This document shows positions 1 through 64,000 of a stretch of 64,000 bases of DNA, piece by piece (positions within the stretch are counted from its first letter, which is position 1; the number at the start of each line of letters is the position of its first letter). Position numbers and translations under genes: made by a program. Source of the stretch: Dyella amyloliquefaciens (lineage in GTDB: Bacteria > Pseudomonadota > Gammaproteobacteria > Xanthomonadales > Rhodanobacteraceae); assembly GCF_004296575.1 (NCBI RefSeq), contig NZ_SAYT01000005.1, positions 124,001 through 188,000 on the forward strand. Reading direction: 5' to 3'. The notes below the pieces were generated by a model, which worked only from the letters and a program-made list of their open reading frames with translations, searched no databases and was not told where the DNA came from.

Positions 1-378
1 TCGGCGCTTGAGATCCTTTTGATTGTGCAGGAGTCATCGCCCCACTTCTGCGTTGCATGAGGGATGCGCCTGCACTGGGCATGCTGGGACAAGAGCTGAG
101 AGAAGATTGTTGCCGCTGGAAGCGTCGACAAGCTGTCGCTGTTTACGACAGCGGACGCCGAGATTCAGGCGTCATGCGGCGCATGAAGTGCGCGGTTATC
201 GCTATATCGGCAATCGCTGCCGGATGACATCCATCTCAGCTCACGATGCGAAGTGAATCGTGGCCATCCATGGCCGGCGGTCCCGTCCGTGCATCCCCTG
301 GGACAACGCAACCATAGCGGGACAGACGCCGAAGCGGCATCTCATACAAGTCGTAGGAATATTCCTACAAATGTGACG
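1..378. other. intergenic stretch without a recognisable gene
   Basis: No coding region here gives a protein I recognise. The open frames on the plus strand have Arg/His-rich, low-complexity translations typical of chance frames in GC-rich DNA. The only structured element is a 16-base palindrome just beyond the tsaB stop. A gene running off the left edge cannot be excluded. Confidence 0.5.
353..368. repeat. perfect 16-bp palindrome GTAGGAATATTCCTAC
   Basis: The sequence equals its own reverse complement and lies 10 bases beyond the tsaB stop codon. It starts with GTAG and ends with CTAC, the same head tetranucleotide as the REP elements elsewhere in the window, but the inner part differs. 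It could be a small terminator-like hairpin, a protein site or a degenerate REP remnant. Confidence 0.6.
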
Positions 379-1068
379 TCAGGCCTTGCCCTGCTCCACC
401 AGCGTCAGCGCGACTTTGTCACGCAGATACACAGGCAACGCGTGCTCGGGAGCCGTTGCGCGGCCCGCGGCGAATTCGCGTGCAGCCAGTTCCGCGACGT
501 GACGCGCCTGCGGATAACGCACGCCTTCTGCGGAACGCAGCTCGCCCGTGAGATGTCGGCGAACTTCCTGCTCATACGTGGACCAGCCCGTACCGACGAC
601 GTGCCAGTGCGATTCATTCGGCAGCACGAGTGATTGCGGCAGGCACACGCGTTCTTCGTCGAGTGCGATCAGCCCACCGTTGTCGTCACGGCGGTAACTC
701 GCGGCATAGATCTCGCCCATGCGCGCATCGATCACGGCGAGGATCGCGGCGTCATCTTCCGGCGCCTCGAGCGCCAGCGCGGCAAGCGACGACACGGTAA
801 CCACGGGCACGTCCAGCGCCAGCGCCATGCCCTGCGCCAGGGAAATACCGAGCCGCACACCGGTGAACGCCCCGGGGCCACGGCCAACGGCAATGGCATC
901 GAGTGCGTGACGTCCGAGGCCGGCTTCGGCCAGCAGATTGTCGGCCATCGGCAACACCAGCTCGGTGTGACGGCGTGGCGCGACTTCGCTGCGCGCGATC
1001 ACTTCGTCGCCATGGACCAGGGCGACGGAGCAGGCTTCGGTGGAGGTTTCGATGGCGAGCAGATTCAT
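379..1068 (-). CDS. tsaB: tRNA threonylcarbamoyladenosine biosynthesis protein TsaB
   Basis: TsaB is the inactive ASKHA-fold partner that dimerises with TsaD in the cytoplasm. With TsaC and TsaE the complex makes the t6A37 modification of ANN-decoding tRNAs. The 229-residue length is normal for the family. The N-terminus reads MNLLAIETSTEACSVAL, the usual first strand and phosphate-loop-like segment, followed by VGRGPGAFTGVRLGIS, the family signature. An upstream in-frame start would add 37 residues with no family counterpart, so the ATG at 1068 was chosen. It stands alone on the minus strand, divergent from the SnoaL-like gene. Confidence 0.93.
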   Translation of the reverse strand: MNLLAIETSTEACSVALVHGDEVIARSEVAPRRHTELVLPMADNLLAEAGLGRHALDAIAVGRGPGAFTGVRLGISLAQGMALALDVPVVTVSSLAALALEAPEDDAAILAVIDARMGEIYAASYRRDDNGGLIALDEERVCLPQSLVLPNESHWHVVGTGWSTYEQEVRRHLTGELRSAEGVRYPQARHVAELAAREFAAGRATAPEHALPVYLRDKVALTLVEQGKA

Positions 1069-1197
1069 GAGGACTCCATGGTAACGGCAAGCGCCGCCAG
1101 GGGCACGCTTGCCATGGTGCGGCCGGGTCCGGGCCACGAGCGGGCACCGGCGCGGCAACGTCGGGTGCATGGATGGCAAACACGGGGCAGCGATCCA

Positions 1198-1212
1198 TTA
1201 CCTGCCAGGTAA
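1198..1212. promoter_or_regulatory. palindromic candidate operator TTACCTG-C-CAGGTAA
   Basis: A perfect 7-bp inverted repeat with one central base lies about 65 bases before the SnoaL-like gene at 1278, in the divergent spacer with tsaB. Its size and symmetry fit a dimeric regulator. I cannot name the regulator; the XRE-family gene at 2608 is one candidate by position only. Confidence 0.45.
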
Positions 1213-1277
1213 TCGCTTGTGCGCATGTCGGGTCGCAAGCTGGACCCACCAAAACGCACACGAAGAGGAGAACCACC

Positions 1278-1649
1278 ATGACCACCCACGCCCATGCCCT
1301 CGCCGAACGCTATATCGCCAGCTGGAACGAAACCGACACCCTGCGCCGTCGCAGCCTCATCGAAGACGTCTACAACGAGCACGCCCGCTACACCGATCCC
1401 ATGGTGGACGCCAAGGGCTGGGAGGCCATCGACGCCACGGTGAGCGCGGTGCAGAACATGTTCCCCGGCCACCGCTTCACGCTGGCCGGTGATGTCGACG
1501 CCCATCACGACACGCTGCGCTTCCAGTGGCACCTGGCCGCACCCGGCGCAGACGAGCCGCTGGTGATCGGCTTCGACGTCGCGGCGATGGAGGGCGGCCG
1601 CATCGGCCAGGTCTTCGGTTTCCTCGACAAGGTGCCGCACGTCATCTGA
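1278..1649 (+). CDS. SnoaL-like / NTF2-fold protein
   Basis: This 123-residue cytoplasmic protein has the NTF2-like alpha+beta cone pattern: an N-terminal helix with ERYIASWNETD, then RRSLIEDVYNEHARYTDPM, and a C-terminal sheet ending in VFGFLDKVP. Such proteins are small isomerases, hydrolases or ligand-binding proteins; the substrate cannot be read from sequence. The ATG at 1278 has a GAGGAG ribosome site at good spacing. An alpha/beta hydrolase and an MmyB-like regulator follow on the same strand, so the three may form a small stress- or catabolism-related unit. Confidence 0.8.
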   Translation: MTTHAHALAERYIASWNETDTLRRRSLIEDVYNEHARYTDPMVDAKGWEAIDATVSAVQNMFPGHRFTLAGDVDAHHDTLRFQWHLAAPGADEPLVIGFDVAAMEGGRIGQVFGFLDKVPHVI

Positions 1650-1699
1650 CCCATTCGCGCGGGCGGGCATCACCGTCCGCGCCCACCGGAGACCTCACC

Positions 1700-2518
1700 A
1701 TGCCAACTTTTACCACCAACGACGGGATCACCCTGGCCTATGAAGATTGGGGCCGCGGCAAACCTATCCTGTTCGTCCACTCGTGGGCACTGGACTCACA
1801 GATGTGGGCACCGCACATGCTCCACTTCAACGCCATGGGCATGCGCACCATCGCCATGGATCGCCGCGACCATGGCCGCTCGGATCGACCTTACGACGGC
1901 TATGACTATGACCGTCTCGCCGATGATCTGGCGGCGCTGATAGAGCACCTGGATCTTCACGAGCTGACCTTGATCGGCCACTCCATGGGCACCGCTGAAT
2001 GCGTGCGCCTGCTCTCGCGCCACGGCAGCGAACGCATTGCCCGCGTGATCCTCCTCTCGCCGGTGGCCCCGTGTTATCTGGGTGACGACGGCATGCTGCT
2101 ACCTGCGTCCATGTTCGCCCCTGCACTTGCCGCCATGCATGCGGATTTTCCGCAGTGGCTCGCCGAGGGGGCGGACGGCTTCTATCTGCCGAATGAAACA
2201 GGCACCAGTGAAGGCGTGATCCGTCGCACCATCGACATCATGCTCAGCACATCGCTGCATGCCGCGACCGAGTGTTTCCGTACCCGCGTGAGCGCCGATC
2301 TGCGCAGCGAGCTGCCACACGTGGACGTACCGATGCTGGTCATCCATGGACAGCGCGATGTCAGCGAACTCGTCGACTTTGGCCGTGCCATCGCCCGGTT
2401 GGTCCCGGGATGCCGGTACCTGGAATACGCCGATGCACCGCACGGCATGTTCCACACCCACCAGCGCACGTTGCTGAAAGACATGCAGGCTTTCGTAGGT
2501 ACTCTTGCCGATGCATGA
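1700..2518 (+). CDS. alpha/beta hydrolase (haloperoxidase-like)
   Basis: A 272-residue alpha/beta-hydrolase fold enzyme. The nucleophile elbow is GHSMGT, preceded by the usual AIDRRDHGRSDRP segment. The later HGQRDVSELVDF supplies the acid region and DAPHGMFHTH the catalytic His. The pattern resembles cofactor-free chloroperoxidases and arylesterases, but the substrate is unknown. It starts 50 bases after the SnoaL-like gene and is probably co-transcribed. There is no signal peptide, so a cytoplasmic location is expected. The ATG at 1700 opens directly into the family-typical MPTFTTNDGITLAYED. Confidence 0.88.
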   Translation: MPTFTTNDGITLAYEDWGRGKPILFVHSWALDSQMWAPHMLHFNAMGMRTIAMDRRDHGRSDRPYDGYDYDRLADDLAALIEHLDLHELTLIGHSMGTAECVRLLSRHGSERIARVILLSPVAPCYLGDDGMLLPASMFAPALAAMHADFPQWLAEGADGFYLPNETGTSEGVIRRTIDIMLSTSLHAATECFRTRVSADLRSELPHVDVPMLVIHGQRDVSELVDFGRAIARLVPGCRYLEYADAPHGMFHTHQRTLLKDMQAFVGTLADA

Positions 2519-2607
2519 CTCCCGGCGCACGGCACGGCCGGCGCGCCATGGGATCATCGGTACAACGGGTCGAACGGAACCCGGTATGCAGCACGAGGAG
2601 CCAGTGC

Positions 2608-3402
2608 ATGAATGCTGTGGCTGTCCAGCAACGCCCGGTGGGTGACCTGCTGCGTGAATGGCGGCGCCACCGTCGATTGAGCCAGCTCGATCTTGCCAGC
2701 GGCGCGGAGATTTCCACCCGCCACCTGAGCTTCATGGAATCGGGCCGATCGCAACCGAGCCGCGACATGATCCTTCGCCTCGCCGAATACCTGGATATTC
2801 CCTTGCGCGAGCGCAACCAGCTGCTGATATCGGCGGGATTCGCTCCGGCGTACCGCGAACGCGCGCTGGCCGACCCCGCGCTCGCTTCCGTGCAAGACAC
2901 CATGCGCCTGCTGCTGCGGGGCCTGGAACCGTATCCGGCCCTGGTGGTCGATCGCCACTGGCATCTGGTCGACTGCAACCTGGCCACTCAACGATTGCTC
3001 GCCGGACTGGCGGCGCATTGGCTGCAGCCACCGGTCAACGTGTTGAAGCTGAGCCTGCATCCGTCGGGGCTGGCGCCGCGCATACGCAACCTGCCGGTAT
3101 GGCGCGCGCATCTGCTGGAACGTTTGCGACGACAGGTCGATGCGACGCAGGACTCCGAACTGATGGCCCTGCTCGCCGAGCTGCATCGCTACCCGGGCAC
3201 CGAGTCACCGCAGACGCATACCAACGACGCCATCGCCGTACCCATGGAACTCGAACTCGACGGCATCGTGTTGTCGATGCTGAGCACGACCACGGTATTC
3301 GGCACGCCCATGGACATCACGCTTGCCGAACTTGCCCTTGAAGCGTTCGTTCCCGCCGATGCCGCGACGGCACAACACCTGCAGCAACTCGCTGCTGGCT
3401 AG
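2608..3402 (+). CDS. XRE-family transcriptional regulator with MmyB-like ligand domain
   Basis: The 264-residue protein has an N-terminal helix-turn-helix (LLREWRRHRRLSQLDLAS to FMESGRSQPSRDMI, about residues 10-55). It is followed by an MmyB-type domain containing PYPALVVDRHWHLVDCN and MDITLAELALEAFVP. MmyB-like regulators usually control an adjacent dehydrogenase, hydrolase or NTF2-like gene. The hydrolase pair immediately upstream is therefore the likely target (inference). The ATG at 2608 has a CGAGGAG site upstream; earlier starts on this frame would read back into the hydrolase gene. Confidence 0.88.
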   Translation: MNAVAVQQRPVGDLLREWRRHRRLSQLDLASGAEISTRHLSFMESGRSQPSRDMILRLAEYLDIPLRERNQLLISAGFAPAYRERALADPALASVQDTMRLLLRGLEPYPALVVDRHWHLVDCNLATQRLLAGLAAHWLQPPVNVLKLSLHPSGLAPRIRNLPVWRAHLLERLRRQVDATQDSELMALLAELHRYPGTESPQTHTNDAIAVPMELELDGIVLSMLSTTTVFGTPMDITLAELALEAFVPADAATAQHLQQLAAG

Positions 3403-3407
3403 GTTCA

Positions 3408-3782
3408 TTACGCCTGTGCGGGTGGCTGCCACAGCTCGATGCGCGTGCCTTCCGGATCCATGACCCAGCCGAACCGGCCGAACTCGCTGTCCTCGACGCG
3501 GTCATCCACGGTCACGCCGGCCTCGCGAAGCTGGGCGAGCATGCCGTCGAGATCGTCCACGCGGAAATTGATCATGTAAGGATGCGCGCTGGGCGCGAAG
3601 TAATCCGTGTCGGCAGAGAACGGGCACCACACGGTGTAACCGGGACGCCCGGCATCATCGTCAAAGCGCACGCCGCCCCATTCCTCGACCGCCATGCCCA
3701 GGTGCTTCGCGTACCACTCGCCCAACGCCTTGGGATCGCGTGACTTGAAGAAAATGCCGCCGATGCCGGTGACCTTGGCCAT
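3408..3782 (-). CDS. VOC-superfamily (glyoxalase/bleomycin-resistance type) protein
   Basis: A 124-residue vicinal oxygen chelate protein. It has paired beta-alpha-beta-beta-beta modules: MAKVTGIGGIFFKSRDPKAL with LGEWYAKHLGMAVEEWGG, then MINFRVDDLDGMLAQLREAGV and a C-terminal FVMDPEG-like GWVMDPEGTRIELWQP ending in the usual metal-site Glu. The substrate is unknown. The ATG at 3782 is preferred because the extra upstream residues do not match the fold. It is convergent with the XRE regulator. Confidence 0.85.
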   Translation of the reverse strand: MAKVTGIGGIFFKSRDPKALGEWYAKHLGMAVEEWGGVRFDDDAGRPGYTVWCPFSADTDYFAPSAHPYMINFRVDDLDGMLAQLREAGVTVDDRVEDSEFGRFGWVMDPEGTRIELWQPPAQA

Positions 3783-3891
3783 ACCGTCGCCCTCCTCCAC
3801 GGTGGAATACCGGCGACATCCTCGCCCTGTCGAACGGTGGAATCCAGTGCCCTCCTGGATGAACGGAGGCAAATGGTCGGACCAACGGCGC

Positions 3892-5826
3892 TCAGTCGAC
3901 CGGGGACGGGGTCTCTGCAAAGAAGGCCTGCACGTCCGCCAGCGCGCGCGTACGCGGCATCGGCGGCAGGCTGTTCAGGAACAGACGTCCATATCCCTTG
4001 GTGGTGAGGCGCGGATCGCACAGCACGAGCACGCCGCGATCGTGTACATCGCGGATCAGGCGTCCTGCGCCCTGCTTGAGCGCGATCACTGCGCTAGGCA
4101 CTTGCCAGCCCATGAAGGGGTTGATGCCCGCGTGTTCCAGTGCCTCCAGCCGTGCCTGCAACACCGGATCGTCCGGTGCGGCGAACGGCAGCTTGTCGAT
4201 CACAACCACGCTCAACGCTTCTCCGGCCACGTCCACGCCTTCCCAGAAGCTCGCGGCGCCGAGCAGCACGCCATGACCGCTGGCGCGAAACTCTTCCAGC
4301 AGGCGATGGCGCGGCGCGGTGCCCTGGACGAACAGCGGCCACGGCACGCGCTCACGCAGCAGATCGGCCGCACGACGCAGGGCGCGATGCGAAGTGAACA
4401 GCAGGAAGGCACGACCGTTGGAGGCATGCAGGACAGGCAGCACGGACTCGATCACGCGATCGGTGTAGTCGCGCACAGCGGGATCGGGCAGGCCTTCGGG
4501 CAAATAACACACGGCCTGCTTCGCATAATCGAACGGGCTATCCACATGCAGCGTCTGCGGATCTTCCAACCCGAGCTGCCGCGCGAAGTGGTCGAAGCTG
4601 CCCGCCACTGACAACGTGGCGGAGGTATGGATCCAGGCCGCCTGCGTCTGCTCGCGCATCGCGCGAAGTGGCGCGGCGAGATCGAGCGGTGTGGCATGTA
4701 GCGCGAACCCACGCGGAAACAGTTCGAACCAGCGCACGTCCCGCTCGCTGTTGCGTTCGGCGATACGGTCAAGGCGTTCGCTTAGATGCGCGGCGCGCTC
4801 GTGCGCGTTGGCGAAGCCGCGCGACCGCTCTGCCTGCGAGACCAGCACATCGGTCAGTGCCGCCAGCACTTCGCGCGTGTCATGCAACGCGGCGTTGATG
4901 GTGTCGCTGGCTTCCAGCAGATGGAACGGGCCACGCTCGGGCAGCCCCTCCATCGTCAGCCGCAGTTTACGCACGGAATCCTGCAACGCTTCGATCGGCT
5001 CGAGCAGCAGGCCGATGGCGCCGGTGACGCCATTGCATTCGTTGAGGCTGTCCTGCGCGAGTTCGGTGAGCTGTCGCGCACTGATGCTCTGCGAGAAGAA
5101 CTGGCCAGCCAGCTCGGGAATCTGATGTGCTTCGTCGAGGATGAAGGCTTGCGCACCCGGCAGGATTTCACCGAAGCCTTCCTGCTTCAGCGCGAGGTCC
5201 GCAAACAGCAGGTGATGATTCACGACGACGAGGTCGGCTTCCTGTGCCTCGCGCCGTGCCTTCACCACATGGCAGTCGTCGTAGAACGGACACTCCACGC
5301 CCAGGCAGTTCTCTGGCGTGGAGGTGACGCGCGGCCACAGCGGCGACTCCTCCGGCACCTCGGCCAGCTCCATGCGGTCGCCTCGACGGGTGCGCGCCGA
5401 CCACGCCCGAACGGCGGCGAGTTGCGATGCCTGCGTGCGGTCGAAGGTGGCGCCTTCACGTACGGTCTGGTCCAGGCGATACAAGCACAGGTAGTTCGAG
5501 CGGCCTTTCAGAAGCGCCATCTTCAGTCGCGCGTCCAGCACGGAACGCACGCGCGGCAGGTCGCGAAAATACAACTGGTCCTGCAGCGCCTTGGTGCCGG
5601 TCGAGACGATCACCCGCTCGCCGGACAACAACGCCGGGACCAGGTAGGCAAAGGTCTTGCCCGTGCCGGTACCGGCTTCGGCGACCAGGGTTTCGCGCTC
5701 GATGATGGCGTGCTGCACCGCGCGCGCCATCGCCTGTTGGGCGGCACGCGGGGCGAAGTTGGGTAGCTCGCGGGCGAAGGGGCCTTCCGTGCCCAGCAGC
5801 GCGGCAACGTCCTCTTGATCGATCAT
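3892..5826 (-). CDS. yoaA: ATP-dependent DNA helicase, YoaA/DinG family
   Basis: A 644-residue superfamily 2 iron-sulfur helicase (XPD/DinG clade), a 5'-3' DNA helicase linked to repair of stalled forks; E. coli YoaA works with the clamp-loader subunit HolC. Visible parts are Walker A AEAGTGTGKT (residues 49-58), four Fe-S cysteines C114, C174, C179 and C185 in the expected arrangement, and DEAH at 231-234. Motif VI, QGAGRLIRDVHDRG, lies near the end. The length and compact Fe-S domain fit YoaA (about 636 residues) better than DinG (about 716). The ATG at 5826 gives MIDQEDVAALLG. Confidence 0.88.
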   Translation of the reverse strand: MIDQEDVAALLGTEGPFARELPNFAPRAAQQAMARAVQHAIIERETLVAEAGTGTGKTFAYLVPALLSGERVIVSTGTKALQDQLYFRDLPRVRSVLDARLKMALLKGRSNYLCLYRLDQTVREGATFDRTQASQLAAVRAWSARTRRGDRMELAEVPEESPLWPRVTSTPENCLGVECPFYDDCHVVKARREAQEADLVVVNHHLLFADLALKQEGFGEILPGAQAFILDEAHQIPELAGQFFSQSISARQLTELAQDSLNECNGVTGAIGLLLEPIEALQDSVRKLRLTMEGLPERGPFHLLEASDTINAALHDTREVLAALTDVLVSQAERSRGFANAHERAAHLSERLDRIAERNSERDVRWFELFPRGFALHATPLDLAAPLRAMREQTQAAWIHTSATLSVAGSFDHFARQLGLEDPQTLHVDSPFDYAKQAVCYLPEGLPDPAVRDYTDRVIESVLPVLHASNGRAFLLFTSHRALRRAADLLRERVPWPLFVQGTAPRHRLLEEFRASGHGVLLGAASFWEGVDVAGEALSVVVIDKLPFAAPDDPVLQARLEALEHAGINPFMGWQVPSAVIALKQGAGRLIRDVHDRGVLVLCDPRLTTKGYGRLFLNSLPPMPRTRALADVQAFFAETPSPVD

Positions 5827-5900
5827 CTGTTAAGTATGGCGGAGCTTCCGCCGGCCTGCGAATGCCCTAGACTTCCACCGGTCTCTCGCGGAGCATCGCC

Positions 5901-6278
5901 ATGTCCACGCCCACCAGCGGCATCGGTCAGATTGCTGTCACGGTCAGCGACGTCGATGCGGCGCTGGCGTTCTATCGCGACATCCTCGGGCTGCCGTTCC
6001 TGTTTCGCCCGGCACCCAATCTCGCCTTCCTCGACAGCGACGGCGTGCGCCTGATGTTGTCCACGCCACAAGGCGGGGGCTCGGTGGGCGGCAATTCCAT
6101 CCTGTATTTCAGGGTGGACGACATCGACAAGGCCTTCGCCGCGTTGCTCGATCGCGGCGCGGTGGGCGAGCGCGAACCGCAGGCCACGGCAGAGCTATCC
6201 GACCACACGTTGTGGTTGGCGTTCCTGCGCGATCCGGATGGCAATCTGGTGGGGTTGATGGAAGAGCGCAGGCGCTAG
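5901..6278 (+). CDS. VOC-superfamily protein
   Basis: A 125-residue glyoxalase/bleomycin-resistance fold protein. It contains IGQIAVTVSDVDAALAFYRD and LGLPFLFRP, then a second module with ILYFRVDDIDKAFAALLDRG and a C-terminal FLRDPDGNLVGLMEE holding the conserved DPDGN and Glu. It is divergent from the yoaA-like helicase, with 74 bases between starts. It is a paralogue of the VOC protein at 3408 but clearly diverged. No substrate can be assigned. Confidence 0.88.
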   Translation: MSTPTSGIGQIAVTVSDVDAALAFYRDILGLPFLFRPAPNLAFLDSDGVRLMLSTPQGGGSVGGNSILYFRVDDIDKAFAALLDRGAVGEREPQATAELSDHTLWLAFLRDPDGNLVGLMEERRR

Positions 6279-6293
6279 CGCGAAGCGCTCACT

Positions 6294-6419
6294 TGTAGGA
6301 GCGCACCCAGTGCGCGACCGCAGCGCAACGGCGGCACCGCACCAGGCGGTTTTCGCCCGTGCGGAACCCTGGATGCTTCAACGCTCCGTCGGCTATCGCG
6401 CACTGGGTGCGCTCCTACA
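6294..6419. repeat. GTAG-type REP pair (inverted)
   Basis: The left arm (6294-6317) contains GTAGGAGCGCACCCAGTGCG and the right arm (6396-6419) is its inverse, with the GTAG heads facing outwards. Each arm can itself fold (GCGCA/TGCGC around CCCAG). This matches REP elements moved by RAYT transposases in related bacteria. The pair sits between the VOC gene and the TPR lipoprotein gene, which converge here, so it may also act as a bidirectional terminator. No RAYT gene is present in the window. Confidence 0.85.
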
Positions 6420-6442
6420 GGAGCGTGTGCTACTTCAACGGC

Positions 6443-6973
6443 TCAGTAACGCGGCAACCCTTCCACATGGCACTGCGCCACCGACTTGCTGGCGCTCGCG
6501 GCGCCCGCGTCATCATCGGCGTGTTTGCGCAGTTCGACGATGGTCTGCCAGTTGCGGGCGCACAGCGGCCCGAGCTTCGGGCCCAGTTCCCACGAGCGGT
6601 GCGCGAGCTTCTCGGCGCTGCCGTAATCCTTCAGGCGAATCGACAGCTCGGCGCGGTCCTGCAGCAGGTCCGGCGAATCCGGGCTGATCTTCAAGGCCTG
6701 GTCCAGCTTGGTAGCCGCATCCTGGTACTTGCCCGTGCGCAGGTCGCCTTCGGCGGCATCCTGCAGCGCGGCCACGCCGGGGTCACGCAATGGGTTCACG
6801 TCGATGACGGACTTCTCCTTGTCACCTGCCGCACGGATCGACGCCAGCATCTGCTCATCCGAGATCGTCGGGCGCGTGGCCTGGGCCGGCACGCTGGGCT
6901 GGGTGCACGCGGCAAGCAGCAGGACCGCCAGCGTGGCGGGAATGGCGGAATGACGAAGAAGTCGGCGCGACAT
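6443..6973 (-). CDS. TPR-containing lipoprotein, possible PBP1b activator (LpoP-like)
   Basis: The 176-residue product begins MSRRLLRHSAIPATLAVLLL followed by the lipobox LLAAC, so it should be lipid-anchored in the envelope. Residues about 70-150 form two to three TPR-like helix pairs (GKYQDAATKLDQALKISPDS; LKDYGSAEKLAHRSWELGP). Its ATG lies two bases after the stop of the PBP1b gene, so translation is coupled. Known family logic: in Pseudomonas, a TPR outer-membrane lipoprotein (LpoP) activates PBP1b. The same role here is inferred from context and architecture. A generic TPR lipoprotein is the alternative. Confidence 0.8.
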   Translation of the reverse strand: MSRRLLRHSAIPATLAVLLLAACTQPSVPAQATRPTISDEQMLASIRAAGDKEKSVIDVNPLRDPGVAALQDAAEGDLRTGKYQDAATKLDQALKISPDSPDLLQDRAELSIRLKDYGSAEKLAHRSWELGPKLGPLCARNWQTIVELRKHADDDAGAASASKSVAQCHVEGLPRY

Positions 6974-6975
6974 GA

Positions 6976-9378
6976 TCAATCTCGGACGGGTGCGGGGGTG
7001 GCAGGCGCGGAAGACGAGTCGGCGCTGCCGAAAAGATTGCCGACGCGCTGCCAGAAACAGCCTTCGGCGTCCTGGCCAAGTGTACCGGCGACCACCGGCA
7101 ATTGGCGCGCACCTTCACATCCTTCTTCCGAGCGATGGCCGTTGGCATTGATCCAGGCCATTTCCAGGCCGTCGCCCGGCGCTGCCGACAGCGGGCGCGT
7201 AGGCAGCTTGCGGAACAGCTCCTGCCACGCGCGCAGGCTGCCGGTGGCGCCATACAGGCCGCTCGGCTTGTTGTCATCGCGGCCCATCCAGAACAGCGCG
7301 AGGTGATCGCCCGTGAAGCCAGCGAACCAGCTGTCGCGCATGTCATTGCTAGTGCCCGTTTTGCCGGCGGCATTGAGATAGGCGAGGCCCGAGCTGCCGA
7401 TGGAAGCGGCCGTGCCCGAACGCGCCACCTGCTGCATCGCCCACGTCACCAGGCGTACGGCCGGCTGGTATTCGCCGGGACCAGTCTTCACTTCATAGCG
7501 CTTGATCGTCTGGCCCTTGCCATCGACCACGCCACGCACGGCCAACAGCGGCAACGCATGGCCGTCGGCTGAGATGTACTGGTACAGCTGCGCGGCCTGC
7601 AACGGCGACATGTCCTCGGCGCCGATCAGCAGCGAAGGACTCGGATTGACGTCGGTGAGTCCGAACGATTCGAGGAACGCCTTGATGCGCGGGATACCGA
7701 CGGTCATGCCGAGATTGATCGTCGCCAGGTTCCACGAATGCACCAGGCCATCGATCATTGGCACCGAGCCGTGCACATCACCTTCGTCGTTCTTCGGCGT
7801 CCAGTAGCTGCCATCGGGTTGGCGCATGCTGATCGGCGAGTCTTCCACCGGGCTGCCGAGGTTCCAGCGCTGCGGACTGGCGAGTGCCACCAGATAGACC
7901 AGCGGTTTCATCAGCGAGCCGATCGGGCGACGCGCGTCCATCGCGCGATTGAAGCCCTGCTCGCCCGGCGTCTTGCTGCCCACCATGGCGAGCACCGCAC
8001 CAGTCTTCGCTTCGGTCACCACCGCCGCAGCCTGCGCCGCTTCACCACGCTTGCCGAGGTTGGCCGCGGTCGTGGTGATCGCCTGTTCCGCATACAGCTG
8101 CGCGGCCGGATCGAGCGTGGTGAAGATGCTCAGGTTGCCGTTCGAAAGCGTCTCGTCGTCGAAGTCGTTGGTGGTCTGCGCACGCACCAGCTGCATGAAG
8201 GCCGGGAAGCGGTTGTGCGGCAGCTGTCCGTTGGTGACGATGCCCAGCGGCGTGGCCTTGTAGGCGGCGATCTGGTCGCTGCCGATCAGGCCCGTCTCGA
8301 CGAACTGGTCGAGCACGAGGTTGCGGCGCACCAGTGCACGATCCGGATAGCGACGCGGATCGTAGTAACTGGGGCCCTTCACCAGGCCGATCAGCAGCGC
8401 CATCTCCTGCGGCTTGAGGTCTTCCATGCGACGGCCGAAATAGAACTCCGACGCGGCGGCAAAACCATGCACCGCCTGATTGCCCTGCTGGCCGAGGAAC
8501 ACTTCGTTGACGTAGGCCTCGAGGATGCGGCTCTTGTCGTAATGCGTTTCGATGAGGATCGACATCAGCGCTTCGTTGAACTTGCGCGTGAGGTTCTGCG
8601 AACGATCCAGGAACAGGTTGCGCACCAGCTGCTGCGTGAGCGTGGAGCCGCCCTGCACGGTGTGGCCCGCACGCAGGTTGGCGAACGAGGCGCGCAGGAT
8701 CGCGGTGAAGTCGATGCCGATGTGATGCTTGAAGTCGCGATCTTCCACTGCCTGCAGGCCACCGATCAGCAGCGGCGGCACGTCGGCGAGGCGTACGATG
8801 CGGCGCTCTTCCTGCTGCGATCCGTACACCGTGGCGATGCGCGCGGGATCGAGATGGACCAGGTCCAGCGATCGGCCGGTACCGATGTCCTTCACGCTGG
8901 CCACCTGCCCCTTGCCCAGCACGACGCGGATACGCTTGGGCAACTCACCACCATCAGGGCCGGCGTAACCACGCGAGGCGATGTTGTAGGTGCTGCCGTC
9001 CTTCGCCCAGGTGCCCGCCACCTGGCCGCGTCCGTCATTGCCGTAGCCGGCGAAGGTCAGTTCGAGCTCCAGCGCCGCGGGCGTCATCGGCGTGCCGGTA
9101 GACAGTGGCAGCGGCCGCGCGTAAACGCGCGTGGGCACCGCGAAGACCAGGTCGTTGAAGCGGTCCTGCACCCGCTTGTTGAGCACCAGGGTGTAGGGCA
9201 GCACGAAGCCGAAGAGCAGACCCATGCAGATCCAGAACGGAATGCGCACCCAGGGCCAGACAGCGCTGGCGAACGAACGGAGGCGGGTCAAGAAGGCCAA
9301 AGAGGGAGAATCCTGAACAGGAGGGGCCACGCGATCATAGGACCCGCTTCCCGGCGGGTATCTGAACGCCAGCGGCAA
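6976..9378 (-). CDS. mrcB: penicillin-binding protein 1B, bifunctional glycosyltransferase/transpeptidase
   Basis: An 800-residue class A PBP that polymerises lipid II and cross-links peptidoglycan at the periplasmic face. It has one N-terminal membrane segment (about 45-66) and a UB2H-like region (about 85-180). The GT51 domain has EDRDFKHH (212-219) with catalytic E212, and QGGSTLTQQLVRNLF. The transpeptidase domain has SLMK (nucleophile S488), SWN (548-550) and KTGT (from 673). The true start may be a GTG 15 codons in, since the first residues look non-conserved. It is followed at once by the TPR lipoprotein gene. Confidence 0.95.
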   Translation of the reverse strand: MPLAFRYPPGSGSYDRVAPPVQDSPSLAFLTRLRSFASAVWPWVRIPFWICMGLLFGFVLPYTLVLNKRVQDRFNDLVFAVPTRVYARPLPLSTGTPMTPAALELELTFAGYGNDGRGQVAGTWAKDGSTYNIASRGYAGPDGGELPKRIRVVLGKGQVASVKDIGTGRSLDLVHLDPARIATVYGSQQEERRIVRLADVPPLLIGGLQAVEDRDFKHHIGIDFTAILRASFANLRAGHTVQGGSTLTQQLVRNLFLDRSQNLTRKFNEALMSILIETHYDKSRILEAYVNEVFLGQQGNQAVHGFAAASEFYFGRRMEDLKPQEMALLIGLVKGPSYYDPRRYPDRALVRRNLVLDQFVETGLIGSDQIAAYKATPLGIVTNGQLPHNRFPAFMQLVRAQTTNDFDDETLSNGNLSIFTTLDPAAQLYAEQAITTTAANLGKRGEAAQAAAVVTEAKTGAVLAMVGSKTPGEQGFNRAMDARRPIGSLMKPLVYLVALASPQRWNLGSPVEDSPISMRQPDGSYWTPKNDEGDVHGSVPMIDGLVHSWNLATINLGMTVGIPRIKAFLESFGLTDVNPSPSLLIGAEDMSPLQAAQLYQYISADGHALPLLAVRGVVDGKGQTIKRYEVKTGPGEYQPAVRLVTWAMQQVARSGTAASIGSSGLAYLNAAGKTGTSNDMRDSWFAGFTGDHLALFWMGRDDNKPSGLYGATGSLRAWQELFRKLPTRPLSAAPGDGLEMAWINANGHRSEEGCEGARQLPVVAGTLGQDAEGCFWQRVGNLFGSADSSSAPATPAPVRD

Positions 9379-9443
9379 TTTGTGGCGTGGATGTGGCCGA
9401 AGGAAGGCGCCCGCGAGGTCTCAAGCCCCCCCTCTCCTACTTT

Positions 9444-9558
9444 TGTAGGAGCGCACCCAGTGCGCGACCGCAACACCCCGTTATCAAGTCACCACGCGGT
9501 TTCGCCACAGAATCAGGGGTTCCGGCGAGGCCAATCGCGCACTGGGTGCGCTCCTACA
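9444..9558. repeat. GTAG-type REP pair (inverted)
   Basis: The arms at 9444-9467 and 9535-9558 are exact inverse copies of the same REP unit as at 6294, with heads outwards. The right arm overlaps the end of the SDR-type gene and provides its TAG stop at 9554-9556. The spacer between the arms differs from those of the other pairs. Confidence 0.87.
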
Positions 9559-10399
9559 GGGGGGTGTTGGGCTCCCAGCAGGCGGCGTCGGGCTGGAACG
9601 GGCGCGGTGAGACGCCCAGCAGGCGCTGGAGCTCGCTGTTGTCGGCGATGAGGTTGGCTTCCAACCGCGTCAGCGGACCGCGCAGCCGGGGTACGGCGTG
9701 GCGACCCAGGTGCAACAGCGTGGCCGGGACGGGAATGGGCAAGGTGCCGATGGGCAGGCTGCGGCGCACCCGGGCAAACATCTCGCCGGCCGTGAGCCGC
9801 TCGCCCCCACCCAGCGGCACGATGCGGCCGGCCGCTTCGGGATGATCCAGCGCGGCCACCACGGCGGCGGCGATGTCATCGGCATGAACCGGCTGGCGCA
9901 GGCCCCGACCGGCGGGCAGCGGAAACACCCGCAGTCGCATCGCGCGGCGGGCGATCGGGGTGAGACTCTTGTCGAGCCCCGCGCCGTAAATCAGCGTGGG
10001 ACGGAAGATCGTCCACAACGCCCCCTGCTTTTCGCAGGCAGCGGCCAACGCCAATTCACCATCGCGCAGCGACTGCGAAATCGCGCGCTCGGCCGGCACA
10101 TCGGAATCCTGCTTGGATTCGGCACTCATCGAACTGGTCGCGATCACCCGCGTTCCCGGCGCCAGCACCAGCGAGGACAGCCACTGCGCAAACGGCAGCA
10201 GCGGGCCGAAGCTGATGATCACCAGGGGACGCCCCACGTCCGGCACGCGATCGGGCAACTTGCCCTGTACCCAGGTCAGCCCGGGTTCGCTGGCACGCTC
10301 GCGGCGGCTCAGCGCGATCACGGTTTCGCCGCGCGCGTGCAGGCGCGGCAGCAGGAAGTGGCCGATCTGACTGCTGGCCCCAAACACCATCACCGTCAT
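9554..10399 (-). CDS. NAD(P)-binding SDR/epimerase-like protein
   Basis: A 281-residue Rossmann-fold protein beginning MTVMVFGASSQIGHFLLPRL, with the glycine motif GASSQIG. Mid-protein FRPTLIYGAGLDKSLTPIAR and PVHADDIAAAVVAALDHPEA are typical of extended SDR/epimerase relatives that act on nucleotide-sugar or quinone-type substrates. The canonical YxxxK is not obvious, so a redox-sensor or reductase role is as likely as epimerase activity. Its last codons and the stop lie in a REP arm, so the natural C-terminus may have been replaced. It lies 10 bases beyond the TPR membrane protein gene, same strand, likely the same transcript. Confidence 0.8.
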   Translation of the reverse strand: MTVMVFGASSQIGHFLLPRLHARGETVIALSRRERASEPGLTWVQGKLPDRVPDVGRPLVIISFGPLLPFAQWLSSLVLAPGTRVIATSSMSAESKQDSDVPAERAISQSLRDGELALAAACEKQGALWTIFRPTLIYGAGLDKSLTPIARRAMRLRVFPLPAGRGLRQPVHADDIAAAVVAALDHPEAAGRIVPLGGGERLTAGEMFARVRRSLPIGTLPIPVPATLLHLGRHAVPRLRGPLTRLEANLIADNSELQRLLGVSPRPFQPDAACWEPNTPL

Positions 10400-10409
10400 G
10401 AGCGATTCC

Positions 10410-12242
10410 TCAGGAACCGGACTGCAGGCGTGCCATCAAGGTGGCCAGGCGTGGATTGCCCGGCATGAGTTTGCGTGCACTATCCAGCGACTGGGCAGCA
10501 CCGGCGCGGTCGCCACTGTCCAACTGTCGTTCGGCCTGGTCCATCCAGGCACTCGCCAGCCGCTGGCGCAGCACGCCCTGGTTCGTGTTGCCCGGCGACA
10601 GGTCGGCCAGGTCCGCCAGCCGGCTGTTTGCGGTGGACAGGTTGCCGCTCGCCACGGCCTGGTTGAACTGGCTGATGGCGAGATTGGGCAGGTTTTCCAG
10701 TCCATTGCGGGCCGTTACGTTGTTGCCGTCGATGGCGAGCGCCTGCCGGTAAAGGTCATAGGCGCTCTCGCCCGGCGGCAGCATGAGATTGCCCTGCCGC
10801 GCCGCCGTGTCGGCACGCAATATCGTGCGCGACAGCTCGGCGCTCTGCTGCGGAGTGAGCGGCGGGTGCTGCAGCCCTGCTGCGCTGTCGTCCTCGGCGT
10901 CGCTCGCCACCTGGGCGGCTGCGGCGGCTTTGTGGCGCTCGCCCTTGCTGGTCGGCTGCGCTTCCTCGGCGGTTGCTTGCTTGTCACCACCGCTGCCGGC
11001 CTGCGCGGCCGCAACGGATTTCCGCTCGTCGGTCAGCCGTCCGCGCGCCGCCGCCAGTTCTGCAGAATGCGGGGCCAGCGCCTCGGCCTGATCCAGCAAG
11101 GGACTGGCATGCGCGGTGTCACCGCTGTCGAGCGCGGCATTGGCCTGCACGATCAGGGCCTGGGCCACCTGGCCGAGACCGGTCTTGGCATCGTCGTTAT
11201 TCGGATCGATGGCCAGTGCGGCCTTGAAGTGCGCCAGCGCGGTGTCGTCACCGTCACCGGTGATACGGCCGGCACGCAGCGCATCCTGACCCTGCTTGAT
11301 CGCGTCCGTGACCTGGCTGTTGTTCTGCTGGTCGGCCTGCACCAGCGCGGCGCGCAAGGCAGGCAGCTCACCGTAGTTCGGCAACAGCACGGCGATGCGG
11401 TCGACCAGCGCGGAGGCCGCCGCATGATCGCCGGCATCCAGTGCCTTGTGGGCCTGGCCGGCGAGCGCGTCGGCCACCTTGTCGAGCCCATGCAGGGCCA
11501 CGGCATTATTTGGATCGGCGGCGAGCATGCGCCGGTACAGCGCGCCTGCACCGTCGTCGCCATCGAGCTTGCCTGCATCGAGCGCCTGCTGGGCCTGGTC
11601 GACCAGCCGATCCGTCTGCACCGAACCGTTACGTGCGCTGGCAATGGCCTGGCTCAGGCGGTCGACGTCGCTACCGCCGCCCAGCAACTCACGCGCCGTC
11701 GTCAGCGCCTGGTCGGCCTCATCGAGCTTGTGGGCCTGCAGCGCCGCGTCGGCGCGGGAGATCTCGGCCTGACCCACGTTACGCAGGCCATCGCGGGCGC
11801 GATCGTTGTCTGGCTGAAGTGCGCGTGCCGCTTCGTACAACTCGCGTGCGCTGGTACCGTCGGTGCCTTCGAGGCGGCCGTCCTGCAGCGCCGTATCGGC
11901 GCGACTCAACAGGTCACCCAGCTCGGTGCTGGGCACCAGTCCACGCAGCCTGTCCTGTCCCATCCACACGCTGGTGCCGATACCGATCACCACCAGCAAC
12001 GCCAGCGGCACCAGCCAGCCGCGCTTGCGTGGGCGCAGCCGCGGGCGTGACGTGGGTTCACGCGGGGGCACCGGGCGACGCATGTCCGGCGCGAGGTTGA
12101 ACTTGGGCAGGCCATCCTCGTCCCGGGGCATCTCGTTCGACGAGGTCGGCGAGGCTGGCGTATCCAGGTTGTCGAGGCTGCCCAGGGTCGGCTCGGTACG
12201 GCCTGGCGACCCGTGGTCGTTGTGGTCTTTGCGTCCGTTCAT
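10410..12242 (-). CDS. TPR-rich single-pass inner-membrane protein
   Basis: A 610-residue protein with an acidic, disordered N-terminus (1-70), a basic stretch RPRLRPRKRG, one membrane segment (about 74-92, WLVPLALLVVIGIGTSVWMG) and a long periplasmic part. That part has repeated helix pairs of about 70 residues, each with A(I/L)DPNNxxAxxGL-like cores (for example YEAARALQPDNDRARDGL, FKAALAIDPNNDDAKTGL, YRQALAIDGNNVTARNGL). This is a TPR scaffold. The partner is unknown. It lies between relA and the SDR gene on the same strand. Confidence 0.82.
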   Translation of the reverse strand: MNGRKDHNDHGSPGRTEPTLGSLDNLDTPASPTSSNEMPRDEDGLPKFNLAPDMRRPVPPREPTSRPRLRPRKRGWLVPLALLVVIGIGTSVWMGQDRLRGLVPSTELGDLLSRADTALQDGRLEGTDGTSARELYEAARALQPDNDRARDGLRNVGQAEISRADAALQAHKLDEADQALTTARELLGGGSDVDRLSQAIASARNGSVQTDRLVDQAQQALDAGKLDGDDGAGALYRRMLAADPNNAVALHGLDKVADALAGQAHKALDAGDHAAASALVDRIAVLLPNYGELPALRAALVQADQQNNSQVTDAIKQGQDALRAGRITGDGDDTALAHFKAALAIDPNNDDAKTGLGQVAQALIVQANAALDSGDTAHASPLLDQAEALAPHSAELAAARGRLTDERKSVAAAQAGSGGDKQATAEEAQPTSKGERHKAAAAAQVASDAEDDSAAGLQHPPLTPQQSAELSRTILRADTAARQGNLMLPPGESAYDLYRQALAIDGNNVTARNGLENLPNLAISQFNQAVASGNLSTANSRLADLADLSPGNTNQGVLRQRLASAWMDQAERQLDSGDRAGAAQSLDSARKLMPGNPRLATLMARLQSGS

Positions 12243-12319
12243 GGGCCTAGGGAGGTGAGGTTTCTCGCTTGCAGCTTAGCATCGCGGGGGGCCGGGACCG
12301 GCCCGCCCGCGCCCGGCGT

Positions 12320-14455
12320 TCAGCCAACGCTGACGCGGCGCGCGTCGACCACGTTGGGCAAGGCCACCAGTCGGGCCAGCAAGCCGGACAGCTGTTCGAA
12401 ATCGCGCACGCGCAGGGTGAAGCGCATTTCCACCTCGCCCGTGCGGGTGAACACGCGGCTCGACGAGGCGATGATATGCGCGCTCGCGTTGCTGATCAGG
12501 CTGGTGACGTCCTTCTGCAGGCCCTTGCGATCGTAGCCATGCAGTTCGATGTCCACTTCGTAGGCGCGCGCCGCGGCCTTGCCCCACTCCACGTCGATCA
12601 CGCGGTCGGGATCGCGACGCACCAGGCGCGCGAGACTCGGACAGTCGGCGCGATGCACGGAGACGCCACGCCCCTTGGTGACGAAGCCCCGCACCGGATC
12701 GCCGGGCAAGGGCTGGCAGCAGCGCGCCAGCGTGGTGAGCAGGTTGCCCACGCCTTCGATGCTTAGCGCGCTCTGGCCCGGCACGGCCGGCCTCGGCGGC
12801 GCAACGGTGGCGGACTGCGTCATGGCCGGTGGCGGTGCAGAGGCCTCCTGCAGCACGCGTGCGATCTGTCCCGGAGCGATTTCGCCCAGTGCCAGCGCCA
12901 CCAGCAGTTCATCGTGCGTCTTCACATGGAAGTGCGCCGGCAACTTGCCGATGTCCGCGGACGGCAAGGCCAGTCGCTTGAGTTCTTTTTCGAACATCGC
13001 ACGACCGGCGGCGACGTTGGCGTCGTGCGCAATCCGGCGGAACCACGCGCGCAGCTTGTCCTTCGCGCGCGAGGTATGCAGATAGCCGTGGTGCGGCGAC
13101 AGCCAGTCGCGGCTGGGCTCGGCCACCTTGGCGGTAAGCACTTCCACGCGATCGCCGCTGGATGGCTGGAAGGTCAGCGGCACGATGCGACCGTTGACCT
13201 TGGCACCACGGCAACGGTGACCCACCTCGGTATGCACGTGATACGCGAAGTCGAGCACGGTGGCGCCACGTGGCATGTCCACCACCTCGCCCTTGGGCGT
13301 AAGCACGTAGACGCGGTCTTCCAGCAGTTCGGTGTGCAGATCCGCCGCGAGGTCACTTTCACTGTCCGGACGGGGCTCGAGCAAACGGCGCATCCAGGCG
13401 ATCTTCGCCTCGAACTCGCTGTCCCCCGCACCACCTTCCTTGTAGCGCCAGTGCGCAGCCACGCCCAGCTCGTTGATGCGATGCATCTCGTGCGTGCGGA
13501 TCTGCACTTCCAGCGTCTTGCCGCGCGGCCCGATCACGGCCGTATGCAACGAGCGATAGTCGTTGCCCTTCGGCCGCGCGATGTAATCGTCGAACTCGCC
13601 CGGCAGATGCGGCCACAGCGTATGCACGACGCCGAGCGCGCCATAGCAGTCGGCCACGCTGTCCACCAGGACGCGCACCGCGCGGATGTCATAGAGGTCG
13701 GAGAATTCCAGCGACTTGCGCTGCATCTTCTTCCAGATGGAATAGATGTGCTTGGGACGCCCGGCCAATTCCGCCCGGATGCCCGCGGCATCGAGCGCGC
13801 GATGCAGCAGGTCGAGCGATTCGCGGATGAACTCCTCGCGGTCGACGCGGCGCTCGTCCAGCAGCTTTGCGATGCGCTTGTAGGTTTCCGGTTGCAGGTA
13901 GCGGAAGCTGAGGTCTTCCAGCTCCCACTTGAGCTGCCAGATACCGAGGCGATTGGCGAGCGGCGCGTGGATGTCCCGGGTGAGCCGCGCCAGCGACTGA
14001 CGCTCGGCCTCGGGCCACGCACTGGCCACGCGCATGCGCGCCACTTGCCGCGCCAGCAGGATGAACACCACGCGCACGTCACGGATGATGGCCAGCAACA
14101 GACGCCGCAAACCTTCAGCGCCGTGATCGGCGCCGTGCTGGGCGTGCAGTGCCCATACCCGTTCGGCAGCCACCTGCCCGGCGACCAGGCGCTGCAACAC
14201 GGGCGGCAACGTCGACTCGCGGTGCGCCCATGTTGTTGGATCAACGCGGGCGACCTCAAACCAGAGTGCCGCCGCCTGGGTCTGCGCATCGCATCCCAGC
14301 ATGGCGAGCAGATCCAGCACATCCGCGTACTCAGCCTGGTTGACCGCCAGCGACGCGCACGCATCCAGCGCCTCGCCCAGCACAGGCGGGACGCGGCCGG
14401 CACGTTCGCGCCACTGGGTGAGACCCGGGCTAGCAGTGAGGGCGGCTTGGACCAT
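12320..14455 (-). CDS. relA: GTP pyrophosphokinase RelA, (p)ppGpp synthetase I
   Basis: A 711-residue long RSH enzyme that makes (p)ppGpp on stalled ribosomes. The N-terminal hydrolase region lacks a metal-binding HD motif, as expected for RelA. The synthetase domain has the EFDD signature at 287-290 (RelA type rather than the RxKD of SpoT), followed by YIARPKGNDYRSLHT. A TGS domain (RVYVLTPKGEVVDMPRGATV), a ZFD-like CCQPLPGD segment and a C-terminal ACT domain follow. The ATG at 14455 is convincing. Monofunctional synthetase activity is inferred. Confidence 0.95.
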   Translation of the reverse strand: MVQAALTASPGLTQWRERAGRVPPVLGEALDACASLAVNQAEYADVLDLLAMLGCDAQTQAAALWFEVARVDPTTWAHRESTLPPVLQRLVAGQVAAERVWALHAQHGADHGAEGLRRLLLAIIRDVRVVFILLARQVARMRVASAWPEAERQSLARLTRDIHAPLANRLGIWQLKWELEDLSFRYLQPETYKRIAKLLDERRVDREEFIRESLDLLHRALDAAGIRAELAGRPKHIYSIWKKMQRKSLEFSDLYDIRAVRVLVDSVADCYGALGVVHTLWPHLPGEFDDYIARPKGNDYRSLHTAVIGPRGKTLEVQIRTHEMHRINELGVAAHWRYKEGGAGDSEFEAKIAWMRRLLEPRPDSESDLAADLHTELLEDRVYVLTPKGEVVDMPRGATVLDFAYHVHTEVGHRCRGAKVNGRIVPLTFQPSSGDRVEVLTAKVAEPSRDWLSPHHGYLHTSRAKDKLRAWFRRIAHDANVAAGRAMFEKELKRLALPSADIGKLPAHFHVKTHDELLVALALGEIAPGQIARVLQEASAPPPAMTQSATVAPPRPAVPGQSALSIEGVGNLLTTLARCCQPLPGDPVRGFVTKGRGVSVHRADCPSLARLVRRDPDRVIDVEWGKAAARAYEVDIELHGYDRKGLQKDVTSLISNASAHIIASSSRVFTRTGEVEMRFTLRVRDFEQLSGLLARLVALPNVVDARRVSVG

Positions 14456-14496
14456 GGCGCCATTCTAGTGCAGGCGCGATCCAAGGCCCGCCCGCC

Positions 14497-14517
14497 GCAT
14501 GAACCGGCGGTTCATGC
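14497..14517. promoter_or_regulatory. 21-bp palindrome, candidate operator GCATGAACC-GGC-GGTTCATGC
   Basis: A perfect 9-bp inverted repeat with a 3-base centre lies in the 113-base divergent spacer between relA and the small exported protein gene. TATGCT at 14522-14527 just downstream is a plausible -10 for the plus-strand gene, so a bound protein could block it. The regulator is unknown. Confidence 0.5.
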
Positions 14518-14568
14518 CGTGTATGCTGCCGCGGCGACGTTGTTCCCTATGACTATGAGGAAATTCCC

Positions 14569-15045
14569 ATGCGTCTGGCCCGCCTGCTGCCCGTGTTCAT
14601 GAGTGTCGCCCTGATCGTTCCCGCCTTTGCCCAGGCCGCCGACCAGTACGTGCCACTGCAGCAGCGCATGAGCCCGGCGGAGTTCAAGGCCTCGGGACTG
14701 GACAAGCTTTCGCCGGACGAACTGAAGAACCTCGACGACTGGCTGAGCGGTCACGGCAAGGTGATCACCAAGGTGGTCGACTCCTCAGGCAAGCCGGTGT
14801 TCTACCCTGAGAGTGGCAAGCGTACGGTGATCACTGCGCGCCTGAAGGGTTCCTTCGACGGCTTCGGGGAAAACATGCAGTACCCGCTCGACAACGGCCA
14901 GTTGTGGAAGCAGGCCGGCTCGGGCAGCTACAGCTGCCCCCACGCCGAGAACCCGACCGTCACCATCAAGCCCATGATGATGGGCAACTGGCTGATGTAC
15001 GTCGAGGGCTGCCCCAACAGCATCAGCGTGAAGCGCGTCCACTGA
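14569..15045 (+). CDS. small exported protein of unknown function
   Basis: A 158-residue protein with a clear signal peptide (MRLARLLPVFMSVALIVPAF, cleavage after AQA). The mature part is YVPLQQRMSPAEFKASGLDK, then a beta-rich domain with GSFDGFGENMQYPLDNGQLW and two cysteines (SYSCPHAENP and VEGCPNS) that could form a disulfide. Members I recall in xanthomonads are hypothetical proteins. A GAGG ribosome site precedes the ATG. It is convergent with hrpA. Confidence 0.82.
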   Translation: MRLARLLPVFMSVALIVPAFAQAADQYVPLQQRMSPAEFKASGLDKLSPDELKNLDDWLSGHGKVITKVVDSSGKPVFYPESGKRTVITARLKGSFDGFGENMQYPLDNGQLWKQAGSGSYSCPHAENPTVTIKPMMMGNWLMYVEGCPNSISVKRVH

Positions 15046-15055
15046 CGCGCGTGAC

Positions 15056-18000
15056 TCACGCGAGCGCTTCGAGCGCCCGCGTGAGTCGCTTGGCCGACAC
15101 CGGTTCGGCCGTCTTCAGTTCCTGCGCGAACAGCGACACGCGCCACTCCTCGATCAGCCAGCGCAGTTCGTCCAATCCTCCGGTGCCTGCGGCCCGATGC
15201 TTGAGGTAATCGCGCCAGAACGGCAGCACCTGCAGCATGCGCTGCTGGTCCTTGGCCGGATCCTGGCGAAGGCGCTCGGCACGCAGGCGCATCGCCTTCA
15301 GATAGCGTGGATAGTGCGCGAGTCGCGAGGTGGGCAATTCACGCAGGAATCCTGCCATCAGCAAGGAATCGAGCTGCTCGCGCAGATCGTCGTAGCTGGC
15401 GCGCGCAAAACCCATCAATGGCGGCTGCAGCCAGGGCTTCATGTCGGCCTGCGCCTCGATGATCGGCTCGGCCAGCTTCAGGCGCTCCACCGCGGCACCA
15501 AACAACTCGCGCGCCATCTGCGTGTGCAGCGCCTGGAAGGTGCCAGCGGTACGCACGTTGAGGTCGTGGCGTTCGAGCAGATCGCTGAAGCCGCCTTCCA
15601 CCAGGTCTTCACGCAAGCCATCGACGCCACCGAGCGGTGCGTATTTCAACGCGAGCGGATTGGCGATCGGCAGGCGGCGGCGCGCCTGCTTCATATCGCT
15701 GGCGAGCGCGTTGCGCAGCAGGCGCACCACGCCCTGGACATGCGCCTCGCGAGCCTCATCGCTGCGCTCGAACACGCGCAGAGCCACGGCGTCACCGAGG
15801 TCCACGAGTGCCGGGAACGCCAGCAGGCCACCGGCCGAGCGCACCTGCGCGGGGATCTCTTCGAAATCCCAGCTGGCGATGTCCTCGCGCGTAAGCTCGA
15901 TGTCGGTCTTGCGTGAGAACGCCTCGCGCGCCTGGCCTTCCCATTGCCCACGCATTGCGGCGAGGTCACGACCCGTGGCGAGGGTCTTGCCGTTCTCGTC
16001 GTGCAGGCGATAGCGCATGCGGAAATGCGCGGGCAGCTCCACCGCATCGAAATCCGCTGCCGCGACGTCTACGCCGGTGGCTCGCTTGAGGAATGCGGCG
16101 AGCGCCTTGTGCAAGGACTCGTCGCGCGGCGCCTCGGCTTCGGCGAAGGCGCGTGCAAAGTCCGGCGCCGGCACGAAATTGCGGCGCAGCGCCTTGGGCA
16201 GACCGCGGATGAGCTCGGCCACCTTCTCGGCCAGCAAGCCGGGCACCAGCCATTCGCAACGCGCCGCGGGCAACGCATTCAACATCGCCAGCGGCAGGTG
16301 CAAGGTGACGCCGTCGGCGTCGTCACCAGGAACAAAACGGTACTCGAGGCGGTACTTCTGCGGCCGCTCCCGCGCATCCTGCGCTCGCGGCACTTGGCCA
16401 TCCATGGCCGGCGGTGGCACATCCAGCGAGGCCGGAAACGCCTTGGGATCGAGACCCGCGCCGCCACTCATCACGTCGTCCAGCGACCAGCGCAGCGCCG
16501 CCTGCTCGGCGGGACGCGCCTTGCGATACCACGCATCGAGCGCGCGGCTGTCCGCGATGTCCTGTGGCAGCTTGCCTTCGAAGAAGCCCACGAGTTCGTC
16601 CTCGGAGCGCAACAGGCCTTCGCGGCGCTGCTTGGCCTCGATGCCGCGGGCATCCTCCAGCACGCGCTGGTTCGCGCGCACGAAGTCGGCGCGTGCGTCG
16701 ATATCACCGCGGGTCAGCGCCTCACGCAGGAAGATCTCGTGCGCCAGCACCGGATCCTGCTTCTGGAAGGTGCCGGGACGACGCTCTACCAGCGTCAACC
16801 CGAACAGGCTCACCTGCTCGTAGGCCACCACATGGCCACGCTTGCGGGACCAGTGCGGATCACGCCAGGCGGAACGCAACAGGTGCGCCGCCTGCTGCTC
16901 GATCCACAACGGCTCGATGCGGGCGCACGCCATGCCCCATACGCGGCCGCCGACGTCGAGGATCTGCGCTGCGAAGATCCAGTTCGGCGGCACCTTGGAC
17001 AGCGACGAACCCGGGAATACCTGGAAGCGACGCTCGCGCGTGCTGCGGTAGACGCCCTTTTCGTCCTTGTGACCGACCTGCGTGGGCAGGCCGGCGAGGA
17101 GGCTGCGGTGGATGGATTCGTACTGGCGAGTTGCTTCGTCGTCGCTGCTCCCTCTCCCCTGTGGGGAGAGGGTTGGGGTGAGGGGTGGGTGCTCGCGGGT
17201 CTCCTTCCTATCTCGCTTGTTGGAAACAGCACGAGCTCGCTCTTTTGAAGCGCGGGGCGAGGTTGCCCCCTCACCCCACCCCTCTCCCCGCAGGGGAGAG
17301 GGAGCAACGGCGGCGTCCAGCTTCCACCCGAGCTCCTGTATCACCAGCAACAGCTGCCGGTGCAGCTCGCGCCATTCGCGCATGCGCATGAAGCTGAGGA
17401 AGTGGCGGGAGCACCAGTCGCGCAGCTTCGACTGCGTCAGATCCTCGTGCGCCTTGCCGTATTCGCGCCACAAGTTCACCACGCCGACGAAATCCGATTT
17501 CGGATCGGCGAACGCCGCATGCGCGGCATCGGCCTGCTGGCGCGCATCGGCAGGACGCTCGCGCGGATCCTGGATGCTCAGGAAGGATACGATCACCAGC
17601 AGCTCGCGCAGGCTGTGCAGCTTCTCCGCTTCCACCAGCATGCGGGCCAGTTGCACGTCGATCGGCAGCCTGGCCACCACGCGGCCGATCGGCGTGAGGT
17701 GACGCGCATCATCGATGGCCGAGATCTCGGCCAGGCGGCGGTAGCCGTCGGCGATCACGCGCGGATCGGGCGCTTCGAGGAACGGGAATTCGTCGACCTC
17801 GCCCAGCTGCAGCGACAGCATCCGCAGGATCACGTTGGCCAGCGACGAGCGCAGCAGCTCCGGATCGGTATAGGCCGCGCGGCTTTCGTAGTCGGCCTCA
17901 TCGTAGAGGCGATAGCAGGTACCCGGACCCACGCGGCCACAACGGCCCTTGCGCTGGTCGGCGGCGGCCCTGGAGATCGGCTCGACGTGCAGGCGCTCGA

Positions 18001-19180
18001 GCTGGCTGCGCTGGCTGTAGCGCTTGACGCGCGCCTGGCCCGAATCGATCACATAGCGGATACGCGGCACGGTGAGCGAAGTTTCGGCCACGTTGGTGGC
18101 GAGCACTACGCGACGCTTCGGACCCGGCTTGAACACGCGGTCCTGGTCGCCGGCGGAAAGGCGCGCATACAGCGGCAGCACTTCCGTCTCGCGATACTGG
18201 CGGCGCGACAGCAACAGATGGGCGTCGCGGATCTCGCGTTCGCCGGGCAGGAAGATCAGTACATCGCCACGCGGATCGTCATGGGTGATTTCGTCCAGCA
18301 CGGCGGCCACATGATCGGCACCACCCTGCTGCAGGTCACCGGCACGCTGCCCGCGGCGTGCCGCAACCTCGTCCACCGAGCGCCAGCGGACTTCCACCGG
18401 ATAGGTACGCCCTTCCACCGACACGACGGGTGCATTGCCGAAGTGCTCGGCAAAGCGCTCCGTGTCAATGGTGGCCGAGGTGACGATGATCTTCAGCGTC
18501 GGCCGCTTCACCGCAAGCCGCTTGAGGTAGCCCAGCAGGAAGTCGATGTTGAGGCTGCGCTCGTGGGCCTCGTCGATGATGATGGTGTCGTACGCGCTCA
18601 GCCAGGGATCGCCCTGCGTTTCCGCGAGCAGGATGCCGTCGGTCATGAACTTGACCAGGGTGCGGTCGGACACCTGGTCGTTGAAGCGCACCTGGAAACC
18701 CACCTGGTCGCCCAGGCCGGTGCCCAGTTCCTCGGCCACGCGGCGCGCCACCGAGCGTGCCGCCAGGCGGCGCGGCTGGGTGCAGCCGATCATGCCCGCT
18801 TCGCCGCGCCCGGCGGCCAGGCAGAGCTTGGGCAGCTGGGTGGTCTTGCCCGAGCCGGTTTCGCCGGCAATCACCACGATCTGGTGCTTGCGGATCAGCT
18901 CGACGATCTCCTCGGCACGCGCGGTAATGGGTAGCGATTCGTCCAGCGTGATCGCGGGCTTGGCTGCGGTGCGTGCGCGGCGCTTTGCCGCGGAGGCCTC
19001 GATATCGGCGGTGAGCGCCGTTAGCTTCTTTTCGTCGAAGCGACGCGACAGCTCGCGCCAGCGGCCCTGCAGACGGCCGTAGTCGCGGCTGGATACCGAC
19101 TCGAGCGCCTTGCGCAGTTCGCGCAGACGCGGGTCGGTGGCGGAGGAAGGTGTGGTTGCCTGGGTCATCGGACCGCACAT
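15056..19180 (-). CDS. hrpA: ATP-dependent RNA helicase HrpA with an in-frame repeat-derived insertion
   Basis: A 1374-residue DEAH-box helicase, longer than E. coli HrpA (about 1300). Near the N-terminus are GETGSGKTTQLPK (Walker A) and IIIDEAHERSLNIDFLLGYL; the HA2/OB region follows and the long C-terminal DUF3418-type domain ends the protein. HrpA is linked to rescue of collided ribosomes on mRNA in E. coli. Around residues 625-678 the chain reads PSPLRGEGWGEGA ... HPPLTPTLSPQGRG, the translation of an inverted repeat inserted without breaking the frame. A second ATG four codons in is an equally possible start. Confidence 0.93.
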   Translation of the reverse strand: MCGPMTQATTPSSATDPRLRELRKALESVSSRDYGRLQGRWRELSRRFDEKKLTALTADIEASAAKRRARTAAKPAITLDESLPITARAEEIVELIRKHQIVVIAGETGSGKTTQLPKLCLAAGRGEAGMIGCTQPRRLAARSVARRVAEELGTGLGDQVGFQVRFNDQVSDRTLVKFMTDGILLAETQGDPWLSAYDTIIIDEAHERSLNIDFLLGYLKRLAVKRPTLKIIVTSATIDTERFAEHFGNAPVVSVEGRTYPVEVRWRSVDEVAARRGQRAGDLQQGGADHVAAVLDEITHDDPRGDVLIFLPGEREIRDAHLLLSRRQYRETEVLPLYARLSAGDQDRVFKPGPKRRVVLATNVAETSLTVPRIRYVIDSGQARVKRYSQRSQLERLHVEPISRAAADQRKGRCGRVGPGTCYRLYDEADYESRAAYTDPELLRSSLANVILRMLSLQLGEVDEFPFLEAPDPRVIADGYRRLAEISAIDDARHLTPIGRVVARLPIDVQLARMLVEAEKLHSLRELLVIVSFLSIQDPRERPADARQQADAAHAAFADPKSDFVGVVNLWREYGKAHEDLTQSKLRDWCSRHFLSFMRMREWRELHRQLLLVIQELGWKLDAAVAPSPLRGEGWGEGATSPRASKERARAVSNKRDRKETREHPPLTPTLSPQGRGSSDDEATRQYESIHRSLLAGLPTQVGHKDEKGVYRSTRERRFQVFPGSSLSKVPPNWIFAAQILDVGGRVWGMACARIEPLWIEQQAAHLLRSAWRDPHWSRKRGHVVAYEQVSLFGLTLVERRPGTFQKQDPVLAHEIFLREALTRGDIDARADFVRANQRVLEDARGIEAKQRREGLLRSEDELVGFFEGKLPQDIADSRALDAWYRKARPAEQAALRWSLDDVMSGGAGLDPKAFPASLDVPPPAMDGQVPRAQDARERPQKYRLEYRFVPGDDADGVTLHLPLAMLNALPAARCEWLVPGLLAEKVAELIRGLPKALRRNFVPAPDFARAFAEAEAPRDESLHKALAAFLKRATGVDVAAADFDAVELPAHFRMRYRLHDENGKTLATGRDLAAMRGQWEGQAREAFSRKTDIELTREDIASWDFEEIPAQVRSAGGLLAFPALVDLGDAVALRVFERSDEAREAHVQGVVRLLRNALASDMKQARRRLPIANPLALKYAPLGGVDGLREDLVEGGFSDLLERHDLNVRTAGTFQALHTQMARELFGAAVERLKLAEPIIEAQADMKPWLQPPLMGFARASYDDLREQLDSLLMAGFLRELPTSRLAHYPRYLKAMRLRAERLRQDPAKDQQRMLQVLPFWRDYLKHRAAGTGGLDELRWLIEEWRVSLFAQELKTAEPVSAKRLTRALEALA
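17148..17304. repeat. CTCTCCCC-type inverted-repeat element inserted in hrpA
   Basis: Two copies of the unit face each other. Copy 1 (17148-17188) has CCCTCTCCCC-TGT-GGGGAGAGGG then TTGGGGTGAGGGG; copy 2 (17265-17304) is the inverse. A 76-base spacer separates them. The same arrangement flanks the DUF559 pseudogene at 35.7-36.2 kb, and the bases next to copy 1 (GGGTGCTCGCGG) also match that element. The coding frame of hrpA stays open through the whole element. Confidence 0.87.
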
Positions 19181-19181
19181 G

Positions 19182-19218
19182 ATAGCCGGTGGCTATCAAA
19201 AGCATCGGCAGGATTCAT
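19182..19218 (+). promoter_or_regulatory. predicted OxyR binding site upstream of dps
   Basis: ATAG-N7-CTAT at 19182-19196 is a perfect OxyR half-site. It is followed after 7 bases by ATCG and after another 7 by TCAT, a weaker second half-site in the correct ATAG-N7-CTAT-N7-ATAG-N7-CTAT phase. The site ends directly before a -35 candidate of dps, the classical position for OxyR activation. dps is a known OxyR target in enteric bacteria. The first half-site is also a 19-base palindrome abutting the hrpA start. Confidence 0.62.
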
Positions 19219-19247
19219 TTCACTGCCTTCGGACGCCTCGCTAAGCT
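19219..19247 (+). promoter_or_regulatory. candidate sigma-70 promoter of dps
   Basis: TTCACT (19219-19224) and TAAGCT (19242-19247) are separated by 17 bases and lie 41 bases before the dps start codon. The -35 is weak (4 of 6), as expected for an activator-dependent promoter, and it directly follows the predicted OxyR site. Confidence 0.5.
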
Positions 19248-19287
19248 GGATCCAGGTTTCATCCCCACCCTCGAAAAGGAGCACTCC

Positions 19288-19755
19288 ATGGCCATTTCCA
19301 TCGGTATCGCCAAACAGGACCGGGAACAGATCGGCGAACAGCTGTCCAAGCTGCTCGCGGATACCTATTCGCTCTACCTGAAGACCCACAGCTTCCACTG
19401 GAACATCACCGGGCCGCATTTCAACAGCCTGCACACGATGTTCGAGACCCAGTACAACGCACTGTGGCTGGCCGCCGACGAGGTTGCCGAGCGCATCCGT
19501 ACCCTGGATGTGTTCGCCCCCGGCTCCTACAGCCAGTTCGGCAAGCTCACCTCGATCAAGGAAGAGGCTGGTGTACCGGACTGGAAGGACATGGTCGGCC
19601 AGCTGGTGGAAGGTCACGAGATCGCCGCCCACACCGCCCGCGAGGCGATCAAGGTGGCCGATGGCGCGGGTGACGAGGGCACGGTCGACATGGTGACCGG
19701 TCGCCTGAAGGAGCATGAGAAGACCGCGTGGATGTTGCGCTCGCTGCTCAAGTAA
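19288..19755 (+). CDS. dps: Dps-family DNA-binding ferritin (starvation/peroxide protection)
   Basis: A 155-residue dodecameric mini-ferritin that oxidises and stores iron with H2O2 and shields DNA. The ferroxidase ligands are present in exact family spacing: H37, H49, E53 (often Asp), D64 and E68, within [20 protein letters not shown] and AADEVAERI. The ATG at 19288 has AAAAGGAG upstream; the longer frame reads back over the OxyR-like site and is rejected. It is divergent from hrpA. Confidence 0.95.
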
Positions 19756-20180
19756 GCATCCCCCCTCCCTCTCCCCGATCGCCGGGGAGAGGCTTGCTCC
19801 GCCTCCCCTGGAACAGGACCAGCCCCGCCACGGCATCCGTCGCCCGCAGGCCTATAGGCCTGGGTCCCGAGATGGCGGGCCATCGCTTCATCACGACATT
19901 TGAACAATTGCCGCTTGCCTCGCACCCGCGATGAGTCACGCGAGGCTCGGAAGGACTGAGCAGAACGCGGCGCGCAGCCGCCTGTCGGGCGCGCAAATCG
20001 TCCGCGATGAGCGGGCCGCGTGGCACGGGATGGGCTTGCTTGCTTCCGCGGTGGAGCCCAGCCGCCTCCGGCCTGACCTTGCGCTGACCACTCCCTCTCA
20101 CGATTGATTGAGCCCAATGCGCTCCGTGGTTAAGCTTTCAGGGCTTTTCGGCCTCGTGTGAGGCAGCCACGGGGATCGTT
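19756..20180. other. intergenic stretch with one strong hairpin
   Basis: No gene was recognised in these 425 bases. The stem CCTCTCCCCG/CGGGGAGAGG at 19768-19792, 13 bases after the dps stop, may end the dps transcript or be a worn copy of the CTCTCCCC repeat; it lacks a T-run. The rest shows no convincing coding signal. The promoter of the downstream glucan synthase gene should lie near its end. Confidence 0.55.
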
Positions 20181-22778
20181 TTGAGCGCGACAGCAACCAC
20201 CCACGACAGCCGGCATCCGTTTCTAGCAGCCATCCTGCTCGCCCTGATCGTGGCGGCCATGAACATCGGTCTGTGGTGGTGGAGCAACCTGCCCCACGGC
20301 CCCGAGGACTGGAAAGGCCCCATCGGCGGCTTTGCGTTGTCCGCTTTCCAGCGTTACCAGAACCCGCTGAAGAACGATTTCCCCTCCGACCAGGAAATCG
20401 ACGGCGACCTCAAGCTGCTCAAGCAGTACACGCCGCGCATCCGCACCTACTCCACGCTGCAGAATCCACAGGTCTATCGCCTGGCGGACAAGGAAGGCCT
20501 GCAGGTCATGGCCGGCGCGTGGATCGATCGACGCCTGGACAACAACGAAAAGGAGATCGAGACGCTGATCGCGCAGGCGCGTCGCTATCCCGACTCGATC
20601 AACCGGGTGATCGTCGGCAACGAAGTGCTGTTCCGCAACGATATCCCGCTGGAACAGCTGGAGGGTTACGTGGATCGCGTACGCGCAGCAATCCACCAGC
20701 CGGTATCGGTGGCCGAGCCGGATTACATCTGGCTCAAGTATCCGGAACTGGCCGAACACGTCGACTTCATCACCGTGCACCTTTTCCCGTACTGGAACGG
20801 TATAGATCGAAAAGACGCCATCGGTGCTGCGATGGGCAGCTATGACCAGCTGCGCACGACGTATCCCAACAAGCCCATCGTGATCGGCGAAATCGGCTGG
20901 CCGTCGAACGGCGATCGCTTCGAGCACGCTGATCCCTCCGTTTCCAATGAAGCGATCTTCCTGCGCCAGTGGTTCGTCGCAGCGAAAAAGAAGAACGTCG
21001 ACTACTACATCATGGAGGCGTTCGACCAGCCCTGGAAGGAAAAGCTCTCCGGTCGCACGGAAGCCTACTGGGGCATGTTCAATGCCGACCGCCAGCTGAA
21101 GTTCCCCTTCACCGGCCCGGTGACCGAAGACACCGCGTGGCCGTGGAAGGCGCTGGCCGCCAGCTTGCTCGCGCTGCTGCCAATGATCTGGTTCGCGCGC
21201 CACTACAGCCGCTTCAAGCTGATGGGCCGCTTCTTCTTCTGCGCGCTGATCCAGCTGGCCTGCGGCCTGATCGTGTGGTCGGCGACGCTGCCGTTCAATT
21301 TCTACCTGAGCTGGATCGACTGGACGATGCTGGTGCTGCTGTTCCCGGCCCAGATTGCGATCCTCGCCATCCTGCTCATCAACGGCTTCGAGTTCACCGA
21401 AGTGCTGTGGCGCCGCAACTGGATTCGCCACGCCGGCATGCTGGCGCCCGATCCGGTGGAGAAGCAGCCGTTCGTGTCGATCCACCTGGCCTGCTACAAC
21501 GAGCCGCCGGAGATGGTGATCATCACGCTCGACTCGCTGGCCGCGCTCCAGTACGAAAACTATGAAGTGCTGGTGATCGACAACAACACCAAGGACCCGG
21601 CGATCTGGAAGCCGGTGCAGGAATACTGCGAGAAGCTGGGCACGAAGTTCCGCTTCTTCCACCTGGAACCGTGGCCGGGCTTCAAGGCGGGCGCGCTCAA
21701 CTTCGGCCTGAAGGAAACCGACCCGCGTGCGGACGTGGTGGCGGTGATCGACGCCGACTACGTGGTGCGCGAAGACTGGCTGGCCACGCTCACCGGCTAC
21801 TTCCACGATCCGAAGGTGGCCGTGGTGCAGTGCCCGCAGGCGCATCGCGACTTCGAGCACAACCGCTTCCGCCGCATGACCGCGTGGGAGTACGACGGCT
21901 TCTTCCGCATCGGCATGCACCATCGCAACGAGCGCAACGCCATCATCCAGCACGGCACCATGACCATGGTCCGCCGCTCGGCGCTCGAAGGCACCGGCGG
22001 TTGGTCCGAATGGACCATCTGCGAAGACGCCGAGCTCGGCCTGCGCCTGATGCATGCGGGCTACGAGCTGGTCTACGTCGATGAACTGATGGGCGTGGGC
22101 CTGACCCCGGCCGACTTCAAGGCGTACAAGAGCCAGCGCTATCGCTGGGCGTTCGGCGCCATGCAGATCCTCAAGGGTCGCTGGGACTGGATGACCAAGA
22201 AGGGTCCGCTGTCGGGTGGCCAGCGCTTCCACTTCCTCACCGGCTGGTTCAGCTGGTTCGCCGATGCGCTGCACCTGATCTTCACCATGATGGCGATCTT
22301 CTGGACCGCAGGCATGGTCGCGTTCCCGACCATCTTCAGCCTGCCGATGCAGCTGTTCCTGATCCCGGTGATCGGCTTCTTCTTCGCCAAGGCGATCTTC
22401 GGCATCGTGCTGTACCGCGCTCGCGTCCCCTGCAGCTGGTACGACACGCTGATGGCGTCGCTGGCCAGCATGGGCCTGTCGCACGCCATCGCGCGCGGCA
22501 TCCTGCACGGCCTCACGCGCGAGAAGACCTCGTTCGTGGTGACCGCCAAGAGCCGTCGCCTCGGCGGCAGCAACTTCGCCGCGTTCGCACCGGTGCGCGA
22601 AGAGCTGTTGATGGCGATCGCGTTGGCCGCCTGCGTGACCGGCATGAGCCTGCGCTTCGGCACGCAGTACCTCGAGGGCACGCTGTGGATCTTCATCCTC
22701 GCGGCGCAGTCGATTCCGTACGTTTCCGCCGTGGTGGGCGCATGGATTGCGCACAAGGCCGGCGACAAGGCCGGTTGA
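20181..22778 (+). CDS. membrane beta-glucan synthase, GH17-GT2 fusion (NdvB/NdvC-like)
   Basis: An 865-residue inner-membrane protein. After a first membrane segment, residues about 45-310 form a GH17 domain with catalytic VGNEVLF (E148) and IGEIGWPSNG (E237). Two to three membrane segments follow, then a GT2 domain (about 435-700) with D524AD526, CEDAELG and Q652RYRW, then more membrane helices. Bradyrhizobium NdvC and Pseudomonas NdvB share this fusion and make cyclic beta-glucans tied to osmoadaptation and biofilm drug tolerance. The start is TTG with GGGG six bases upstream; the first ATG would cut the membrane segment. Confidence 0.9.
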   Translation: MSATATTHDSRHPFLAAILLALIVAAMNIGLWWWSNLPHGPEDWKGPIGGFALSAFQRYQNPLKNDFPSDQEIDGDLKLLKQYTPRIRTYSTLQNPQVYRLADKEGLQVMAGAWIDRRLDNNEKEIETLIAQARRYPDSINRVIVGNEVLFRNDIPLEQLEGYVDRVRAAIHQPVSVAEPDYIWLKYPELAEHVDFITVHLFPYWNGIDRKDAIGAAMGSYDQLRTTYPNKPIVIGEIGWPSNGDRFEHADPSVSNEAIFLRQWFVAAKKKNVDYYIMEAFDQPWKEKLSGRTEAYWGMFNADRQLKFPFTGPVTEDTAWPWKALAASLLALLPMIWFARHYSRFKLMGRFFFCALIQLACGLIVWSATLPFNFYLSWIDWTMLVLLFPAQIAILAILLINGFEFTEVLWRRNWIRHAGMLAPDPVEKQPFVSIHLACYNEPPEMVIITLDSLAALQYENYEVLVIDNNTKDPAIWKPVQEYCEKLGTKFRFFHLEPWPGFKAGALNFGLKETDPRADVVAVIDADYVVREDWLATLTGYFHDPKVAVVQCPQAHRDFEHNRFRRMTAWEYDGFFRIGMHHRNERNAIIQHGTMTMVRRSALEGTGGWSEWTICEDAELGLRLMHAGYELVYVDELMGVGLTPADFKAYKSQRYRWAFGAMQILKGRWDWMTKKGPLSGGQRFHFLTGWFSWFADALHLIFTMMAIFWTAGMVAFPTIFSLPMQLFLIPVIGFFFAKAIFGIVLYRARVPCSWYDTLMASLASMGLSHAIARGILHGLTREKTSFVVTAKSRRLGGSNFAAFAPVREELLMAIALAACVTGMSLRFGTQYLEGTLWIFILAAQSIPYVSAVVGAWIAHKAGDKAG

Positions 22779-22835
22779 GTCGTTCGCTGACGCCTCATTC
22801 ACCAGTGCACGCGAGGTGATGGGCTAAGCTTGGGC

Positions 22836-22859
22836 TGCACGTGTTCGCAAACACGTGCA
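22836..22859. repeat. hairpin TGCACGTGTT / AACACGTGCA
   Basis: A perfect 10-bp stem with a 4-base loop lies 57 bases after the glucan synthase stop. It may help end that transcript, although no T-run follows, or hold a CACGTG-type protein site. Confidence 0.5.
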
Positions 22860-22886
22860 TGCCACCACTTCCAGGATGGAAAAGAG

Positions 22887-23146
22887 CCTGTTTATGTTCT
22901 CCCCGCAGTCCGCGTTGCCGTTGAGTGGCCGTCAGGTGATAGTGCGTGGCGCAGGCCTGACTGGCTGTCAGGCCAAGCCGCGCGCTGTCGCATGGCGGCC
23001 ACTCAACGGCAACCCTCCGGGCCGGGCCTATTTGCCCGCATGTCGGCGTCATCGCTCGGTCGTGTATCGACATACACTCCCTCACTCTTCCTGGTCCTGC
23101 GAGCAAATAGATCCCGGCGCGGGCTGCGGGGAGAGCATAAACAGAC
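22887..23146. repeat. nested inverted-repeat block upstream of tamA
   Basis: Four inverted repeats share one 260-base stretch. The outer arms, CCTGTTTATGTTCTCCCCGC (from 22887) and its near-inverse (to 23146), match at about 20 of 22 positions. The second arms, GTTGCCGTTGAGTGGCC (22914-22930) and its exact inverse (22997-23013), enclose the hairpin GGCCTGAC/GTCAGGCC (22954-22974). CTATTTGC/GCAAATAG (23028-23035 and 23103-23110) encloses GTGTAT/ATACAC (23062-23077). This fills the gap between the glucan synthase and tamA and ends 10 bases before the tamA start. Confidence 0.8.
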
Positions 23147-23156
23147 TCTAGACTGC

Positions 23157-24917
23157 ATGCGCCGAATCAGCCGCCTGACGCTGCTGCCGCTCCTGCTGGC
23201 CCCGTGGCTGGCGCATGCGGGTGTGCAGTTGTCGGTGGATGGCGTGGACGATCCGCTGAAGCTGGCGGTCACCTCGGGCGTGGATATCTCGCAGTACGCG
23301 AATCGCGACGTGACCGAGGCGCAAGTGAAGCGCCTGTACAACCAGGCGCTCGACCAGGCGAAGAGTTCGCTGGAGCCCTACGGCTACTACGAGGCAAAGG
23401 TGGAGGGGCAGCTCGATCCGGTCGGTACCGACTGGCGCGTCACCCTGCATGTGACGCCCGGGCCGCCGGTCACGGTGACGGCGGTGAACCTCAAGCTCGA
23501 CGAGACAGCCGCGGCCATTCCCGCCATCCGCCGCGCCAAGCGCAGCATCGAGAACCTGAAGGGACAGACCCTCAACCACGGTGAGTACGATTCCACGCGC
23601 GATGCGCTGAGCGGCGCGCTGACCGCCAACGGCTTCCTCGACGCGCGCCTGGTCACCCACCGCGTCGAAGTGAACCGTGCCGAGCGCTCGGCGGTGATCC
23701 AGCTCGCCTGGGAGGCCGGTCCGCGCTATCGCTTCGGCGACGTCCACTTCGAAGGCTCGCAGTTCAAGCCGGGATTCCTGCAGCGCTACGTACCGTTCAA
23801 GTCGGGCGACTATTTCGCGCAGGACAAGCTGCTCCAGCTGCAGCAGGCGTTGAATGGCGCGGACTACTTCTCCGTCGTGAACGTGCTGCCCGACGTTGAC
23901 GACAAGAACAACGGCGTGGTTGCGGTGAAAGTGGAGCTGGTGCCCGCCAAACGCACGATCTACACCGGCGGCCCCTTCATAGGCACGGATACCGGCGTGG
24001 GCGTGCGCGTGGGCAGCGAGCGCCGGTGGGTGAACAGCAGCGGCCACAAGTGGAAGAACGAGCTCGTCTTCGCGCAGAACCTGAAGACGCTGTCCACGCT
24101 CTACTCCGTGCCAATGCCCGGCCCCAACCAGCGCAGCTTCAACTACGGCGCCACCTATCGCGATTCCGATACCGATACCTCGCACTCCAAGACGCTGGAA
24201 CTCGTCGCCAATGAAACGCGCGAGTGGTACGGCTGGGTGCGCACGATTGGCATACATGCGCTGGACGGCACCTTCACCGTGGGCCAGAAAGGTGGCGAAC
24301 CCGACGACGCACCGGGTATCGAGCACGGGCGCAGCGACCTGTTCTATCCGGAGATCTCGCTGTCGCGCAAATCAGGCGACAACCCGATCTTCGTGCGCAA
24401 CGGCTGGTCGCTGACGCTGGCCGCACGCAGTACCGTGGGCGGATTGCTGTCGGATGCGAGCTTCAGCCAGGTCACCGCCGACGCAAAGTGGATCACCTCG
24501 TTCTGGGGTCGCAATCGACTGATCCTGCGCGGGTCCGCCGGCATGACCTGGACCGACGATTTCAGCGACCTGCCGCCGCAGCTGCGCTTTTTCGCCGGCG
24601 GCGACCGCTCCGTGCGCGGCTACAGCTACCAGAGCATCGGTCCCAAGAATGCCTATGATCGCGTGATCGGCGGCAAGAACCTGCTGGTGGGCAGCACCGA
24701 GGTCGAGCATTACTTCACCAAGAACTGGGGCATGGCCGCCTTCGTCGATGCGGGCAATGCGTTCGACAACACCGACTACCGCCCGAAGATAGGCGCGGGT
24801 CTCGGCGTACGCTGGCTGTCACCGGTGGGTATGATCCGGGTAGACCTGGGCACGCCGGTGCATAACCCGGATGAGCACGGCGTGGAATTGCATGTCGTGA
24901 TCGGCCCGGATCTATGA
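23157..24917 (+). CDS. tamA: translocation and assembly module subunit TamA (Omp85 family)
   Basis: A 586-residue outer-membrane protein. The signal peptide (MRRISRLTLLPLLLAPWLAH, cleavage after AHA) is followed by three POTRA domains (about 22-270). A 16-strand barrel follows, with the Omp85 signature RFFAGGDRSVRGYSYQSIGP and a C-terminal strand ending HVVIGPDL. With TamB it helps insert some outer-membrane proteins and move phospholipids. The ATG at 23157 starts the signal peptide; the frame is open further upstream only because it crosses the inverted-repeat block. tamB starts 10 bases after the stop. Confidence 0.94.
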   Translation: MRRISRLTLLPLLLAPWLAHAGVQLSVDGVDDPLKLAVTSGVDISQYANRDVTEAQVKRLYNQALDQAKSSLEPYGYYEAKVEGQLDPVGTDWRVTLHVTPGPPVTVTAVNLKLDETAAAIPAIRRAKRSIENLKGQTLNHGEYDSTRDALSGALTANGFLDARLVTHRVEVNRAERSAVIQLAWEAGPRYRFGDVHFEGSQFKPGFLQRYVPFKSGDYFAQDKLLQLQQALNGADYFSVVNVLPDVDDKNNGVVAVKVELVPAKRTIYTGGPFIGTDTGVGVRVGSERRWVNSSGHKWKNELVFAQNLKTLSTLYSVPMPGPNQRSFNYGATYRDSDTDTSHSKTLELVANETREWYGWVRTIGIHALDGTFTVGQKGGEPDDAPGIEHGRSDLFYPEISLSRKSGDNPIFVRNGWSLTLAARSTVGGLLSDASFSQVTADAKWITSFWGRNRLILRGSAGMTWTDDFSDLPPQLRFFAGGDRSVRGYSYQSIGPKNAYDRVIGGKNLLVGSTEVEHYFTKNWGMAAFVDAGNAFDNTDYRPKIGAGLGVRWLSPVGMIRVDLGTPVHNPDEHGVELHVVIGPDL

Positions 24918-24927
24918 GAACGCCGCG

Positions 24928-27900
24928 ATGAATGCCGCCACGCCCACCACCGCGCCCAAGCCTCGCCGTCGCTGGCTGCGCTGGCTCGTGCTGTCGTTCG
25001 TGGCGCTGCTGCTGTTGCTGTTACTTGCAGTGGGCTGGCTGACGGGTACCGGGTCAGGACTGCGCTTCGCCCTCGCGCGCGCCGAAGCATTCACCCATGG
25101 CGCACTTTCCGTGCAATCCGCGCAGGGCCGGCTGGTCGGTCCGCTGGATCTTGCCGGCGTGCGCTACGCGGACGGCAAGGGGCTCGACGTGAAGGTGGCG
25201 AAGGCGCATCTGGATTTCAGCGTCGCGCCGCTGCTGCGCAAGCGCGCGCACGTCATCGACCTCAACGTCGATGGCGTGGACGTTGCCCTGCCCAAGAGCG
25301 AGGAAACACCTGAGAGCGAAAGCAGTTTCTCGCTGCAGCCACCACTGGACATCCTGCTCGATCGCGTGCACGTGGGCACGGTGAAGATCACGCAGGAAGG
25401 CAAGCCGCTGTTCGCTTCGAACTCACTCGACCTGGCCGGCAGCTGGACCAGCCGCGGCATCGAGCTACGCCAGCTCGCATTGCGCGCACCGGATGGTCAC
25501 GCCGATCTCACCGGCACGATGGGCATCGGCAGCAAGTACCAGGGTGACAGCAAGGCGGCATTCGCATGGACCGTCAACGGTACCGAGTATGCGGGTCAGC
25601 TCGACCTGCACGGCGACGGACAGCAGGCCCATCTCGAACTGCAGCTCAGCCAACCGATGGTCGCCCAGCTCCGTCTGCAATGGGCACAGCGCGGCGATTA
25701 CCCATGGACCGCACGACTCGATGCGCCACGTTTCGATCCCAAGCCGCTGGTGGGCGAGAGCTCGCTCACCGCACTCACCGTGGCGCTGGACGGCAAGGGC
25801 GATCGCCGCAGCGGCAGCGTGCAGGGCCAGCTCGGCCTCAACGATGACCAGCTGCAGCTGCGCCCACTCGCCGTGCGCTTCAGCGAGGACTTCAAGACGC
25901 TGACGGTGGACCAGCTCACGCTCGCCTCGCCGCAGTTCAAGGGTGAGGTCGCTGCGCGCGGCGTGGTGGCGCTGGGCGCGCAACCCCTGTCCGCCGACCT
26001 CACCGTCGACTGGAAGGATGTCGAACTGCCGGAGGACATGCTCGGCCAGGTGGTGCAGAGCCACGGCAGTCTCAAGGCCAAGGGCAGCCTCGACCAGTTC
26101 CACGCCACGGGCGATCTCGCCATCGGCGCCCCCGGCAAGCTCGCTGACGTCACGCTGGATCTGGACGGCACGCAGAAGCAGATCGACCTGCACGCACTTA
26201 CGGTCAAGCAGCCGCAAGGGCAGATGCAGGCCAAGGGCGTGCTCACGCTGCAGCCGGTGCTGGGCTGGCAACTGGAAGCCACCGCGAACCGGTTCGACCC
26301 CGGACATGTGCTGGCGAAATGGAATGGCTCGCTGGACTTCGACATCGCCTCGCAAGGCACGCTGCCGCAGGGCCACCCCGACGTCACCTTGGAGATCCGC
26401 AAGTTCGACGGCCGCCTGCGCGAGCGCACCGTGCATGGTGACGGCAAGCTGCATCTTCCGCCGGAAGGTGTGGTCGACGGCAAGCTGCACCTCATCTCGG
26501 GCGGCAGCGACGTGCAGATCGATGCGAGGCCGGGCAACAGCAACGACGCGACGATCAAGCTCGCGGTCGCCACGCTGGGCGACTGGCTGCCCGATTCGGC
26601 CGGCCGCCTGCAGGGCACGATCCGCGTACAGGGCAAGTATCCGAAGCTGGCTGTCGACGCGAACCTGCAAGGCAGTGCACTGAGCTACGTCGGGCAGCAC
26701 ATCGACAGCCTGCGCTTGCTGGCCAACGTGCCCGACATCAGCCGCCCCGGCGGCAAGCTCGACCTGGAGACCACGGGCGTCAACGCGGGCGGCCTCAGCT
26801 TCAATCAGGTGAACGTGCGCGGCGATGGCACGGCCGAACGGCACAGCCTCACGCTCGATGCGCGCGGGTCGCCGCTTTCCACCGACCTTGCGCTGAGCGG
26901 CAGCCTCAAAGGCTCCGCGTGGAACGGCACGCTGTCCTCGCTCAACATCGATCTCGCCGGCCTGCCCCGCTGGCGTCTGCAGCAATCCACCGCGCTGTCC
27001 TACCACGATGGCGCCATGAGCCTTTCCGAGGTGTGCCTGACGGCAGGCGAGCCGTTGCTGTGCGCGGCGGCAAAGCAGGACAAGGCGGGCAACCTCGACG
27101 CCAGCTATCGCCTGCACAGCCTGCCGATCGCCCTGCTGATGAGCGCAGCGAGCACGGCCAAGGTGCCGATGCGCGTGGAAGGTTCGCTGGAGGGCAACGG
27201 CAGCATCCGGCGCAACACGGCAGGCGCGCTCAACGGCAATGCATCGATCACTTCCACGCACGGCTCCATCGCCTATGCCGACCGGCCCGACGAGCCCCTG
27301 ATCACCTACAACAACCTCGCGCTGAACGCGCAGCTCAGTCCCTCGAACCAGCGTGTCGATCTGCATGCCGGACTCACCAACAACGGACGCCTGGATGGCC
27401 AGGTGAGCTTGAGTGGCGCGCAACAGGCGCTGGGTGGGCAGGTCTCCCTGCATGTGAACAACCTCGCGCTGCTGGAGATCTTCACCACCGAAGTGGTGAA
27501 TCCCAAGGGCGCGATCCATGCGGACTTCACGCTGGGCGGCACGCTGTCGCAACCCGCAGTCAACGGACAGGCTGCCATCAGCGACTTCGCCGCGGAAATT
27601 CCGGCCATGGGCCTCAAGCTCAGCCAGGGGCGCGTCGCCATCAGCACCACCGACGCACAGCACTTCCGCCTCGACGGCACGTTGCATTCCGGTGATGGCA
27701 ACCTGGTGTTGCAAGGCAACGCGGCCATCGGCACCGGTGCGCAGAGCGTGGTTTCGGTGAAGGGCAGCAACTTCAAGGCGGTCGATATTCCCGCGGCCAA
27801 GGTGGCCGTTTCGCCGGACCTCGCCGTGCGCCACAACGCCGATGGACTGGACATCACGGGCAGCGTGACGCTGGACAGCGCCGACGTGAACATCGACAAG

Positions 27901-28713
27901 TTGCCTGGCGCGGGCGCCACCAAGGCCTCGCCGGATGTGGTGGTGGTGGACGACAAGCAGCAGGAAGAGGAAGCCAGCCGCATGCCGATCACCGCCAGTG
28001 TCACCGTGAAACTGGGCGACAAGGCACACCTGGTCGGCATGGGCCTGGACGGCCGCCTGCATGGCCAACTCGTCGTCAGCGAGCGGCCGGGGCGAGCCAC
28101 CACCGGCCAGGGTCAGATCGAAGTCGACGGCACCTACAAGGCCTACGGCCAGAACCTGCAGATCGAGCGCGGCCAGCTGCTGTTCGCCACCACGCCCATC
28201 GACAACCCGGGCCTCAACATCCGCGCCGTCCGCAAGCTCAACCCCAACGCCACCATCGACGACGGGCAGAAGGTCGGCCTGTACATCGCTGGTACCGCGC
28301 AGCGCCCCACCCTCACCGTATTCTCGCAGCCGGTGATGGAACAGTCCGATGCCCTGTCCTATCTGGTCACCGGCAAGCCGCTGTCGCAGGTGAAAGGAGG
28401 CGAAGGCAACATGGTGGGCGCCGCCGCCCAGGCGCTGGGCTCGGCCACCGGCAACCTGCTCGCCAAGAGCATCGGCACGCGGCTGGGCTTCGACGACGTG
28501 GGCGTGAGCAGCAGCGATGCGCTCAACGGGAGCTCCGCCTTCACCGTGGGCAAGTACCTCTCGCCGCGGCTCTACCTCAGCTATGGCGTGGGCCTGTTCG
28601 ACCCCGGCCAGGTGATCGTGCTGCGCTACCACTTCAGCCAGCACTGGAACTTCGAAGCGCAAAACGCCACCGACTTCAGCCGGGCGAGCCTCAACTACCG
28701 GTACGAGCGCTGA
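24928..28713 (+). CDS. tamB: translocation and assembly module subunit TamB
   Basis: A 1261-residue AsmA/TamB-type bridge protein. An N-terminal membrane anchor (about 17-38, LVLSFVALLLLLLLAVGWL) precedes a very long periplasmic beta-taco with repeated short strands. The C-terminal DUF490 domain (about 900-1261) contains YGQNLQIERGQLLFATTPID and SDALSYLVTGKPLS and ends FSRASLNYRYER. The length equals the E. coli protein. It forms an operon with tamA; the role in envelope lipid transport and outer-membrane protein insertion comes from the family. Confidence 0.95.
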   Translation: MNAATPTTAPKPRRRWLRWLVLSFVALLLLLLLAVGWLTGTGSGLRFALARAEAFTHGALSVQSAQGRLVGPLDLAGVRYADGKGLDVKVAKAHLDFSVAPLLRKRAHVIDLNVDGVDVALPKSEETPESESSFSLQPPLDILLDRVHVGTVKITQEGKPLFASNSLDLAGSWTSRGIELRQLALRAPDGHADLTGTMGIGSKYQGDSKAAFAWTVNGTEYAGQLDLHGDGQQAHLELQLSQPMVAQLRLQWAQRGDYPWTARLDAPRFDPKPLVGESSLTALTVALDGKGDRRSGSVQGQLGLNDDQLQLRPLAVRFSEDFKTLTVDQLTLASPQFKGEVAARGVVALGAQPLSADLTVDWKDVELPEDMLGQVVQSHGSLKAKGSLDQFHATGDLAIGAPGKLADVTLDLDGTQKQIDLHALTVKQPQGQMQAKGVLTLQPVLGWQLEATANRFDPGHVLAKWNGSLDFDIASQGTLPQGHPDVTLEIRKFDGRLRERTVHGDGKLHLPPEGVVDGKLHLISGGSDVQIDARPGNSNDATIKLAVATLGDWLPDSAGRLQGTIRVQGKYPKLAVDANLQGSALSYVGQHIDSLRLLANVPDISRPGGKLDLETTGVNAGGLSFNQVNVRGDGTAERHSLTLDARGSPLSTDLALSGSLKGSAWNGTLSSLNIDLAGLPRWRLQQSTALSYHDGAMSLSEVCLTAGEPLLCAAAKQDKAGNLDASYRLHSLPIALLMSAASTAKVPMRVEGSLEGNGSIRRNTAGALNGNASITSTHGSIAYADRPDEPLITYNNLALNAQLSPSNQRVDLHAGLTNNGRLDGQVSLSGAQQALGGQVSLHVNNLALLEIFTTEVVNPKGAIHADFTLGGTLSQPAVNGQAAISDFAAEIPAMGLKLSQGRVAISTTDAQHFRLDGTLHSGDGNLVLQGNAAIGTGAQSVVSVKGSNFKAVDIPAAKVAVSPDLAVRHNADGLDITGSVTLDSADVNIDKLPGAGATKASPDVVVVDDKQQEEEASRMPITASVTVKLGDKAHLVGMGLDGRLHGQLVVSERPGRATTGQGQIEVDGTYKAYGQNLQIERGQLLFATTPIDNPGLNIRAVRKLNPNATIDDGQKVGLYIAGTAQRPTLTVFSQPVMEQSDALSYLVTGKPLSQVKGGEGNMVGAAAQALGSATGNLLAKSIGTRLGFDDVGVSSSDALNGSSAFTVGKYLSPRLYLSYGVGLFDPGQVIVLRYHFSQHWNFEAQNATDFSRASLNYRYER

Positions 28714-28731
28714 CGGCCGCTTCCAGCTTTT

Positions 28732-28813
28732 TGTAGGAGCGCACCCAGTGCGCGATAGGCAACGGAGAGGATTGACCGTGACTCCCCGGTCGCGCACTGG
28801 GTGCGCTCCTACA
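28732..28813. repeat. GTAG-type REP pair (inverted)
   Basis: Arms at 28732-28755 and 28790-28813, heads outwards, with a 34-base spacer. The pair starts 18 bases after the tamB stop and ends 88 bases before the M13 peptidase gene, so it separates two transcription units on the same strand. Confidence 0.87.
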
Positions 28814-28901
28814 GGCGGGGCACCCTCTAGCCCAAAAGTCATGCCCCACCCGGCAGGCCGAAGGACTATCGTTCACACTTTTCCACCCCAGGAGACCGCT
28901 C

Positions 28902-30980
28902 ATGCGGCAATTTCGTTGGATTCTCACGGCTGCTGCGCTGACCAGCACCTGCGCGCTGGCCGCCTCGCCGGCCGAACCGGTCGCCGCCCAGGCGCCCGCA
29001 CGCAGCGCCAGCGGCATCGATCTGGCCGGCATCGACCACAGCGTCAAGCCGGGCGACGACTTCGACAACTACGCCAACGGCGCGTGGAAGAAGACCGCCG
29101 AGATTCCCGCCGACCGCTCCAGCACGGGCGTGTTCCTGCAGGTGTTCCTGAAGGCCGAGCAGCGCAATGCCGACCTGATCAAGGAAGCCGCCGCCAGCAA
29201 CGCCGCGGCGGGCAGCAACGAGCGCAAGATCGCCGACTACTACGCCGCCTTCATGGACGAGGCCACCATCGAGAAGCGCGGCCTTGCCCCGCTCGAGCCG
29301 CAGCTGAAGGAAATCAACGCCATCGCCAGCAAGGCCGACCTCGCCCGCGTGCTGGGTGAAGGCCTGCGCGCCGATGTCGATCCGGTGAATGCCACCAACT
29401 TCGAGACCGAGCACCTGTTCGGCCTGTTCGTCTCGCATGGCCTGGACGACGCCAGCCACAACATCCCGTACCTGCTGCAGGGCGGCCTCGGCATGCCCAC
29501 GCGCGACTACTACCTCTCCGACGACAAGGCGATGGTGGACACGCGCTGGAAGTACCAGGCCTATGTTGCCGCCCTGCTGAAGCAGGCTGGCGTGGCCGAT
29601 GCGGAGACCAGGGCCAAGAACATCCTGGACCTGGAAACCAAGATCGCCAAGGCGCAGGTCGACATCGTCGACAGCCAGGACATCCACAAGGCCAACAATC
29701 CGTGGGCGCTCGGCGACTTCGCCAAGAACGCGCCGGGCCTGGACTGGAATGCCTATTTCAAGGCCGCCGGCCTGGACCAGCAGAAGATCGTCGACGTGTG
29801 GCAGGTGCCGGGCATCAAGGGCCTGTCCGCGCTGACCGCCAGCGAGCGTCTGCAGACCTGGAAGGACTACCTCACCTTCCACGCCCTCAACGAGAGCGCC
29901 AGCCTGCTGCCCAAGGCCTATGCCGACCTCAGCTTCGGCTTCTACGGCCAGACCCTGTCCGGTACGCCCAAGCAGCGTGACCGCTGGAAGCGCGCCATCG
30001 CCAGCACCAACGTGTCGCTGGGCGATGCCGTCGGCCAGATCTACGTGAAGAAGTACTTCCCCGCCTCGTCCAAGGCGCAGGTCGAGCAGATGGTGAAGAA
30101 CATCCTCGCCGCCTTCGACGATCGCGTGGATCACCTGGACTGGATGACGCCCGCCACGCGCCAGAAGGCCAAGGCCAAGATCGCCAGCATCCGCGTGAGC
30201 GTGGGCTACCCGGAAACCTGGCGTAACTACGGCACGCTCGAGATCAAGGCCGACGACGCGCTGGGCAACCTGCAGCGTGCGCAGAAGCACGAGTACGAGC
30301 ACCAGCTCGCCAAGCTCACCCAGCCGGTGGATCGCGGCGAGTGGTGGATGACGCCGCAGACGGTGAACGCGGTGAACCTGCCGCTGCAGAACGCACTGAA
30401 CTTCCCTGCCGCCATCCTCGAAGCGCCGTTCTTCGATCCGAAGGCCGATCCGGCCGCCAACTACGGTTCGATCGGCGCGGTGATCGGTCACGAGATCAGC
30501 CACAGCTTCGACAACCTCGGCGCCGAGTTCGACGCCCAGGGCAACCTTGCCAACTGGTGGACGCCGGCAGACCAGGCCCACTTCAAGGCCGCAGGCCAGA
30601 AGTTGGCGGAACAGTTCAGCGCCTATGAAGCCCTGCCCGGCCTGCATGTGAACGGTCAGCAGACGCTGGGCGAGAACATCGCCGACGTCTCGGGCCTCAC
30701 CATCGCCTACCTCGCCTACCACAAGTCGCTGGGCGGCAAGCCGGCGCCGGTGATCGACGGACTGACCGGCGACCAGCGCTTCTTCCTCGCCTTCGGTCAG
30801 AGCTGGCGCGAGAAGATCCGCGATGCCGCGCTGCGCGCCCGCGTGATCGGTAACGAGCACGCACCGGGCCGCTTCCGCGCACAGACGGTGCGCAACATCG
30901 ACGCCTGGTATGACGCGTTCCAGCCCAAGCCGGGCGAGACGCTGTACCTGGCGCCGGCGGATCGCGTGAAGATCTGGTAA
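28902..30980 (+). CDS. M13-family zinc metallopeptidase (PepO/neprilysin-like)
   Basis: A 692-residue exported peptidase. The signal peptide (MRQFRWILTAAALTSTCALA) is followed by the family start KPGDDFDNYANGAWKKTAEI. The zinc site is VIGHEISHSFD with H530, E531 and H534, and the third ligand E591 lies in GENIADVSGL. The C-terminus has TVRNIDAWYDAFQPKPG and ends DRVKIW, as in the family. It acts in the periplasm or outside on short peptides. A CAGGAGA site precedes the ATG. A strong terminator follows. Confidence 0.94.
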   Translation: MRQFRWILTAAALTSTCALAASPAEPVAAQAPARSASGIDLAGIDHSVKPGDDFDNYANGAWKKTAEIPADRSSTGVFLQVFLKAEQRNADLIKEAAASNAAAGSNERKIADYYAAFMDEATIEKRGLAPLEPQLKEINAIASKADLARVLGEGLRADVDPVNATNFETEHLFGLFVSHGLDDASHNIPYLLQGGLGMPTRDYYLSDDKAMVDTRWKYQAYVAALLKQAGVADAETRAKNILDLETKIAKAQVDIVDSQDIHKANNPWALGDFAKNAPGLDWNAYFKAAGLDQQKIVDVWQVPGIKGLSALTASERLQTWKDYLTFHALNESASLLPKAYADLSFGFYGQTLSGTPKQRDRWKRAIASTNVSLGDAVGQIYVKKYFPASSKAQVEQMVKNILAAFDDRVDHLDWMTPATRQKAKAKIASIRVSVGYPETWRNYGTLEIKADDALGNLQRAQKHEYEHQLAKLTQPVDRGEWWMTPQTVNAVNLPLQNALNFPAAILEAPFFDPKADPAANYGSIGAVIGHEISHSFDNLGAEFDAQGNLANWWTPADQAHFKAAGQKLAEQFSAYEALPGLHVNGQQTLGENIADVSGLTIAYLAYHKSLGGKPAPVIDGLTGDQRFFLAFGQSWREKIRDAALRARVIGNEHAPGRFRAQTVRNIDAWYDAFQPKPGETLYLAPADRVKIW

Positions 30981-31004
30981 GCGTTCAAGTACATGCGAAG
31001 ACAG

Positions 31005-31037
31005 GAGCCACGCCTCGCGAGGGGCGTGGCTCTTTCG
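31005..31037 (+). terminator. rho-independent terminator of the M13 peptidase gene
   Basis: The stem GAGCCACGCC/GGCGTGGCTC closes on a short loop and is followed by TTTCGTTT. It starts 24 bases after the peptidase stop. Confidence 0.8.
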
Positions 31038-31046
31038 TTTCGTGGA

Positions 31047-31109
31047 TCGCGCACTGGGTGCGCTCCTACAAAAGAGCGTCGCTTCTGTAGGAGCGCACCC
31101 GGTGCGCGA
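31047..31109. repeat. GTAG-type REP pair, heads inward
   Basis: Here the two REP units are arranged the other way round: the tails (TCGCGCAC) are outside and the GTAG heads face each other across 15 bases. The whole folds as one long imperfect stem (GGATCGCGCAC outward pairing with GTGCGCGATCC). One arm reads ACCCGGTGCG instead of ACCCAGTGCG. The pair sits between converging genes. Confidence 0.83.
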
Positions 31110-31126
31110 TCCAACCTGGCGAACAA

Positions 31127-31504
31127 CTACATCCTCGCCGGCCTCGGCATCAACACCGCCAGCACGATCGCGGCAAGGAACAACGCCGGCACATCGCCCC
31201 ACAGGTGTCCCATGTGCTCGGCATGACTCAAGGCCTGCACCGCCATGATCCCGCCATGCACCACGCTGGACCACACGAAAAACCAGATAAGGCTTCGATG
31301 GGCGAGCGGATCGCGGGCCGCAAGAATAAGGAACACACCGAGCGTGGCGTAGATGCCCACGATCATCATCGGATAATCCGAATAGCCCTCGTGCCATACC
31401 CATCCGGACGGCCAGACCTGCATCAGCGGATAGATGGCCAGACAGACGATGCCCAGCAAGACCAGGACGACGCGCAGCAGCTTCAGACGCGATGGATCGC
31501 TCAT
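31127..31504 (-). CDS. small inner-membrane protein, DUF6632-like
   Basis: A 125-residue protein with four predicted membrane helices: LLRVVLVLLGIVCLAIYPLM, YPMMIVGIYATLGVFLILAA, the SLIWFFVWSSVVHGGIMAVQ segment and ALFLAAIVLAVLMP. The motif VWPSGWVWHEGYSDYPMMI resembles a conserved family of unknown function (DUF6632, from memory). The ATG at 31504 has GAGGTGA upstream at good spacing and is preferred over the GTG three codons earlier. Function unknown. Confidence 0.8.
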   Translation of the reverse strand: MSDPSRLKLLRVVLVLLGIVCLAIYPLMQVWPSGWVWHEGYSDYPMMIVGIYATLGVFLILAARDPLAHRSLIWFFVWSSVVHGGIMAVQALSHAEHMGHLWGDVPALFLAAIVLAVLMPRPARM

Positions 31505-31565
31505 GACAGTCACCTCGGCAACGGCAGCGATGCGGACAGTGTATGCCTGCAGCCGTCGCCGTGCG

Positions 31566-32027
31566 TCAAAGCTCCCGTGTCATGAACACGCTGTACGGGT
31601 CTTCCACGTAGTCGCCGAACGGCCCGCAAGGCAGAAAGCCGTAGCGCTCGTACAACGCCCGTGCCGGCGCAAATGCCGCCGGCGAGCCGGTTTCGAGGCT
31701 CAGCCTGCGGTAACCGCGTCGCTGCGCTTCGTCCAGGATGTGCTGCAGCATTGCCGCGGCGACGCCTTTGCGTCGATGGCGGTTCGAGGTGCGCATCGAC
31801 TTGATCTCGCCATGTGTTTCGTCGAGCTGCTTGATGGCGCCGCACCCCAGCAACTCGCCATCCTCCCATAGGGTCCAGAAGGTGATCCCGGGGCGGCGAA
31901 GCTTGTCGAGGTCGAGCGCATGGATGCTTTCCGCTGGGGAATGCAGGGCCATGTCATCGAGATGTTCCTGCAGCAAGGCGGCGACCTCGGCGCTGCGCAG
32001 ATCGTCGACGCGTAGTTCCATGGCCAT
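31566..32027 (-). CDS. GNAT-family N-acetyltransferase
   Basis: A 153-residue acetyl-CoA-dependent acyltransferase. Motif A is MRTSNRHRRKGVAAAMLQHI, with the R/Q-x-x-G-x-G/A pyrophosphate loop as RHRRKGVA. Motif B follows in RRLSLETGSPAAFAPARALY with ERYGF. The acceptor substrate is not predictable. It heads a group of three small minus-strand genes (GNAT, PhnB-like, GNAT) likely transcribed together. Confidence 0.88.
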   Translation of the reverse strand: MAMELRVDDLRSAEVAALLQEHLDDMALHSPAESIHALDLDKLRRPGITFWTLWEDGELLGCGAIKQLDETHGEIKSMRTSNRHRRKGVAAAMLQHILDEAQRRGYRRLSLETGSPAAFAPARALYERYGFLPCGPFGDYVEDPYSVFMTREL

Positions 32028-32039
32028 GCGGGTCTCGCC

Positions 32040-32441
32040 TCAGGATGCCAGCGGCAACGATAACTGCCAGGACACGCCGAAGCGATCGTCCAGCCAGCCG
32101 AAGCGCGAACTGAACCCGTAGTCATCCAGCGCCATCAGCACTTGCCCGCCGTCGGCCAGCGCCGCGAACGCGCGGTCCAGGGCTTCAACGGTGTCGAACT
32201 CCACCAGGATCGAACTGGCCGGCGTGAACGAGAACCCATGCTTGATCGGACTGTCCGAGCACATGAACTCGCTGCCGCACAGCGCGAAACGCGCCATCTT
32301 GATGGTGCCCTCGGGCCCCGGGCCGCCCTTGGCGTAACGCTCCACGCTCATGAAACGCGAGTCGGGAAACGTGGCGAAGTACAGGTCCAGGGCAGCCTGT
32401 GCGTTTCCCTGGAACATCAGGAAGGGCGTGGCTCGGCTCAT
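32040..32441 (-). CDS. PhnB-like VOC protein
   Basis: A 133-residue protein of the PhnB/3-demethylubiquinone-methyltransferase-like branch of the VOC superfamily. Hallmarks are TPFLMFQGNAQAALDLYFAT, the VERYAKGGPGPEGTIKMARF strand, and the C-terminal SSRFGWLDDRFGVSWQL. Despite the old name the fold is glyoxalase-like and no methyltransferase motif exists. Its first codon overlaps the stop of the upstream GNAT gene by four bases (ATGA), showing translational coupling. Confidence 0.88.
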   Translation of the reverse strand: MSRATPFLMFQGNAQAALDLYFATFPDSRFMSVERYAKGGPGPEGTIKMARFALCGSEFMCSDSPIKHGFSFTPASSILVEFDTVEALDRAFAALADGGQVLMALDDYGFSSRFGWLDDRFGVSWQLSLPLAS

Positions 32442-32941
32442 GAGTGGGCTCCCTCAGGCAGGAACTTGAGTCTACGCGCCTGCGACTCGATGGGCACCGA
32501 GATACCGGCTGACCGGCCCGCAGAGAGATCCAGTGCCAGATGATGGCACGCCAACTGGAAGCCCTTGCGCAGATACAAGCGATGCGCAGCGTGCCGTGCG
32601 TAGCCGGTGTCCAGATGCACGGCATCGCATGAGTGCTGCCGCGCATGGTCCACCAGCCAGTCGAGCAAGGCACCTGCAAATCCGTGGGCGGTCTGTCCCG
32701 GCAGCGTCGCGAGATCGTCGATATAGAGCACCTTGCCCCAGGCAAGGAACTCCGCGATGCGGAAGCCAGCCACGCTCTTCACCACGTCCTCATGCCTGAG
32801 TGCCAGGACGTCATATCCCTGCGACTGCTGGCGCAGCACCTGCGCGACAAAGTCCTGTTTTGAGAGATGCGGACGAAGCGCATGGAATACGGGAAAGCAG
32901 GCCTCCACATCCGACGCGCTTCGCATCAGCAAGATATCCAT
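32438..32941 (-). CDS. GNAT-family N-acetyltransferase
   Basis: A 167-residue protein starting MDILLMRSASDVEACFPVFH. The GNAT core is VLYIDDLATLPGQTAHGFAG (beta 4 with a loose acetyl-CoA loop) followed by DAVHLDTGYARHAAHRLYLR and KGFQLACHHLAL. The acyl-CoA loop reads GQTAHGFAG rather than the textbook QxxGxG, a common variant. The ATG at 32941 is preferred because the extra 13 residues upstream do not fit the fold. Substrate unknown. Confidence 0.86.
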   Translation of the reverse strand: MDILLMRSASDVEACFPVFHALRPHLSKQDFVAQVLRQQSQGYDVLALRHEDVVKSVAGFRIAEFLAWGKVLYIDDLATLPGQTAHGFAGALLDWLVDHARQHSCDAVHLDTGYARHAAHRLYLRKGFQLACHHLALDLSAGRSAGISVPIESQARRLKFLPEGAHS

Positions 32942-33013
32942 CACCCCTCCGTATCGACATGGTTCGATGTAACGGAACAACGGCCGAGATATTCGCCGCG
33001 CCGGCTGGTGGAT

Positions 33014-34378
33014 TCAGCTGACGCCCAGGCCCTCGATACCCACGATCTCGTGGCCATCAAAGCCCGCCAGCTCGGCGAAGCGGCGGCCACGCTCGGCGTA
33101 GTCGTGGAACTGGTCGAAACTCGGCGCGCCTGGCGACAGCAGGATGGTGCCGCCCGCCGGCGTCAGTTCGCGTGCACGCGCCATGGCGCGGGTCAGGTCT
33201 TCCGTCTCCACGACGGACACGCCGGCAGCCTGCAAGGCCCGGGCAATGCGCGGGCCATTCGCACCCTGTGCCACGATGGCATGAGGTGCATGGCGCTTCG
33301 CTTCGGTGACGAAATCGCTCCAGTCGAGGCCGCGATCATGGCCACCGACGATCACGGTGACCTGACGGCCTTCAAGGCTGCCCAGCGCTGCAAGCGTCGC
33401 CTGCGGCGTCGTGCTGATCGAATCGTTGATCCACGCAAAGCCATCGTGCTCGCCCAGCGGCTGCAGGCGATGCGGCAGCGGCCGGAAGCTCGCCAAGGCC
33501 TCGGCGGCCACCACGGCGTCGTAGCCCATGGCCTCGAGCGCCGTCAACGCAGCGCAAGCATTGAGTGCGTTGTGCTCGCCTGGCGCACGCAGCCTGGAAA
33601 TCTCGAAGACCTGCTGGGCACCGCGACGAATGAAGCCGCCGGCGACATGCCAGCCCTCGACCTTCCCGAACAGGCGTCGATGCGGATGGAGCGCGGTGCG
33701 TTCGAGCAGATAAGGCTGTCCTGCATTCACCAGCAATTGCCTGGACACATCGGCCAGCTTCAGCTTGTCCGCGATGTAACGCTCGCGCGAGCCATGCCAG
33801 TCGAGATGTTCCTCGTAGAGGCTGGTGATGACGCCCAGCTCCACCGGACCGGCTTCGCCGGTCTGGAAACTGGACAGTTCGATGGCCCACACATCGGCCT
33901 CGGCATCCACCAGCTCAAGCAAGGGCATGCCGATGTTGCCGGCCAGCGCAGTACGCACGCCCAGGCTGCGCGCCAGGTGCGCCAGCAAGGCCGTGGTCGT
34001 GCTCTTGCCCTTGGTGCCGGTGACGGCGACGACGCGTGCATCGGGTCGCTCGGCGAACCAGAGCGAGGTGCCGGATGTCAAGCGCACACCCGCCTCCTGC
34101 GCCGAGACGAGCGCCGGCTTGTAGGCGGAAATGCCGGGCGATTTCACCACCACGTCGAATGAGGACAGCGCGATGGCATCGGGCTCCTGTCCGCGCACCA
34201 CCAACGACGGATCAAACGATTGAGCATCGGCCGTCTCCGCCTCGCTGCAGAACAGCGTCAATGGCAGTTGCGGCAAGCGCGAACGGATCGCCGCCATGGC
34301 AGCCCGCCCTTCGCGGCCGAAACCCCAGATGGCAATGCGCTTGCCCTCGAGATCGGCGATGCGCAGCGGTTGGCTCAC
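33014..34378 (-). CDS. murD2: MurD2-type UDP-N-acetylmuramoyl-L-alanine--L-glutamate ligase
   Basis: A 454-residue Mur ligase. The N-terminal Rossmann part has IAIWGFGREGRAAMAAI, the ATP loop is VAVTGTKGKSTTTALL, and later come AGNIGMPLLEL, ELSSFQ, LDWHGSRERYIADKL and ERNALHP-like segments ending in the third domain. In Xanthomonas, MurD2 adds L-Glu to UDP-MurNAc-L-Ala and MurL then epimerises the terminal residue to D-Glu. The direct overlap with murL (start GTG inside GTGA at the murL stop) supports this role over the canonical D-Glu-adding MurD. The GTG start gives VSQPLRIADLEGKR. Confidence 0.9.
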   Translation of the reverse strand: MSQPLRIADLEGKRIAIWGFGREGRAAMAAIRSRLPQLPLTLFCSEAETADAQSFDPSLVVRGQEPDAIALSSFDVVVKSPGISAYKPALVSAQEAGVRLTSGTSLWFAERPDARVVAVTGTKGKSTTTALLAHLARSLGVRTALAGNIGMPLLELVDAEADVWAIELSSFQTGEAGPVELGVITSLYEEHLDWHGSRERYIADKLKLADVSRQLLVNAGQPYLLERTALHPHRRLFGKVEGWHVAGGFIRRGAQQVFEISRLRAPGEHNALNACAALTALEAMGYDAVVAAEALASFRPLPHRLQPLGEHDGFAWINDSISTTPQATLAALGSLEGRQVTVIVGGHDRGLDWSDFVTEAKRHAPHAIVAQGANGPRIARALQAAGVSVVETEDLTRAMARARELTPAGGTILLSPGAPSFDQFHDYAERGRRFAELAGFDGHEIVGIEGLGVS

Positions 34379-35718
34379 CCGAAGAACGCCAACGCAGGCT
34401 GCAGGCGGCTCGGGATGCGATGGTCCGGTGAAGGCTGCAGCCAAGGCTCGATCGCGAGTTCCTTTTCATCGAGCTGCGGGAGGATCTCGCTACGGAAGCG
34501 CGCCACCAGGGCGTCCTCCTGCCACTCCGAACGCTGGCTAAGCGCATACATCGCTGCGCGTGCCTCGGCGCCCTCGCCCACGCACTCGAACGGCTTGTGA
34601 TCCTGGTATTCGAGCAACGCGTCGAAACCGGCGGCCAGGTTTTCATCGTCGAGCAGGTTGCGACCGAAGATCGAAAGCAGTCGCGGCTTGGCCAGGAACG
34701 GCGCGAGCGCGAGGAACACGAAGTGGCACTTCGGGCACTGCCCGCACCAGCGATCTGCCGGCTTGGGACCGAGGATCTTGAAGTTGCGGTTGCAGCTGGA
34801 GAACGCGTCGAAATACAGCGTGAGCCTGGCGAACGTGCGCGTGACTGCCAGCTCCGAATACGGGCGCAGCAGCGAGCAGTAGTCGAGATCGGCCGCAACG
34901 TGCTGGTGCAGCCAGTCGCCCAGCAACGCTTCGAAGGTGTAGCCCTTGCTCCACTGGTGGTTCACCAGCTGGCCTTCGTATTCCAGCGTGGCGGCGGACG
35001 CCGAGCGCTCGTTGGCAAAGGCAATGCTGTCGAAGCCATACAGGATGGCAGCCACAGCGAGGATCGCCGAGTTCACGGCCGTCACCGGGATATGGCCGTT
35101 CCACGCGCCCAACCGGTTCAACTCGAACAGGCCCGGAGCCAGCTCGCGTTGGATGTTGAGCGTCGGCAGGCCGGTGCGCTCAGCGCAGGCCGCGATCAGC
35201 GGGGAATTGCCGACCCACACCGCGGTCGCCTCACCGCCGATGGACTTGATCGCCTCCACCGCCACCAGCGAATCCTTGCCGCCACCGATCGGCACCAGGG
35301 TGCGATGCGGCAGCTTCAGTGCCTTGGCCTCGGGCTTCGCGGCGCCGCCGCGCGGGAAGGCGATGCGGCCGCGCAGGTCCAACCCATTGCGGTAGGCAAA
35401 CTCGGCCAGGCCGTGCAGGTACAGCGCATCGAGCAGGTTGGCCGTGGCGTCGTCCAACCGACCGCCGGCCACCTCGATACGCGGCGGCACACCGGCCTTG
35501 TAGTAGCTGACGCCCGCGATCAGGTGCAGCAGCTTCAGCGCTTCGTCGAAAGCGGCCTGGTGGCTGGCTGGAAGCGCCGGCGCATGCGGAAACGTCACGC
35601 GCTCGGTCAGTTCCTCGCCATGGTCGAAGGCGTACACCAGCTCGGCCACGCCATTGGCGTAGCTGCAGCGCACGAAGCGGAATACCTGGGTCAGGCGGGG
35701 GTTGATGTTGGTCGTCAC
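34375..35718 (-). CDS. murL: MurL, UDP-MurNAc-L-Ala-L-Glu epimerase
   Basis: A 447-residue cytoplasmic enzyme that inverts the L-Glu made by MurD2 to D-Glu in the peptidoglycan precursor. Seen in the sequence are a PP-loop-like LVPIGGGKDSLVAVEAI, the FANERSASAATLEYEGQLVN segment and a four-cysteine-type knuckle WCGQCPKCHF. The GTG at 35718 has GGAGA seven bases upstream and is preferred to the TTG two codons earlier. The ligase gene overlaps its end by four bases. This pair can replace glutamate racemase plus canonical MurD (known for Xanthomonas). Confidence 0.9.
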   Translation of the reverse strand: MTTNINPRLTQVFRFVRCSYANGVAELVYAFDHGEELTERVTFPHAPALPASHQAAFDEALKLLHLIAGVSYYKAGVPPRIEVAGGRLDDATANLLDALYLHGLAEFAYRNGLDLRGRIAFPRGGAAKPEAKALKLPHRTLVPIGGGKDSLVAVEAIKSIGGEATAVWVGNSPLIAACAERTGLPTLNIQRELAPGLFELNRLGAWNGHIPVTAVNSAILAVAAILYGFDSIAFANERSASAATLEYEGQLVNHQWSKGYTFEALLGDWLHQHVAADLDYCSLLRPYSELAVTRTFARLTLYFDAFSSCNRNFKILGPKPADRWCGQCPKCHFVFLALAPFLAKPRLLSIFGRNLLDDENLAAGFDALLEYQDHKPFECVGEGAEARAAMYALSQRSEWQEDALVARFRSEILPQLDEKELAIEPWLQPSPDHRIPSRLQPALAFFG

Positions 35719-35737
35719 GCTCAAGTCTCCGTCAACG

Positions 35738-36118
35738 CTACTCCCTCTCCCCTTCGGGGAGAGGGCTGGGGTGAGGGGCCGGGCTAGCCAGTGCCTCCAG
35801 AATCACCTCAAGTACGCCTTCCATATTCTTCAGGACATCATTGTTCCAGAAACGCAGGACCCTGTAGCCCATGAACTAGAGCTCCAGTGTCCTGCGCTCG
35901 TCATAAATCATCTGCTCGCCATGCTGCCCGCCGTCCAATTCCACAATCAGGTCAGCATCAGGGCAGGCGAAATCGGCTATGTACGGACCGATTTCGTGTT
36001 GGCGGCGGAATTTCCAGCCTTGGAGGTGGCGATGCCTCAGGTGATGCCAAAGCAACTGCTCGGCATCTGTTTGCCGGACGCGCAGCTTGCGCGCCCGGTC
36101 TACGTTCAAACGCTTCAT
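35738..36118 (-). pseudogene. DUF559 endonuclease-like gene with an internal amber stop
   Basis: The frame starts MKRLNVDRARKLRVRQTDAE, then shows the nuclease-like core FRRQHEIGPYIADFACPDAD and LIVELDGGQH, typical of DUF559 (Vsr-like fold). A TAG at 35876-35878 interrupts it after RRTLEL. The same frame continues with FMGYRVLRFWNNDVLKNMEG, the conserved DUF559 end, to a stop at 35738. A single nonsense change (for example TGG to TAG) explains this. The last codons lie in a CTCTCCCC repeat, and an inverted copy of that repeat lies 41 bases before the start codon. Confidence 0.83.
35741..35780. repeat. CTCTCCCC-type repeat, 3' side of the DUF559 gene
   Basis: CCCTCTCCCC-TTC-GGGGAGAGGG forms a perfect 10-bp stem (35743-35765) and is followed by CTGGGGTGAGGGGCC. 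It is in inverted orientation to the copy at 36159. The DUF559 frame reads through it and stops at its outer edge. Confidence 0.88.
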
Positions 36119-36158
36119 CCGTGAGCGTCCCTGGTTGTGGCGTTACCGCGAGCACCCG

Positions 36159-36200
36159 CCCCCTCACCCCAACCCTCTCCCCGGAGGGGAGAGGGAGAAG
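36159..36200. repeat. CTCTCCCC-type repeat, 5' side of the DUF559 gene
   Basis: CCCCTCACCCC leads into the perfect stem CCCTCTCCCC/GGGGAGAGGG (36173-36195). Together with 35741-35780 it bounds the DUF559 gene with inverted ends. The neighbouring CGCGAGCACCCGCC (36147-36160) is the inverse of the bases beside the left copy in hrpA. It lies 14 bases from the lysine gene stop. Confidence 0.88.
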
Positions 36201-36213
36201 TGGTGGACTGGGG

Positions 36214-38832
36214 CTATTCGAGGATGATCTCCTCAGCCTCGTCCCGCAGGTTGTAGGGCGAGGACATCACCTTGCCGTACGCGCCGGCCTGGGCCACCAG
36301 CATCACGTCGCCTTCCTGCGGCTCCGGCAGGCGGCGGTCGGTGCCGAGTACGTCGCCGCTTTCGCAGATCGGGCCCACCACCTGGAACAGCGCCGTGGCC
36401 TCTTCATCCAGACGGGTCAGGTTGACGATTTCGTGCCAGGCCTCGTACAGCGCAGGACGGATCAGGCTGTTCATGCCCGTGTCCACGCCGAGATAGCGGA
36501 TGGTGCCGTTGCCCTTGCCCTTGGTCTGGGTGACCTTGGTAAGCAGCACGCCGGCATCCGCCACCAGATAACGGCCCGGCTCCATCCACAGTTTGTAGTG
36601 CGGATAGGCGGCCTTCACCTCGCGCAGCACCTTGTCCAGCGCGGCAATGTCCAGTCGCGCCTCGCCCGGATGCGAAGGCACACCGAGGCCGCCGCCGATG
36701 TCCAGGAAGGTCACGCTGCCGATGCGCTCGGCGATGCTGGCCAGCTGGCCATAGACCTCACCCCAGTGCCCGTCATCGAGGATGCCCGAGCCCAGGTGCG
36801 CATGCAGGCCACGCACGGTGACGCCATGCGTGTCGGCCAGGCGCAGGAACGCATCCAGCTGTTCCACCGGCAGGCCGAACTTGCTGCCGCTGCCGCCCGT
36901 ACGCACCTTCTCGTGGTGACCGAGGCCACGGCCCAGGTCGAGGCGCAACACGATCTCGCGGCCGCGGAACACTTCACCCCAATGTTCCAGCTGGTAGATG
37001 GAGTCGAGCGACAGCGTGGCGCGGGTGGTAAGCGCCCACTCGTAGTCCTCGCGTGGCGCGAAGTTCGGCGTAAACAGCAGGGGCGCCGATTCGGGCACCA
37101 CGGCCATCACCGCCTTCAGCTCGCCCGGCGATACGCATTCGAAGCCGAAACCCTCTTCCGCCAGCGCCTTGAGGATCGCCGGATGCGTATTGGCCTTCAC
37201 CGCGTAATGCAGGCGATCGACCGCCGCCAGCGTCTTCAGCTCACGCGCCTGCTGACGCACGGTCGGCAGGTGGTACACGTAACGCGGCGTGTGCTCGGCG
37301 CCCAGCTTGAGCAGATCCGCGCGCCGCCCATCGCGCCACCACGATGCCGTCGGCGGCAGCACTTCGCCGCTGCCGTACAGCGCCTGCCAGCTCGGACCGA
37401 ACAGCGCGCTGTCGTCGGTGCGCAGTGCACCGGCGGTGATCAGCAACTCATGCAGGTGCGGCAGCAGTTCGTCGACGACATTCTCATCGACGACGAAGGT
37501 CAGGTTCAGGTTGTTCGACGACTGCGAAATCATGTGCACGCGCAGCTGGCCGAACTCGGCGAGCACGGACGACAGCGTGTGCAGCATGGAACGCATGCCG
37601 CGGCCCACCAGGGTGATGGCGGCGCACGGGGCGATCACCTTCACGCGGCACACCTTGGCCAGGTCGCTGGCCAGCGCGGCAAGCGCGTCGGAATCAAGCA
37701 GGTTCTCGGTGGGGTCGAGCGAGACCGTCACGTTGGTCTCGGCCGAGCCGATCATGTCCACCGACAGGCCATGCTGCTTGAAGTTGGCGAACACGTCGGC
37801 GAGGAAGCCGACCTGCTGCCACATGCCCACCGACTCCATCGACACCAGGGTGATGCCCTTGCGCGCGCTGATCGCCTTGACGCTCGGCGCGTGCTCGCGC
37901 ACTTCCGGACCGATGAAGGTGCCTTCCAGCTCGGGCCGGTTGGTGTCCTTGATCAGCAGCGGCACGCGCGGCTCGCGCAGCGGCGACAGGCAGCGCGGAT
38001 GCAGCACCTTGGCGCCGGTGGAGGCGATTTCCTGGGCCTCTTCGTAGTCCAGACGCTGCAGCAGGCGTGCGCTGGGCACCTGGCGCGGGTTGGCGGTGAA
38101 CATGCCCGCCACGTCGGTCCAGATCTCCACGCGCTGCGCCTTCAGCAGGGCGCCGAAGTACGAAGCGGAGGTATCGGAGCCGCCGCGGCCCAGCAGCACC
38201 GTGCGGCCCTGCGATTCACGCGCGATGAAGCCCTGGGTGATGAATACCTCGCCCCATTCCGCGAGTCGCGCATTGAGGGCCGGGTCGGGCTTGCACTCGA
38301 CCATGGCCGACAGCAGCTTGGTGCGTTCGTTCTGGTTCGGCAGCGCGATGGCCGAGAGGCAGTCGCGCGCGTCCACCCATTGCGTGGGCAGGCCGCTATG
38401 CGTCAGGAACGCGGAGCCCAGCGCGCTGGACATCAGCTCGCCATGCGCCTGCACCAGCGCCGACCAGGCGAGTTCGCCCAGCAGCGACGGGCCATCCTCG
38501 GCGAGCTGTGCAAGCTCGGCGAGGCGGTCAGCCAAGGTACCCGGAACCGCCAGCTGCATGTGATCGAGCAGGTCGTAGTGACGCTGTGCGATCGCCTTGG
38601 CAGCCTCGATGCGTTTGCCCTTGTCTTCCTGTGCGCACATTTGTTTGAGTGCGTCGGTGATGCCGGAGAGTGCCGAAACGACAACGAGCACGCGTGCGCC
38701 TTCGGCACGACGGCTGGCTACCAGCTCCAGAATGTTCTGCCAGCGCGGCAGGGTGGCGACACTGGTGCCGCCAAACTTCATCACGATCCAGGATGCGTCA
38801 GCAGGAAGCGACGCGGGGCTTTGCGGGTTCAC
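36214..38832 (-). CDS. lysAC: bifunctional aspartate kinase / diaminopimelate decarboxylase
   Basis: An 872-residue fusion holding the first and last steps of lysine synthesis. Residues about 15-300 are an aspartokinase (VMKFGGTSV at 18-26, then GRGGSDTSA). Residues 325-470 contain tandem ACT regions for feedback control. Residues about 510-872 are the PLP-dependent decarboxylase (YAVKANTHP with PLP lysine K546; a glycine-rich HLGSGILD segment; GPICESGDVLG). This fusion is typical of Xanthomonadales. The start is GTG (38832) with GAAGG upstream. Confidence 0.95.
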   Translation of the reverse strand: MNPQSPASLPADASWIVMKFGGTSVATLPRWQNILELVASRRAEGARVLVVVSALSGITDALKQMCAQEDKGKRIEAAKAIAQRHYDLLDHMQLAVPGTLADRLAELAQLAEDGPSLLGELAWSALVQAHGELMSSALGSAFLTHSGLPTQWVDARDCLSAIALPNQNERTKLLSAMVECKPDPALNARLAEWGEVFITQGFIARESQGRTVLLGRGGSDTSASYFGALLKAQRVEIWTDVAGMFTANPRQVPSARLLQRLDYEEAQEIASTGAKVLHPRCLSPLREPRVPLLIKDTNRPELEGTFIGPEVREHAPSVKAISARKGITLVSMESVGMWQQVGFLADVFANFKQHGLSVDMIGSAETNVTVSLDPTENLLDSDALAALASDLAKVCRVKVIAPCAAITLVGRGMRSMLHTLSSVLAEFGQLRVHMISQSSNNLNLTFVVDENVVDELLPHLHELLITAGALRTDDSALFGPSWQALYGSGEVLPPTASWWRDGRRADLLKLGAEHTPRYVYHLPTVRQQARELKTLAAVDRLHYAVKANTHPAILKALAEEGFGFECVSPGELKAVMAVVPESAPLLFTPNFAPREDYEWALTTRATLSLDSIYQLEHWGEVFRGREIVLRLDLGRGLGHHEKVRTGGSGSKFGLPVEQLDAFLRLADTHGVTVRGLHAHLGSGILDDGHWGEVYGQLASIAERIGSVTFLDIGGGLGVPSHPGEARLDIAALDKVLREVKAAYPHYKLWMEPGRYLVADAGVLLTKVTQTKGKGNGTIRYLGVDTGMNSLIRPALYEAWHEIVNLTRLDEEATALFQVVGPICESGDVLGTDRRLPEPQEGDVMLVAQAGAYGKVMSSPYNLRDEAEEIILE

Positions 38833-39128
38833 GAGTACCTTCGATGGTGGTTGGAGAAAACAATCTCGTCAGTGTTGCGCCGCAGCAGGCGGAATGCAAC
38901 TGCCGCGCAGCGATGGACGTTTGGATGGCTAAATGCGGCGGGGTATGGAGAGACCTGCTGCTTAAGCGAAGCTGAGCCCCTCTCCCCTTGGGAGAGGGGT
39001 TGGGGAGAGGGTGCGGGGCTTGCCTCAAGGTCCAGCCCTCGCTCCGGTCGCACCCTCTTCCGCCTGCCGGCACCTTCTCCCGGAGGGAGAAGGATCCGTC
39101 CGTTGCGTGCTGTCTTCAGCTTGTGGCC
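38833..39128. other. intergenic stretch carrying a CTCTCCCC-type repeat element
   Basis: Between fumarase (ending at 39129) and the lysine fusion lies a repeat element, 38977-39093. One end is CCCCTCTCCC/GGGAGAGGGG (38977-38999) with GTTGGGGAGAGGG, and the other is CCTTCTCCC/GGGAGAAGG (39073-39093) preceded by CACCCTCTTCC. The ends are inverted and diverged from the other copies. No gene was recognised. It could also end the transcript of one neighbour. Confidence 0.7.
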
Positions 39129-40643
39129 TTACGCCACCACCACGGGGATTTTGCCGATGCGCGCCTGCCATTCCTTCGGACCCGTCTGGTGCACCGAGGT
39201 GCCGGCCGAGTCGACCGCGACGGTCACCGGCATGTCCTTCACTTCGAACTCGTAGATCGCTTCCATGCCCAGGTCGGCGAAGCCCACCACGCGGCTGGCC
39301 TTGATCGCCTTGGACACCAGGTAGGCGGCACCGCCCACGGCCATCAGGTACACCGACTGGTGCTTCTTGATCGCCTCGATGGCGGCCGGGCCGCGCTCGG
39401 CCTTGCCGACCATGCCCAGCAGGCCGGTCTGCGCCAGCACCTGCTCGGTGAACTTGTCCATGCGGGTCGCCGTGGTCGGACCGGCCGGGCCCACCACCTC
39501 GTCACGCACCGGATCGACCGGGCCGACGTAATAGATGAAGCGACCCTTGAAATCGACCGGCAGCGGCTCGCCCTTGTTGAGCATGTCGACCATGCGCTTG
39601 TGAGCGGCGTCGCGGCCGGTGAGCAGCTTGCCGTTGAGCAGCAGCACTTCACCCGGCTTCCAACTGGTCACTTCCTCGGGGGTGACGGTATCGAGGTTCA
39701 CGCGACGGCCCTTGCTCGAGTCGTAGGTGAGCTTGGGCCAGTGTTCCAGCGACGGCGGATCCAGCGCGACCGGGCCCGAACCGTCCAGGGTGAAGTGCGC
39801 ATGGCGGGTGGCGGCGCAGTTCGGGATCATCGCCACCGGCAGGTTGGCCGCGTGGGTCGGGTAATCCTTGATCTTCACGTCGAGCACGGTGGTCAGGCCA
39901 CCCAGGCCCTGCGCGCCGATGCCCAGCGCATTGACCTTCTCGTACAGCTCGATGCGCAGCTCCTCGGCGCGATTCTGCGGGCCGCGGGCGATCAGCTCCT
40001 GGATGTCGATGTGCTCCATCAGGGCTTCCTTGGCCAGCAGCATCGCCTTCTCGGCGGTGCCGCCGATGCCGATGCCCAGCATGCCCGGCGGGCACCAGCC
40101 GGCGCCCATGGTCGGCACGGTCTTGAGCACCCAGTCGACGATGGAGTCGGACGGGTTGAGCATGGCGAACTTGGACTTGGCCTCCGAGCCGCCGCCCTTG
40201 GCGGCGACGATCACTTCCACCTTGTCGCCCGGCACGATCGACATGTTGACCACCGCCGGGGTGTTGTCCTTGGTATTGGTGCGCTTGCCGGCCGGATCGG
40301 CCAGCACGCTGGCGCGCAGCTTGTTGTCCGGGTCGTTGTAGGCGCGGCGCACGCCCTCGTTGATCATGTCTTCCAGCGACAGCGTCGCGTCCCACTGCAC
40401 GTTCATGCCGACCTTGACGAACACCGTCACGATGCCGGTGTCCTGGCACAGCGGGCGGTGGCCTTCGGCGGCCATGCGCGAGTTGATCAGGATCTGCGCC
40501 ATCGCGTCTTTCGCGGCCGGCGACTCCTCGCGCTCGTAGGCGGCGGCGAGGTTGGTGATGTAGTCGACGGGGTGGTAGTAGCTGATGTACTGCAGGGCGT
40601 CGGCGACGGACTGGATCAGATCGTCTTGCTTGATGATGGTCAT
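39129..40643 (-). CDS. fumarate hydratase, class I (iron-sulfur)
   Basis: A 504-residue [4Fe-4S] fumarase of the TCA cycle. The N-terminal alpha part has GHRPLCQDTGIVTVFVKVG with cluster ligand C66, then MIPNCAATRH and GWCPPGMLGIGIGG with the other ligands. The C-terminal beta part contains GEVLLLNGKLLTGRDAAHKR and ends IGKIPVVVA. Length and single-chain form fit FumA/FumB/FumD-type enzymes. The ATG at 40643 begins MTIIKQDDLIQSV; the longer frame adds 59 unconserved residues. Probably monocistronic. Confidence 0.94.
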   Translation of the reverse strand: MTIIKQDDLIQSVADALQYISYYHPVDYITNLAAAYEREESPAAKDAMAQILINSRMAAEGHRPLCQDTGIVTVFVKVGMNVQWDATLSLEDMINEGVRRAYNDPDNKLRASVLADPAGKRTNTKDNTPAVVNMSIVPGDKVEVIVAAKGGGSEAKSKFAMLNPSDSIVDWVLKTVPTMGAGWCPPGMLGIGIGGTAEKAMLLAKEALMEHIDIQELIARGPQNRAEELRIELYEKVNALGIGAQGLGGLTTVLDVKIKDYPTHAANLPVAMIPNCAATRHAHFTLDGSGPVALDPPSLEHWPKLTYDSSKGRRVNLDTVTPEEVTSWKPGEVLLLNGKLLTGRDAAHKRMVDMLNKGEPLPVDFKGRFIYYVGPVDPVRDEVVGPAGPTTATRMDKFTEQVLAQTGLLGMVGKAERGPAAIEAIKKHQSVYLMAVGGAAYLVSKAIKASRVVGFADLGMEAIYEFEVKDMPVTVAVDSAGTSVHQTGPKEWQARIGKIPVVVA

Positions 40644-41064
40644 GGCGGCTGCTTCGACTCCGGGGGTTACGGCGTCGAAACAGGGGATGTCCACGACGCA
40701 CAACCTGTCTATTGTGCCGCAAAACCGGCTCCGGCCCCGGAAGCTGCTTCCCGACCTGATTTGCAGGCATGCGGGTCGCCCAGACGGCTCATTTTCTTCG
40801 GCCAAAAGGCATAGACGCAATTATTTGCGGCAAGCTTTGAGGCTGCGCCCGGCTGTCGCATTTTCTTGCGTCAAATCAGTCACTTCCAAGACGGTCGACG
40901 GGACGCTAGTTTCGCCGGGCCAGCGCGTTGTTCTTCAGGGGGCGCCTGGGCAGTTGGGGAAAGTGTTCATGACCGTTTGGATCACGGCCTGGCCGTGAGG
41001 CGTGGCGTGCATGCCTACGCGACGCCGATCGGTGCGACCGTTTCTACCCTTGGAGAAACTGAAC
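40644..41064. other. intergenic leader of the first S53 protease
   Basis: No gene was recognised. Its right half matches the leader of the second protease in several blocks: TTTTCTTG-CG-TCAAATCAGT followed by CACTTCCA (40861-40888), GGCGCCTGGGCAGTTGGGGA (40941-40960) and a GACCGTTTCTACCCTTGGAG-type ribosome region just before the ATG. These probably hold the promoter and a shared regulator site. I could not place a reliable -35/-10 pair. Confidence 0.65.
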
Positions 41065-42996
41065 ATGCATCTGAACTTGCACCGCAAGTCGCTCGCCGTC
41101 TCTCTCGCCGTCCTGCTCAGCTCGGTCTCAGCCGCCTCGATCGCGGCCGACGTGAAACCAGCTGTCGATACCGGGACGACCAACAATTCGCAGGTCGTCA
41201 ACGTGACGCTGTTCCTGCGGCTGCACAACCAGGCGCAACTGGAAGACTACATCCAGCAGACGGTCACCCCGGGTAACCCCCACTACCGCCAGTTCCTTTC
41301 CGTCAGCGACTTTGCGAGCAAGTACGGCGCAACGGATGCGGAGATCGCACAGGTACAGAGTTTCCTCAAGCAGAACGGATTGAGTGGCACGGTGCTCGGA
41401 AACCGTATGGCCATCCGTACCAGCGGCACGCTCGCGCAGTTCAGCGCGGCATTCAAGGCACCGATCCACACCTTTGTCTCGAAGGAAAGCGGCCGCGCCT
41501 ACCATCGCCCGACCCAGTCGCTGATCCTGCCTTCGCAGCTGAGCAACAGCCTGTTGTTCGTGTCGGGCCTCAGCAACGAGCACAAGTATTCGCCGCACAT
41601 CGTCAAATCCGTGGACACGAAGCCTGCAGGCGCCAGCGCCAACCGGGCACTGGCCGGCAACACGCTCGCCGCAACCACGAGCAACGCAGGCAATCCCACT
41701 GCAACGGGCGTCCCGGGCCAGTACACCGTGGGTGACGTCGCCAACTTCTACAACATCAATCCGCTGTATGCGAAGGGCATCAATGGCAAGGGATCGACCG
41801 TCGCCATCGTGACCCTGTCCGATTTCTATGCCGACGATGCAACCACCTACTGGACCGGTATCGGCCTGCCCACCAAGGCGAACCGCATCACCAAGATCGC
41901 CGTGGATGGCGGCGCCGTGATCGACGGCGGCAGTGGCGAAACCTCGATCGATGTCGAGCAGGCCGGTGGCCTCGCCCCCTTCGCCGATATCCTCGTCTAT
42001 CACGCGCCCAATGCCGGCAACGGCTTTACCGATGCCTTCATGCAGGCAGTGGTGGACAACAAGGCCGACACCATTTCGACCAGCTGGGGCCTGCCGGAAA
42101 TCTTCAACTTCGCCGCGCTCAACGTGGACGGCGCCAGCATCACCGATACGTCCGATGCAGGCGATCTGCAGACCTTCCACCAGATCCTGCTGGAAGCCGC
42201 GGTTCAAGGTCAGTCGACGTTTGCCGCCAGCGGCGACTCCGGCGCCTATGACACCGTGCGACCGCTTGGAACCGGCACCGCACCGGGCGATTTCAATGCA
42301 CCGCTGACGGTCGATTCACCGGCATCCGATCCATACATCACCGCTGCGGGTGGCACCACGCTGCCCTTCAGCTATTCGTTCCGCTCGGGTCCGACGAAGT
42401 CGATCGACAAGGAGAGCGTCTGGGGTTGGGACTACATCCAGAACTATTTCGACAAGTACGTCGGCAAGGGTGCGATCAACCTGTTCTCGACCGGCGGTGG
42501 CGGCGGCGTCAGCGTGTACTGGCGGCAGCCGGTGTATCAGTGGTTCACCAACGGCATCCAGCGCAGCGAGAAGAAGCAGACGCTCAGCTACAACGATCCG
42601 ACGGCGGGCTGGCAGACACTGCTGGTGTTGCCGGGCGCCTTCCAGGGACGCAACGTGCCGGACATCGCGCTCAACGCAGATCCGGAGACGGGTTATATCC
42701 TGGTCTCGACGGTGGACGGTGGCGTCCAGGCCGGATGGGGTGGCACCAGCTTCGTGGCGCCGCAGCTCAACGGCATCAGCGCCCTGCTGAAGCAGAGCAC
42801 GGGACATCGCGTCGGCTTCTGGAACCCGCAGGTGTACTTCCTGCAGAACGTGTTCGGATACGGCAAGTATTCGAGCTTCAATGACATCCGCAATGGCGAC
42901 AACTGGTTCTACGCCGGCAAGAACGGCTACGAGCCGGGCGCGGGCATCGGCACGCTCAACGTCACCAACCTGTCGTTGTTCCTGAGCAGCTTCTAA
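41065..42996 (+). CDS. S53-family (sedolisin) serine-carboxyl protease, copy 1
   Basis: A 643-residue secreted protease active at acid pH in related enzymes. A signal peptide (MHLNLHRKSLAVSLAVLLSS, cleavage near AIAAD) is followed by a pro-kumamolisin propeptide (about 35-200) and the catalytic domain. The E-D-S triad is E292 and D296 in GETSIDVEQAGG and S562 in GGTSFVAPQ, with oxyanion D391 in SGDSGAYD. The C-terminal Ca2+ site is FNDIRNGDNWFYAGKNGYEP. The ATG at 41065 has TTGGAGAA upstream. A terminator follows and a paralogue of identical length lies downstream. Confidence 0.93.
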   Translation: MHLNLHRKSLAVSLAVLLSSVSAASIAADVKPAVDTGTTNNSQVVNVTLFLRLHNQAQLEDYIQQTVTPGNPHYRQFLSVSDFASKYGATDAEIAQVQSFLKQNGLSGTVLGNRMAIRTSGTLAQFSAAFKAPIHTFVSKESGRAYHRPTQSLILPSQLSNSLLFVSGLSNEHKYSPHIVKSVDTKPAGASANRALAGNTLAATTSNAGNPTATGVPGQYTVGDVANFYNINPLYAKGINGKGSTVAIVTLSDFYADDATTYWTGIGLPTKANRITKIAVDGGAVIDGGSGETSIDVEQAGGLAPFADILVYHAPNAGNGFTDAFMQAVVDNKADTISTSWGLPEIFNFAALNVDGASITDTSDAGDLQTFHQILLEAAVQGQSTFAASGDSGAYDTVRPLGTGTAPGDFNAPLTVDSPASDPYITAAGGTTLPFSYSFRSGPTKSIDKESVWGWDYIQNYFDKYVGKGAINLFSTGGGGGVSVYWRQPVYQWFTNGIQRSEKKQTLSYNDPTAGWQTLLVLPGAFQGRNVPDIALNADPETGYILVSTVDGGVQAGWGGTSFVAPQLNGISALLKQSTGHRVGFWNPQVYFLQNVFGYGKYSSFNDIRNGDNWFYAGKNGYEPGAGIGTLNVTNLSLFLSSF

Positions 42997-43014
42997 GCAC
43001 ACCATCCGTCGGTG

Positions 43015-43051
43015 AAAGAGGGCCGGCGTCGCGAGACGCCGGCCCTCTTTC
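43015..43051 (+). terminator. rho-independent terminator of S53 copy 1
   Basis: A perfect stem AAAGAGGGCCGGCGTC/GACGCCGGCCCTCTTT with a GCGA tetraloop, 18 bases after the stop codon. Its flanking T-run would also suit the reverse strand. Confidence 0.88.
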
Positions 43052-43429
43052 ACGCGAGTACGCGCGACAGGCTCAGGTGCCCATCGCATGCTGCGGAGTC
43101 CTCCGCAGCGCACTCACGCGGCGTCCCTTTATTGCGCCAGGCTTTCAATTTCCGGCGCGCAGGCGCGCGACTTCTTTCGGGACTGTCGCTTCTCGCACAC
43201 GCGAGCCACGCAACACGAAAGAAGTTGGCGTTTTTTCTTGTCAATCAGTCACTTCCAGCAAAGCGAAAGTCGCGCTAGCTTCTTCCAGCCTGGATGAAGC
43301 ACGCAGGGGCGCCAGGGCTGTTGGGGAGTGGTTCTGATACGACATCCGCGGCCTGCCGGGAGGCTTCAGCCGTGCACGGAAAGCGCGACAGCGTCCCACG
43401 CGACCGTTCCCAATCCTTGGAGAACGCAC
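43052..43429. other. intergenic leader of the second S53 protease
   Basis: No gene was recognised. Shared with the leader of the first protease are TTTTCTTGTCAATCAGTCAC followed by TTCCA (43233-43257), a GCGCTAGCTTC block, GGGGCGCCAGGGCTGTTGGG (from 43306) and the ribosome region ending CCTTGGAGAACGCACATG. The left half has no counterpart upstream of copy 1. Confidence 0.65.
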
Positions 43430-45361
43430 ATGCGTAACCTGATGCATCGTCGAGTGCTCGCCTCGTCACTGGCACTTCTGCTTGCCTGCCCGGCCACCCT
43501 GGCCCTGGCCGCAACCGACTCGGCTGCCACCGACCTGGGAAAGAGCAATCCCAACCAGGTGGTGAACGTCACCCTGGTCCTGAAACTGCACAACCAGGCG
43601 GATCTGGAAAACTACATCCAACGGTCGGTCACGCCGGGTGATGCGCTGTACCACCAGTTTCTGACCACCGAGCAGTTCAGCGCGCGCTACGGCGCCACCG
43701 CAGACGAGATAAGCCGCGTGCAGGCTTTCCTGCAACAGCATGGCATTGCAGCGGGAACGGTATTCGCCAACCACCTGGCCATCCAGGCCAGCGGCACCAT
43801 CGGCCAGTTCAACGCGGCGTTCCAGACCTCCGTCCACGACTACCAGTCGGCCGACGGACGGCAGTTCCACCGGCCCAGCACGCAGCAGGTCATCCCATCA
43901 GCCATCGCCGATACGCTGATGTCCACCGCGGGACTCAACACGAACGTGAAACTGCACCCGCATATCGTGCGGGGAAATCGCCTGGGTGCCTCGAAGTCGC
44001 CGGATATGGCCGCAGCTGCGGCCGCCGTGTTAGCCAAAGGCAACGGCACCGCCACCGGTGTTCCCGGGGAATATACCGTCGGCGACGTTGCCAACTTCTA
44101 CAACGTCAACCCGCTGTACCAGGCCGGCGTCAACGGCAAGGGCTCGACCATCGGCATCGTCACGCTGGCAGGCTTCAAGCCCAGCGATGCGTATGCCTAC
44201 TGGGCCATGATCGGCCTGCAGGTAAAAGCCAACCGCATTACCGTGATTCCGGTCGATGGCGGCGATGCCCTCGCGGCGGGTGTCGGCGACGATGAAACCT
44301 CGCTGGACGTGGAGCAGTCGGGCGGCTTGGCGCCGCAGGCGAACATCCGCGTTTACGAGGCACCCAACAACACCAATGGCAACTTCATCGACGCGTTCTA
44401 CGCGGCTGTCTCCGACAATGTCGCCGACAGCATCTCCACCAGCTGGGGAGAGGCCGAGGAAGACTATTTCCCGCAGATGAATAACGGTGTCGATGAGACT
44501 GGCGTCCTGAAAGCCTTCCATCAGATCTTCCTCGAAGCCGCCGCGCAGGGCATCTCGCTGTTCGCCGCCTCGGGGGATTCCGGTGCCTATGATCTGGTGG
44601 ATGAAGGTTTTGGCTCGCCCAACTTCAGCACGCCGCTGACCATCGACGCTCCCTCGAACGATCCCTACATGACGGCTGCCGGCGGTACCACCGTGCCCTA
44701 CAGCTTCAATCTCACGTACATCTTCGGCTCGGGCGGCGGACCGATCGAATCGATCACCCATGAACAAATCTGGGGCTGGGATTACCTCGTCAAATACCTC
44801 GATAAGTATGACCCGGGGACCAACTGGCAGCAGGCCCTCTTCAGCACGGGTGGTGGCGGTGGCGTGAGCGTGTATTGGAACGAGCCGTCCTATCAGTCCC
44901 TGACCCTGGGCATCCGTCGCAGCGAGCCGAACCAGTCACTGATCGACTACACCGGAGCGAAACCCCAGACGATCTTCAAGCTGCCGGCGAATTTTGCCGG
45001 ACGCAATACGCCGGACATTTCCATGAATGCCGATCCCGAAAGCGGTTATACCCTGGTCGACTCAGTGGATTTCGGTGGCAACGGTGCGGCCAGTTTCTTT
45101 GGAGGCACCAGCTTCGTCGCGCCACAGCTCAACGGCATCACGGCACTGCTGCGCCAGAGCAACGGCCATCGCATCGGCCTGTGGAACCCGCAGCTCTATT
45201 TCCTGCAGAACTTCTTCGGCTACGGGGCGTTCTCGTCGTTCAACGATATCCGGTACGGCGACAACTGGTACTACCACGGCGTACCGGGCTACGAGCCGGG
45301 TGCAGGTATTGGCTCACCCAATGTCGCCAATTTCAATCTGTTCCTGCGCTCGGGCCTCTGA
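43430..45361 (+). CDS. S53-family (sedolisin) serine-carboxyl protease, copy 2
   Basis: A 643-residue secreted paralogue of the gene at 41065. The signal peptide is MRNLMHRRVLASSLALLLAC with an AxA site near ALAA. The propeptide has VVNVTLVLKLHNQADLENYI, nearly as in copy 1. Catalytic residues are E289 and D293 (DETSLDVEQSGG), D383 (SGDSGAYD) and S561 (GGTSFVAPQ). The Ca2+ site is FNDIRYGDNWYYHGVPGYEP. LACPAT in the signal peptide could also suggest a lipobox, but C is followed by P, so normal cleavage is more likely. A strong terminator follows. Confidence 0.93.
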   Translation: MRNLMHRRVLASSLALLLACPATLALAATDSAATDLGKSNPNQVVNVTLVLKLHNQADLENYIQRSVTPGDALYHQFLTTEQFSARYGATADEISRVQAFLQQHGIAAGTVFANHLAIQASGTIGQFNAAFQTSVHDYQSADGRQFHRPSTQQVIPSAIADTLMSTAGLNTNVKLHPHIVRGNRLGASKSPDMAAAAAAVLAKGNGTATGVPGEYTVGDVANFYNVNPLYQAGVNGKGSTIGIVTLAGFKPSDAYAYWAMIGLQVKANRITVIPVDGGDALAAGVGDDETSLDVEQSGGLAPQANIRVYEAPNNTNGNFIDAFYAAVSDNVADSISTSWGEAEEDYFPQMNNGVDETGVLKAFHQIFLEAAAQGISLFAASGDSGAYDLVDEGFGSPNFSTPLTIDAPSNDPYMTAAGGTTVPYSFNLTYIFGSGGGPIESITHEQIWGWDYLVKYLDKYDPGTNWQQALFSTGGGGGVSVYWNEPSYQSLTLGIRRSEPNQSLIDYTGAKPQTIFKLPANFAGRNTPDISMNADPESGYTLVDSVDFGGNGAASFFGGTSFVAPQLNGITALLRQSNGHRIGLWNPQLYFLQNFFGYGAFSSFNDIRYGDNWYYHGVPGYEPGAGIGSPNVANFNLFLRSGL

Positions 45362-45382
45362 GGCTTAGCCCTGCCGCTTCCG

Positions 45383-45417
45383 CTGGCCGGCGTCTCGAGG
45401 ACGCCGGCCAGTTTTTT
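45383..45417 (+). terminator. rho-independent terminator of S53 copy 2
   Basis: The stem CTGGCCGGCGTC/GACGCCGGCCAG is followed by six T residues, 22 bases after the stop codon. It is a textbook intrinsic terminator and isolates the protease from the permease gene. Confidence 0.93.
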
Positions 45418-45490
45418 GTCCGGGGAACGGGGCTTGCCTGAGGCTGCTGCACCCGCCATTCTCGCCCGGGTCTTCCACTGCGGGTATTCC

Positions 45491-46816
45491 ATGAGCGACT
45501 CCTCGACGTCCGGCGGCTACGTACGCCGCCTCCGCCCATGGGACGCAGCCATGATCGTGGTCGGCGGACTGATCGGCGGCGGCATCTTCCTTAACCCCGG
45601 CATCGCCGCGGACCGCACGGAATCCGGACTCGCCCTGCTGCTGATGTGGGTCGGTGCCGGCGTGCTCACCCTGATCGGCGCGCTGTGCTACGCGGAGCTG
45701 GGCGCACGTCGCCCGCATGCGGGCGGCAGCTACATCTATCTGCGCGATGCCTTCGGTCCGCTGGCCGGCTTCCTGTTCGGCTGGACCATGCTGCTGGTGA
45801 TCTATTCCGGATCGAGCGCGGCGGTCGCCACCATCTTTGCCAGCTATGCCTCGGCCGTGTTTGGCCTGCCGGTCACCATGACCACGCCGCTGGCGGCGGG
45901 CGCACTGGTGTTCGTGGCGCTGATCAACCTGTTCGGCCTGCGGCTCGGCGCACAGGTGCAGAACCTGTTCACCGTGCTGAAACTGCTGGCGGTGGCGATC
46001 CTCGTGGTGTGCGGTCTCTTCCTCGCCGGTGCCGGTGGCAAGGATCTGCTCGCCGCCGACCCCGCGCGCAGCGATGTTGGCTTCATGGGCGCCGCGCTGC
46101 CGGTGCTGTTCGCCTACTCGGGCTTCACCTACCTCAACAATCTGGCCGGCGAAGTGGCCAATCCGCAGCGCACCCTGCCGCGCGCGCTGTTCATCGGCAT
46201 GCTGGTCGTCATCACCGCCTACGCGCTGGTGAACCTGGCCTATCTTGCCGTGCTCGGCCATGCGGGCCTGGCCGCCAGCCACACGCCCGCGGCCGACGTG
46301 ATGCAGCGCGTATTCGGCACCGCGGGCGCCAAGCTGATCGCGGTCGGCATCGCGGTGTCCACGCTGGGTTTCTGCAACATCACCCTGGTGGCCGGCGCGC
46401 GCGTGCTGCAGGTGATGGGCGACGACGGCCTGTTCTTCCGCAGCGTGGCTCGCCTGCATCCCCGCCACCGCACCCCCAACATCGCGCTGCTGCTGCTTTC
46501 CGGCTGGGCCATCGTGCTGGTGCTCTCTGGCAGCTACGGCCAGTTGCTCGATTACGCCACCTTCGGCGACTGGCTGGCCTGCGCGGTGGGCGTGGGCACG
46601 CTGTTCTGGTACCGCCGCCGCGAGGGCGAGCAGGCCAGTTTCCGTGTGCCGGGCTACCCCCTGCTGCCCCTGCTCTTCATCGGCACCGTGGGCGTGGTGG
46701 TGGTGCAAAGCCTGCGTGCAAGCCCCGTCAATACGGGCATTGGCGTGCTGATCATGGCTGCGGGCGTCCCTGTCTACATCGTGTGGCGACGGCTGTTCAG
46801 CCGCGTGGCGTCGTAA
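45491..46816 (+). CDS. APC-superfamily amino acid permease
   Basis: A 441-residue inner-membrane transporter with about 12 helices. It has the family start RLRPWDAAMIVVGGLIGGGI (unwound helix 1, GGLIGGGIF substrate motif), followed by ELGARRPHAGGSYIYLRDAF in helix 3 and the SGFTYLNNLAGEVANPQRTL segment of helix 6. The substrate (amino acid, amine or antiporter pair) is not predictable. The ATG at 45491 was chosen because the frame above it crosses the terminator. No strong ribosome site is visible. Confidence 0.9.
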   Translation: MSDSSTSGGYVRRLRPWDAAMIVVGGLIGGGIFLNPGIAADRTESGLALLLMWVGAGVLTLIGALCYAELGARRPHAGGSYIYLRDAFGPLAGFLFGWTMLLVIYSGSSAAVATIFASYASAVFGLPVTMTTPLAAGALVFVALINLFGLRLGAQVQNLFTVLKLLAVAILVVCGLFLAGAGGKDLLAADPARSDVGFMGAALPVLFAYSGFTYLNNLAGEVANPQRTLPRALFIGMLVVITAYALVNLAYLAVLGHAGLAASHTPAADVMQRVFGTAGAKLIAVGIAVSTLGFCNITLVAGARVLQVMGDDGLFFRSVARLHPRHRTPNIALLLLSGWAIVLVLSGSYGQLLDYATFGDWLACAVGVGTLFWYRRREGEQASFRVPGYPLLPLLFIGTVGVVVVQSLRASPVNTGIGVLIMAAGVPVYIVWRRLFSRVAS

Positions 46817-46867
46817 GGCGCAGCCAGCAATGCGACAATCAGGGGATCACGAGGGAGAGCTTTACTG

Positions 46868-47398
46868 ATGGCGCACGCGCAAGACCAGATCCTCACGCCC
46901 AATCCCACCGGCACTATCGTGCCGGAGAAGATTCGCGAAGGGATCGATCTGGAGATCAACGGCCGGTCCTACCGTCACACCGGCGACGACCAGATGCCGC
47001 TGCTGTGGTACCTGCGTGACGTGTTGCGCCTGACCGGCACCAAGTACAGCGGCGAGCATGGCGAAGGCGGCTACGACCTGGTGCTGGTGGACGGCAAGCT
47101 CGCCTCGGCCACGTCCCTGCCGATGCTCCATGTCGCCGGCAAGTCGGTCACCACGGTGGAAGGCCTGGCTGGCGCCGACGGCAAGCTGCATCCGCTGCAG
47201 CAGGCCTTCATCGACGAGAACGCCATCGGCTGCGGCTATTGCACGCCCGGCTGGCTGATGGCCTCGCTGGATCTGCTCAACCGCCACCCGCAACCCAGCG
47301 ACAACGAGATCGACCAGTTGCCCAATCTCTGCCGCTGCGGCTGCCAGACGCGCGTACGTCGCGCGATCAAGCGCGTTGCCAACGGAGCACGCGCATGA
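46868..47398 (+). CDS. molybdenum hydroxylase small subunit with one degenerate [2Fe-2S] site
   Basis: A 176-residue IorA/XdhC-like electron-transfer subunit. The C-terminal cluster is intact: C122GYC125TPG and C155RC157. The N-terminal plant-ferredoxin cluster, normally KYGCGxGxCGAC with a later Cys, reads GTKYSGEHGEGGYD (58-70), and position 83 is Ser. All four Cys are missing, so only one cluster should form. The rest of the fold is well conserved (LWYLRDVLRLTGTKY, LVLVDGK, HPLQQAFIDENAIGCGYCTP). It overlaps the large subunit by four bases (ATGA). Confidence 0.9.
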   Translation: MAHAQDQILTPNPTGTIVPEKIREGIDLEINGRSYRHTGDDQMPLLWYLRDVLRLTGTKYSGEHGEGGYDLVLVDGKLASATSLPMLHVAGKSVTTVEGLAGADGKLHPLQQAFIDENAIGCGYCTPGWLMASLDLLNRHPQPSDNEIDQLPNLCRCGCQTRVRRAIKRVANGARA

Positions 47399-49659
47399 GC
47401 CAGCAACGCGACAACACCATGCAGCCCTCGCGCCGTCGTTTCCTTCAGGTGCTGGCCGGTACGGCCGGCGCGCTCGTCGTCGGCATCCGTATGGCTGAAG
47501 CCGCGGACCTGCCGGTACCTCCGTCATTCCTCGGCGACACACTGTATGGCCTGGGTGCCTACGTGCGCATCGACGCCGATGGCAACGTGATCATCGGCGC
47601 ACGCGATCCTGATACGGGCACGGGCACCGCTACCGCCGTGCCGCGCATCATCGCCGACGAACTCGATGCGGACTGGAGTCGCGTCAGCGTGGTGCCGATG
47701 GGCCTGGGCGTGGAAGACGACAACGGCAAGCCGCGCTGGATCTACGGCCACCAGACCAGCGGCCTCGGCGACTCGATTCCGGCAGCCTGGGCCGACCTGC
47801 GCCAGATCGGCGCCACGGCTCGCTGGCTGCTGCTGCAGGCCGCGGCGCCGCGCCTTGGCGTGCCGTCGGATCGCCTGCGTTGCGAAGCCGGCCATGTGAT
47901 CGCGCCGGACGGCCGCAAGCTCGGCTATGGCGAGCTCGCCGAAGCGGCCGCGAAGGTCGCCCCGCCGACCTCGCCCGTACCGCTCAAGACACCCGACCGC
48001 TACACCCTGATCGGTCAACCGGCCGGCGACGTCGACGCCCGTGCCATCGTCACCGGCCAGGCCGTGTACGCGCTGGACAGCTACGCCAGCGACACCCTGG
48101 TCGCCGTGCTCAGCCACTGCCCGTGGATCGACGGCAGCGTGGAGAGCCTGGACGTGACCGACGCCACTTCCGTGAAGGGCGTGGTGAAGGTCATCCAGCT
48201 CAAGCCCGAAGCGGGCATTGCGCTGGGACAGACCGTGCGCGCACCCGCCGTGGCGGTGATCGCCGAGAACACCTGGGCAGCCCTGCAGGGACGCGCCAAG
48301 CTCAAGCTGAAGTGGAAGGCCGGTACCCAGAGTGAAAACAGTGCCTGGTTCGAACAGCAGGCGACCGATCTGGTCAATGACAAGAACGCCGCACCCACCA
48401 CGCGCGTGCGCAACGACGGTGACGTCGATGCCGCCGGCAAGAAAGCCGCGCGCCGCGTCGAGGCCACCTATGTGCAGCCCTGGCTGGCACACGCCACCGC
48501 CGAGCCGATGAACTGCCTCGTGCGCGTGGACAAGGACGGCGCCACGCTGGTGGTGCCCACCCAGGCGCCGCAGCAAGCGTGGCAGGTGGTGCAGCGACTC
48601 ACCGGCCTCTCGCCCTCGCAGATCACCATCAACGTGCCGCGCGTCGGCGGTGGCTACGGCCGTCGCTTTGACCACGACTATGTGGCCGAAGCGGTGATGC
48701 TGGCCAAGGAAGTCGACAAGCCGGTCAAACTGATGTGGACGCGCGACGAAGACCTCGCGCAGGACTATTACCGCTCCGCCTGCGTGCACAAGTTCTCCGC
48801 CACGCTCGACGGCAAGCGTCAGGTCGTCACCTGGAACCAGCGCATGGCGAGCGCGTCCGCACTCGCGCAGCGCGGCCTGCCGGACAACCGCCTGTGGGTA
48901 TCCGAGGTCGACGCGCACCAGCTGCCCGCGGGCCTGGTGCCCAACCTGCGCAATGACTGGTATGGCCTGCCCTCGGTGATGCCGCGCGGCTTTGCACGTG
49001 GCATGCCGCACGTAAGCAACGCCTTCGCCGTCGAAAGCTTCGTCGACGAAATCGCGCACTCGCTGAAGGAAGACCCGCTGGTCACCCGCCTGCGCATGAT
49101 CGGCGAGCCGCGACAGATTCCGCTCCGCAACGACCGCGTGCTCGATACGGGACGCCTCGCCAACGTGCTCAAGCTGGTCGCCGACCGCATCGAGTGGAAG
49201 AACTGGCTGCGCACCGTGAACGGCCTGGGTATCGCCTGCTGGTACGTGGACGGCGCCTATGTCGCCCACGCCATCGAGACCTCGCTGCAGGGCGATCGCC
49301 TCAATATCGAACGCGTGGTGTGCGCGGTCGACGTGGGCCGCGTGATCAATCCGGCAGGGCTGGAAGGCCAGGTCATTGGCGCCACGCTCGATGCGCTGTC
49401 CAACGCGCTCAATTTGCAGATCACTTACAAGGACAGCCAGGTCCAGCAGCACAACTGGAAGGACTATCCGCTGGCCAGCATGGCTCAGCTGCCCGACACC
49501 ACCGAGGTGATCATCGTGCCCGGTGACGGCAATCCTGCCGGAGCCAGCTTCCTCGGCATGCCATCGGCCGCTCCGGCGCTGGCGAACGCCGTGTTCCGCG
49601 TCAGCGCGGTGCGCGTGCGTCGATTGCCGCTGCTGAAGGAAATGCTGCGCATGCTGTGA
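47395..49659 (+). CDS. molybdopterin-binding large subunit, IorB/xanthine dehydrogenase family, missing the usual catalytic Glu
   Basis: A 754-residue protein with a Tat signal (SRRRFLQVLAGTAGALVV), so it is exported folded to the periplasm. It matches IorB-type subunits (VGGGYGRRFDHDYVAEAVML; PRGFARGMPHVSNAFAVESF; CAVDVGRVINPAGLEGQ). Near the C-terminus the family motif G-x-GEP holds the base Glu (E1261 in bovine xanthine dehydrogenase). Here it reads FLGMPSAAPALANAVF with M722 in the Glu position. With the degenerate small subunit this suggests altered or lost hydroxylase activity. No cofactor-maturation gene lies nearby. Confidence 0.9.
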   Translation: MSQQRDNTMQPSRRRFLQVLAGTAGALVVGIRMAEAADLPVPPSFLGDTLYGLGAYVRIDADGNVIIGARDPDTGTGTATAVPRIIADELDADWSRVSVVPMGLGVEDDNGKPRWIYGHQTSGLGDSIPAAWADLRQIGATARWLLLQAAAPRLGVPSDRLRCEAGHVIAPDGRKLGYGELAEAAAKVAPPTSPVPLKTPDRYTLIGQPAGDVDARAIVTGQAVYALDSYASDTLVAVLSHCPWIDGSVESLDVTDATSVKGVVKVIQLKPEAGIALGQTVRAPAVAVIAENTWAALQGRAKLKLKWKAGTQSENSAWFEQQATDLVNDKNAAPTTRVRNDGDVDAAGKKAARRVEATYVQPWLAHATAEPMNCLVRVDKDGATLVVPTQAPQQAWQVVQRLTGLSPSQITINVPRVGGGYGRRFDHDYVAEAVMLAKEVDKPVKLMWTRDEDLAQDYYRSACVHKFSATLDGKRQVVTWNQRMASASALAQRGLPDNRLWVSEVDAHQLPAGLVPNLRNDWYGLPSVMPRGFARGMPHVSNAFAVESFVDEIAHSLKEDPLVTRLRMIGEPRQIPLRNDRVLDTGRLANVLKLVADRIEWKNWLRTVNGLGIACWYVDGAYVAHAIETSLQGDRLNIERVVCAVDVGRVINPAGLEGQVIGATLDALSNALNLQITYKDSQVQQHNWKDYPLASMAQLPDTTEVIIVPGDGNPAGASFLGMPSAAPALANAVFRVSAVRVRRLPLLKEMLRML

Positions 49660-49662
49660 TGC

Positions 49663-49688
49663 GATCGCGGCGTTTCACCGCCGCGATC
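49663..49688 (+). terminator. possible terminator of the molybdenum hydroxylase operon
   Basis: The stem GATCGCGGCG/CGCCGCGATC has a 6-base loop and starts three bases after the stop codon. Only a short TTTT lies farther downstream, so termination strength is uncertain. Confidence 0.6.
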
Positions 49689-49837
49689 CGCAGACAGTTT
49701 TGTGACGAAAATGTGTAGCGTCTTGCGCACTGCATGACGCTTGTGTGCATGCACACACGTTGCATTCGATATGTCTTACGATGCCGTGCCCGCAGCGAAG
49801 TTGGGGTCGCTGCCACCACGCACCCGAAGGACCGTCA

Positions 49838-52081
49838 ATGCGTCTCCGCCTCGCACTGATCGCCTTGCTGTTGCTGTGTACGCCGCTTGTCGTTTCGGCG
49901 CAGGCGTCCAGTACCGCCGCGACGACGCCCTGCATCGGCGTGGTGCTCGGTGGTGGCGGTGCACGCGGCGCCGCGCACATTGGCGTGCTCGAAGTGCTGG
50001 AGCGCGAACACATCCCGGTCTGCCGCGTAGCCGGCACCAGCATGGGCTCGATCGTCGGCGGACTCTACGCGGCGGGTTACACGCCCGCGGAGATGCACAG
50101 CATCATCACCTCGCTGGACTGGAACGACCTGTTCTCGGACGACCCCGCGCGCATGGAAATGCCCATGCGCCGCAAGGACGCCGACTACCGTTACCTGCTC
50201 AACTTCGAAGTCGGCTACAAGAACGGCCACATCATCACGCCCGCCGGTGTGGTGCAGGGACAGAAGCTGCTGCTGTTGCTGCGCCGCCTGCTGATCTCCA
50301 CGTGGAACGTGCACGACTTCGACAACCTGTCCATTCCGTTCCGCGCGGTGGCAACCGACATCGTCGCAGGCAAACCGGTGGTGTTCGGCTCGGGTGACCT
50401 GGCGCTCGCCATCCGCTCCAGCATGTCGGTACCAGGTGCGTTCGCGCCCACCAATGTCGACGACCAACTGCTCGTCGATGGCGGTCTGATGGACAACGTG
50501 CCCATCGACGTGATGCGCAAGATGGGGGCGCAGAAACTCATCGTCGTCGATGTGGGTTCGCCGCTGCTCAAGCGCGAACAGCTCAGTAATCCCGTGGCGG
50601 TGCTCAACCAGATGGTCAGCGCCCTCATGGATGAGAAGACGCAGCGCCAGCTCAACACGCTGGGCCCCAACGACATCCTGATCAAGCCCGAGCTTGGCGA
50701 CATGAGCGCCAGCGAATTCAATCGCGGCGAGCAAGCGATCGCCATCGGTCGCGCCGCTGCGGAGGCCGCGTTGCCTCGCCTGCGCGAACTGGCGGTCGGC
50801 CCGGAGCAATGGCAGCAGTTCGTTGCCAGCCATCGCCAGCGCCAGTTCGATCCCGCACTGATCGCGTTCCTCAAGGTCGATGCCACGCACACGGACACCT
50901 CCAAATACGTGGAAGAGCGCCTTGCCAAGGATGTCGGCAAACCGTTCGATCCCGCCAAGCTGGAAGAACAGATCGGCACCATCTATGGCCGCGGCAACTA
51001 CCAGCAGATCGACTACCACCTGCAGCAGGATGGCGACCAGCAGGGCCTGCTGATCGTGCCGCGCGACAAGCCGTGGGGACCGATCTACGGCAAGGTCGGT
51101 TTCCAGCTCGACGACGACTTCCAGGGTCGCAGCGAGTACCTGATCTCCGGCGAGATCAACGCCACCAACATCAACCGCTACGGCGGCGAGTGGCGCAGCA
51201 CGCTATGGGCCGGTCGCATTGGCGGCCTCGCCAGCGAGTTCTACCAACCGTTCGGACAGGGCGCATCGGCCTACATCATGCCCTCGCTGCTGTTGCGCAA
51301 CGAGGACTTTCCCCTGTTCGACGACAACGGTGACAAGCAGCTCGCCGAATACCAGATCAAGCGCCGCAGCCTTGGATTGGAAGCGGGCTGGACGCCCACC
51401 AGCACATGGCGATGGCTGACGTCGGTCAGCCGCGGCAAGGACAGCGGCGACCTGCGCATCGGCTCGCCCACCGATTTCCCGCCGAGCCAGGCCAGCAACT
51501 ACAGCGTCATCCGCGTCGGCACTGATTGGGACAGCCTGGACAACGCGCAATTTCCCACCCGCGGCGCACACATCAACCTCTACTACGACATGTACCGCCC
51601 CTTCCTGGGCGGCCAGGTGACGGATGACGTTGCGCGACTGGTGGCCGACTGGGTGCCCGACCTGTGGCCCACCGATGGCCGCTATCGCTTGCTGCTGGGC
51701 GTGCGCGCGAGCAGCTCGCTCGACAACAAGCCCTACTTCGAGAGCCAGGGTTTCCTCGGCGGATTTCTCAACCTGTCCGGCTATTCGGAACGCTCGCTCT
51801 ACGGCAATCAGACCGCACTGGCGCGCGCCGTGATCTATCGGCGTACGGGCCAGATGGATGCCCTGTTCTCCACGCCCATCTACATCGGCGCCAGCCTGGA
51901 AGCAGGCAATACCTGGCACGACAAGAGCGATGTGCGGCTCGACTCGCTGATCTACGCCGGCAGCATGTTCCTGGGCATCCAGACGCCGCTGGGGCCGCTG
52001 TTCCTCGGTTATGGCTACGCCCAGGGCGGACACAACTCGATCTACCTCACGTTCGGTTCGCTGTTGCGTCCGCAGCAGTAA
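49838..52081 (+). CDS. patatin-like phospholipase with POTRA and outer-membrane barrel (PlpD-type, type Vd secretion)
   Basis: A 747-residue exported protein. A signal peptide (to about SAQ, residue 22) is followed by a patatin domain with oxyanion GGGGARG (38-44), nucleophile S68 in GTSMG and D214 in DGG. A POTRA-like part (about 330-420) and a 16-strand Omp85-type barrel to the C-terminus (ending ..IYLTFGSLLRP) follow. Pseudomonas PlpD (728 residues) has the same layout and releases or displays a lipase. The ATG at 49838 starts the signal peptide; the longer frame is rejected. Confidence 0.93.
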   Translation: MRLRLALIALLLLCTPLVVSAQASSTAATTPCIGVVLGGGGARGAAHIGVLEVLEREHIPVCRVAGTSMGSIVGGLYAAGYTPAEMHSIITSLDWNDLFSDDPARMEMPMRRKDADYRYLLNFEVGYKNGHIITPAGVVQGQKLLLLLRRLLISTWNVHDFDNLSIPFRAVATDIVAGKPVVFGSGDLALAIRSSMSVPGAFAPTNVDDQLLVDGGLMDNVPIDVMRKMGAQKLIVVDVGSPLLKREQLSNPVAVLNQMVSALMDEKTQRQLNTLGPNDILIKPELGDMSASEFNRGEQAIAIGRAAAEAALPRLRELAVGPEQWQQFVASHRQRQFDPALIAFLKVDATHTDTSKYVEERLAKDVGKPFDPAKLEEQIGTIYGRGNYQQIDYHLQQDGDQQGLLIVPRDKPWGPIYGKVGFQLDDDFQGRSEYLISGEINATNINRYGGEWRSTLWAGRIGGLASEFYQPFGQGASAYIMPSLLLRNEDFPLFDDNGDKQLAEYQIKRRSLGLEAGWTPTSTWRWLTSVSRGKDSGDLRIGSPTDFPPSQASNYSVIRVGTDWDSLDNAQFPTRGAHINLYYDMYRPFLGGQVTDDVARLVADWVPDLWPTDGRYRLLLGVRASSSLDNKPYFESQGFLGGFLNLSGYSERSLYGNQTALARAVIYRRTGQMDALFSTPIYIGASLEAGNTWHDKSDVRLDSLIYAGSMFLGIQTPLGPLFLGYGYAQGGHNSIYLTFGSLLRPQQ

Positions 52082-52101
52082 CCGATGGCGATGCAGCCAG
52101 C

Positions 52102-52117
52102 ACTTACTTAAGTAAGT
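52102..52117. repeat. perfect 16-bp palindrome ACTTACTTAAGTAAGT
   Basis: This equals its own reverse complement and lies 20 bases after the patatin stop and 100 bases before the DUF4136 gene. It is followed by a second hairpin, GCGTGGCC/GGCCACGC (52138-52162). Either could terminate the first transcript; the AT-rich palindrome could also be an operator. Confidence 0.5.
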
Positions 52118-52217
52118 CAACCTGCCGGTTCGCAATCGCGTGGCCTCCACAAAAGGCCACGCACAATCCGGCGGCCGCCCACCGTTTCGCGTGGGCTATT
52201 TGCCATGGAGCCATGCC

Positions 52218-52799
52218 ATGAAACCCCTGCGTCTGTTCGTCATTGCCGTCAGCCTGGTGCTTTGTGCGTGCTCGACCGTCAGCGTCACCAACCAGTGGCG
52301 TGATCCCTCGTGGGCCGGGCCGCCGGCATCCAATGTGGTGGTCGTCGGCATCTCGCGCAGCGACACCATGCGGCGCGTGTTCGAGGACACCTTCGCCCAG
52401 CAGCTGCAGGCTGCCGGTGTACAGGCTGCCGCCAGCTACACGCAGATTCCGTCCGGCAATGGCGGCGCCGTGCGGCTGCGTGACCTTGTGAAGGGCACGG
52501 GAGCGCAGGCTGTGCTGGTGACGCGTGTTGAACGCGTGCAGCAGAAGGTCAGCGTCACCCCGAGCGGCCCGTACTACGGCGGCTTCTACGGTTGGTACGG
52601 CGGCGCGTGGGCATCCACGCCCGACATCAACCAGTACGAAGTGGTCACGCTGGAAACCAGCGTGTGGGATGCGCGCAACGAGAAGCTGATCTGGACGGTG
52701 ACCACCGAGAACGTCGCGACCAACGACATTCCCAAGACCTCCACGCAGCTCGCCCAGACGCTGATTCCGAAGATGAAGGCCGACGGCATCCTGCGTTGA
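52218..52799 (+). CDS. DUF4136-family lipoprotein
   Basis: A 193-residue lipoprotein. The signal MKPLRLFVIAVSLVLCACST has the lipobox LCAC, so the mature N-terminal Cys is lipidated. The DUF4136-like body has VTNQWRDPSWAGPPASNVVV, a surface-helix region MRRVFEDTFAQQLQAAGVQA, an aromatic insert PYYGGFYGWYGGAWA and ETSVWDARNEKLIWTVTTEN. Function of the family is unknown. It converges on the large exported protein gene, 31 bases apart. Confidence 0.87.
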   Translation: MKPLRLFVIAVSLVLCACSTVSVTNQWRDPSWAGPPASNVVVVGISRSDTMRRVFEDTFAQQLQAAGVQAAASYTQIPSGNGGAVRLRDLVKGTGAQAVLVTRVERVQQKVSVTPSGPYYGGFYGWYGGAWASTPDINQYEVVTLETSVWDARNEKLIWTVTTENVATNDIPKTSTQLAQTLIPKMKADGILR

Positions 52800-52830
52800 T
52801 GCTGTAGCGCAAGTCCGGCGGGTTCCCGGC

Positions 52831-55389
52831 CTAGCGCCGGAACCCGCCACCCATCCGCCCACCGCCGAAGCGCCCGCCACCCGCCGATCCGCGGAACCCG
52901 CCCATCTGGCCCTGATAGCGGCTGTTGTAATTGCTGCGTTCGAACTGCTGACGTTGCTGGCGCTGCTGGGGCGGGGCGCTGTCCGCACTGCGGTCACGCG
53001 CCATGCGATCACGGTTCGTATCGGCGCTGTCCGGACCATTCACGCGATTGAACTCACCCTTGTTGTCGACCTTCTGCCAACCCTGGTCTTTGTCGTAGCT
53101 GTAGACATTGCCATCCTTGCCCGCATAGACCTTGTCGTTGATGTCCACCACGCCGCCGCGGCTGACCTCACCGGTCGCCTTGTCGTAGTGCACGTAGCCG
53201 GCGCCGCGCGCATCGCCATTGGCACCTTTTGAATTGAACGCACCCGCGGCACCCGCACCCTGATCGGTGCGACCGGCAACACCCGCCTGTTGCGTGACGC
53301 GGCCTGTCTCGGTGTTGGCCACCGTGCGCGTGCCGCCTGCCACGGCATTGCCCGTATACGGATTCACCGCCGCACCGCCCTGCCCGCCGACGACGCGACC
53401 GGTCTGCGGGTTATAGCGGATGCCACCTGCCGCAGCCGTCGTGGTGCCGGTGTAGATGTTGGTGTTGCGTCCCGCATAGCCCACGCCGCGTCCGCCGGTG
53501 GCTTCGTTGTAATAGCCACCGCGACCTGCGCGGCCGACGTTGCCGGTCCAGGGATTGGCCCAGCCGGCGACCTGCCCCGACACCACCGCGTTGCCCCAGC
53601 GTCCATACACGTTCGCTGCGGCGATCGCGCCGCCCCAGTAGCCGGGGTAATAGCCGGGGTAGTAACCCCAATAACCCCACGGCCCCCACCACGGTCCGTA
53701 CCACGCCGACGCCCATGCCCAGCCCCAGGCATAGCCGAAGCCCCAGCCTGCCCACGGCGTCCAGCCGAACGACACGCCAAAACCATACGTCGCCGGGCAG
53801 CCATACCAGATGTCGTTGCCCACCCAGGGATCGCACGCGTAGCCCGTGCCGTAGACCACCACGCCATCACTCACCACGGTGCCGTAATAGCCCGGCGAAT
53901 AACCCACGTAGACGTCGTTGCCTTCATGCCCGTACACGTACACGTAGGTGACGTAATGCAGCGGCGAGCTGGGCGGAATCGAATAGATCACCGACGGCAC
54001 TTCCAGCGCCACCGACCACGGTCCATTGGGACTGCCCGCGGTGAACCACACGCCGTTCTGCACGGCGTAGTAGGCGGCGTTGTCCACGCGGATCACCGGG
54101 ACTTGCGTGTTCCATGCATACGACAGCGACGTGCCCTCGATGGGACGGAACTGCGGTGCACCGTCATAGTCGAGATGAAGCACCACGGTGTGGCTGTCCA
54201 CGGTCGCCGTCTGCGGGATGCTGTTGGCGATCAGCGCTTCGCGTGCTTCGGGCGTACCTGGAATCGACGCAAGCACGGCACTCTTGGGGCTGTCCGACGG
54301 AATGTTGGCGAAATCGGCAGGCAAGGATTCACCGGGCACGTAGCGCCACGGACCATTGGTCGATTCTGCGGTGAACCATCGACCGGAAATCAGCGCGTAC
54401 CAGGTGAGGCCGTGCGCCTGGTCCACGAACACGTCGGACGCCGTGTTGTCCACATAGGCCAGCTGCGTACCCGGAATGGAGGCGAACTGCGGCTCCCCAT
54501 CCACCATGATCAATTCCGACGGCTGCGATCGAACGATGATCTCGGGCAGTTGCCCGGAGTCGAGCACTTTCTTCAATGCCTCGGAAGGATTCTCCAGCGT
54601 GTCCACCTGCTTGGCATTCACTGGCGCATGCGCGGCCTGGGTAACGGCCGGAGGCGGCGCCTTGGTCAGCGTCCACGGGCCATCCAGCGATGACGCCCGC
54701 ACCCATCGACCCGCGAACGTGAGGTAGTACTGCGAGCCCACCTGCAGCAGCAGCGAGCGCGTGTTGACGATGCGATTGACGCCGGTCGTCCCCGACGGCT
54801 TGCTGGCCGGCGCGCCATCGATCAGCACCAGCAAGGCGGGCTTGAACGAGAAGATGATCTGCGGCGGATCGTTGCGCACCGCCTCGTTCTTCACGTTGCT
54901 CTCCTGCTGACTGATCGCCAGCGAAGCTTCCAGCGTGTCGAGATTGGCCACCTGGTGGCTGCGCGCGGCGATCTTGCGCAACACATCGAGATAGCGCGAC
55001 TGCTCCGCGGCCTGGGTGGGAAACGACACCTTGTCGACCGTGACCTGGGAGAGCGTCACCTGGCGCAGCACCTTGTCCGTCTCGGTGCGCGCGGTCACCC
55101 ACGCCACGCCATAGGCCATCACGTCATGCGATTTGCCGTCGCTGCCAACCTGCGTGCCGGTCTTCACCGCCACGGCGATGCGCGCCTTGAGCTGGCTGTT
55201 CACCCAGCTGTCGATCTGGGGATGGTGCAGCACCATGTGCAGGCCATCGACATCGAAGGTATGCGGCCACTCACGGAAATCGGAGTTGCCCTGGGGTGTC
55301 GTCGCCTTGCCACTCTGTTGCGAATAGACCGGAATGCCCGCCAGCAGGGCGAGCGCCAGCATCAGGCCAAGCCAACGCATTGAGCGCAT
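52831..55389 (-). CDS. large exported protein with repeated Trp-rich modules, function unknown
   Basis: An 852-residue protein with a signal peptide (MRSMRWLGLMLALALLAGIP). Three similar modules lie near residues 220-490: QYYLTFAGRWVRASSLDGPW, WYALISGRWFTAESTNGPWR and YYAVQNGVWFTAGSPNGPWS. A Gly/Tyr/Trp-rich stretch (GYWGYYPGYYPGYW and neighbours) and a Gly/Asn-rich repeat region (NPYTGNAVAGGTRT and similar) follow, then a Gln-rich and Arg/Gly-rich tail ending GGGRMGGGFRR. The second half looks surface-exposed or disordered. The ATG at 55389 has GAGG upstream. Members I recall are unnamed. Confidence 0.8.
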   Translation of the reverse strand: MRSMRWLGLMLALALLAGIPVYSQQSGKATTPQGNSDFREWPHTFDVDGLHMVLHHPQIDSWVNSQLKARIAVAVKTGTQVGSDGKSHDVMAYGVAWVTARTETDKVLRQVTLSQVTVDKVSFPTQAAEQSRYLDVLRKIAARSHQVANLDTLEASLAISQQESNVKNEAVRNDPPQIIFSFKPALLVLIDGAPASKPSGTTGVNRIVNTRSLLLQVGSQYYLTFAGRWVRASSLDGPWTLTKAPPPAVTQAAHAPVNAKQVDTLENPSEALKKVLDSGQLPEIIVRSQPSELIMVDGEPQFASIPGTQLAYVDNTASDVFVDQAHGLTWYALISGRWFTAESTNGPWRYVPGESLPADFANIPSDSPKSAVLASIPGTPEAREALIANSIPQTATVDSHTVVLHLDYDGAPQFRPIEGTSLSYAWNTQVPVIRVDNAAYYAVQNGVWFTAGSPNGPWSVALEVPSVIYSIPPSSPLHYVTYVYVYGHEGNDVYVGYSPGYYGTVVSDGVVVYGTGYACDPWVGNDIWYGCPATYGFGVSFGWTPWAGWGFGYAWGWAWASAWYGPWWGPWGYWGYYPGYYPGYWGGAIAAANVYGRWGNAVVSGQVAGWANPWTGNVGRAGRGGYYNEATGGRGVGYAGRNTNIYTGTTTAAAGGIRYNPQTGRVVGGQGGAAVNPYTGNAVAGGTRTVANTETGRVTQQAGVAGRTDQGAGAAGAFNSKGANGDARGAGYVHYDKATGEVSRGGVVDINDKVYAGKDGNVYSYDKDQGWQKVDNKGEFNRVNGPDSADTNRDRMARDRSADSAPPQQRQQRQQFERSNYNSRYQGQMGGFRGSAGGGRFGGGRMGGGFRR

Positions 55390-55517
55390 GCTGCACCTCA
55401 CGGCTGATTGCCATTGTGATGCGCACGAGCATGAACCCCGGACATGGCGCCCGATAGCGCAAAACTTCGCAGCGGCTGCCGCGTAAATTTACCTAAGCGC
55501 CTCCGCGCGGCGCGGCG

Positions 55518-57434
55518 TCAGTGGAACTGGTCGCTCGCCGGCACCCACCCTGTGCTGCTGGAGCGTGCGGGCCCGGTCGGCACGGTTACCGGGTCTAGGT
55601 TGGTGCAACCCGGCGGCAGCGGTCCGCCAGCGACGCGAGCGGCGGCGCACTGCGCGCTGTTGTCCAGCTTCACCGTAGCCATGGTCGGCGCACCTGCCGT
55701 GGACGGCGCGGGCGGCACCAGCGGATTGGTGGGTGCCAGCTTCATCTTGTCGTAGACCACGTCATCCACCGGCTTGGGCGGCGGGTTGCCGTCGCCGCAG
55801 CCAAACAGCGCCACCGGGAACAACGGCATCACCACGCACTCGACGCGTACGCCACGCGGAAGGTTGAAGGTGTGGCGCAATGTGGTCTTCTCCACCGCAT
55901 GACGCAACGCAGTGTCGATCGAGCTCTCGCCTTCCGGTGTCCAGTCTTTCTCGAAGCGCGTGGCCTGGTAACCGATGTTGGGCGTGCCGTGCGACATGAT
56001 TTCGGTATTGCCGTGAGGCTTCAGCTGCACATAAGTGCCGGACGCACCCTGCTCGCCCTGGCCTTGCTGCCCGCCCTGGCCATGGCCCTGTCCCGGCGGT
56101 ATCGAGAGATTGAGTCCATTGCCCTGCGTGGTCGCGGTCGACTGGCTGGAGCCGTTGGGTTGGCCGGGCGTTCCCGAGCTGCTGCCTTGTGGTGTTGCAT
56201 TGGGCGCACTGCTCACGCCCTGCTCGCCGGCCGACGGGCTGGCCTCGCTGCCGGTGGCGCTGGCTTGTGCGCTGGCCGCGTTCTGCGTTTGCGACGAGGA
56301 CGGCGACGAGGCCGCGCTCGGTTGGTTCGCGGCTTCCGAAGGCGGCTCGACGGAAATCTGCGGGCGCGCGATGGACGGCTTGCTGTCCACCGCAATGGCC
56401 GTAGGCGCGACTGCCTGCAGGCGTGGCGCCTGCGGACGCTCCAGGCTGGGCTGCGGGTTCGGCGGCAGCGGCACCGCTTCCAGCTCGACCTCCGCGACGC
56501 GTATGGAGGGTGACTCGACCTTGGGCTGTTCGCGCGGCACCACGGCCGACAACGTGCTCGGCTGCGGCTGCAGGTTCACCGTCGGTGCGGCCTGCGCGGG
56601 CAACGGCACGGCCTGCATCTCCGGCTCCGGCGGGGCGACGGGCTCTTCCGCACGAGTCACCGGCGTGATGCTGGGACGCGTGTTGGCTGGCACCGCCTTC
56701 TCCATCGCGATCGTGGGCGGCGTGACCACCGGCGCCGACTGCGGCGGCAACTCCTCGATCGCCATCGAGGCCGGCGGCGGCATGGCTTCGCTGCCTTCCA
56801 CCTGCGGCTTGCGTACGGGCTCGGGCTGGAACTTCGGCGGCGCCGGCTTGGGCGTGGGCGGTGTTTCCAGCGTGACCTGGGGCGGCTCGGGCGCCGCGGG
56901 CACCGGCTGCAGCGTTTCCGTGGGTGCGGGCTTGGGCACGCTCACCGGCGGCAGCGGTGCCGCCGTGATGGTCGGCTTGGGCGCGCTGGCCTTGGGTGCC
57001 TCCGCGATGACCGGCGTCTGCAGCGCCGGCACCGGCACCGGCACGAGTTCGCTGTTGGTGCGCGTGGACGAACTGCTCTGCTTCGCCGTGCGCGGTGCAT
57101 TGCTGGCATTGCCACGATGCACGGGCCCCACCTGCCTGGGCGGCGTGCCGCGCACGGGCGGTGGCGGCGGCGGTTCCTCTTTCGGTTTCTCGATCAGGCG
57201 CACGACCAGCGGCGTACTCGACTCCTCGCTCTCTTCCATTTCGTACGCTGATCCGAGAACCGCGCCGAAGAGAAACACCAGGTGCACGATCAACGCGCTG
57301 ACCAAGGCGAGGATGCGCAGCCAGCGTTCACGTGGCTGCTCCGCGCGGCGGCGACGATAGACGAACGCACTCTCCGCCGCCGACTTCGGCGATGGCAGCG
57401 TCACAGTCAGCCGGCTCACGGATTCCCTCTCCAT
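55518..57434 (-). CDS. TonB-like proline-rich envelope protein with four-Cys C-terminal domain (long paralogue)
   Basis: A 638-residue protein: cytoplasmic start MERESVSRLTVTLPSP, one membrane segment (about 41-62, LALVSALIVHLVFLFGAVLG), then about 400 residues rich in Pro, Glu, Ala, Ser, Gln and Asn as in TonB. The C-terminal domain (about 500-625) is shared with the next gene: IGYQATRFEKDWTPEGESSI, VEKTTLRHTFNLPRGVRVEC, GCGDGNPPPKP, and four cysteines at 533, 546, 596 and 610. It lacks a TonB-C signature (YP-type region), so TonB function is not shown. The ATG at 57434 is clear. Confidence 0.82.
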   Translation of the reverse strand: MERESVSRLTVTLPSPKSAAESAFVYRRRRAEQPRERWLRILALVSALIVHLVFLFGAVLGSAYEMEESEESSTPLVVRLIEKPKEEPPPPPPVRGTPPRQVGPVHRGNASNAPRTAKQSSSSTRTNSELVPVPVPALQTPVIAEAPKASAPKPTITAAPLPPVSVPKPAPTETLQPVPAAPEPPQVTLETPPTPKPAPPKFQPEPVRKPQVEGSEAMPPPASMAIEELPPQSAPVVTPPTIAMEKAVPANTRPSITPVTRAEEPVAPPEPEMQAVPLPAQAAPTVNLQPQPSTLSAVVPREQPKVESPSIRVAEVELEAVPLPPNPQPSLERPQAPRLQAVAPTAIAVDSKPSIARPQISVEPPSEAANQPSAASSPSSSQTQNAASAQASATGSEASPSAGEQGVSSAPNATPQGSSSGTPGQPNGSSQSTATTQGNGLNLSIPPGQGHGQGGQQGQGEQGASGTYVQLKPHGNTEIMSHGTPNIGYQATRFEKDWTPEGESSIDTALRHAVEKTTLRHTFNLPRGVRVECVVMPLFPVALFGCGDGNPPPKPVDDVVYDKMKLAPTNPLVPPAPSTAGAPTMATVKLDNSAQCAAARVAGGPLPPGCTNLDPVTVPTGPARSSSTGWVPASDQFH

Positions 57435-57498
57435 GCGCGCAGTGTAGCGGGCACGGCCATTCTGACCACCCCGGGCCGGTGACAGTGGCGTGTCGGCA

Positions 57499-58383
57499 TT
57501 AGTGGCCTGCCGGGTTTTCCGGCTGCGGCGATCGTTCGCGCATCTCCGCATCCACCGAGCGTGCGGCCGTATCGACCGGGCATCCCTGCGGCAGCGGCTT
57601 GTTGGCGCGATAGATCGCGATGCAATCGTTCACGCTGGGCGGCTTGGGTTCCGGCATGTCGGGGGCAAGCGTGCTGGCTGGCGCCATGTTCAGTCGCATG
57701 TCGCCACTGCGCCCGGATGGCCCCCGGGGGGGATTGCCACTACCGCAACCGCCCGCCAGCGCGGCCAGTACGACCGTGCACTTCACCCGCACGCCGGGCG
57801 CCACATGGAACGTATGGGAAACGGTGGTCTTGTCGACCGCCCGCTTGAGCGCATCGTCCACGGAGCTGTTGCCGCGCACCGGCGTCCAGTCGTTGTCGAA
57901 GCGCGTCGCCTGGTAAGTCACCGGGCTGTCGTGCTTCATCACCTGGCTGTCACCTTGCGGCATGCGCTGAACGTAATCGGGCGCGGGCGCTGCGGACGCA
58001 CTCGACGAAGAAGTGGGAAGGTGCGGCTGGCCCGTGGCGTCAAACAGCTGCGGCGGCGGTGCCACGGTCGAAGGCGGTGCCGGCGCCGGCTCGGGCAAGG
58101 TCACCGTCATCGCCTGTTTCGCCGGTGGCTCGCGCACCACCGGCCTGGGCGGCGGAGGTGGCGGAGGCGGCGCCAGCTCCGGCGGCGCCGAGGGAGCGGC
58201 CCGCGGGGCGGCCGGAATCAGGCGTACTTGCAGCGCGTCGCGGCGCCCGTGCCGTGCTTCCTCCAACGCACGCAGGCGCAGCTCATGCCAGGTAAGCACA
58301 CCGAACAACACGTGCAGCACCAGCACCAGGCCGAGCGCCACCCACCGGCGCCCCCGATCGGGCGGCGCCTGACGCCAGCGCAT
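57499..58383 (-). CDS. TonB-like proline-rich envelope protein with four-Cys C-terminal domain (short paralogue)
   Basis: A 294-residue protein: a short basic start (MRWRQAPPDRGRR), one membrane segment (about 16-33, VALGLVLVLHVLFGVLTW), a proline-rich linker (PPELAPPPPPPPPRPVV) and a C-terminal domain homologous to the gene at 55518. Shared features are YQATRFDNDWTP, VDKTTVSHTFHVAPGVRVKC, GCGSGNPP and PLPQGC, with Cys at 202, 213, 254 and 268. It precedes its paralogue by 64 bases on the same strand. The start could instead be a TTG three codons earlier. Confidence 0.8.
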   Translation of the reverse strand: MRWRQAPPDRGRRWVALGLVLVLHVLFGVLTWHELRLRALEEARHGRRDALQVRLIPAAPRAAPSAPPELAPPPPPPPPRPVVREPPAKQAMTVTLPEPAPAPPSTVAPPPQLFDATGQPHLPTSSSSASAAPAPDYVQRMPQGDSQVMKHDSPVTYQATRFDNDWTPVRGNSSVDDALKRAVDKTTVSHTFHVAPGVRVKCTVVLAALAGGCGSGNPPRGPSGRSGDMRLNMAPASTLAPDMPEPKPPSVNDCIAIYRANKPLPQGCPVDTAARSVDAEMRERSPQPENPAGH

Positions 58384-58797
58384 CTGATGCAACAGCGCGC
58401 GTGTGGAGCCATCGAGGGGCGCCAGTCCACGAGCCTGGGGCTCGGGCGGCGTCCAGCGATGGTGTTCGACCTGCTCGGTACGTTCGATGGGGATTCCCTT
58501 CTCAGCGACGGGACAACCGCATGGCCAGGCTCCGTCCGGCCACGCGAGGGGGAGACTTCAGGTGACAAGCGGGAGGCGCTCGGGTTCCCCTTCCCCGCAC
58601 TGCAACTTGACCCCGCCGTGCAATGGGGAAACCCTAGTGCGACGGCCTCCCCGGCCGTATCCGCCATGACCGCCCCCGCGTCCTGCACGCCTGGACGACC
58701 ATGACGGCCCGCCATCGTCAGCCGCTTGCGCGGCTTCGTGCGGCGCCGCAGGTCATCGTCGGCACGAGCCCGCGCCTCGTCAGAGGAGGGTCGCATC
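58384..58797. other. intergenic stretch between divergent genes
   Basis: No gene was recognised in these 414 bases. It should hold the promoters of the TonB-like pair (minus) and the EF-G-like gene (plus). I see an AGAGGAGG ribosome site at about 58780-58790 for the latter but no clear -35/-10 pair. Open frames here are Arg-rich chance frames. Confidence 0.5.
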
Positions 58798-60837
58798 GTG
58801 TCGTACAACACGGAAAACATCCGCAACATCGCCCTTGCCGGACATTCCAGCTCAGGCAAGACCACGCTGTTCGAAGCGCTGCTGCATGCCGGTGGCGTCA
58901 TCCAGGCCCAGGGATCGGTGGAACGCGGCACCACGCAGTCCGATACCGACGTACAGGAAAAATCGCGCGGCCACTCCATCGACTCGGCCATCGCCTCCCT
59001 CGATGTGAACGGTTGCCACATCAACCTCATCGATACCGCCGGCTATGCGGATTTCCGCGGCCCTACCCTGTCCACCTTTGCGGCAGTGGAAACTGTTGCC
59101 GTGGTGGTCAATGCCTGCAACGGCATCGAGTACGGCACGCGTCGCATGATGGAGCGTGCCGGTGAGCGACGTCTCGCCCGCATCCTGGTCGTCAACAAGA
59201 TCGACTTCGAGGGCGCCCGCCTCAGCGCCTTGGTTGATGCGCTACGCGAGGAGTTCGGCACGCAATGCCTGCCCGTGAACCTGCCCGGGCAAGGCGGCAA
59301 GCTGGTGCGCGACTGTTTCTTCCACAGCGAAGGCCAGACCGATTTCTCCTCGTTGGCCGAAGCGCACCAGCGCATCGTCGACCAGGTGGTGGAGATCAAC
59401 GAATCGGTGATGGGCCACTATCTCGATTCCGGCGAAGACGACCTCAGCCCGCAGGAACTGCACGATGCCTTCGAGCAATGCCTGCGCGAAGGACACCTCA
59501 TCCCGATCTGCTTCGTCAGCGCGCGCACGGGCGCCGGCGTGAAGGAATTCCTCGAACTCGCCGAGCGCTTGCTGCCCAATCCCTCCGAAGGCAACTCGCC
59601 GCCCTTCCTCAATGGCGAGAACGAGGAGATCACCGTCAACGCGGATCCCGAGCAGCACGTGATCGCCGACGTATTCAAGATCGTCAACGACCCCTTCGTG
59701 GGCAAGCTGGGCATTTTCCGCGTCTGGCAGGGCACCATTCGCAAGGACACCCAACTGTTCATCGACGACAGCAAGAAAGCCTTCAAGGTGGGCCACCTGT
59801 TCCGCCTGCGCGGCAAGACGCATGAGGAAATCGACCACGCCATTCCTGGCGACATCGCCGCCATCGCCAAGGTGGAAGAGATCCATTTCGACGCGGTGCT
59901 GCACGACTCCCACGATGAAGACCGCATCCACCTCGCGCCGATACCCGTGCCGCAACCGATGTTCGGCCTGGCGCTGGAACCGAGGCACAAGGGACAGGAG
60001 CAGAAGCTCTCGCAGGCGCTCGGAAGGTTGGCCGAAGAGGATCCCTGCTTCCGCGTGGAGCACCACAAGGAGCTCAACGAGACCGTGATTCGCGGCCTCT
60101 CGGACCTGCACCTGAAAATCATGCTCGAACGCATGAAAGAGCGCTATGGCGTCGAGGTGAATACGCATCCACCGCGCATCGCCTATCGCGAAACCATCGC
60201 GGGCCGTGCGGAAGGCCACCATCGCCACAAGAAGCAGACCGGCGGCGCCGGCCAGTTCGGCGAAGTGTTCCTGCGCGTGGAGCCGCTCGATCGCGGCGCC
60301 GGCTTTGAATTCATCGACGCGGTGAAAGGCGGCGTCATTCCCGGCCAGTTCCTGCCCGCCATCGAGAAAGGCGTGCGCCAGGCGCTGGAAAGCGGTGCGG
60401 TCGCCGGCTATCCCATCCAGGATCTGCGCGTCACGGTATACGACGGCAAGTATCACCCTGTGGATTCGAAGGAAGTGGCCTTCGTCAGCGCTGGCAAGAA
60501 AGCCTTCCTCGACGCGGTGGGTAAGGCGCGGCCGATCGTGCTCGAGCCCATCGTCGATGTCGAAGTGGCCATTCCCGAGGGGAGCGTGGGCGACGTGACC
60601 GGCGGACTGGCCGGCAAGCGCGCGCGCATCATGGGCACCGATTCGCTGCGTGGCGGCGAGCTGGTGATCAAGGCGCAGGCACCACTTGCCGAACTCACCG
60701 ACTATCCCTCGGAACTGAAGGCGATGACCGGCGGCCGGGGCCGCTACAGTCTCGACCTCAGCCATTACGAACCCGTGCCTCCTCCGGTGCAGAAGCAGCT
60801 GGCCGAAGCATGGAAGCCGCACGTGGAAGAAGACTGA
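58798..60837 (+). CDS. EF-G-like GTPase (FusA2/EF-G2 type)
   Basis: A 679-residue translational GTPase paralogue. G1 is AGHSSSGKTT (14-23), G3 is DTAGYADF (79-86) instead of DTPGHVDF, and G4 is NKID (133-136). Switch I reads SRGHSIDSA, replacing the usual RGITI. Domains II to V follow, including RVEPLDRGAGFEFIDAVKGG and VAFVSAGKKAF. Such proteins lie beside a separate bona fide fusA in most bacteria and their exact role is unclear. A GTG start at 58798 with AGGAGG upstream is preferred over the Arg-rich longer frame. Confidence 0.88.
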   Translation: MSYNTENIRNIALAGHSSSGKTTLFEALLHAGGVIQAQGSVERGTTQSDTDVQEKSRGHSIDSAIASLDVNGCHINLIDTAGYADFRGPTLSTFAAVETVAVVVNACNGIEYGTRRMMERAGERRLARILVVNKIDFEGARLSALVDALREEFGTQCLPVNLPGQGGKLVRDCFFHSEGQTDFSSLAEAHQRIVDQVVEINESVMGHYLDSGEDDLSPQELHDAFEQCLREGHLIPICFVSARTGAGVKEFLELAERLLPNPSEGNSPPFLNGENEEITVNADPEQHVIADVFKIVNDPFVGKLGIFRVWQGTIRKDTQLFIDDSKKAFKVGHLFRLRGKTHEEIDHAIPGDIAAIAKVEEIHFDAVLHDSHDEDRIHLAPIPVPQPMFGLALEPRHKGQEQKLSQALGRLAEEDPCFRVEHHKELNETVIRGLSDLHLKIMLERMKERYGVEVNTHPPRIAYRETIAGRAEGHHRHKKQTGGAGQFGEVFLRVEPLDRGAGFEFIDAVKGGVIPGQFLPAIEKGVRQALESGAVAGYPIQDLRVTVYDGKYHPVDSKEVAFVSAGKKAFLDAVGKARPIVLEPIVDVEVAIPEGSVGDVTGGLAGKRARIMGTDSLRGGELVIKAQAPLAELTDYPSELKAMTGGRGRYSLDLSHYEPVPPPVQKQLAEAWKPHVEED

Positions 60838-60974
60838 CCCGCACCCACCCGATCGACGTGCGTGGCAGATGCCACGCACCGCCGGGGTGCCTGCGCACCG
60901 CTTGATGCGCGGCGACAACGCCGCCATGTCACTCAATGAATGTGCGCCGGAACCTCTGGCGCAGGAGGCACGAT

Positions 60975-61499
60975 ATGAGCCGCTCCTTCGTCAAGGACGC
61001 GGACGAGTCCGCTGGCGACCGGTTGCCGGACCTCCCGCTCAGCGAACACGCCAACTACGTGACACCACGTGGCATTTCCCAGTTGCGGGCGCGCCTGGTC
61101 GCCGCACGCGAGCGGCGCGACGCGTTGCGCGTCGACGCCGAAACACTGCCCCAGCAGAGCGAACTGGCGGCCCTCGAGCGCAAGCTGCGCTGGCTCAACG
61201 CGCGTGTGGGCAGCGCCATCGAAGTGGACTTGTCACAGCAGCCGCGCGATCGCGTGGCGTTCGGTGCGCTGGTAACCGTGGACAGCGACGAAGGCGAGGC
61301 GCGCTATCGGATCGTGGGCGAGGACGAGGCTGACGTGGAGCACGGACTGGTGAGCTATGTATCGCCGCTGGCGGTGGCCTTGCTCGGTGCCCGAGTGGGT
61401 GATGAAGTCGTTTGGCAGCGGCCGGCAGGCGACCTCACGGTGGAGATCGTCGCCATCGAGTATCCCGACGACGAGCGCGACACCCAGGCTCCGTTGTAG
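60975..61499 (+). CDS. GreA/GreB-family transcription factor-like protein
   Basis: A 174-residue protein. The N-terminal coiled-coil region is short (VTPRGISQLRARLVAARERR to LAALERKLRWLNARV). The C-terminal FKBP-like domain has DRVAFGALVTVDSDEGEARY, VGEDEADVEHGLVSYVSPLA and LGARVGDEVV, as in GreB. The acidic tip needed for RNA cleavage in GreA/GreB (GDLxENA-type) is absent; the tip reads ETLPQQSEL. It may act like Rnk or other Gre homologues that modulate polymerase. AGGAGG precedes the ATG. The stop codon falls in a REP arm. Confidence 0.82.
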   Translation: MSRSFVKDADESAGDRLPDLPLSEHANYVTPRGISQLRARLVAARERRDALRVDAETLPQQSELAALERKLRWLNARVGSAIEVDLSQQPRDRVAFGALVTVDSDEGEARYRIVGEDEADVEHGLVSYVSPLAVALLGARVGDEVVWQRPAGDLTVEIVAIEYPDDERDTQAPL

Positions 61500-61518
61500 G
61501 AGCGCACCCTGTGCGCGG
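61495..61518. repeat. single GTAG-type REP unit overlapping a stop codon
   Basis: One REP arm (GTAGGAGCGCACCCTGTGCG, one base different from the others) begins inside the Gre-like gene and provides its TAG stop at 61497-61499. No partner arm lies within 300 bases. Confidence 0.78.
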
Positions 61519-61833
61519 GGCCTCTCGCCTCGGTCTGGATTTTTGTGTTTCTTTAGAGAGCAGTGTTTGGCCTTGGGTAGGCACGCTGCCGCCAGCGTGC
61601 CACCCACGCGGCGGGCGTTTCGATCTCCTGCCGGCGCTCGAGTCACTTTTCTTTTGCTGGCCCAAAAGAAAAGTAACCCAAAGAAAACGGCCTTTAGAGC
61701 CAAGGCTCATAGCGTGGTGTGGGATACAAGCCTGAAGAAGTCCGGAGCCCGGATTGCGACCGCCTTCGCCAATAGCTGGCGGCTACACCGCAACGCGCCA
61801 ATGCGCTGAGGACTTAAAGCCGCGCCCGCTTCG

Positions 61834-61883
61834 CTCCCTCTCCCCTCCGGGGAGAGGGCTGGGGTGAGGGGCGGGTGCTAGCC
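61834..61883. repeat. CTCTCCCC-type repeat, single end
   Basis: The stem CCCTCTCCCC/GGGGAGAGGG (61836-61858) is followed by CTGGGGTGAGGGGCGGGTGC and TAGCC. The outer part matches the 3' end of the DUF559 unit (GGGGCCGGGCTAGCC at 35775). No inverted partner is close by. Confidence 0.83.
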
Positions 61884-61907
61884 ACAACGTCGCCTATGGA
61901 ACGCCCC

Positions 61908-61982
61908 TGTAGGAGCGCACCCAGTGCTCGACCGCGGCGTGGGGCATCACCTCTACGGTCGCGCACTGGGTGCGCTCCCACA
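61908..61982. repeat. GTAG-type REP pair (inverted)
   Basis: Arms at 61908-61931 and 61959-61982 with a 27-base spacer, heads outwards. One arm has CTCCCAC instead of CTCCTAC and the other GTGCTCGA instead of GTGCGCGA, so this pair is slightly decayed. Confidence 0.83.
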
Positions 61983-62352
61983 ACGAACGACGACTCCCAA
62001 AGTCTCCGCGACGCGATGTGCCGCGCAGTGGCACGAGCCGTCAAACCTCCTCTGTGTGGCGGTGAGGGGTGGACGATCAGGCCCCGCAGGGGTGCCCGAC
62101 AGGACGTCGGGCACTTTTCGTCCGGGCAGGAGCCCGGTCGAAAAGTCCGACCGCCCCTCACGGACTGGCTGGGCGCAGCCCGGCCAGCGCCACGCGGGGT
62201 GCCGTTCTCTTTGGTTACTTTCTGACGCGAAGCTAATCCCTGTGGGACTTGGGCAAGCAAGAGAAAGTGACCCGGGCCGCGGCAGCGGTCCGGAAGCCCG
62301 CGGCAGGCGAGCAAGCTCGCGGGAGCGCCAGATCAGGAGCGAAAGTCACTGG

Positions 62353-62372
62353 ACTCCTGCCTTCGCAGGAGT
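62353..62372. repeat. short hairpin ACTCCTGC-CTTC-GCAGGAGT
   Basis: A perfect 8-bp stem with a CTTC loop, flanked by GTGACGAATC. It resembles the widespread TTCCCGCCTTCGCGGGAAT-type intergenic repeat of proteobacteria, but with a different stem. No link to the flanking genes is visible. Confidence 0.6.
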
Positions 62373-62403
62373 GACGAATCGGAAAGACTGAGGCCAAAGG
62401 CAA

Positions 62404-62427
62404 TCGCGCACTGGGTGCGCTCCTACA
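62404..62427. repeat. single GTAG-type REP unit
   Basis: One REP arm, in the CTAC-ending orientation, lies 13 bases beyond the SET-domain gene stop. It may be half of a former pair and may help end the SET transcript. Confidence 0.8.
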
Positions 62428-62440
62428 GGAGCGGTAACGC

Positions 62441-62908
62441 TCAGCGCTTGGCCTTCAGCAACGTCCCCGTGCAGTTCTTCGAACCGCACAGGCACTTCCA
62501 CAACTTCTTCAGGCGCGCCGTATGCGGCACATCCAGCGTGATGCCGTAGTCGTAGGTCAGCTCTTCGCCGGGCTTGATGTTGCGGATCGCCTCGATCAGC
62601 ACGCGATCCTTGCGCGGATCGCCATTCTCGGCCTCTTCGATCAACGCCTGGCAGTTCGGATCGCAGCTGTGGTTGATCCAGCGCGCCGTGTTGCCCTTGC
62701 GGTTGGCATCGATCAGGTAATAGTCGTTGAGCGTGAACAGGAAGGTGTGTCCCGTCTCGCCACCGTCGCCGTACAGCACGTCTGCTTCGACGTGGGTCAT
62801 CAACGTGCCCTTGTACTCGATGATTTCCTCACCCTTCTTGATCGGGGCGACGGCGAACACGCCATTGCCGTGGATGGGAGAGCGGCGGGCAACGATACGT
62901 CGGGTCAT
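62441..62908 (-). CDS. SET-domain protein, predicted lysine methyltransferase
   Basis: A 155-residue protein. The N-terminal SET part is RRIVARRSPIHGNGVFAVAP and KGEEIIEYKG. The SAM/zinc core is ARWINHSCDPNCQALI (NHSCDPNC, 79-86), then GEELTYDYG, and a post-SET cysteine cluster KCLCGSKNCTG near the end. The combination is typical of SET methyltransferases. Bacterial members occur in xanthomonads and chlamydiae and may modify host or own proteins; the substrate is unknown. The ATG at 62908 is chosen over a TTG two codons earlier. Confidence 0.9.
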   Translation of the reverse strand: MTRRIVARRSPIHGNGVFAVAPIKKGEEIIEYKGTLMTHVEADVLYGDGGETGHTFLFTLNDYYLIDANRKGNTARWINHSCDPNCQALIEEAENGDPRKDRVLIEAIRNIKPGEELTYDYGITLDVPHTARLKKLWKCLCGSKNCTGTLLKAKR

Positions 62909-63076
62909 GAGCAAACCAGATGGTCAGGGGAGCAGGCGATGATGCCTGTTGCGCTGCGCCATGTGAACCTCCCGGCCACCACGGACGTTCGTCACGCGGT
63001 CGTGATCGCAGCCAGATTGAGATCACCGGGACGATGACCTACCCCGTGACAGAGGGCTCGGTCATCCTGCTAAGAT

Positions 63077-63092
63077 TCAAACAATCGTTTGA
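63077..63092 (+). promoter_or_regulatory. PsrA-like operator TCAAAC-AATC-GTTTGA
   Basis: A perfect 6-bp inverted repeat around AATC. It fits the (G/C)AAAC-N2-4-GTTT(G/C) consensus known for PsrA, the TetR-type repressor of fatty-acid degradation and stress genes in Pseudomonas and relatives. A TAAGAT -10-like hexamer (63071-63076) abuts it and the lipoprotein ATG is 10 bases later. Position and the acyl-CoA dehydrogenase downstream make a repressor site likely. The regulator gene is not in the window. Confidence 0.65.
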
Positions 63093-63101
63093 GGTGAATC
63101 C

Positions 63102-63584
63102 ATGGGACGACTGCTTCGCTATGTAGCGCTCGGAGCTCTGGTGGCCGGATTGGTGGCTTGCGGGCCGCCAAAGAAAAGCGTGTTTCCGCCCACGGTGAGC
63201 ATCCAGGAGATGACCACGCGGCCCGACGGCCAGTGGCGCCTCACCGTTCGCATCCAGAACAACAGCTACGGCAGCATGGATTTCAGCTCGCTCGACGGTG
63301 AACTGAAGGTCGCGGAGCTGGTGCCGGTGCGCCTGCACAGCCGCTTCGACCTGGACATCCCTCCGTTTGCGGCCGACGTCACCCAGATCGACGTCCTCCC
63401 CACCCCGGAAATGACGGCCACGCTGAAGACCGCGGCGGCCAAGGGCAGCGCAGGCAGCGTGCCCTACAGCGTGATCGGCAGTGCGCACGCCAAGCCGGAA
63501 CAGGAAGACAAGGCGCGCGATTTCTCTTTCCACGGCAACGACTGGCTTTCGCCGGTGCCGGGCATCCCTAACACCTGGCGCTGA
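63102..63584 (+). CDS. small lipoprotein upstream of an acyl-CoA dehydrogenase
   Basis: A 160-residue lipoprotein: MGRLLRYVALGALVAGLVAC with the Cys at residue 20 as lipidation site. The body is a beta-sandwich-like domain (VSIQEMTTRPDGQWRLTVRI, NNSYGSMDFSSLDGELKVAE) resembling LEA14-type immunoglobulin-like domains, without a known function. It lies 36 bases before the acyl-CoA dehydrogenase gene, behind the PsrA-like site, so it may aid lipid or fatty-acid handling (inference). GAGGTGA precedes the ATG. Confidence 0.86.
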   Translation: MGRLLRYVALGALVAGLVACGPPKKSVFPPTVSIQEMTTRPDGQWRLTVRIQNNSYGSMDFSSLDGELKVAELVPVRLHSRFDLDIPPFAADVTQIDVLPTPEMTATLKTAAAKGSAGSVPYSVIGSAHAKPEQEDKARDFSFHGNDWLSPVPGIPNTWR

Positions 63585-63620
63585 ACACCGCGCCCGCATC
63601 ATCAACGAAGGAACTTCGCC

Positions 63621-64000
63621 ATGACGATCTACAAGGCCCCTCTCGACGACCAGCGCTTCACCCTTTTCGACGTGCTCGGTGCCGAAGCCGTTCTCACCAA
63701 GCTGCAGGGTGGCGACGGCCACACGCGGGACCTGCTGGACGCCGTGCTGGAGGAAGCCGGTCGACTGAGCGAAGCGGTGCTTGCGCCGTTCAACGCCAGC
63801 GGTGACCAGGAAGGCTGCGTCTACGACAAAGCCACGCAGACGGTGACCACGCCCAAGGGCTTCAAGGAAGCGTTCAAGGCCTTCGCCGAAGGTGGCTGGA
63901 CCGGCCTCACCCAGGGCGAACACTTCGGCGGCCAGGGCCTGCCGAACGTGATGGGCACCGCGACCACCGAGATCTTCCAGTCGGGCAACCTGTCGTGGAG
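63621..64000 (+). CDS. acyl-CoA dehydrogenase, N-terminal part (runs off the window)
   Basis: The visible 126 residues begin MTIYKAPLDDQRFTLFDVLG and continue with LEEAGRLSEAVLAPFNASGD, QEGCVYDKATQTVTTPKGFK and GGWTGLTQGEHFGGQGLP, the N-terminal helical domain of the long (about 590-residue) acyl-CoA dehydrogenase subfamily. These enzymes oxidise acyl-CoA with FAD in beta-oxidation. The active-site base lies beyond the edge. It is preceded by AAGGAAC at good spacing and probably shares a transcript with the lipoprotein. Confidence 0.9.
   Translation, partial: MTIYKAPLDDQRFTLFDVLGAEAVLTKLQGGDGHTRDLLDAVLEEAGRLSEAVLAPFNASGDQEGCVYDKATQTVTTPKGFKEAFKAFAEGGWTGLTQGEHFGGQGLPNVMGTATTEIFQSGNLSW

Follow-up and report, generated by a model that had tools for sequence, protein, structure and literature searches.

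Inverted BoxC/PIT-type repeats bracket DUF559 genes in many bacterial phyla and may form a nuclease-repeat system with them

The window analysed here is a stretch of 64,000 nucleotides from the Dyella amyloliquefaciens genome, and its relevant features are listed in Table 1. At the studied site a leftwards-transcribed DUF559 gene, interrupted by a single stop codon, lies between two inverted copies of a short repeat, referred to here as arms. The domain score exceeds the curated PF04480 cut-off of 20.6 bits, and the gene is a member of this family. Read from its ATG and past the TAG, the broken frame runs on to a stop at 35740-35738, just beyond the 3′ arm, which therefore lies inside the frame; on the other side 42 bases (36119-36160) separate the ATG from the 5′ arm, with the first base, a G, extending the arm. 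The initial annotation had described two inverted copies enclosing a broken DUF559 gene with 41 bases on the 5′ side and none on the 3′ side; its coordinates are correct, with both arms matched, and the spacing holds to within a base.

Table 1. Repeat arms and the DUF559 gene in the 64,000-nucleotide window (window positions).
Feature	Position	Strand	Remarks
PIT/TM arm, 3′ side of gene	35743..35777	+	Hairpin outermost, third strand gene-facing; exact TM_ECO consensus match
PIT/TM arm, 5′ side of gene, inverted	36161..36195	-	Exact TM_ECO consensus match
DUF559 frame	35738..36118	-	ATG 36118 to stop beyond 3′ arm; broken by TAG 35878-35876
DUF559 domain (PF04480)	35789..36100	-	E 1.5e-39, 136.2 bits, one TAG inside
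Free inverted PIT/TM pair inside hrpA frame	17150..17302	17150-17184 +, 17268-17302 -	Consensus match
Single free PIT/TM arm	61836..61870	+	Consensus match; G006 also has an arm near this place
Single arm of sister family B (brackets DUF559 gene L003)	38990..39012	-	G000:C13:162990-163012

The two arms of the site, the pair in hrpA and the single arm at 61836 are assigned by the consensus CCCTCNCCC-loop-GGGNGAGGG-linker-GGGNGAGGG to the repeats that are named BoxC, PIT or TM in the accessible sections of PMC4666352, from which the TM_ECO consensus for intrastrand-triplex repeats of E. coli was taken. The layout is that of a pyrimidine strand, a loop, a purine strand, a short linker and a second purine stretch. 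Two counts illustrate their abundance: the window contains 16 copies of CTCTCCCC where 2.06 are expected, a number reached by none of 100 shuffles, and CCCTCACCCCARCCCTCTCCC with up to three mismatches is found at 102 places in the whole genome, compared with 13 for a reversed control. The inverted arrangement said earlier to be inserted in hrpA is present, between the HA2 and OB domains of the frame at 15056-19180 (-); the pair is common to genomes G003 and G006, and G013 has one copy. Hairpins are outermost in all ten close free pairs that were re-counted, giving them the same polarity as the gene unit's ends, as had been proposed, and this polarity is also seen in all 14 of the inverted pairs less than 150 bases apart among the places listed for the CCCTCACCCCARCCCTCTCCC search in this genome. 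The further match that had been noticed next to the repeat core, GCGAGCACCC, is also real: it flanks exactly one arm in seven of the ten close free pairs and both arms in none, and its complement GTGCTCGC is on the 5′ side in 19/29 and on the 3′ side in 0/29 relatives carrying the window's site. Inverted pairs of unlike arms are described for E. coli too, where five of five pairs join two different motif types (PMC4666352, sections accessible). Elsewhere in the same genome, PIT-type arms in direct orientation bound both ends of L007, L012, L013 and L014, four noncoding dispersed elements some 350-450 bases long; when aligned the four have a common interior, and further same-strand pairs are found at similar spacing.

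Bracketing was scored as the best local match between the 250 bases on one side of a gene and the reverse complement of the 250 bases on the other, with a threshold of 16. The relatives set comprises 94 DUF559 matches (E up to 3.1e-14) from 119 related genomes, of which 93 are testable; weaker rows, the second fragment of a split gene and one match at a contig end were excluded before counting. A bracket is found at 72 of the 93, compared with 7/2157 shifted positions and 1/138 other ORFs in the same loci, and four of six matches added later bring the total to 76/99; flanks mispaired between genomes reach the threshold in 27% of 8450 pairs. A second set, consisting of the best 80 of 563 confirmed DUF559 loci named in many phyla, gives 56/80 bracketed versus 6/852 other ORFs of the same loci, a final count made after brackets at L215 (a run of N) and L249 (a low-complexity run) were set aside as artefacts together with six plasmid loci; at least L181, L184 and L204 of this set also occur in the relatives set. 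With the threshold raised to 20, the DUF559 counts are 63/93 and 45/80, and those for other ORFs are 0 and 4. Fourteen hand-picked regions of a phylum sample (L314-L327) are outside all counts. Going by their record titles, the bracketed loci among these best 80 include members of several classes of Pseudomonadota and of Chloroflexi, Planctomycetota, Nitrospirae, Omnitrophota, Binatia and Gastranaerophilales, and many of them are metagenome bins. An exact TM-type motif is within 250 bases at 50/94 relatives matches and 30/80 named loci, with sister stems at others, and no bracket at a threshold of 16 was found for 23/99 relatives matches and 24/80 named loci. One outcome that would have spoken against the initial annotation, DUF559 flanks mostly free of repeats, did not occur, and the association of DUF559 with inverted repeats that it drew from one site is both real and general. 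Very long arms were seen in Legionella anisa (L185, 10001-10303), where a DUF559 gene lies between inverted arms that are nearly identical and score 120.

The arms of bracketed loci also have a common architecture. A stem of at least seven is present in 205 of 244 arms, and the third strand faces the gene in 160 of these, faces away in 19, and is unclear in 26. Although the stems differ among loci, each third strand tracks its own stem (G to G, A to A or T) more closely than it does the stems of other sites, with means of 0.832 and 0.737, and none of 1000 permutations did as well; the arms were picked by the match between the two sides, independently of the pairing rule. This count took 50 of the 56 bracketed named loci and the arm-likeness count described below took 49, with L199, L204, L207, L208, L216 and L233 omitted by hand from both and L202 also from the latter. 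Stem and third strand of the predicted intrastrand triplex co-vary by the pairing rule.

The relationships between genes and arms show several patterns. First, the 94 relatives matches represent 31 sites, the window's being the largest with 29 genomes, and arm likeness has a median of 0.82 for one site in different genomes (521 pairs) versus 0.52 for paralogues of one genome (33 pairs). Secondly, arm likeness follows protein likeness, with a Mantel r of 0.25 when one locus per site is taken (n 71, a value that repeated loci can lift) and 0.20 for the 49 named loci alone, which is not so affected; in both cases 0/1000 permutations were as high. Descent alone explains part of the likeness at one site, though not the paralogue contrast or the named set, and as judged from sequence comparison DUF559 gene lineages are each associated with an arm family of their own. 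Thirdly, six genus members with a family-B gene have 5 to 24 family B copies, two of the copies being at the gene itself, versus 0 to 2 in 14 members without one (p 5.6e-5, ignoring descent). The family-B pattern has 16 matches in G000 versus 11 for its reversed control, the control matches being due to the near mirror symmetry of the repeat. For family A, comparison within the genus shows no link between copies and gene integrity and is uninformative as a test: three genomes without the window's site have 24-93 copies, and at least two of these keep gene relics there (G004 and G019; G002 by eye). Among 299 phylum genomes, 47 have DUF559 and motif, 30 DUF559 only, 17 motif only and 205 neither, such that 47/64 motif-bearing genomes have DUF559 versus 30/235 motif-free ones (Fisher p 1.7e-20, ignoring descent); the exact motif, which is lacking in 30/77 DUF559 genomes of this sample, misses sister stems. 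Ten genomes have at least five motif copies and no DUF559 at E 1e-20; one of these has a frame-broken gene, four have only matches of E 7e-5 or weaker, and five have none at E 0.01.

The E. coli repeats provide a further comparison. The ycjD gene of MG1655 (1351407-1351760) is a DUF559 gene, and motif no. 9 of the 23 numbered in the accessible sections of PMC4666352 sits between fabI and ycjD. In the E. coli locus L175 a motif starts, in the usual polarity, 12 bases past the DUF559 domain match, with no arm found on the 5′ side. Of the 5375 genomes that match a fabI-ycjD-sapF query, 3333 cover at least 80% of it; in ATCC 25922 and TUM13066 (L267 and L268) a TetR gene and RND-efflux operon are next to fabI where MG1655 has ycjD. 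We counted motif places in 60 records spread down the match ranking, with few lineages behind the ycjD counts: the 37 ycjD-bearing records have 8 to 30 (median 19, the ycjD place included and the 8 coming from a partial record), and the 23 ycjD-less records have 1 to 19 (median 4), with 6 or fewer in 13 and 13-19 in ten. Pairs are polymorphic in E. coli: in some cases an inner deletion has left a single hairpin (War, IPCEC42), and in others a whole intergenic stretch differs. The motif is not associated there with transposons, phages or plasmids, according to the sections of PMC4666352 available.

We suggest that the DUF559 genes and the BoxC/PIT-type repeats probably, if by no means securely, constitute one nuclease-repeat system, similar to RAYT/REPIN and using an unrelated nuclease. 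This is argued for by the inverted arms that bracket the gene, with hairpins outermost and G-rich third strands inward, as in the free pairs, and by the arm families that track gene lineages and in which stem and third strand co-vary. Against it are the 23/99 and 24/80 unbracketed loci, the absence of a 5′ arm at L175, the 30/77 DUF559 genomes in which the exact motif is missing, the 17/64 motif genomes without DUF559, the lack of a family A contrast within the genus, the ten of 23 ycjD-less E. coli that keep 13-19 places, and the published finding that the E. coli motif has no association with transposons, phages or plasmids. An alternative that we consider unlikely, yet the most credible of the others, is that DUF559 is a homing-type selfish gene that targets the repeat pair and has invaded its spacer, with the repeats spreading by other means; however, an invader of the commonest pairs need not have arms that track its lineage even among paralogues, and family-B copies are nearly absent where a family-B gene is lacking. 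Less probable still is that DUF559 is a Vsr-like repair enzyme and a bystander, its gene accumulating at unstable triplex repeats that act as insertion hot spots or mark gene borders, since brackets occur at fewer than 1% of the other ORFs in these loci, polarity and distance are fixed, and the arms are lineage-specific.

Whether the unit moves bears on both the nuclease-repeat system and a further alternative. In 29 genomes the window's DUF559 copy is flanked by the same two genes; 14 of 30 further loci at this site were read, with relics or traces in G004, G019 and G024 and, by eye, in G002, G028 and G041, and no DUF559 trace in the remaining eight. The common flanking genes and the relic pieces indicate that this copy is old and inherited, and the gene unit does not occupy varying sites between close relatives. 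Thirteen flank segments of the D. amyloliquefaciens genome were queried in sister species, two without a usable pair, and of the resulting 11 sites the motif is present at nine in G006 and seven in G004. Presence at orthologous sites does vary, as had been anticipated, but the differences look like decay or partial deletion, and at one site like replacement by another inverted G-rich repeat, rather than fresh insertion. That one case is L347 of G004, at the site of L010, where the inverted repeat GGGAATGGGGAATAGGG is in place of the PIT pair. No certain insertion was seen among syntenic windows of five relatives, the 11 sister-species sites and the E. coli sites; target duplications, a search for which the initial annotation had proposed, were looked for in the aligned E. 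coli and sister-species sites and none was seen, the ends being too diverged elsewhere. In G047 (L095, C3:272800-280200) a tandem array of three DUF559 units repeats every 501 bases, with additional hairpins separating the units, indicating local amplification. Within the genus PIT/TM copy number ranges from 2 to 144, so that copies are gained or lost, apparently slowly. An autonomous transposon with MITE-like derivatives, the earlier proposal for this locus, would account for unit ends and free-pair ends sharing one polarity and having flanks that differ between the two sides, but with one site common to 29 genomes, no target duplication seen and free copies mostly common to sister species, it is very improbable. 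The nuclease-repeat system, by comparison, is supported by a gene that stays long at one site while copy numbers differ and copies outlive the decayed gene.

RAYT-type loci served as a control. Of 30 given, L063 not being among them, L282 and L307 were skipped for size, leaving 28 scored, none of which has the exact motif within 400 bases; four are bracketed, all by other repeats. One of these four is L064 in the D. amyloliquefaciens genome, where copies of a different repeat, GTGGGAGCGCACCCTGTGCGCGAC, enclose a RAYT-type gene with a bracket score of 27. That RAYT-type tyrosine transposases move the PIT repeats, with DUF559 incidental, could be entertained because this genome has two Y1-type genes, but given the 0/28 loci with a nearby motif it is rejected as scarcely tenable. 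The systems are alike in that a RAYT gene is flanked by palindromic repeats and inverted doublets are dispersed in the genome (PMC3116915, sections accessible), and dispersed doublets are found here, in the 14 inverted pairs with the outward hairpins described above. They differ in that RAYT/REPIN uses an HUH tyrosine transposase, which is not found beside the PIT repeats at the scored loci, whereas DUF559 is a nuclease of the PD-(D/E)XK/Vsr type, and in that the DUF559 arms carry a third strand. In RAYT/REPIN the gene is more sedentary than the repeats.

The predicted DUF559 protein model shares the fold of both Vsr and homing endonucleases, as judged by re-alignment of the matches given by Foldseek, and resembles Vsr, I-Bth0305I and Caulobacter VsrA. 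The last of these contains a DUF559 domain, according to the available part of PMC12907096. The Vsr Pfam profile is not among the seven families matched by 25 DUF559 members at E up to 1. Flanking repeats, which DUF559 genes have, are not among the features described for these three enzymes in the portions of their reports available. In Legionella, repeated segments with transposase and DUF559 have been named as variable regions (PMC12308824, portion available), and these are possibly a special case of the DUF559-repeat association.

For the nuclease-repeat system we speculate that the DUF559 enzyme would act on the repeats. A Vsr-like PD-(D/E)XK nuclease may recognise the folded arm, either as a hairpin or as a purine triplex, most likely where DNA at a fork is single-stranded, and would nick or break the DNA there. 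At a low rate, repair or template switching could then place copies of the short pair at new sites, with the gene unit itself rarely moving. The broader proposal, that this is a second, independent gene-plus-palindrome system across bacterial phyla in which a Vsr-like nuclease reads a folded triplex arm and spreads or maintains BoxC/PIT repeats in E. coli as well as many further bacteria, seems to us evenly balanced between right and wrong.

The repeats, DUF559 and RAYT/REPIN are each known, and what appears to be new is the association of DUF559 with BoxC/PIT repeats, which we did not find in the open-access literature, a body of work from which most subscription papers are missing. The accessible sections of PMC4666352 tie no gene or enzyme to the repeats, which here bracket DUF559 genes, and give no agent or function for them; the words endonuclease and DUF are absent from its text. 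The association gives DUF559, a domain of unknown function present in many phyla, a candidate substrate whose fold is unusual, and it gives the BoxC/PIT repeats a first, testable candidate enzyme. E. coli K-12 carries both a DUF559 gene and BoxC/PIT repeats, and genome comparison would gain a second RAYT-like case in which a nuclease and short repeats evolve together.
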